Below, in pieces: positions 1 to 21,570 of a DNA stretch of 21,570 nucleotides (within the stretch, counting starts at the first letter, position 1; each line of letters starts with the position of its first letter). Origin of the DNA: a virus. The notes beneath the pieces are model-generated. The model did not search any database. It saw nothing but the letters and a program-made list of their open reading frames with translations, and was not told the DNA's origin. The translations under genes were made by a program, and so were the position numbers. The stretch lies in IMG/VR virus record IMGVR_UViG_3300025809_000151, positions 1-21,570 of that record, one strand, 5' to 3'.

Positions 1-1655
1 AAGCTACCCATCTTCATACTCTTGAAGTAGTCTCTAGCCATCTCTTCACGTCTCTTCTTGACCATCCTATCGACACCCTTCTGTTCATTCTGAGCGTTAG
101 CGTCAGCCCAGAAGGCTACAGCCATCGCCAGTGCATCAAGTCTATCGTCATGACGGAGACACCCACGCTCACGGGTGAGACGGGACATCTGGTAGATAAG
201 GGACTTGCTTAGGCGTTTCTCTTGGTCATACTTCTGGATTGTCCTGTAGTCCTCTTCGATTACCTTGGTGTCAAATACCATACGGTGTTTATTCATGACA
301 GGTTCGAGAGTGTCAGCGATACGCATCTCCTTCTGAGTGTGATGACGTACCTCTTCGATACCACAGCCGTATATCCGGTGGACTACCTCTTGGAACACCT
401 TGGTAAACAGACCGTCACCGAAGTTACTCTCCACGACAATCTTGTTTACCTTGTATTGCTTTGCCAGAATAGCCAGAGGGTTGAGTACAGTCTGTTCGTC
501 GTAGCCCCCGGCAAAGCCACCACAGCGTAACACGTACGTATAGCCGTTAAGATGGGCTGTAATTGCGTAGCCTGTCTCATCGGCACCCCTACCAGAGGGG
601 TCAACCGCCATGATTATACCCTGATATGGGGCGTGGACCTCGTTAAACCCTGCCGGACCGTGCATATAGTCGCCAGACATAGCTAAGTTAGGGAGATCTA
701 GGCGGTTCTTGGGGTGGGGTTGCCAGTTCCAAGTCATTGGGGCCTGTTCAGGGTCCAAATCAGTGATCATGAGGTCCCGCATCTTCAGAGGATACTTCTC
801 CTCATCAGATAGGGCAGTGTTAAGCATGAACTGTAGCTGGTAACCGGCCCTACCGTAGGACGCCTTACGTTCCATCAGGTCCTCTGCGTCAAACCGCTGG
901 GGATCTGTAGGTTCGCCTTCCTTCAGGCCGAGCTTAGAGATGAATGGAGACAACGTATCCCGGTACTTGGGGATGTTTGCTTCCTCAGGCATCTCCGCAG
1001 GCCACACACGGATCTCATATCCACGCTCAGGTAGCTTGTTGTAGAGGCTATCTTCGTTCTGTGGGGTACCCAAGTAGATGATACGAGAGGTATCCAGAGG
1101 CTTGAGGATAGCGTCAAACTCACGGACGCTCTCAGAGAGCTTGTCACGGGCACCCTGCGTGTCTGAGTTGTTAGCGACCTCTACGTCATCGGCAATCAGG
1201 ATGTCTGCACGAGAACCCGTGAGCTGCCCTGAGATACCCGTAGATTTAACTGAGGGGGAGTGGTCAGCCCTAGCGGGGCCAACGTCGAATGAGAGGTTAG
1301 ATGAGCGTTGATCTGGACCGGGCATCAGATGTTGACAAATGTCTAGCTCAGCGATGATCCGCTTACAGAAAACCGAGAAGGCGTCCGCTCTGTCCTTAGA
1401 CGCAGAGACTACCATGATTTTCTTGTCAGGGTCATTCAAGAGGATCCATACGACGTACGCAGAGGTAAGCCATGATTTTCCGACGCCACGGAATGCGGAG
1501 ATCATGGAACGCTTAGGGCCATCTTGCAGGAACTGAGCGATGTCGTATTGGACGGGAGTAGGATCAGGGAGGTTCAGGTGTTTCCACAGGACGTACGTGA
1601 AAAGCCTGAAGTCTCCCTTGATCTTTTCGAGGTTAGTTGAAGGTTGTTTGGTCAT
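1..1655 (-). CDS. terL: Terminase large subunit, T7 gp19-like (3' end cut by window)
   Basis: ATP-driven DNA packaging motor and nuclease that cuts concatemers and pumps DNA into the prohead. Reading the minus strand from the ATG at 1655 gives 551 uninterrupted codons up to the window edge; T7 gp19 has 586, so only the C-terminal tail should be missing. Visible motifs are Walker A AFRGVGKS (residues 54-61), Walker B ILIADDVE (152-159), the coupling segment IYLGTPQ (193-199), and RNase H-like nuclease residues in MAVDPSGRG (D352), VESNFGDG (E409, D413) and RHDDRLDAL (D503, D504, D507). The N-terminus (KGDFRLFTYVLWKHLNLP) matches T7 gp19 from near its start, which supports this ATG although it lies inside the small-terminase gene (23-base overlap) with only a weak ribosome site. 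No frameshift or missing catalytic residue was seen. Confidence 0.96.
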   Translation of the reverse strand, partial: MTKQPSTNLEKIKGDFRLFTYVLWKHLNLPDPTPVQYDIAQFLQDGPKRSMISAFRGVGKSWLTSAYVVWILLNDPDKKIMVVSASKDRADAFSVFCKRIIAELDICQHLMPGPDQRSSNLSFDVGPARADHSPSVKSTGISGQLTGSRADILIADDVEVANNSDTQGARDKLSESVREFDAILKPLDTSRIIYLGTPQNEDSLYNKLPERGYEIRVWPAEMPEEANIPKYRDTLSPFISKLGLKEGEPTDPQRFDAEDLMERKASYGRAGYQLQFMLNTALSDEEKYPLKMRDLMITDLDPEQAPMTWNWQPHPKNRLDLPNLAMSGDYMHGPAGFNEVHAPYQGIIMAVDPSGRGADETGYAITAHLNGYTYVLRCGGFAGGYDEQTVLNPLAILAKQYKVNKIVVESNFGDGLFTKVFQEVVHRIYGCGIEEVRHHTQKEMRIADTLEPVMNKHRMVFDTKVIEEDYRTIQKYDQEKRLSKSLIYQMSRLTRERGCLRHDDRLDALAMAVAFWADANAQNEQKGVDRMVKKRREEMARDYFKSMKMGS

Positions 1656-1869
1656 CGGCTTCGTCGTCTGCTCCAAAGTCAGGCAAGAGGGTACTCAAGG
1701 TGCCCATGGTGTCGGCTTTCTCAGGTGCCACGATAATATGGTTGTCCTTGAGAAACTGACGTACGGTGTTAAGCTCAGAAGGGGAGATGTCCCCCGACTG
1801 GAGCCTTTCCACGAAGTGATCGGTCATCAACTGCTGGATCAGGTCCAGCGAGTTCTTAATTGTAGACAT
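1633..1869 (-). CDS. terS: Terminase small subunit, T7 gp18-like
   Basis: Small packaging subunit expected to recognise concatemeric DNA and load the large terminase. The product has 78 residues (T7 gp18 has 89). Residues about 20-46, containing SGDISPSELNTVRQFLKDN, have the pattern I associate with the T7 DNA-maturase A family, a short helical module ending in an FLK-DN-type helix. The C-terminus is very acidic (DFGADDEADDQ), a plausible contact with the motor or DNA competitor. A GGAG ribosome site lies at 1880-1877, seven bases before the ATG. Its end overlaps the large terminase start, so the two are probably translationally coupled, as is usual for packaging pairs. Identification rests mostly on size and position; sequence similarity is weak but consistent. 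Confidence 0.85.
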   Translation of the reverse strand: MSTIKNSLDLIQQLMTDHFVERLQSGDISPSELNTVRQFLKDNHIIVAPEKADTMGTLSTLLPDFGADDEADDQTTFN

Positions 1870-1883
1870 AGATATGCTCCATA

Positions 1884-1910
1884 CGGCCCTGTGAAGCTCA
1901 CAGAGCGCCG
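1884..1910 (-). promoter_or_regulatory. Leader hairpin before the small terminase gene
   Basis: The minus-strand transcript can fold CGGC-(GC bulge)-UCUGUG, loop AGCUU, CACAGG-GCCG: ten pairs with a two-base bulge. It ends four bases before the GGAG ribosome site of the small terminase. It has no U-tract, so it is not a terminator. An RNase III-type processing site or a modulator of terminase translation is possible; T7 late mRNAs carry RNase III sites between genes, but nothing here proves processing. Confidence 0.45.
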
Positions 1911-1939
1911 TTGAGGTTATTCTGGGGTGATTGTGAGGG

Positions 1940-1974
1940 AAAACCCCCAGAGGCTCTGTACGAGCTCCTGAGGG
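1940..1974 (-). terminator. T7-like rho-independent terminator hairpin, copy A
   Basis: On the minus strand, 13-base arms CCCUCAGGAGCUC and GAGCCUCUGGGGG pair around a GUACA loop with one A-C mismatch, followed by UUUU (1943-1940). It starts eight bases after the stop codon of the LamG gene and precedes the small terminase. It is 28/31 identical to the hairpin at 6115-6085. Leaky termination here would lower terminase expression relative to structural genes; an RNA-processing role is the alternative. Confidence 0.75.
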
Positions 1975-1982
1975 CTTCCTAG

Positions 1983-4900
1983 TTAGGGTGTATCAGTGAC
2001 TAGATCGGCTGCACTAAAGTTGTACCCTGTGAGTGGTGCGTTCCCACTAAGATCAGAGATGGAAGTAGTTGATGCTTCAATCTCGTAGTAGTGCGTAGGA
2101 GCAGAAGCCAGTTGGCTCAAGTCCTGAGTAGCTCCAGAGTTGTAGATAGCTGCTAGGTTAGCAGACTGGTCTGAACCCCAAATAGCTACTTGGTTGATTA
2201 CACCGCTGTAGTAGTTGTTGTGGACGTTACTAGCACGCCCAATGCGATAGATGTTGTCGCTTGGGTTAGCACCGCTAAGAGCGCCGTCATAACCCCCGCC
2301 AGAAGCAACACCTGTAGGTGTCTGGAGTACACCATCAACATAGATGCTGAACCTGCTGTAGTAGTTAGCAGCATCGGCACCGACACTTCCTGTAGTGCCC
2401 CCGTCAAAAGTGACCAGTACGTGTTGCCACGTATTAGCTGTAAAAGCATTGCCACAGACAAGGATGATGTTGTTGTACACGGTACCGTAGTTCAGAACTA
2501 AACTTGTACCACCATTTTGCTTCAGAGTGATTGCTCCGCCATTGTAGTCATCTCCAGCACCATAAACCATCAAGGTCTGAGTAGATGTTGAGGATGATGG
2601 CTTTACCCACATCGATACAGTCCAAGCACTGCCGTCACCGTTTGTTGCCCGTTCTAAAGCAGTTACGTTGACAGGGTTTCCTTGAAGCCAGTTGGTAGAA
2701 CCATCTAAATCTATGGACTTAGAGTTAGTGTAAGCGGCTTGTGCCACGTTAAGTGTAACCGTGAAGTCAGTAGACCCACCTACAGCGTTAGCAGCCTTAC
2801 AGTTAATGACATACGCATCGGAGCTTCCTGTGAAAGCTGGGGCAGTCCCGATAATAGCGCCAGTGTCTTGAACCATTACAGCCCACGCCGGGGCGTCAAT
2901 CTCAACGTACTGGTTCACGATGTCCGAGTTTGCATCTAAAGCGATCTGAACGTTAAAGGCCTGACCTTCATCAACAGTAAACGCTTGATCAGAGATGTCA
3001 GGTGCAAAGTCGGTCACAGGCTGAGAGCCTTGACCAATCGTCTGCTTCGAGATTACAGGGATCGAGTAGTATGCCCTGTTGCCTTTTACGCCGAAGTACA
3101 AGTGAATAGGTGATCCGTCACCATCTACCTTAGCCGTCGCAACCTTCTCGTTGTTGTCCTCAGAGAAGATCGTGATCGAGTTGTCGGACAAGTAACGCAA
3201 ACTGAACAAACCTTGCGCCAAGCCAGTACCAGTAGTGCCGGAGGTTGAACCCTTCCGGTAACCCACTACACCACCGCCGTTGTCAAAGTAGTACGTAGAG
3301 TTAGTGTTTACATTCCAGTCACTTACGCCGCCAAACTCGAAATCAAGGGCTTCGTTGGTTTCGTACGTAAACTGGTTATCTAGCTGTTCCTCAGCAGTCG
3401 AGACGCCTGTAGCAGCGTTCGTGTAGTTAGTCCCAAAGTAGTCGCCTTGACCGACTTCATCGAGCATAAACGTCAGCTTCTCGCCGGGACTAATAGACAG
3501 TCCAGACTTTAACACCGTGTGGTCAAGGATGCCGTTTATGATCCCGCCTTCAGTATTGGCGAAGTCGTGTGCAATTTCCCATATAAAGTCATGGCTGTCG
3601 ATGATGCCGTTAGGGAACACACCGCCAGACCAACAGCCCATCTGCAAGTTGAACTCAGTAACAGCTAAGGGAATAATTGTCTTAGCGATCTCAGTCTCAG
3701 TCCCGCCAGACAGGGCGAGCAGTGTGAGGTGACCATCACTGCCGAACCGAATGCTTAGCGGGTCATTGTCTGCAACAACGTATTGCGTACCGGTGATCAG
3801 AGCAGTGTTAGTGCTATCGATAAACCGAGTGCCGCCATTAAGGAATGAGAAACATGTCTGCCAGTTGTTAGGGTCAGTTTGACCGTCGCTAAATGTTGTC
3901 GCCGCTTCAGCGCCATCCCAGATACCAAAACGCATCTGCTGTAACACGCTTACGTTCCACTTAAACTCTTGGCCACGCTTCAGCTTCTGACCGAAGTAGT
4001 ATGGGCCTTGAGTGTTTAGGTTTTCACCACTAGCCATCACGTAAGCAGACGTTCCAGATGCTACCTGTTGATCGGCATTGGTTCCGTAAGAGATGTACCA
4101 ACGGTCGTTAGTTGCAGACTGTGTGCTACCATCAATCATGTTGGACACGTCAATAGTTACTGTAGAAGCATCCGTCATTGTCAAAACCAAGTCGCTGCCA
4201 TTAAGCGCACCACTGGCCACAAAGTTGTTTGTGTCTACGCCCAGTGTTGTCACGTCTACTGTGTACGACGTACTGTCTTGTAGGGTAATCACAAGGCTGT
4301 TGTTGACCATCGCAAAGCCGGTAACCGGGTTAGGAGTTACAGAACTTGCAAAGCCAGCCGTGTTTGTAAACAAGTTGTTGAGCTGAGTAACCGCTTGGTT
4401 TAGAACGGAATTTACCATAGAACCGTCGATGCTTACAGCGTTCACAGGCAGGCTCTCAATAATTATCTTAGCGCCGCCACGAACCTTTATCTGGATCTCA
4501 GTACCGTTAGCAGTTGCTTCTAACGTGTTAATTGGATGTGGGACCAACAGGGTATCCGTAAGGGTCAGGTCACGTAATAGAATAGATGAACCCGTGCTTT
4601 CCAGCCCGAAGTCCATCGCCTTGTACTTCAGGTACGGACTAATTAGTTCGAGGTCCTTATCTTCGTACAGACGGTTGTGGACGATTGCTTGGTAACGGAA
4701 TAGGCCCGTGTTGGGATCTACAGTGTCACCTTGGCGTACTTGGAATACACCCAAGTCTACATCCGTAGCGTTGTCTACCTTCTGGATAACTGCTCGAAGC
4801 GTCGTACCCGCATGGACATCTACCGGGTGATCGAAGAACCACTCAATGACATCACCGGGGTAGATCACGGTGCCTGCTGACGACCGAGGAGCGTTACGTG

Positions 4901-5423
4901 GTAGCTCCTGCATATAGACCTGCTTACCGTTAATGATGATGCGGTACTCAAGACGTACGGTCTCAGGGACCTCTTCAGCGGCTACCGTAGTAATGCCAAC
5001 ACCAGAGATGTTTATACCAAAGTAGTTGTCTCCGTCATAACCCACAGAAGTCAGTGGATCGGGAGCGCCTCCCAGCGGTAATGAAAACATGTCTGTGTAG
5101 ACACGACCACTTGGAGGTACGAAGCCTGAAGCACCACGGTTTTCAGTAACGCTCTGATCTTTCAACCCACCCCACATGGGAAAGAAGTTGATGTCAGAGC
5201 TAAGGTTGGTGAAGTAGATGTTCTCAGAGCCAGACGACATCTTGTGCTGCTCACCGAGGTACAGCGAGTTAAGCGTCGTTTCAATAGCTTTGTCTGAAAT
5301 AAGACGACGTGTATTTTCGTCGTATTCCCAGTGGGATAGGAACTCAGTCTGATCTTCAGTAAGGCCATCTCCGCCAGAACCCGACTGAGGGATCATGTTC
5401 CCCTTCATGTTGTTATCTGGCAT
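1983..5423 (-). CDS. Large LamG-domain virion/adhesion protein
   Basis: Predicted 1146-residue phage structural or host-attachment protein; no T7 counterpart. The order seen is a beta-rich N-terminal region (1-435); two similar beta-sandwich-like modules (about 438-621 and 621-792); a putative Ig fold (about 803-896) of the He_PIG kind, with VDEGQAFNV and GTAPAFTGSSDAYVIN; and a C-terminal Laminin_G_3/concanavalin-like domain (about 900-1140) with WTVSMWVKPSS, NTWQHVLVTFDG, IYVDGVLQ and INQVAIWG. LamG and Ig modules at a C-terminus commonly bind glycans. I chose the ATG at 5423, one base after the upstream stop, like other junctions here; an ATG at 5483 would overlap that gene by 59 bases. 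It sits between the lysis-type gene and terminase, not beside the fibre. There is no signal peptide or chaperone domain. The domain calls come from motif reading. Confidence 0.8.
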   Translation of the reverse strand: MPDNNMKGNMIPQSGSGGDGLTEDQTEFLSHWEYDENTRRLISDKAIETTLNSLYLGEQHKMSSGSENIYFTNLSSDINFFPMWGGLKDQSVTENRGASGFVPPSGRVYTDMFSLPLGGAPDPLTSVGYDGDNYFGINISGVGITTVAAEEVPETVRLEYRIIINGKQVYMQELPRNAPRSSAGTVIYPGDVIEWFFDHPVDVHAGTTLRAVIQKVDNATDVDLGVFQVRQGDTVDPNTGLFRYQAIVHNRLYEDKDLELISPYLKYKAMDFGLESTGSSILLRDLTLTDTLLVPHPINTLEATANGTEIQIKVRGGAKIIIESLPVNAVSIDGSMVNSVLNQAVTQLNNLFTNTAGFASSVTPNPVTGFAMVNNSLVITLQDSTSYTVDVTTLGVDTNNFVASGALNGSDLVLTMTDASTVTIDVSNMIDGSTQSATNDRWYISYGTNADQQVASGTSAYVMASGENLNTQGPYYFGQKLKRGQEFKWNVSVLQQMRFGIWDGAEAATTFSDGQTDPNNWQTCFSFLNGGTRFIDSTNTALITGTQYVVADNDPLSIRFGSDGHLTLLALSGGTETEIAKTIIPLAVTEFNLQMGCWSGGVFPNGIIDSHDFIWEIAHDFANTEGGIINGILDHTVLKSGLSISPGEKLTFMLDEVGQGDYFGTNYTNAATGVSTAEEQLDNQFTYETNEALDFEFGGVSDWNVNTNSTYYFDNGGGVVGYRKGSTSGTTGTGLAQGLFSLRYLSDNSITIFSEDNNEKVATAKVDGDGSPIHLYFGVKGNRAYYSIPVISKQTIGQGSQPVTDFAPDISDQAFTVDEGQAFNVQIALDANSDIVNQYVEIDAPAWAVMVQDTGAIIGTAPAFTGSSDAYVINCKAANAVGGSTDFTVTLNVAQAAYTNSKSIDLDGSTNWLQGNPVNVTALERATNGDGSAWTVSMWVKPSSSTSTQTLMVYGAGDDYNGGAITLKQNGGTSLVLNYGTVYNNIILVCGNAFTANTWQHVLVTFDGGTTGSVGADAANYYSRFSIYVDGVLQTPTGVASGGGYDGALSGANPSDNIYRIGRASNVHNNYYSGVINQVAIWGSDQSANLAAIYNSGATQDLSQLASAPTHYYEIEASTTSISDLSGNAPLTGYNFSAADLVTDTP

Positions 5424-5424
5424 A

Positions 5425-5679
5425 TTAGCGTACCACCCACGCTTTAGCGTTGCCTGTAGCGACAACCCGCATAGCGTTGGCAAGCACTACTTCGTAAATA
5501 CCGCTCTCAGTGAAGTTACTGATCTCCATGAAGGGACCACCTACGGAGCCTTCAAGCGATACTGTTCCGTCTGTGATCTCTACTTGGAATACACCACGGG
5601 AGTTCTCATCGGAGTTATTAGGGTTAATAGGATCTGAGGTGTAGGCATTGTAAACGCCTGCGGGATCTTTGAACTGCAT
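5425..5679 (-). CDS. Small beta-type phage protein of unknown function
   Basis: An 84-residue protein of unknown function. The central and C-terminal part (VSLEGSVGGPFMEI, then ESGIYEVVLANAMRVVATG) follows a pattern I recognise from small phage decoration or accessory structural proteins: a strand with 'V-L-GS-dG-f', a spacer, then a strand with 'a-r-V-atg'. This suggests a compact beta sandwich, but that is inference. It has a good ribosome site (AAAGGACAG) before the ATG at 5679, begins 10 bases after the membrane protein gene and ends one base before the LamG gene. It is therefore probably co-translated with that gene and may form part of the same virion appendage. Confidence 0.65.
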   Translation of the reverse strand: MQFKDPAGVYNAYTSDPINPNNSDENSRGVFQVEITDGTVSLEGSVGGPFMEISNFTESGIYEVVLANAMRVVATGNAKAWVVR

Positions 5680-5689
5680 TCTCTGTCCT

Positions 5690-6031
5690 TTAATTAGGGG
5701 TCTGTAGTGTTAGCCCATTGGGGCTGGTAGGAAGCTGTGCCGCCTTGAAAGCCAAGGGGATCAGGTCGGGGATAACTGTGGTCGCCAAGAAGACGGTCAC
5801 TGCTATTGCAATTCCCCAGTAAATCATTGAGCGAGACTTCCACGTCTCTAGGTTCCGAAGACGTAGTTCGTGGTCGTCCAGTAGCGCTTGTCGTCGGTCG
5901 ATCTCTTTGATCATTTCACGGATAGCCGCAGTGTTTTCTGTAGCTATTTTGGTTATCGCACGGATTTCCTCCGAGTGACGCCTTACGTCTTCCTCGATGT
6001 AGTCCGTACGGTCCCAATCTTTGTTGGCCAT
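5690..6031 (-). CDS. Coiled-coil single-pass membrane protein, probable holin or XhlA-like holin accessory
   Basis: A 113-residue protein with a charged heptad-like N-terminal half (about 8-65, ending DDHELRLRNLETWKSRS) and one hydrophobic segment (about 69-95, MIYWGIAIAVTVFLATTVI), then a short polar tail. This matches the haemolysin XhlA-type arrangement, in which a cytoplasmic coiled coil precedes a C-terminal membrane anchor; such proteins assist or act as holins. T7 places its holin gene 17.5 at the same spot, between the fibre and the small terminase. It has a strong AGGAGG ribosome site five bases before the ATG and follows directly after hairpin copy B, which separates it from the fibre operon. 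An inner-membrane spanin is less likely, since those usually have the membrane anchor at the N-terminus. Confidence 0.7.
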   Translation of the reverse strand: MANKDWDRTDYIEEDVRRHSEEIRAITKIATENTAAIREMIKEIDRRQALLDDHELRLRNLETWKSRSMIYWGIAIAVTVFLATTVIPDLIPLAFKAAQLPTSPNGLTLQTPN

Positions 6032-6080
6032 ATGAGCCTCCTGAGAGCCGTTACGGGCTTGGGTGAGTAGTTATATAGGG

Positions 6081-6115
6081 AAGACCCCCAGAGGCTCTGT
6101 GTGAGCTTCTGAGGG
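6081..6115 (-). terminator. T7-like rho-independent terminator hairpin, copy B
   Basis: On the minus strand, arms CCCUCAGAAGCUC and GAGCCUCUGGGGG pair around an ACACA loop, followed by UCUU. Compared with copy A at 1974-1940 there are three changes in 31 bases: two in the loop and one in the stem that changes G-U to A-U and so keeps the pair. It lies 15 bases after the glycine-rich adhesin gene and before the membrane-protein gene, dividing the fibre block from the lysis/LamG block. Confidence 0.75.
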
Positions 6116-6130
6116 CCGTATAGAAGGTGT

Positions 6131-7030
6131 TTATGTGTAGGTTGTCGTATCTTCGCCAGCAGTGCTACTAGCCGCATCGACGCTTGTAGACGGGAAGGAT
6201 CGCCCAGTACCCCAAATGACACGGACACCACCATCGGCACCTTGGCCTTCAGCATTACTTTGCCAAAGGCTACCTATCTGATAACCACTAGCCCCACCGT
6301 ACTTACTTGCGGTGGAAGATGTAGTATCGTTATAGCTACCACCGTCTCCGCCGCCTGATCCGCCATGACCGCCACTATTGCCATCGTTTGCGGCGCCGTT
6401 ACCGCCTGTGCCGCTGACGCCTTCTCCGTAGATGCCTACACCGCCGCCAGAGCCAGCGAACCAGCCGCCACCACCACCACCGGCACCACCGGAACCATTT
6501 CCGCCGATCCGGGCATCACCCGACGCCGCAGTGCTTGCACCAACACCACCGGCACCAGAATAGCCACCAGCGCCACCGCCGCCACTATATCTGCCAGTAC
6601 CGCCGTTACCGCCGTTACCGCCACCGTCGCCAACGTAAGTACCGCCTACTCCCGAGGTAGAGTTACTTATGGCATTCCTACCAGAGTAACCTACACAAGT
6701 AGAAGTGTCCTTGAAGTAGCTGTCGGAGCCGTATCCACCTACGTCTGGGCTTGGCGCACTGCCGACCCGTACTTGGATTGTTTCGCCGGGAGTAACCGCA
6801 ATGTCATTCGCCCATCCAAGACCGCCACCGCCGCCGCCTGAACTCTGGTTTCCTGACGAGTAACGACCGCCGCCGGGACCGATACAGACGACACTTACGC
6901 TGTAAACGTCTGCGGGGACGGTCCAGCTGTGCGTGCCTGTATTTTCGAATAGCACGCCGCCCGGTGCAGCCGTTGTTACCGGCCCACCTGAAACAAAGTA
7001 ACTAGGGTAAGGTGCAAGAAGAATACTCAT
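6131..7030 (-). CDS. Glycine-rich adhesin-like tail protein
   Basis: A 299-residue protein probably located at a fibre or tail tip. Residues 26-90 carry the signature of the Gly-rich phage domain: a WTVPADVYSVSVVCIGPGGG strand pair followed by VTPGETIQVRVG. Residues 95-245 are dominated by Gly runs (GGNGGNGG, GGAGGGGGGW, GGHGGSGGGDGG) with scattered Ser, Asn and aromatic residues, as in polyglycine-sandwich receptor-binding tips such as the gp38 adhesins of T4-type phages. The end VRVIWGTGRSFPST resembles the 'RIIWGTGRSFPST' motif seen in many marine phage glycine-rich proteins. It starts one base after the fibre stop codon, so it is probably coupled to the fibre gene, and the context supports a fibre-tip or chaperone-adhesin role. 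The exact binding function is inference. Confidence 0.8.
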   Translation of the reverse strand: MSILLAPYPSYFVSGGPVTTAAPGGVLFENTGTHSWTVPADVYSVSVVCIGPGGGRYSSGNQSSGGGGGGLGWANDIAVTPGETIQVRVGSAPSPDVGGYGSDSYFKDTSTCVGYSGRNAISNSTSGVGGTYVGDGGGNGGNGGTGRYSGGGGAGGYSGAGGVGASTAASGDARIGGNGSGGAGGGGGGWFAGSGGGVGIYGEGVSGTGGNGAANDGNSGGHGGSGGGDGGSYNDTTSSTASKYGGASGYQIGSLWQSNAEGQGADGGVRVIWGTGRSFPSTSVDAASSTAGEDTTTYT

Positions 7031-7031
7031 G

Positions 7032-10000
7032 TTACACCACCGTTAAGTTAGCTGAGGACAGTACAACAACCGTACTAGAAATCACTGTTACAGTCATAAG
7101 GGACTTATCAGCAAGTGTAGTTGTACTAGCACTAATATCTGTAGCAGACCCATCTTCACGCACCGTAGTAAACCCTGTGTAAGCAAGGGTAACAGCAGCG
7201 CCTGTGTTGTTGTAGACTGTGCGGATGTCTCCCGACAAGAGGTTAGTATTTACCAGCGTCAGCGTCGTCGTAGTTGCATCAGACAGGTCACTGATACCAG
7301 ACCCACTAGGGGAGTGGTCGGCAGTTGTTGGGCTATCCAATTGCGGGGTATTGTCAATAGAGACAACGATGTCTACATCAGCAGAGCCGTTGAAGCTCAC
7401 GGAACCCGTTGCGTCACCACTCAAGGAGATCGTACGGGGAGTCGTAAGGTTATCAGCGGTTGCCAGTGCAGCAGACACTTCAACGAACGCAGAGCCAGAC
7501 CAGCGGTAAGTCTTGTTGTCACCTGTAGTGACGTAGATCTTGCCTGTCTGCTTGTCTGCCGCTTGGAGTGCGTTGAGAGCCGTGAGGTCTACAGCTTCGA
7601 TAATGTCGTCTACGTAGCTAGGAAGCTGTGTAGCTGGGACCTTACCATCAGTGTCCAGCCCAGCGACGCCGTTAGCGATACCGATGGACGTAGAGTTGAT
7701 CTTAGCGTTCAACTCAGTCTGTAGGTTGGTTACATCGGCGATAGCGTGTGTGTGAGCCGAAGGAGCGAAGGTAGTAGGTACACCTGTAAGGGAGCTGTAG
7801 GCACCATCAAAGCTACCAGAGACAGTCTGAGGTTCCCACGTACTACCTGTGTCATTCCAAGCGAGTACCTGACCGTCCGTCGGAGCAGTCGCAGATACAT
7901 CCGAGTGGCTGTCCAGAGCGTGAGCCGAAGGATTAAACTCCGTAGGTACGCCTGTAAGAGTGCTATAGGCACCATCAAAGTCAGCACCAGCGCCGTCTGC
8001 AAGCCAGAGACCTGCAAGACCTACTTTCCAAGTAGTCCCTTGGTTTGATAGCGTCCCGTTGGACGAACTAGATACCATCTCAATCGCAACATCATCACTC
8101 CATGAAGCTATTAGTATGCCGTCACGTCGGTGGATGGTAACAATGTCCTGCGAGTACCCATCACCCGAGAAGATTTGCCGCTTATCACCTGTTAGTGTGG
8201 CGTTCGTGTCGATGTATGCCTCTACTTCTAACCAGTACAAAACCGGCTCAGTATCTTGCCCGTGGTTCCACGTTAAAATATCTCCACCAGTTCCGAAGGT
8301 ATTTGTTTGTACCTTGGTCTGCTCAATGACAGTGCCGAAGACACCGCCACCACCGCCACCACCAGCGATAGTCTGAGGTTCCCAAGTACCCCCAGCGTTG
8401 TTCCAAGCGAGCGCCTGACCGTCCGTAGGAGCCGTAGCAGCTACATCTGAGTGACTGCTTAGGGTGTGAGCAGACGGTGTGAAGTCCGCAGGTACACCTG
8501 TAAGAGAGCCGTAGGCACCATCGAACAACGTAGGTGTGTCCGTGAGGCTGTTGTAGCTACCGTCGAACAACGTAGGTGTGTTCGTGAGGCTGTTGTAGTC
8601 ACCGTCGAACAACACGGGGAGGTTCGTGAGGCTGTTGTAGTTACCATCGAACAACTCAGAGGCGTTCGCAAGTTCAACCCAAGAGCCACTGTGGGCAAAG
8701 TAACCCTTACCCGTAGCGTGTACATGGGCAAACATGCCGTGGTACGAAGAGGCGTTCGGGAGGTCTACGAGGTTGGCGTAGACGTTGGAGTACGTGATCT
8801 GGTTATTACCAAAGTCAGCAGCAGCGTTAGGCTGTAGAGCCGTGTCCGCAGTTGTACCCTGAGCAGACGTTGCGTAGTCCGTAGACGCAGTAGCAGCCGC
8901 CGTACCGAGGGTAGGGCTTCCTGTAAGGGAGGCATACGTACCATCGAAGAGCACCGGCTGGTTTGAAAGGCTGTTGTAGTCGCCATCAAAACCCTGAACA
9001 ACAGAGGTCGTTACACCAGTTACGTGACCGTAGGTATCAAACGTCAGGCCATCAACAAAGGTATCAGTCGTAGCTGTAATGTCGGTCTGCGTAGAGGTGT
9101 CGGCGTGGGAGATGGTACCAGCAGAAGTTACGTTTGCACCGGTCAGACCAGCACCTACGATAACCTCAGTAACCGTACCAGAACCTGTACCGTTAGCACC
9201 AGCGGCACCCTCGGGGATAGTGAAGTCGAGGATAGCAGCACCAGTGGTGCCGGAGTTGGTAACAGTAACAGTAGTACCCGGTGTGCCTGTAGTGACCGTA
9301 CCTACGGTAACCGTAGCGGCATCACCAACGAGACCTTGGATACCTTGGGCACCAGCGTCACCTTGAGTACCCTGAGGACCGGTTTCGCCTTGGAGACCTT
9401 GGATACCTTGGACACCCTGAGTACCTTGGGCACCCACGAGGCTTGCAAGCCAAGCAGTCTCATCACCGATAAAGCCGTCAGCTACGGCTACAAGGTAAGC
9501 GCTAGTACCCGCTGGGCCGGTAGCGCCTGCGTCACCTTGGACACCTTGGAGACCCTGCACACCCTGAGGACCAGCTGGGCCTGTTTCACCCTGTGGGCCT
9601 TCAGGACCCGTGGGACCTGCAACACCCTGCATAGAGCTAAGCCATTCAGCTTCAGTACCTACAAAGCCAGCATCTAGCGCCGCCTCGTAAGCGGTATCAC
9701 CGTCTGGACCTTGAGGACCTTGAGGCCCTGTAGCGCCTGCTGGACCGGTTCCGCCTTGGAGACCTTGGGCACCCGTAGGACCCGCCGGGCCTGTAGCGCC
9801 GGTAGTACCAGTTACACCAGTGTTACCTTGGGGACCTGTGGCACCCTGAGGACCTGTGGGACCCTGAGGGCCTTGAGGACCTGTAGACGCCTGATCACGG
9901 GCTTCTTCGGCGATGTCACGGTTAGACTTCAGGGCAAACTCGATGTCCGTAGGGCGGATCACAGAGCCAGCAGCGAAGGTGAATACATCATCTTCAGCAG

Positions 10001-10226
10001 AAGTAACTCGTTTAATTTCAACCTGCTCACTAGCCGCAGGAGCCGGAGAGAGGGTAACTATGGAAGTGTCGTAGTCGAGGGAGACTGTAAAGTTAGCCGT
10101 TACGTCATCGTTGGTGGCCGAAGTGTAGACCGTGGTGATAACGTAAGTGTCCGCAAGACTATCGAAGGGGTAGGTGAAGGCTGTAGTTGAGCCGTCGCCA
10201 TCATAGAGAACAACAGTGTCTGCCAT
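7032..10226 (-). CDS. 17: Tail fibre, T7 gp17-like N-terminus with collagen-like and repeat shaft
   Basis: Trimeric host-recognition fibre of 1064 residues, about twice T7 gp17 (553). Residues 1-115 match the T7 fibre N-terminal domain that attaches to the tail ([43 protein letters not shown]). Residues about 112-300 are collagen-like Gly-X-Y repeats broken by two short modules ([20 protein letters not shown] and [20 protein letters not shown]). From about 410 a shaft uses 14-residue FDGxYxSLT repeats and two 52-residue SHSDV/APTDGQ/WEPQT blocks around a roughly 124-residue inserted domain. The C-terminal third has [13 protein letters not shown] and [20 protein letters not shown], common in marine phage fibres, and ends in a beta-rich tip. 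An AAGGAAAAGGA ribosome site precedes the ATG. There is no recognisable intramolecular chaperone. Confidence 0.92.
7824..7979 (-). repeat. Fibre 52-residue block, copy 2
   Basis: Second in-frame copy of a 52-codon block, starting [15 protein letters not shown] and ending GSTWEPQT. It is 40/52 identical to copy 1 at 8370-8525. A third, partial copy ([21 protein letters not shown]) follows immediately downstream and then diverges. The repetition probably reflects duplication of shaft modules. Confidence 0.85.
8370..8525 (-). repeat. Fibre 52-residue block, copy 1
   Basis: First copy, starting [15 protein letters not shown] and ending GGTWEPQT. It is directly followed by a run of seven Gly (GGT/GGC-type codons near 8345-8365) and a roughly 124-residue domain that has no repeat, after which copy 2 begins. 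This looks like an insertion of a globular domain between duplicated shaft units. Confidence 0.85.
8487..8654 (-). repeat. Four tandem 42-bp coding repeats in the fibre
   Basis: Four exact-period 42-bp units encode the 14-residue unit LFDGxYxSLTxxPx (Leu codons at 8654, 8612, 8570 and 8528). Related single units lie further upstream in the gene ([14 protein letters not shown] and [14 protein letters not shown]). DNA similarity between adjacent units is high, so unit number could change by slippage or recombination, altering shaft length in frame. Confidence 0.9.
9320..9893 (-). repeat. Collagen-like Gly-X-Y region of the fibre
   Basis: Encodes three stretches of Gly-X-Y triplets rich in GPQGPQG, GPAG and GLQG motifs, separated by two non-collagen modules of about 20 residues at residues about 177-197 and 239-260. 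Such regions are expected to form triple-helical rods in a trimeric fibre. Pro is frequent in X, while Gln, Glu, Asp, Ala and Thr dominate Y, typical of bacterial and phage collagens, which lack hydroxyproline. Confidence 0.88.
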
Positions 10227-10273
10227 TACTCGATCCTTTTCCTTGGATTAGTGTGAAGGGTGGGAGGCAGCTA

Positions 10274-13200
10274 CTAGAGCTGCTCTCCGTCTGTTACAAA
10301 GAGTTCAACCTCTTTACGTTCAAAGTTAGTCATGGTTTCGAAGACTGCGCCGCCTCGACGTTCTTCTACAAGCTTCTCTACCCGCTTAAACTCAGCAGTA
10401 GACGATGCTTTAAGATCCGCCATAAACTTGTTATATGCCGCATCTCGATAACCTTTAACGATGTCCTGAAGTACCTTCTCAGGTCGCTGCAAGGCATCAC
10501 TGCCAGTGTTATCCTGTGTAGCTGGATCCTCACCCGCATTAGCCGCCGCTTTAAGAGTGCGGAATGCAACATTGAGTTCAGACTTCTCCTCTGTGAACTG
10601 CTCGTAGAGAGCATCATCGAGGGTAACCGGAGCTTCGTTAGCTCTCACAGGGAAGGTAGCATTCATAAGGCTTGCCGCCACAGCATCCGCAATGGACTGA
10701 CCGCTCTCAAGATACACCAGCGAAAGGTCAATCTCGGTACCGGGTACCATGACCTTGTCTCGGGAAAGGTCTACACCATACTGGAGCTTCATCTCCTCCA
10801 AGTATGCCTTGGACTTGTAAGCCTCAGCTTGGTTCGACATAGGAGAGATACCACGGCCAAAGCCGGGTGTGAGGTGACCAGTGACAGAGCGCCGCTTGTT
10901 ACCCACGTTCCACTCACCGATTGCCTGTAGGTTGTAGAAGTTTTCTTTAAGAGCCTCACCGGGGTTCTGCATGATGTCTAGCCTAGAAGAGCCACGCATC
11001 AGTTCTTCATCCACCACAGTCTTGATAGACTTTTGCAGTGGGTTGAAGGGTGAATATGCGGCCCCCTTGGACAACGCCCATTTCGCCAGAGCATCCTCAG
11101 GCCGCTTAGCATCAAACAGCTTCATGTTACTCTGAAGGCCACGCACAACAGACTGCTGACCGAAGGTAGCGTTAGTTGCGATAGCGAGAACATTCCCTAC
11201 GTCCTGAGCCATGTTAAGCTCATCTGTAGTGCGGGAGGGGCTGTCAATGTAGTCGAGAACGGAGGTAGTCAGAGCAAATGCTGCAAAAGGGGTGAGCATC
11301 TCAGCAAAGTTAAAGGTAAGTTCCTTACCGTCAGCCTCTATGATGATACCTTGGTCAGTCTCTCCGAACTTGGAGGAGACGCCCTTAATACGAAACTCAC
11401 CGGGATCGGGGAGATACATCAGTTCTTCATCGTCGTCTGCCGTACGGTTGAACGTCCATGCAGCAACCGCAGCGCCCATAGCAGCCGCAGGGCCAGCTAG
11501 GTAGTGGGCACGCATACTGTCGATGACACGCTGATCGGTTTCAACCTCAAGAGGCCGAGGGTTACCGAACTGATCCTTTACTGTCTCGCCCATTCCAAAG
11601 CCCATCTTTGCACGGGTTGTTTTAGATAACAGGGAGAAGCCGGGAATAGCCATGAAGAGACCCTCACGGCCAGTACGGAGGCCCATCCCAAAGAACGGGA
11701 ACAGCGTCTTAACTGTCTTAGCGACTGCGTTGTTCTTACCAACTAACTGCTCAGCGCCTTTGATTGCACCTTGCTCTTTGTTACGGAAGCCACTTTCAGC
11801 CGCAAGCCTAATGTAAGCAGTGTCGTAGAAACGTCCACCAGCTTCAGTAAGTTCTGCCTTGTCACGGAAGGACATGAGCATAGCGCTCATCTCATCATCC
11901 GTCAGGTATCCATTCTTCTTTCGAAGGTCCTGCCACTTCTTCCCATAGAGACCCGTGAGGGCATCTAGTTCTACGTTGTGGTGGTAGAAAACTTGAGTAG
12001 AGAACTCAGAGATACCCGCAATGATACGGTAGGAGGCTGAGCCTAGAACACGCAGCCCAGCACGGAGGCCGAGCGTAGGAATAACGCCATTGATCTTAGA
12101 AGTGTCATTCCAAATGTCCTTGATGGACTTTGCACGGGTCATCTCAGCAGTAGCCATACCAAGGCTGTCAGCGGAGTTGGAGAGGTCCGCATTGGAAGTA
12201 CGCCACACTGTAGCGAACCCCTTGAGGCCCCTACGTAGCTGCTTACGACCCTCAAAGAACAGAGCGCCCTTCTTAGCGATACGAGCGGTTTCTCCCAAGT
12301 TACCCTTAAAGGCTTCCGAGAGTGCCCGTGTGAGGCCACCTAAAGTACCGAGGTATGCCATACGCAGTGGCTCAACTACCATGTTGAGGGACCACACGTT
12401 TGCAGAGAGCAGCATGTTACCCTGACCGAACAGGAGGGTATCATCGAAGAGGGTGTTACTTTCATCATACTTCAGGGCAGAAAACTTCTGCTTACCCTTA
12501 GCTGTACCAGCCTCAAGAGCCTGTAGTTTCTGACCGAGTGCCTGTGGGGTGATCTCACCACGAGCGGCCTGAGCGTTGAGGATGTCCTCCATCGCCTTCT
12601 GGCCCTTAGGTGTGCGTACCTCACGAGCAGCACGAAGCAGTTGAGCGCCCTTACGGACCTCAGCCTTTTGCTTGGAGCCGATAGCAGCAGCGTCAGCTTG
12701 TAGCTCACGTACCGCAGCAGCAATCATAGGGAACTGCTTAGGGGACGTGTTTAGCTCTAGGATCCACTCTTCACCGGCTTCCTTAAGGAGCGGCGTGAGT
12801 TCCTCCATGGACTGCTCACCACGTAGTACCTTGCCGAGTACATCGATCTTACGTTCGATACCCTTGAGGTACACTAGGCGGGTGTTGAAGTCGGCGATAG
12901 CATCAGGAGTGTCCAACTCAATGAGCATAGACGCTGGGATGTTATCTCCATACTCCTTACGGAGCATCTTGAGGGTCTTCTTAGCGGCTGACTTAGCGGC
13001 AGGGAAGGTGGTACGTGAGCGGTCGTAGCGAGCCTTCATAGACCCCTTAACAGCGTCAAGACCATCAGCGATATCGTCATGTCCGATAGTAGACACAAAG
13101 TCTTTCATACCGGTCATGTTGTTAAGGACTTCAGGCTCTACGTCATCTTTAAGAGCAGCGCCTGCCGCCAGCTTGTTTTCTGCTGTACGAGCCGCTGTAT

Positions 13201-14965
13201 CAGTGTCACGCATAGCGGCACTAACACGCTGGGCTACTACGTTATTGTAAGGAGCCTTAGTCGTTGTGTCTGTCGTAGGGGTAGCCTTAGGGGTCGTTTC
13301 GGACGCTGGGGTTTCCACCACGCCTGACTTACTGTTAGCAGGAGCCTGTGCAGAGTTCAGGAGATCGTTCTGCTGCTGCGCTGCGTTATCCAGCATACGT
13401 TCCGCAGGGTCTCCAATCTTATTGTTTACACCATCACCAGCGTTAGCCAGTAGTGAGGCCTGATCATCGGAGGCCCCCTGAAGGAGGCGTTCCGCAGGGT
13501 CTTCGATCTTGTTGTTTACACCATCACCAGCGTTAGCCAGTAGTGAGGCCTGATCATCGGAGGCCCCCTGAAGGAGACGTTCCGCAGGGTCTCCAATTTT
13601 ATTGTTTACACCATCACCAGCGTTAGCCAGTAGTGCGGCCTGATCATCGGAGGCCCCCTGAAGGAGACGTTCCGCAGGGTCTTCGATCTTGTTGTTAGCA
13701 GGGGCTTCTACGTTGTCGAGGAAGGAACGGTTGAGTGCCTCAGATTGCTCTAGAGCTAGTTCCGCCTGCGCTTCAATAGCGATACCCCGTGCGTCGTCTG
13801 CTGCCTTGGTTGCACCTTTAAGGTCACCCTTGGCGAGAGCCGTTACACCAGCACCAGCGATTTCACCTACGGTACCGAACAGGCCACTCTCAGCGAGGAG
13901 CTTTGCACGGTTCAGCAGAGGCTCATCTTCTACCTCAGACATCCACAGGGGAGCAGAGGTACCAAGAGCAGTAACAGCGTTCTGAATAGCCAGCCCGTCG
14001 TTTTCCTCAAAGATGATCTGATCGATAGCAGCAGGCTTTGCGATAGCAATACCAGCTTTTGTTAGTACACCAGTGGCACCGAGACCGCCGCCTGTGAAGG
14101 CTGACAATACGGCGAACTCAGAGATCTCCTTTACGAAACCACCTGAGACGCTGTCGATCTGATCCATCTTTGCGAGTAAGGCGTCATGCTCTTCAGCCTT
14201 CTGTTTGCCAGTGTACTCCGAGGAGGCCGCAGGGAAGGCTTCCCGGTAGGCACGCATGGTGCCATGAGTAAGCTGATACTCACCTTGAATACCTTGCTCA
14301 AAAGAGTTCTGAGGAACCTCAGGTGCATCCTTAGTGATAAGTCCGAAGAAGAACTTACGAGGCTCACCGGGTTCTGGCTGAGCATTTTCGTTAAGCCACG
14401 CTAGTTCCTCAGGTGACTGGGGTGTCAGCTTGAAGAACCCTTCAGAGCGGTCGTCTTTCAAAGGCTCAGGCAGAGATGTAACTAACTTCTCGCCTAGCTT
14501 GTCCAACGACATTTCAGCTTGTTCAACACCAAGGCCCACACCTTCAATAAGGTCGTTACCCTGCGTAGGGGCTAACTTCCGTACATCGTTGGCAACAGCA
14601 CCAGCCACGTCGCCGATAGCCTTGAATGCCCCTTGGTATTCTTCAGCGTCAGTGTCAGCGTCGTCAGCCTCAGGTACGTCTTGGATCTCCGCTGGGAGTT
14701 CTTCGAGTTTACGTGCGGCTGCTCTGTGGCGTGTACTGCTTTCATCCAGAAGGTGTAAGCCAGCAGCACCATGCTTATCTCTAAGAGCAAGGCGGTGAGC
14801 TTCATATTCTACGTCGTCTTTTTTTAACCCCCCGAAGTAATGGAGGTGGGCGATAGCCTTGTCTGATAGTTCCGGGTGAGCTTCCTTCATGGATGCTCCG
14901 TACGGGGTATAATCACCGAGGTCGTTGACCACCGATGCAAGGATATTCGTTTCATTGTCCGCCAT
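10274..14965 (-). CDS. Large internal virion protein, T7 gp16-like ejection protein
   Basis: A 1563-residue protein in the position of T7 gp16 (1318 residues), which is ejected and spans the inner membrane to help pull DNA in. Assignment rests on size, order after the gp15-like gene, and architecture: long alpha-helical stretches, a small-residue hydrophobic segment (about 285-322, GGGLGATGVLTKAGIAIAKP) and another near 1151-1172 (AGPAAAMGAAVAAWTF). Residues about 424-522 are three and a fraction copies of a 30-residue repeat, followed by a Thr/Pro-rich linker (TPKATPTTDTTTKAP). I found no lytic transglycosylase signature (Glu-Ser followed by a G-x-x-G-L-M-Q-type motif) at the N-terminus, unlike T7 gp16. 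It starts 20 bases after the gp15-like gene, with AAAGGA upstream. Confidence 0.82.
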   Translation of the reverse strand: MADNETNILASVVNDLGDYTPYGASMKEAHPELSDKAIAHLHYFGGLKKDDVEYEAHRLALRDKHGAAGLHLLDESSTRHRAAARKLEELPAEIQDVPEADDADTDAEEYQGAFKAIGDVAGAVANDVRKLAPTQGNDLIEGVGLGVEQAEMSLDKLGEKLVTSLPEPLKDDRSEGFFKLTPQSPEELAWLNENAQPEPGEPRKFFFGLITKDAPEVPQNSFEQGIQGEYQLTHGTMRAYREAFPAASSEYTGKQKAEEHDALLAKMDQIDSVSGGFVKEISEFAVLSAFTGGGLGATGVLTKAGIAIAKPAAIDQIIFEENDGLAIQNAVTALGTSAPLWMSEVEDEPLLNRAKLLAESGLFGTVGEIAGAGVTALAKGDLKGATKAADDARGIAIEAQAELALEQSEALNRSFLDNVEAPANNKIEDPAERLLQGASDDQAALLANAGDGVNNKIGDPAERLLQGASDDQASLLANAGDGVNNKIEDPAERLLQGASDDQASLLANAGDGVNNKIGDPAERMLDNAAQQQNDLLNSAQAPANSKSGVVETPASETTPKATPTTDTTTKAPYNNVVAQRVSAAMRDTDTAARTAENKLAAGAALKDDVEPEVLNNMTGMKDFVSTIGHDDIADGLDAVKGSMKARYDRSRTTFPAAKSAAKKTLKMLRKEYGDNIPASMLIELDTPDAIADFNTRLVYLKGIERKIDVLGKVLRGEQSMEELTPLLKEAGEEWILELNTSPKQFPMIAAAVRELQADAAAIGSKQKAEVRKGAQLLRAAREVRTPKGQKAMEDILNAQAARGEITPQALGQKLQALEAGTAKGKQKFSALKYDESNTLFDDTLLFGQGNMLLSANVWSLNMVVEPLRMAYLGTLGGLTRALSEAFKGNLGETARIAKKGALFFEGRKQLRRGLKGFATVWRTSNADLSNSADSLGMATAEMTRAKSIKDIWNDTSKINGVIPTLGLRAGLRVLGSASYRIIAGISEFSTQVFYHHNVELDALTGLYGKKWQDLRKKNGYLTDDEMSAMLMSFRDKAELTEAGGRFYDTAYIRLAAESGFRNKEQGAIKGAEQLVGKNNAVAKTVKTLFPFFGMGLRTGREGLFMAIPGFSLLSKTTRAKMGFGMGETVKDQFGNPRPLEVETDQRVIDSMRAHYLAGPAAAMGAAVAAWTFNRTADDDEELMYLPDPGEFRIKGVSSKFGETDQGIIIEADGKELTFNFAEMLTPFAAFALTTSVLDYIDSPSRTTDELNMAQDVGNVLAIATNATFGQQSVVRGLQSNMKLFDAKRPEDALAKWALSKGAAYSPFNPLQKSIKTVVDEELMRGSSRLDIMQNPGEALKENFYNLQAIGEWNVGNKRRSVTGHLTPGFGRGISPMSNQAEAYKSKAYLEEMKLQYGVDLSRDKVMVPGTEIDLSLVYLESGQSIADAVAASLMNATFPVRANEAPVTLDDALYEQFTEEKSELNVAFRTLKAAANAGEDPATQDNTGSDALQRPEKVLQDIVKGYRDAAYNKFMADLKASSTAEFKRVEKLVEERRGGAVFETMTNFERKEVELFVTDGEQL
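13398..13696 (-). repeat. 90-bp in-frame tandem repeat in the gp16-like gene
   Basis: A 90-bp unit occurs three full times plus a partial copy, with identical period (unit starts at 13398, 13488, 13578 and 13668). Copies differ at only a few bases, mainly GAC/GGA-type changes giving NNKIE or NNKIG. The unit encodes 30 residues containing DPAERLLQGASDDQASLLAN and then AGDGV. Degenerate flanking copies (PAERMLDNAAQQQNDLLNSA) show older units at the edge. Confidence 0.93.
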
Positions 14966-14985
14966 TATCGGGGAGTTCCTTTAAG

Positions 14986-16734
14986 TTAATCAGCGAACGC
15001 TTGTGGGTCTAGCCCTCCGGTTGCTGTATCGTTTTCCATTGCAAGCCACTGTTGGCCACCTGAGGTCTGCTCAAGTGCTGGCCAGAGGAATGGGTTGCGT
15101 TTGGCCTGTGTCCACCACGCAGCGTTTTCTTTGACATCTGCAACCGCTTCACCAGCACCCGTCATGTTCCACTGCTCAACGAAGGCAGTAGTAAACATGT
15201 CTTTGTAGAGATTTTGGATACCTTGGTGACCGCCGTTAGCTTGGATCCACTCGTTCTCCGGTAGACCACTGTCAATAACCATGCTGCGGACACGGTTCTT
15301 CACTGTAACGGCAGTAGAGCCAAGGAGGTTACCACCAAACTCAAGATCATCGCTGTCGAAGATTGCGTTGTCTTCGGTGCCCATAGCGGCCATAAGAGCC
15401 TTGCCCTGAGAGAGCATAGTATCTCGGCCAGCCAAAAACGCATCGTGACTGTCGATCTTTACGTCTTCGTTGCCCCAATTAGTAACAAGATTGGTGGCAT
15501 AGTTGGATGTATCGCCTGTAGCCTCTTCGTACGCAAACACCAGTTCCATCGCCTCAGCCTGCGTCTCAGCGTTAGCCATGTCCCGTTGTAGCCGCATCTT
15601 ATGGGGAGCTAGGGCCGCACCCTTTAGTGCATCCGCTGGCTTAGCCAAGAACATGCTTTCAGCCTTGTCAGCCAAAGCGATTAACTGAGGGGCACGTTCG
15701 GGGTTCTGGGCGGCATAGGACATAGCATAATCTCGTACTTGAGAAGCCATTTCCATGCCCTGTGCAGGGTTCGCACGTCCTTGTACTACTGTGTCGAGGA
15801 GCATAGAGCCGTATTGCTTACGGAAGTTCTCGTACTCCTTAGCGTCTACAGCAGCGTCCAGCCTTTCTTTCTTAGCTACAGCCTTGTCACGGGCATCGAT
15901 AAGAGCAACCCGAGTATCGCTACTGAGTGTCTTTGCGAAGTCCTTGTCCTCAAGTACCGCCGTGATTGTCTCAGGGCTTTGCGTGAGGGACGTAGCGACG
16001 ATGAGGGCATTACCGACAACACCGCTAGGGTTATCTACGCCAGCCTTAGCTAAGAGGGTTGCAGCCTCAGAGAGGGTGGCTTGGAGTTCTTCGGGCGTAC
16101 CATCAACGCTGATCTGACCTTCGAGAGTGGACACGAGGTCCTCACCCATATGCTCAAGACGACGTTGCTTAGCTTCAGTCGCCTGCGTAACCATCTTCTT
16201 GTTAGCGTAGGTGCGGTACTCAGCCATCATCTTGGCCTGCATCTCAGGTGGGTAACCTGACATCATTGCCTCGCCCTGATCTAACAGGAACGCTTGTAGC
16301 TTGTTGTGTCCGTCTTCTACGTCATCACCGAAGGCATCCCAGTTCGTCTCACGCTCCATATTGGCAACGGTACGAGCATAGTCAGCGCCCATCCGCCCCT
16401 CTTGGTACGCTTGATGAAACAGGGGGCTATCTTGGACAGACGATCCACGGCTAGAAACACCAGCTTCGCCATCTTTGATACCCCGTAGGGTTTGGCGCTG
16501 GATCTCTTCGTTCTGGAACTTCTGCGCCGCCTGTAGTTCAGACTGACGCTGGGCGTTCTGGTAACGATCTACTTGCTGGTTTACACCTTTGAGAGACCCC
16601 GAGAGAGACCCGAGAGCATCCGCAAGTGCCTTAGAGCCAGACCGGTCGTTGCCGGGGCGCATGTATGAAGCCCGGTTACCAATCTGACCAGCAGAGGATA
16701 CCGGTGAGTTTAGTTTAACTGGTTCACGAGCCAT
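14986..16734 (-). CDS. Internal virion protein, T7 gp15-like position
   Basis: A 582-residue, mostly alpha-helical, Gln/Ala/Glu-rich soluble protein (T7 gp15 has 747). In T7, gp15 forms the periplasmic part of the DNA-ejection tube on gp14 and under gp16. Assignment here is mainly by position between gp14-like and gp16-like genes and by helical character. Residues 45-75 (VDRYQNAQRQSELQAAQKFQ) look coiled coil, and mid-protein segments (AKQRRLEHMGEDLVSTLEG; IDARDKAVAKKERLDAAVDA) form long amphipathic helices. The C-terminus is Trp-rich (AAWWTQAKRNPFLWPALEQT). No enzymatic motif was recognised. It overlaps the gp14-like gene by 11 bases and has an AAGGAAA ribosome site eight bases before its ATG. 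Confidence 0.75.
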   Translation of the reverse strand: MAREPVKLNSPVSSAGQIGNRASYMRPGNDRSGSKALADALGSLSGSLKGVNQQVDRYQNAQRQSELQAAQKFQNEEIQRQTLRGIKDGEAGVSSRGSSVQDSPLFHQAYQEGRMGADYARTVANMERETNWDAFGDDVEDGHNKLQAFLLDQGEAMMSGYPPEMQAKMMAEYRTYANKKMVTQATEAKQRRLEHMGEDLVSTLEGQISVDGTPEELQATLSEAATLLAKAGVDNPSGVVGNALIVATSLTQSPETITAVLEDKDFAKTLSSDTRVALIDARDKAVAKKERLDAAVDAKEYENFRKQYGSMLLDTVVQGRANPAQGMEMASQVRDYAMSYAAQNPERAPQLIALADKAESMFLAKPADALKGAALAPHKMRLQRDMANAETQAEAMELVFAYEEATGDTSNYATNLVTNWGNEDVKIDSHDAFLAGRDTMLSQGKALMAAMGTEDNAIFDSDDLEFGGNLLGSTAVTVKNRVRSMVIDSGLPENEWIQANGGHQGIQNLYKDMFTTAFVEQWNMTGAGEAVADVKENAAWWTQAKRNPFLWPALEQTSGGQQWLAMENDTATGGLDPQAFAD

Positions 16735-17776
16735 AAGACTTGTTTCCTTGCTTGATGTCGTTGACGTTGCTGTTCTGCGCTACCGCATCCCCAACGCTAC
16801 CCAACATGCCCACACCGAACTCAATCCAAGGGGCAATCTTCTGGAGACCCTTGATGTCATCTGAGACCGGCATCTGCCGGGGGTCGATAACGGTATTGAC
16901 TTGGTTGTCACGAGCAATCTGGAGGTTCTGGATGTCTTGGTAGAAGCTGTCAGCAGCGTTCTTACGTGTTTGTTGGAACCTACGGGCACCCTTAGAGGTC
17001 TGTGAGGAGATGTCGTTAAACGTCTCTCGTGCAGACACACCAGACAGGTTAGAGGCACCGGTAGACGCAACAGCGCCCGAGCGTGCCATACGGCCTGTCA
17101 TTTCGAAGTCGAAGGCCTGTTGGCGTACGGTAAGATCATTCTGGAGGAACTTGAGGGCCGTACTGTCTACACTAGCGTCGTACGTAGCAGCAGCAGCCGC
17201 CTTGTTACGCTCGTAGTAGGCAACCTTCTCAGCCCGTTCCTGAGCAGCTTGTTTCTCAGCCGCATAGTTGTTGAAGAGGCTAGACGCTCCCTGCTGTAGG
17301 AAGTCCACGGCAAGCCCAGCGCCCTGAGACGCAAGGAAGCTACCAGCGCTGCCAAGCATACCACCACCGGCACCTGAGGCAGCAGCAGTACCACCACCGG
17401 CAGCAGCAGCGCCGCCCCCAGCAGCAGCGGTACCACCAGCGGCAGCACCTGTGGCACCTAAGCCCATAGCATTGGCCGCTAGTCCACCTGTGAGGCCCAC
17501 AGCAGCCGCACCGCCGACACCAAAGTCAACTAATGCGTTCTGCTCGTAGCTACCTGTTACGCCGTATTCTACGCCGTCGTAGGCTTGGTTAGCAGCGGAC
17601 CAGCCACCAGCAGCACCAGCGGCAGCACCGAGAGGGCCACCCAGAAGGAAGCCCCCGATGCCACCACCGACACCACCTACAAGGTTGGTGCCGAGGTTGC
17701 CGATGTTATTCCAGAAGCCACGGTCTTCTTCCCAGAGGCTATCTGATCCGTCGTTTTTGAAGTCAAATAGACCCAT
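16724..17776 (-). CDS. 14: Internal virion protein, T7 gp14-like
   Basis: A 350-residue protein (T7 gp14 has 196). The C-terminal two-thirds fit the gp14 pattern: an Ala-rich helix (EKQAAQERAEKVAYYERNKA), a long helical stretch with a GRMARSGAVASTGASNLSG bend, RRFQQTRKNAADSFYQDIQ, and a weakly hydrophobic end (WIEFGVGMLGSVGDAV). gp14 inserts in the outer membrane during DNA ejection. The N-terminal 165 residues are an extension absent from T7, with Gly/Ala-rich segments (GGVGGGIGGFLLGGPLG; then repeated AAAGGG-type runs at about 108-140) that could pack as close-helix or membrane pieces. It has a GGAGG ribosome site eight bases before the ATG, starts two bases after the tail protein B stop, and no gp13-like gene lies between. 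Confidence 0.78.
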   Translation of the reverse strand: MGLFDFKNDGSDSLWEEDRGFWNNIGNLGTNLVGGVGGGIGGFLLGGPLGAAAGAAGGWSAANQAYDGVEYGVTGSYEQNALVDFGVGGAAAVGLTGGLAANAMGLGATGAAAGGTAAAGGGAAAAGGGTAAASGAGGGMLGSAGSFLASQGAGLAVDFLQQGASSLFNNYAAEKQAAQERAEKVAYYERNKAAAAATYDASVDSTALKFLQNDLTVRQQAFDFEMTGRMARSGAVASTGASNLSGVSARETFNDISSQTSKGARRFQQTRKNAADSFYQDIQNLQIARDNQVNTVIDPRQMPVSDDIKGLQKIAPWIEFGVGMLGSVGDAVAQNSNVNDIKQGNKSYGS

Positions 17777-17778
17777 AG

Positions 17779-20340
17779 TTAGATCCTCCGAGCTTTCGGT
17801 TGATGGTCACCGAACCAGTCTACGTGCAAGATGTTGCTACGGAATGGTCCAGAGTTCTTGATTGAGATCACAGCGTTGTCGTTACGGAGCATCACAGGGA
17901 CCTTGTGGAACCCACTGTCGAACGTCACCTTGCCACTGAAGATGTCAGTGAAACCGGCACGAGGGCCAGCGGCATAGGAACGTGTAGGGCGGCCACGAGA
18001 AGCAATGTCCACGTCGAAGGACACACTGTCTGCGTATGCTACGTTGAGGTGCTGAAGCTGAAGTCGTCCATCCGTCATCACCATCTCGCCAGAGTTATCC
18101 TTCTTAGGGATACGCCGGTAGATCGTGGAGAGAATGACCTCCATATCATACTGCACGCCAACAACGATGTTGGAGAGATTTGAGGTAACGTCACCGGGTA
18201 CGAACAGGTTGCCACCAGAGGTGATCCGGTCGTACGGCAGGGTGTTACCGCTAGAGAGATCCCAGACCTCTACGTTGAGGAGGTTGGCATCGTAAGGGAT
18301 GTTGAGAAGCGTCTCATCCTGAGCGCTGTAGTAGGACCCTGTAGGGGTTACAGCGTAGTCGAGGAGCAGCCTGTCTTCTATTTCGTTCTGGTCTCGGATG
18401 TCGATACGGATAAGCTCACGTTCGCCTCCCAAGCCTGCTACTAGGAACAGGTGGTCGTCAAACATCGCCAGACCCTCAATGGACCCCTCACCGATCTCCC
18501 AACGTGACCATGCGGATTGCACCTTGGTCTCTCCAGCCATCTCGAACTTGTAGATGTAGAGAGCACCAGCGTCACCTGTGGAGTGGATAGCGATGAACTT
18601 GTGGTCACGACTTACGGCCATGCTACTTGCACCCGAAGGGATGTACTGAGGCACAGCGATGGTAAGGTCGTTACCGAGGATACGTTCATCAGAGAGCCGC
18701 AAGTAGAACTCACGAACCTGAGTGAAGGTACCGATGTCGGCAGCAGCGATAGCTGTGTCACCGAGAACGATAGGCTTAACTTCTGTAGACACCTTGTAGT
18801 CCGCCACCTGAGCAGCCGTCACGGTAGAGCCTGTGATGACACCGTTAGGTGAGTAGACGATGAACTGTCCCTTGTCAGAGTGAAGGAGCAGTTGGTTACG
18901 AATAGGGGTAGCAGCGTAGAGAACGTTCACTCGCCCGAAGTTGAGATCCACGTCGATCCGCTCATCCTGCTCCACCTGAATAGCCGTGGTGCGGTAGAAG
19001 TTACTAACCGCTTGGCTCTCAGAGAGCGAGATGCTTTCCCCAGAGAGAAACCCGAGGCGTCCCTGAAACATAAACACGTCGTTGATCTCACGGTCTACGA
19101 AGGAGGGGCTTTCGTTACTGTCAGCCGAACCAGCGAGCCGGTCTTCCCACACGTACGCACGGAGATCAAAGGTACCGTTAGGCTGCCGAATGAGTACCTG
19201 AGGCATCGTATCGGCATCTAGCGTTTCCTGAGCGTCAGGGCCTACAGTTTCCTGCCAAGCCTGTCCGCTCCACTGTACAAAGTAATCGTCAGCAGCGAGA
19301 CCCTTCTTACCAGCAACACGTACCAGCTGGCCTTCTACGCCATGCTGAGGTAGCTCTTCGAAGTCAGAGACAACGGAGGAGACGTAAGTACAGTTGGCAC
19401 CTGAGGGGCCGTTGAAGGATACGATGTAGAACTCACGGTTACACCCGAGTTCACCCACGGCATCGTGAGCATGTCCCTTAGTGTTGTCTGAGATTACCCA
19501 AGACTGGCCACCTACGGAGGACGTACCGGACACCGCAGTTGCGAGTGAGGAGATAGCATCCTTGATGGAGTTGAGCGTGGTTGTATCGTTCTCGTTAGTC
19601 GCCGACACACTGTCAGTCGCCTGAGCGGTAACACTGTCATACTGTGGTGATGTAGAGCTACCTGTTGCCCAATCAGAGGTTGCCTGAGAGTGAGTGTTGG
19701 TAATCGAGGGTGTAGTCGTAGACCGGGCACCAGCAGTGACCGTAGAGGTCGAGGTACCAGTCGTACGAGACTTACTGTCGTAGGTAGCCGAGCGGTAGTA
19801 TGTTGTTACTACGCCAGCGTCTTCCACGTCAGTTGCCACCACGAGAGTGTACTTACCACCACCAGAGTGACCAGCGATAGCGAAGGAGGCGTTACGGCCC
19901 AGAAGAGGGCGTGTGTCAGCCACAGTGTTCGCTAGTACAGTCTTGGTGCGGTTTACGAAGAACGTGTAGTCACCCACAGTGGTTGCCCTGAGGTTTGCTG
20001 AGGGATCACTACAGGTCATGTAGGTGGAGGCGTTGCCTACTACATTTACAGTCTGGGCTGTGCCGTTGAGGTCGAAAACCTCGACAGAGCCGTCAGAGTT
20101 TGCCGTTACGATATACTTCTCAGCAAGGTCACGGTCGATTGTATGTACAAAGGTTGAGGTACCGAGCGCATTGCTGGTCAGGTTGCCGATATGCTCAGCA
20201 CCCCGCCGCTTGTTAAGCCCATGGACCGCCGAGAGGTAAGCGTTTGTTACGCTGTCAGCAGCCGTAGGAATGCGTAGCTCAGGTACCTGTTGAGTGACAC
20301 CGCCAGTTAGACTGGGGATGCTATCAGACAGGTAGGGCAT
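17779..20340 (-). CDS. 12: Tail tubular protein B (nozzle), T7 gp12-like
   Basis: The 853-residue nozzle protein of the short tail (T7 gp12 has 794). It aligns along its length: SIPSLTGGVTQQVPELRIP near the start, LNKRRGAEHIGNL, YTFFVNRTKTV, YFVQWSGQAWQETVG, TMPQVLIRQPNGTFDLR, the central PSFVDREINDVFMFQGRLGF and LSGESISLS, and C-terminal IGRLQL-like GRLQLQHLNVAYADS, all with recognisable T7 counterparts. Residues about 175-275 form a Ser/Thr/Ala-rich low-complexity insertion (TTGTSTSTVTAGARSTTTPS) I do not recall in T7. The stop of protein A and the ATG of this gene share one base (TAATG), with GGAGG six bases upstream, so translation is coupled. Confidence 0.95.
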   Translation of the reverse strand: MPYLSDSIPSLTGGVTQQVPELRIPTAADSVTNAYLSAVHGLNKRRGAEHIGNLTSNALGTSTFVHTIDRDLAEKYIVTANSDGSVEVFDLNGTAQTVNVVGNASTYMTCSDPSANLRATTVGDYTFFVNRTKTVLANTVADTRPLLGRNASFAIAGHSGGGKYTLVVATDVEDAGVVTTYYRSATYDSKSRTTGTSTSTVTAGARSTTTPSITNTHSQATSDWATGSSTSPQYDSVTAQATDSVSATNENDTTTLNSIKDAISSLATAVSGTSSVGGQSWVISDNTKGHAHDAVGELGCNREFYIVSFNGPSGANCTYVSSVVSDFEELPQHGVEGQLVRVAGKKGLAADDYFVQWSGQAWQETVGPDAQETLDADTMPQVLIRQPNGTFDLRAYVWEDRLAGSADSNESPSFVDREINDVFMFQGRLGFLSGESISLSESQAVSNFYRTTAIQVEQDERIDVDLNFGRVNVLYAATPIRNQLLLHSDKGQFIVYSPNGVITGSTVTAAQVADYKVSTEVKPIVLGDTAIAAADIGTFTQVREFYLRLSDERILGNDLTIAVPQYIPSGASSMAVSRDHKFIAIHSTGDAGALYIYKFEMAGETKVQSAWSRWEIGEGSIEGLAMFDDHLFLVAGLGGERELIRIDIRDQNEIEDRLLLDYAVTPTGSYYSAQDETLLNIPYDANLLNVEVWDLSSGNTLPYDRITSGGNLFVPGDVTSNLSNIVVGVQYDMEVILSTIYRRIPKKDNSGEMVMTDGRLQLQHLNVAYADSVSFDVDIASRGRPTRSYAAGPRAGFTDIFSGKVTFDSGFHKVPVMLRNDNAVISIKNSGPFRSNILHVDWFGDHQPKARRI

Positions 20341-20939
20341 TAGTAGCCTCCGAGGTGACGTGAGGAGATGTAGTTAGAGAGCGGGTTGTCCCAGAGTACG
20401 TTGCGGTCTGCGTTCTTACCTTCGTCCTGCTTTAGAGCGACGTAGGCACGGGAGGCTTGAGCCTGCACTTGGGCCATGTCAGCGTCTGCGCCTACTACAC
20501 GGTTCATGTAGCGGTGCTGTGCGTCGAGGGTAATGAAGCGACGGGCTTCTTCTGGGAGATCATCGAAGTCCCAAAGGTAAACCAAGTCGGCATACACTTC
20601 GGTCTCGAAGGTAGCCGTGAAGTCAACCATGTTGAACAGCTTGGAGTTACGAATGGTGAACCGCTGTGTACGGTCGTTCCACCCATTGACATCCGTAGCG
20701 TCCACTCGGGTGACGTTGGTAGGGACAAAGATGTTGTTGTTCGTGTCAGGTGTGAGCTTAGCCTTACGGCGAGTGTTCCAACTCCAGCCACGGCTCTGCA
20801 ATTCACGGGAGACCTCATCGATGACTTGGATGGCAATCTGTGCCTCGGCAATGTCGTCTACGAGGTTTGATACGGGGTACTCGCCTACAGCCGTCAGTAG
20901 ACTGTTCACTGCATCGAGTTTGGTAGATGGTGTAAGCAT
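20340..20939 (-). CDS. 11: Tail tubular protein A (gatekeeper/adaptor), T7 gp11-like
   Basis: A 199-residue protein (T7 gp11 has 196) forming the ring between portal and nozzle. Family features seen are LDAVNSLLTAVGEYPVSNL near the N-terminus, SRELQSRGWSWNTRR, the FVPTNVTRVDAT strand, DLVYLWDFDDLPEEARRFIT, and QHRYMNRVVGADADMAQVQ followed by a helical end. Length and residue order fit the family closely, with no insertion. It is the first gene after the capsid terminator; an AAGGCGG ribosome site lies just upstream of the ATG. Confidence 0.95.
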   Translation of the reverse strand: MLTPSTKLDAVNSLLTAVGEYPVSNLVDDIAEAQIAIQVIDEVSRELQSRGWSWNTRRKAKLTPDTNNNIFVPTNVTRVDATDVNGWNDRTQRFTIRNSKLFNMVDFTATFETEVYADLVYLWDFDDLPEEARRFITLDAQHRYMNRVVGADADMAQVQAQASRAYVALKQDEGKNADRNVLWDNPLSNYISSRHLGGY

Positions 20940-20962
20940 TGTATCCGCCTTAGGTTGATTTT

Positions 20963-20992
20963 AAAAGGGGAGCCCCGCTAAGGACCCCCCTT
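20963..20992 (-). terminator. Rho-independent terminator after the capsid gene (Tphi position)
   Basis: On the minus strand AAGGGGGGUCC and GGGCUCCCCUU pair over 11 bases including G-U pairs, around loop UUAGCG, and run into UUUU then AAAA. It lies 18 bases after the capsid stop and before tail tubular protein A, exactly where T7 has Tphi. Partial read-through there lowers expression of tail and internal genes relative to capsid. Confidence 0.88.
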
Positions 20993-21009
20993 GAAAGGTA
21001 GTTTATGAC

Positions 21010-21570
21010 TTAAGCGTCAGCAGCTTTACGTACTTCGTACAGAGCCGAAGGACGCAGAACGTCGGAACCGAAGAGCATCTTGGAAGCGAGCAAGGTGCCC
21101 TGCTTAGCTACAGAGTACTCAGTCTCGGTAACCATGTCCTGAGCCTTGATCATGCCAATGGCAGAGGAGTGCATGAACATGCCGAGCGTGTCGGTAGCGT
21201 TGATAGCGTAATCGTCGCCGAAGCCGCCAGTAGCGGAGTTCATTGGCGTACGGCCATCTGGACCGGTGTTGCTGTTAGCGGTACCGTTGATCGCCATGTG
21301 GTTGGTCTTGATCAGGTTAAAGCCTGCAACTTGGTACAACTCAGCCTTAGCGAAGTCACCGTTCGTGGACAGGTCACGGTTCAGCAGCTTGGAGACAGTT
21401 GTGTCGTTGCTGTTGATCAGAGCGTAGTAGGTAGACGGAGCTACGTACAGAGCACGATCTTCGTATGGGATGTCTTCCATGTCGAAGTATGCAGCAGCTT
21501 CAAACGCAGCGTTGATAAGCTCAGCAGCGCCACCAGCGGTGCCTACGTGCTTAGTTACAGCGTTGTTCAT
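21010..21570 (-). CDS. 10: Major capsid protein, T7 gp10-like (5' part outside window)
   Basis: C-terminal 186 residues of the HK97-fold shell protein, cut at the right edge; the terminal ATG is most likely an internal Met, since T7 gp10A has 345 residues. Similarity to T7 gp10 is seen in INAAFEAAAYFDMEDIPYED, then RALYVAPSTYYALIN, LLNRDLSTNGDFAKAELYQV, the FNLIKTNHM strand, and the C-terminal LGMFMHSSAIGMIKAQDM and SKMLFGSDVLRPSA, which correspond to the T7 VIGLFMHRSAVGTVKLRDL and AKYAMGHGGLRPEAAG segments. The protein ends shortly after this in KAADA, with no gp10B-like frameshift extension evident before the terminator. Confidence 0.93.
   Translation of the reverse strand: MNNAVTKHVGTAGGAAELINAAFEAAAYFDMEDIPYEDRALYVAPSTYYALINSNDTTVSKLLNRDLSTNGDFAKAELYQVAGFNLIKTNHMAINGTANSNTGPDGRTPMNSATGGFGDDYAINATDTLGMFMHSSAIGMIKAQDMVTETEYSVAKQGTLLASKMLFGSDVLRPSALYEVRKAADA

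Follow-up and report, generated by a model that had tools for sequence, protein, structure and literature searches.

The 1146-residue protein encoded on the minus strand at positions 1983–5423 of the window (the whole 21,570-nucleotide stretch of viral DNA that we analysed, from IMG/VR record IMGVR_UViG_3300025809_000151) is probably an accessory adhesin fibre of the virion, apart from the T7-type tail fibre and docked through an N-terminal peptide in the product of the 84-residue gene upstream, g84. The fibre gene opens with an ATG at 5423 and closes with its stop codon at 1983–1985 (included in the interval above), and a single base lies between the stop of g84 (5425–5679, minus strand) and this ATG. 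As the frame is kept at 46–73% amino-acid identity along its length in dozens of viral contigs, which hold full-length relatives, it is coding beyond chance. The T7-like context that had been proposed from the sequence was borne out by family searches, which identified T7-type TerL and TerS, tail tubular proteins A and B, and a capsid protein; among isolates, Roseobacter phages have the closest TerL (59% identity). These searches also identified the window's own gp17-type tail fibre at 7032–10226, which has a PF03906 start and collagen repeats; several tandem short repeats are present in it as well. A 1563-residue candidate internal virion protein at 10274–14965, which had no PHROG match, contains several copies of a ~30-residue repeat (NKIEDPAERLLQGASDDQA...).

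A Pfam scan of the whole fibre protein returned one family only, the LamG domain PF13385 at residues 928–1084 (2172–2642; 53.6 bits against a cut-off of 27.6, E=3.7e-14), and the Ig domain He_PIG PF05345 scored above its cut-off only when residues 797–896 (2736–3035) were scanned alone (25.9 bits against 24, E=1.4e-5), with five relatives scoring 26.5–34.1 bits for the same domain. The large protein with C-terminal Ig and LamG domains described in the original prediction is thus real. Besides these two domains there was no Pfam, NCBIfam or PHROGs match anywhere in the 1146 residues; the first 435, which had been said to match no recognised family, indeed gave no match above threshold in the three collections, and sequence and fold searches of solved structures likewise placed the N module in no known family. 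Comparison of N-termini delimited an anchor peptide at residues 1–21 (MPDNNMKGNMIPQSGSGGDGL; 5361–5423), made of a GNMIP motif and a Gly/Ser linker. It is followed by a conserved N module at residues 22–372 (4308–5360), predicted to be all-beta and delimited from the alignment of relatives, AF2 and viral structural relatives, and by a ~70-residue beta repeat at residues 373–442 (4098–4307), present here as a single copy and recognised from insertions and copy numbers in relatives. Two predicted beta sandwiches of the same ConA-like (galectin/SPRY) type come next, M1 at residues 443–640 (3504–4097) and M2 at residues 641–796 (3036–3503), and the protein ends, after the Ig and LamG domains, in 61 conserved residues (1086–1146; 1986–2168) with 59–79% identity between the window protein and its full-length relatives; all of these features, like the gene itself, are on the minus strand.

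The AF2 model of residues 22–442 was almost all-beta with moderate confidence (mean pLDDT 70), and a fold search of the N module against the PDB gave low TM-scores and no family or clear fold; its matches in a viral model library were phage proteins, including Vibrio and Colwellia phage relatives and a phiPsa267 tail fibre. For the M1–M2 region (residues 443–850, mean pLDDT 78) Foldseek matched galectin, SPRY and LNS beta sandwiches, with a best E-value of 1.7e-5 and TM-scores to about 0.5 on the target, and M1 and M2 had a weak profile match to each other. Sequence searches of solved structures with the N module and with M1/M2 gave nothing credible. Folds of the galectin, SPRY and LNS types commonly bind sugars or proteins; LamG, by its Pfam match, is a lectin-type fold, M1 and M2 are predicted to be such folds, and the distal domains of the fibre, which we expect to be oligomeric, may bind glycans.

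A scan of viral contigs with the single protein identified 43 loci, most of them full-length with 46–73% identity, and a profile scan with residues 22–372 brought the total to 73 distinct relatives in marine viral contigs, most with the same domain order, which in complete members is anchor, N module, repeats, M1, M2, Ig, LamG and the C-terminal 61 residues. Six relatives (L103, L110, L112 and L115–L117) are missing all or most of M1/M2, and in L028 (2632–5963) the gene is split into two overlapping frames of 980 and 148 residues, by a frameshift or a sequencing error. The N module has 52–83% identity to that of the window protein, and the repeat varies from one to about six copies; insertions relative to the window protein map to this repeat and are 70–72 or 141–146 residues long. 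Among 51 full sets of domains the median pairwise identity was 71% for the N module, 69% for the C-terminal end, 65% for Ig, 57% for M2, and 54% for both M1 and LamG. LamG is therefore among the most variable domains, and its identities had the lowest correlation with those of the N module (r=0.32), as would suit a LamG tip that is exchanged or changes fast. In bacterial and archaeal genomes, the search for the N module gave 91 pattern matches, none of which was confirmed.

The genomic backgrounds of these relatives differ in their terminases, portals and capsids. For instance, the fibre body adjoins a portal-type gene in L006, with a terminase and capsid that differ from those of the window, and a head protease and portal in L016, and it is found with a diverged TerL in the T7-like contigs L018 and L044–L046. 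L006 and L007 are 98.7% identical across 10.4 kb, a stretch that takes in most of the fibre, and unrelated before L007:467, a break that reflects either recent recombination or a contig chimera; as the divergent part of L007 is at a contig end, where an assembly chimera is possible, we dropped this pair as a natural swap experiment. Since the N module is common to phages with unrelated capsids and tails, it is unlikely to be a virion-specific anchor. The suggestion that residues 1–435 form a virion-attachment region therefore holds only in part: an attachment or recognition protein is very likely, but the comparison does not support a single attachment region that would join the N module at 22–372 to the residues before it.

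What is specific to each phage is the first ~20–45 residues, or a longer fused anchor. Before an invariant AIETT the N-termini include short GNMIP-type plugs, MPIREITGVNDG-type starts, collagen-like stretches, and domains of 100–300 residues. In four contigs (L104, L111, L118 and L119) the N-terminal domain is of one family, which a scan of L104 identified as the head-closure family Phage_HCP PF05521 (E=2.3e-6, above the cut-off), and in L104 the fibre gene comes after genes for a protease-capsid protein and an Ad1 head-tail adaptor. The known place of head-closure proteins is the neck, so the HCP-fused fibres of these four contigs should be neck appendages. The kind of anchor also goes with the presence of a small upstream gene, which was found at 20 of the 21 loci with anchors of ≤52 residues and at 5/42 with longer ones (Fisher p=7e-11, a descriptive value, as thresholds were set after seeing the data and related loci, counted separately, are not independent, so that the significance is overstated). 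No convincing PDB match was found for the small proteins encoded upstream at other loci.

The window's small gene, g84, belongs to the PHROG 34406 family. The g84 family and an [NG]M[IVL]P anchor went together (12/12 loci with, and 0/51 without, the latter being the remaining N-module loci whose upstream gene could be read, judged by the g84 profile), and a scan of viral contigs for g84 identified 11 new loci in which the next gene encodes a protein whose body is unrelated. Reading these protein starts by eye, we found the strict motif in eight (L211, L212, L217, L218, L219, L223, L227 and L228) and near variants in the remaining three, NMTP in L220 and NIIP in L214 and L215, which have nearly the same sequence. 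Within the first 30 residues the strict motif was present in 20 of 2,261 distinct ORFs, and all 20 are proteins paired with g84. One T7-like sister, L138, has a g84 with 76% identity and a GNMIP start, with a 235-residue protein and a separate LamG protein in the fibre's stead. These associations support g84 as the putative socket of the fibre, and the two partners would bind each other through the anchor peptide. In a profile search of PDB sequences g84 had no recognisable relative (best E-value 0.068, to a non-phage protein), and it had no profile match to the small upstream proteins of the Vibrio and Psa phages. Three N4-like roseophages (L049, L050 and L051) have a g84 homolog in the middle gene region, adjoining an N4 gp14-like gene (annotated as such in two of these phages) and preceding a 47–49 residue protein, with no fibre beside it; the g84 scan returned two N4-like roseophage loci in which g84 precedes such a protein, and starts of these short proteins such as MISGMFKPMLSGMFP look faintly plug-like. 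The neighbours of g84–fibre pairs include a major capsid gene directly before g84 (L061 and L069), a nearby gpJ-like tail protein (L027 and L113), and in other pairs terminase and tail genes; these being mixed and contradictory, we dropped gene neighbourhood as a guide to the attachment site.

The g84 gene, the fibre gene and intergenic sequence form a cassette (1864–5689) that is replaced by a 139-residue gene in the sister phages L133 and L134, whose DNA is 96.5% identical to that of the window across TerS/TerL and 98% identical on the far side of the cassette. The cassette is absent from L135 and L207 (TerL 97–98%), in which TerS directly follows a 113-aa-type gene. The fibre is likely an accessory, mobile adhesin with an exchangeable anchor. 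Two 40-nt copies with 90% identity, at 1936–1975 and 6077–6116, flank the 113-aa gene, g84 and the fibre; each has, on the minus strand, a hairpin followed by T-rich sequence and folds at about -24 kcal/mol (z -3.2 and -4.6, respectively). They are probably terminators, and they could possibly serve as recombination sites. The unusual placement between lysis and packaging genes that had been remarked on stood on its terminase side and was weaker on the other, as family searches of the neighbouring ORFs recognised no lysis gene beside the fibre. The 113-residue ORF at 5690–6031, which has a membrane-like segment, is kept in sister phages and had no Pfam, PHROG or NCBIfam match, may be considered the likeliest lysis-related candidate in the window.

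In the mechanism that we favour, residues ~1–21 (GNMIP and the Gly/Ser linker) would dock into a virion-sited g84, the N module and the expandable beta repeat would form a stalk, and the two ConA-like domains with Ig and LamG would offer surfaces for binding the host or the polysaccharide on its surface. Other phages carry this body in cis, fused to an anchor of their own that in one group is a head-closure protein. The fibre would be part of the virion, where it probably serves as an additional arm for grabbing the host, next to the usual T7-type tail fibre. We more tentatively put forward a plug-and-socket system, in which g84 and several unrelated virion-bound adaptors might each accept one particular short peptide, letting phages of different types swap whole fibres by the plug alone, or fuse a fibre in cis to head closure or another virion protein. 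Accounts of receptor-binding fibre exchange usually have the N-terminus conserved and the tip swapped. In these phages the pattern is mainly the reverse, with a conserved body that travels and a virion-specific plug that changes, across unrelated capsid and packaging genes. The original prediction had proposed looking for N-terminal conservation with C-terminal swapping; some C-terminal swapping does exist, LamG correlating least with the N module and other bodies following the same plug, but it is not the dominant pattern, the commonest exchange being at the extreme N-terminus. If g84 and its peptide are a docking socket, the choice of fibres open to a marine phage would follow a rule that can be tested, and accessory receptor-binding proteins would be predictable from a short N-terminal motif.

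Where such an arm would sit bears on the alternatives. It may specifically be a capsid or neck fibre, like the head spike of RcGTA, with g84 as its capsid-bound base, a placement that we regard as quite possible though somewhat doubtful. The HCP fusions point this way, as do the g84 genes that immediately follow the major capsid gene in L061/L069, the fibre genes directly after a portal-like gene in L052, L059 and L062, a relative in Vibrio phage D63 just after head closure, and the RcGTA precedent itself (PMC7296036); however, other relatives adjoin tail genes, and g84 has no sequence similarity to a solved base protein. Those tail-gene neighbours (tape measure and tail fibre in L024, tail fibre in L010, the gpJ-like proteins of L027/L113), along with a relative in phage PWH3a-P1 annotated as 'tail protein', would instead suit an ordinary second tail fibre or spike placed directly on the T7-type tail, with g84 an unrelated small virion protein or an assembly chaperone. 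We consider this unlikely: the gp17-type protein already fills the tail-fibre slot, in four contigs the HCP fusion speaks for the neck, and the plug–g84 association is kept with unrelated downstream bodies, which a body-specific chaperone does not predict.

That the protein is a secreted or lysate adhesin outside the virion is very improbable, given its late structural gene position, its fibre-like architecture, the fused anchors that include head closure and collagen, and a possible analogue in phage phiPsa374 that is proven in virions.

The T7 gp17-type tail fibre is likewise a modular fibre of a T7-like virion; however, PF03906 was absent from the 1146-residue protein in the Pfam scan, and the window has a gp17-type fibre of its own. 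Syn5 is a marine T7-like phage with structural genes, gp53 and gp54, in the interval from tail fibre to terminase, between TerS and TerL; we take these two to have a role in the Syn5 horn. A 15-protein search gave profile E-values of 0.15 or worse for the fibre and g84 against gp53/gp54, and we rejected horn homology. We also rejected CRP-804 gp45 (638 residues, between TerS and TerL) as a counterpart, as it had no match to the fibre profile; by eye this protein is ribonucleotide reductase-like.

Closer relatives were found in Vibrio and Colwellia phages, with the N module present in PWH3a-P1 (YP_007676031), S4-7, D63, VP16T (orf29T), 340E47.2 and 9A at profile E-values of 1.8e-48 to 5.8e-13, and by profile these and the window fibre are one N-module fibre family. 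Like the window fibre, those of PWH3a-P1, S4-7, D63 and VP16T have a gene of 78–91 residues directly upstream; the Vibrio and Colwellia proteins, which are uncharacterised, differ in having other anchors and no full-length match. In phiPsa374 an 87-residue gene and then a fibre gene lie just before TerL, and with Syn5 this possible analogue shows that a placement near the terminase is not unique. The phiPsa374 protein gp055, which by our own mapping from gene order and size is RefSeq gp165, was found in virions by mass spectrometry with 44 unique peptides (PMC9796965). Its phiPsa267 homolog is a Foldseek match to the N module, and by eye the start of gp055 looks like the D63 anchor, but the protein gave no significant match to the N-module profile, and we regard it as an analogy or a remote homology at most.

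The layout proposed for g84 and the fibre is that of the RcGTA head spike, in which a pentameric jellyroll base, Rcc01079, holds a flexible, capsule-binding head fibre, Rcc01080, bound by residues 2–10 (PMC7296036). The fit is one of layout, as the search of solved structures related g84 to no base protein by sequence; with 325 residues the RcGTA fibre is shorter, its peptide is made of Ile-Ala-(Leu-Gly) repeats and not NMIP, and its base sits on capsid pentamers, a location that for g84 would be hypothetical. In RcGTA a short N-terminal peptide holds the fibre to a small base, an arrangement that genomic association makes a candidate for the window pair, and the fibre of RcGTA binds a surface polysaccharide, as that of the window may also do.

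Follow-up and report, generated by a model that had tools for sequence, protein, structure and literature searches.

A 90-bp tandem array lies within the gene of a gp16-like ejection protein in the window analysed here, an IMG/VR virus record of 21570 bases from a marine phage. The array raises the question of how it arose and whether its copy number has any bearing on the protein. The best explanation, with a probability of roughly 55%, is a lineage-specific expansion of a helix-plus-loop spacer between a putatively membrane-active module and the C-terminal body of the protein.

On the minus strand of the window, the genes follow a T7-type order: the end of the major head protein, the tube (PF17212), the nozzle (PF25675), a gp14-like protein, a gp15-like protein, the gp16-like protein, the tail fibre and the terminases. 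The gp14-like protein (positions 16724-17776, minus strand) is assigned by Pfam T7_gp14 (PF24072) at 28.6 bits against a cut-off of 27, and returns no match in a PHROG search or in tblastn against annotated phages. The gp15-like protein (14986-16734, minus strand, 582 aa), which adjoins the gp16-like gene, is named by its position; it matches neither PHROG nor Pfam, and it shares 45% identity over 369 aa with the protein at the same position in L006 and L007, two relatives found via the nozzle protein. The gp16-like gene (10274-14965, minus strand, 1563 aa), recognised by its open reading frame, position and profile match, bears the array. It is placed after the gp12 nozzle, gp14 and gp15 (the last by position only) and before the tail fibre, which is the expected order. 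The tail fibre that follows it carries the T7 fibre N-terminal domain (PF03906, Pfam), and both the small and the large terminase subunit are present, the latter through a DNA match at 1098-1289.

The sequence comparisons indicate that the 1563-aa product is probably a gp16-like ejection (internal virion) protein, kin of the 'internal virion protein D' of Roseobacter phages. It reaches 37.7 bits against a profile built from 13 relatives, with 34.8 bits for the N-terminal part and 6.8 bits for the C-terminal part; the controls, namely the protein in reverse and 20 shuffled versions of its C-terminal part, score -0.8 or less. Columns conserved in all nine aligned rows are found on either side of the linker that holds the array, with G364 before it and P1090, F1091 and P1108 after it. 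Together with the scores of both parts, these columns indicate that the homology reaches into both flanks of the linker. The gp16 proteins of L006 and L007, both cut by contig ends, are 24-25% identical to the window protein over the aligned part. That of L007 matches 11 phage records at E up to 1 (best 4e-9, weakest 0.07), nine of which are Roseobacter CRP phages, three of these being annotated as internal virion protein D. The family phrog_6651 (internal virion protein) is matched by all four relatives tested, namely three CRP proteins and L007. T7 gp16 and the internal virion protein D of Roseobacter CRP phages (PHROG 6651) resemble the window protein in gene order, size class, pre-linker module and C-terminal conserved positions. 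From this kinship, the host can be guessed to be a member of the Rhodobacterales.

Direct searches with the window protein give a more limited picture. It has no Pfam or PHROG match at the limits used, and a direct comparison with the internal virion PHROG, taken up to E 10, yields none either. T7 gp16 has an N-terminal transglycosylase, whereas none is recognisable in the window protein by Pfam or PHROG. According to the excerpted text of a review (PMC8954989), neither P22 nor Sf6 conserves this domain, and its presence is therefore no defining trait of the wider gp16-like kind. In tblastn, the whole protein and its C-terminal part match none of 50,697 phage records, a set from which very near records are perhaps excluded. 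The conserved module gives no match among annotated phages, and the array gives three records at E 4-10, taken as chance. Pattern-based IMG/VR scans with gp16, the array and the C-terminal part find no relatives of gp16, an exact 30-base unit pattern finds none in IMG/VR, and a search of GTDB genomes for gp16 relatives is likewise negative. Against the PDB, profile A5 has 11 matches at E 0.2-0.74, none a phage protein, and matches no solved gp16 structure. A profile comparison of alignment A3 with the single CRP-361 protein reaches 19% probability; with phage Titus it returns nothing.

The array itself (13397-13696, minus strand) is reported by Tandem Repeats Finder (TRF) as 3.3 copies with 93% matches and no indels, and its score of 537 is the highest of 30 TRF rows in the window. 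It is in frame in the gp16-like open reading frame, where units 1-4, all on the minus strand, encode residues 424-543. Unit 1 (NNKIEDPAERLLQGASDDQAALLANAGDGV, 13607-13696) and unit 3 (13427-13516) begin with an E head, and unit 2 (13517-13606) with a G head. Unit 4 (13337-13426) consists of a G-type head of 30 nt (13397-13426) followed by a diverged body, MLDNAAQQQNDLLNSAQAPA. Units 1 and 2 are identical at 85 of 90 nt, units 1 and 3 at 88, and units 2 and 3 at 85; unit 4 shares 50-53 of 90 nt with units 1-3 and, despite this divergence of its DNA, retains their Leu/Ala pattern at the protein level. The identity at an offset of 90 is 0.93 over 210 nt, compared with a best value of 0.42 in 100 codon shuffles at five offsets. 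The first-pass annotation had described a tandem duplication with three full, nearly identical 90-bp copies in a gp16-like protein. TRF, the gene order and the profile match confirm this description, with copies that agree at 85-88 of 90 nt at a period of 90 and without indels. Each unit corresponds to 30 residues, with no Phe, Trp or Tyr among them. The unit length is a multiple of three and the frame is intact throughout the array, which rules out an on/off phase-variable repeat.

The gene had also been described as otherwise free of repeats. This holds apart from the array: once pairs touching it are excluded, off-diagonal comparison of 30-aa stretches of the protein scores 36 at best, and three shuffles give 34-38. 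It does not hold for the stretch directly upstream of the array, which contains a diverged unit 0 (13697-13786, minus strand) in register with the other units. Unit 0 matches unit 4 at 42 of 90 nt, a value reached by none of 1325 other in-frame windows of the gene. Its match to unit 1 is weaker (36 of 90 nt, reached by 23 of 1325 windows), and beyond unit 4 the sequence no longer qualifies as a unit (32 of 90 nt, reached by 99 of 1325). The outer 21-nt edges, encoding EAPANNK and QAPANSK and lying exactly 120 codons (four periods) apart, match at 16 of 21 nt, which is reached by 0 of 1421 comparisons for motifs that were chosen by eye and tested afterwards. The unit 0-unit 4 match and the edge motifs suggest that diverged outer units flank a core that was multiplied later.

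The order of growth is recorded in six sites that vary among units 1-3. Sites 9, 30 and 61 are each private to a single unit among these three. Sites 6, 12 and 14 alternate over units 1-4 (C-T-C-T, C-T-C-T and A-G-A-G, respectively) and thereby produce the succession of E, G, E and G peptide heads. This strict alternation rules out a single-step or stepwise triplication of one unit. It would instead call for two events or more, for instance the copying of two units together or an exchange between array variants, and the sequence points to at least two steps atop an older 90-bp period. The array very probably grew, as a lineage-specific in-frame expansion, out of an older and diverged repeat through slippage or unequal recombination. 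Changes among units 1-3 comprise 4 synonymous in 22.6 sites and 2 nonsynonymous in 67.4 sites (Fisher p = 0.03, from six sites only). The synonymous lean hints at selection preserving the peptide, with three of the six sites (6, 12 and 14) possibly derived from two older heads.

The first-pass annotation called the slippage or recombination recent, a claim that finds only loose support. The private changes number 3 in 270 nt, about one per unit, and place the divergence between units at about 2%, with a 95% range of 0.5-6.5%. For comparison, the nozzle gene differs from those of sibling contigs, some of them partial, by 0% (L004), 0.7% (L002), 1.1% (L005), 4.3% (L011), 5.9% (L003) and 7.7% (L010). 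The range spans all but the most extreme of these differences, which leaves the age poorly fixed. A date between the 99%-identical strains and the 92-96% siblings was dropped, since the range, calculated from three private changes, covers both. At synonymous sites, units 2 and 3 differ by 0.18, as much as the nozzle gene does between the window and L003 (0.18). This speaks against a recent expansion, unless the head differences predate it; three of the sites concerned are perhaps inherited from two older heads. The closest sibling contigs end in or before gp15, and none found covers gp16. No variant in copy number was seen, which counts against an adjustable spacer.

The array is lodged in a region of the protein that changes length from phage to phage. 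Ahead of it is a conserved module (about aa 270-395; 13781-14158, minus strand), delimited by alignment with relatives and by hydropathy. The module holds the two most hydrophobic 19-residue stretches of the protein, starting at aa 284 (1.36) and aa 360 (1.20); a third peak is located at aa 1220 (1.14). As all these peaks are modest, a membrane role is assigned by analogy, and the module is regarded as putatively membrane-active. The linker (aa 365-616, 252 aa; 13118-13873, minus strand) contains the array and is defined by HMM alignment landmarks, of which the far one is weakly aligned in the window (C-terminal match 6.8 bits). It is poorly conserved among relatives and connects the module to the C-terminal body.

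In 42 relatives with a usable landmark, the linker measures 90-313 aa. The underlying table has 58 rows: ten were removed by a length filter as fragments, including L006 and L007, which left 47 besides the window, and Titus, HTVC031P, L060, L064 and L065 were then excluded because they have no readable landmark or are poorly aligned. Without the 120 aa of units 1-4, the window linker would measure 132 aa; the median relative has 126 aa in the 47 rows as first filtered, 129 aa in the 42 rows and 157 aa in the 36 distinct linkers. At its full length the window linker is exceeded by two of these 36, L043 and L056. Within a close group, the flanks remain constant while the linker changes, as seen in CRP-114 (258, 226 and 850 aa before, in and after the linker) and CRP-227 (258, 195 and 850 aa). 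The excess length of the window protein over most relatives is not confined to the linker: both flanks are longer too, so the array does not account for all of it. The pre-linker part has 364 aa, compared with 109-297 aa in 35 of the 36 distinct relatives (some contig-cut) and 681 aa in one, and the post-linker part has 947 aa, compared with 746-880 aa in complete relatives. In an alignment with the nearest relatives, L006 and L007, a 96-column gap in their sequences spans units 1-3 and the head of unit 4; in a second alignment, their gaps fall elsewhere and 12 of their residues lie inside the array.

Among relatives, no array comparable to that of the window is found in gp16 genes, in IMG/VR loci or in linkers at the protein level. 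At a TRF score of at least 50, the 16 gp16 genes searched (window, L006, L007 and 13 annotated phages) contain an array only in the window and in CRP-118, where the linker carries a 21-bp repeat in 1.9 copies; none of the 13 annotated phages has an array of similar size to that of the window. At a score of at least 40, none of 42 IMG/VR loci has a tandem repeat in the linker DNA, and six have short ones elsewhere; in this set L045 and L046 duplicate the contigs L007 and L006, respectively, several of the proteins are not complete, and two (L044 and L063) end before the linker. The count at the protein level leaves out linkers that are identical, shorter than 80 aa or left with fewer than 40 residues past the landmark. 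Of the 39 distinct linkers kept, the window's among them, 8 show a repeat at p <=0.05 (100 shuffles, uncorrected for 39 tests). Only two of these stand clear, the window with a score of 101 and L055 with 59 for a distinct 15-residue-offset repeat, and the other six score 30-41. With CRP-118 and L055 alone standing out among relatives, repeats are not the usual way in which this family alters its linker. The linker length appears to change often, and rarely through visible repeats.

In T7, the excerpted text of PMC8954989 describes gp16 as a peptidoglycan-cutting N-terminus, a tape binding gp15, a first membrane region (243-410), gp16-C and a second membrane region. The gp16-C domain (411-1118) binds DNA, and the authors assign it, in the same text (PMC8954989), to a ring-shaped density some 120 A beneath the inner membrane. 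By position, the module and linker of the window would correspond to the junction of the T7 first membrane region and gp16-C, and this correspondence underlies the reading of the array as an adjustable spacer or tether. In such an arrangement, a 30-residue helix-plus-loop segment would have been multiplied in the linker that joins the module to the C-terminal body. After ejection, the linker would tether the membrane-crossing part of gp16 to the part that holds the incoming DNA. The copy number would set the reach or flexibility of this tether, leaving the two folded parts undisturbed. A spacer function of the array is offered tentatively, at somewhat short of even odds. The earlier suggestion, that the number of copies may determine how long a segment passing through the ejection channel is, remains plausible only in the sense that a linker of variable length across the family is being tuned.

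The units are amphipathic, and a helix is predicted at low confidence, but units 1-3 are not unusually amphipathic: their hydrophobic moments fall at the 63rd-87th percentile within the protein, depending on the register, and that of unit 4 at the 96th-97th. Fold prediction for the array by itself (156 aa, from one sequence) gives a largely helical model, with a pLDDT of 63.0 and a pTM of 0.23, and only 'helical' is taken from it. A separate fold prediction from alignment A3 was discarded for its pLDDT of 32.6.

A close rival, and a real possibility even if not the favoured one, is that the expansion is neutral: the linker tolerates nearly any in-frame insertion, slippage multiplied 90 bp by chance, and the copy number has no effect. 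The wide variation in linker length, the poor conservation of linker sequences and the lack of a comparable array in the relatives examined are all compatible with this. Three features, each resting on small numbers, weigh against it, namely the synonymous lean of the changes among units, the Leu/Ala pattern retained in unit 4 despite its diverged DNA, and a 90-bp period held exactly through at least two steps atop an older repeat. A multivalent binding array, in which each helix docks on gp15 or on a gp16 neighbour in the virion core or channel, is improbable. The units are near-identical amphipathic helices at fixed spacing, and the T7 'molecular tape' of gp16 does bind gp15 in the excerpted text of PMC8954989; that tape, however, is placed there before the first membrane region, whereas the array follows the corresponding module. 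L006 and L007, moreover, have homologous gp14 and gp15 but no array. DNA binding by the array is unlikely as well, given 21 acidic against 8 basic residues in its 120 aa. An assembly artefact, in which strain variants in the metagenome were collapsed or joined to make the copy number, is more improbable still: the 21570-base record is by gene content not a complete phage genome and no independent contig spanning the array was found in IMG/VR scans, but the longest exact repeat in the array is only 65 bp, short relative to common assembly k-mers and reads, each unit is marked by private changes, and collapse would lower rather than raise the copy number.

In-frame tandem-repeat variation in the length of linkers is a known general kind of change in structural proteins. 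Like it, the spacer expansion favoured here has a unit that stays in frame, inner copies that are nearly identical and outer copies that are older and diverged; it differs in being located in the linker of an ejection protein. Searches of open-access papers, by title and start of abstract, covered tandem repeats in internal virion or ejection proteins and in tape measures; among the papers listed, none describes a repeat in the linker of an ejection protein. The best functional parallel would be the tape measure of TP901-1, which, in the excerpted text of PMC5099701, likewise has repeats in a long DNA-delivery protein whose number can be changed in frame. Removal of these repeats shortens the tail, and the same text (PMC5099701) relates the authors' suggestion that the repeats ease the gain and loss of length; by analogy, this offers a precedent for repeats as units of length. 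The authors add, in that text, that tail length depends on more than the repeat region (PMC5099701). The TP901-1 protein belongs to a siphophage tail and its repeats of 11 or 18 residues are marked by Trp or Phe, whereas the window unit has 30 residues and no aromatic one, in a phage with T7 structural gene order. Given the missing aromatic marks and the T7 gene order, the resemblance to a tape measure is one of likeness and not of membership. A broader proposal, that the ejection proteins of T7-order marine phages possess a length-adjustable tether from their membrane part to the part holding DNA, retuned to the envelope of a new host and sometimes by gaining or losing helical repeats, as a counterpart of tape-measure repeats in the ejection apparatus, is doubtful.

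The repeat expansion is real but fairly ordinary and modest, and the family-wide series of linker lengths is of greater use than the array by itself. Ejection proteins are flexible and do not lend themselves easily to study. A natural series in one linker, spanning 90 to more than 300 residues while the flanking regions are kept, shows at which place the protein may vary in length and still function. With it, one can ask directly whether DNA entry depends on how far gp16 reaches beyond the inner membrane, and the array shows one way in which such length changes begin.

A link between linker length and gp15 length was also considered. In several phages, a gp15 of about 680-750 aa occurs with linkers of 123-126 aa. 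Short gp15 proteins also occur with short linkers, as in L059 (507 aa and 99 aa) and MedS28C10 (about 505 aa by annotation and 90 aa). The pattern therefore looks like a clade effect, and the link was dropped.

In the gp16-like ejection protein of the IMG/VR locus L055, the length-variable linker that in the window holds the 90-bp array carries a diverged 15-residue tandem repeat, EVNEVDENGQPILKE / EVNAVDENGQPIIDE, which is absent from the Tandem Repeats Finder (TRF) rows at a score of 40 or more. In gp16 of the Roseobacter phage CRP-804 (L015, 17456-21109), a duplication at a 49-residue offset lies close to the N-terminus, with a score of 69 compared with 34-36 in three shuffles. The proteins of two further IMG/VR loci, L067 and L068, each comprise at least 1535 aa. 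Their matched conserved module begins at aa 581, as opposed to approximately aa 90-250 in most other loci, and they therefore possess a long N-terminal extension.

The tail fibre gene of the window contains repetitive parts. A 42-bp tandem repeat at 8517-8655 (3.3 copies, 87% matches, TRF score 201) encodes FDG-Y-SLT-P repeats, and the Pfam phage tail repeat PF12789 matches another part of the protein, below its cut-off. At 9333-9884, the gene encodes collagen-like Gly-X-Y repeats, detected by a Pfam Collagen match and several TRF rows; a 'collagen-like protein' also adjoins gp16 in two of the CRP phages.

Within the gp14-like protein, TRF identifies an imperfect, Gly/Ala-rich 21-bp repeat at 17378-17447, around which the alignment with the relative L006 exhibits several length differences. 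The nozzle gene and gp14 directly adjoin each other in the window, whereas in L006 they are separated by an additional 247-aa ORF (12706-13449).
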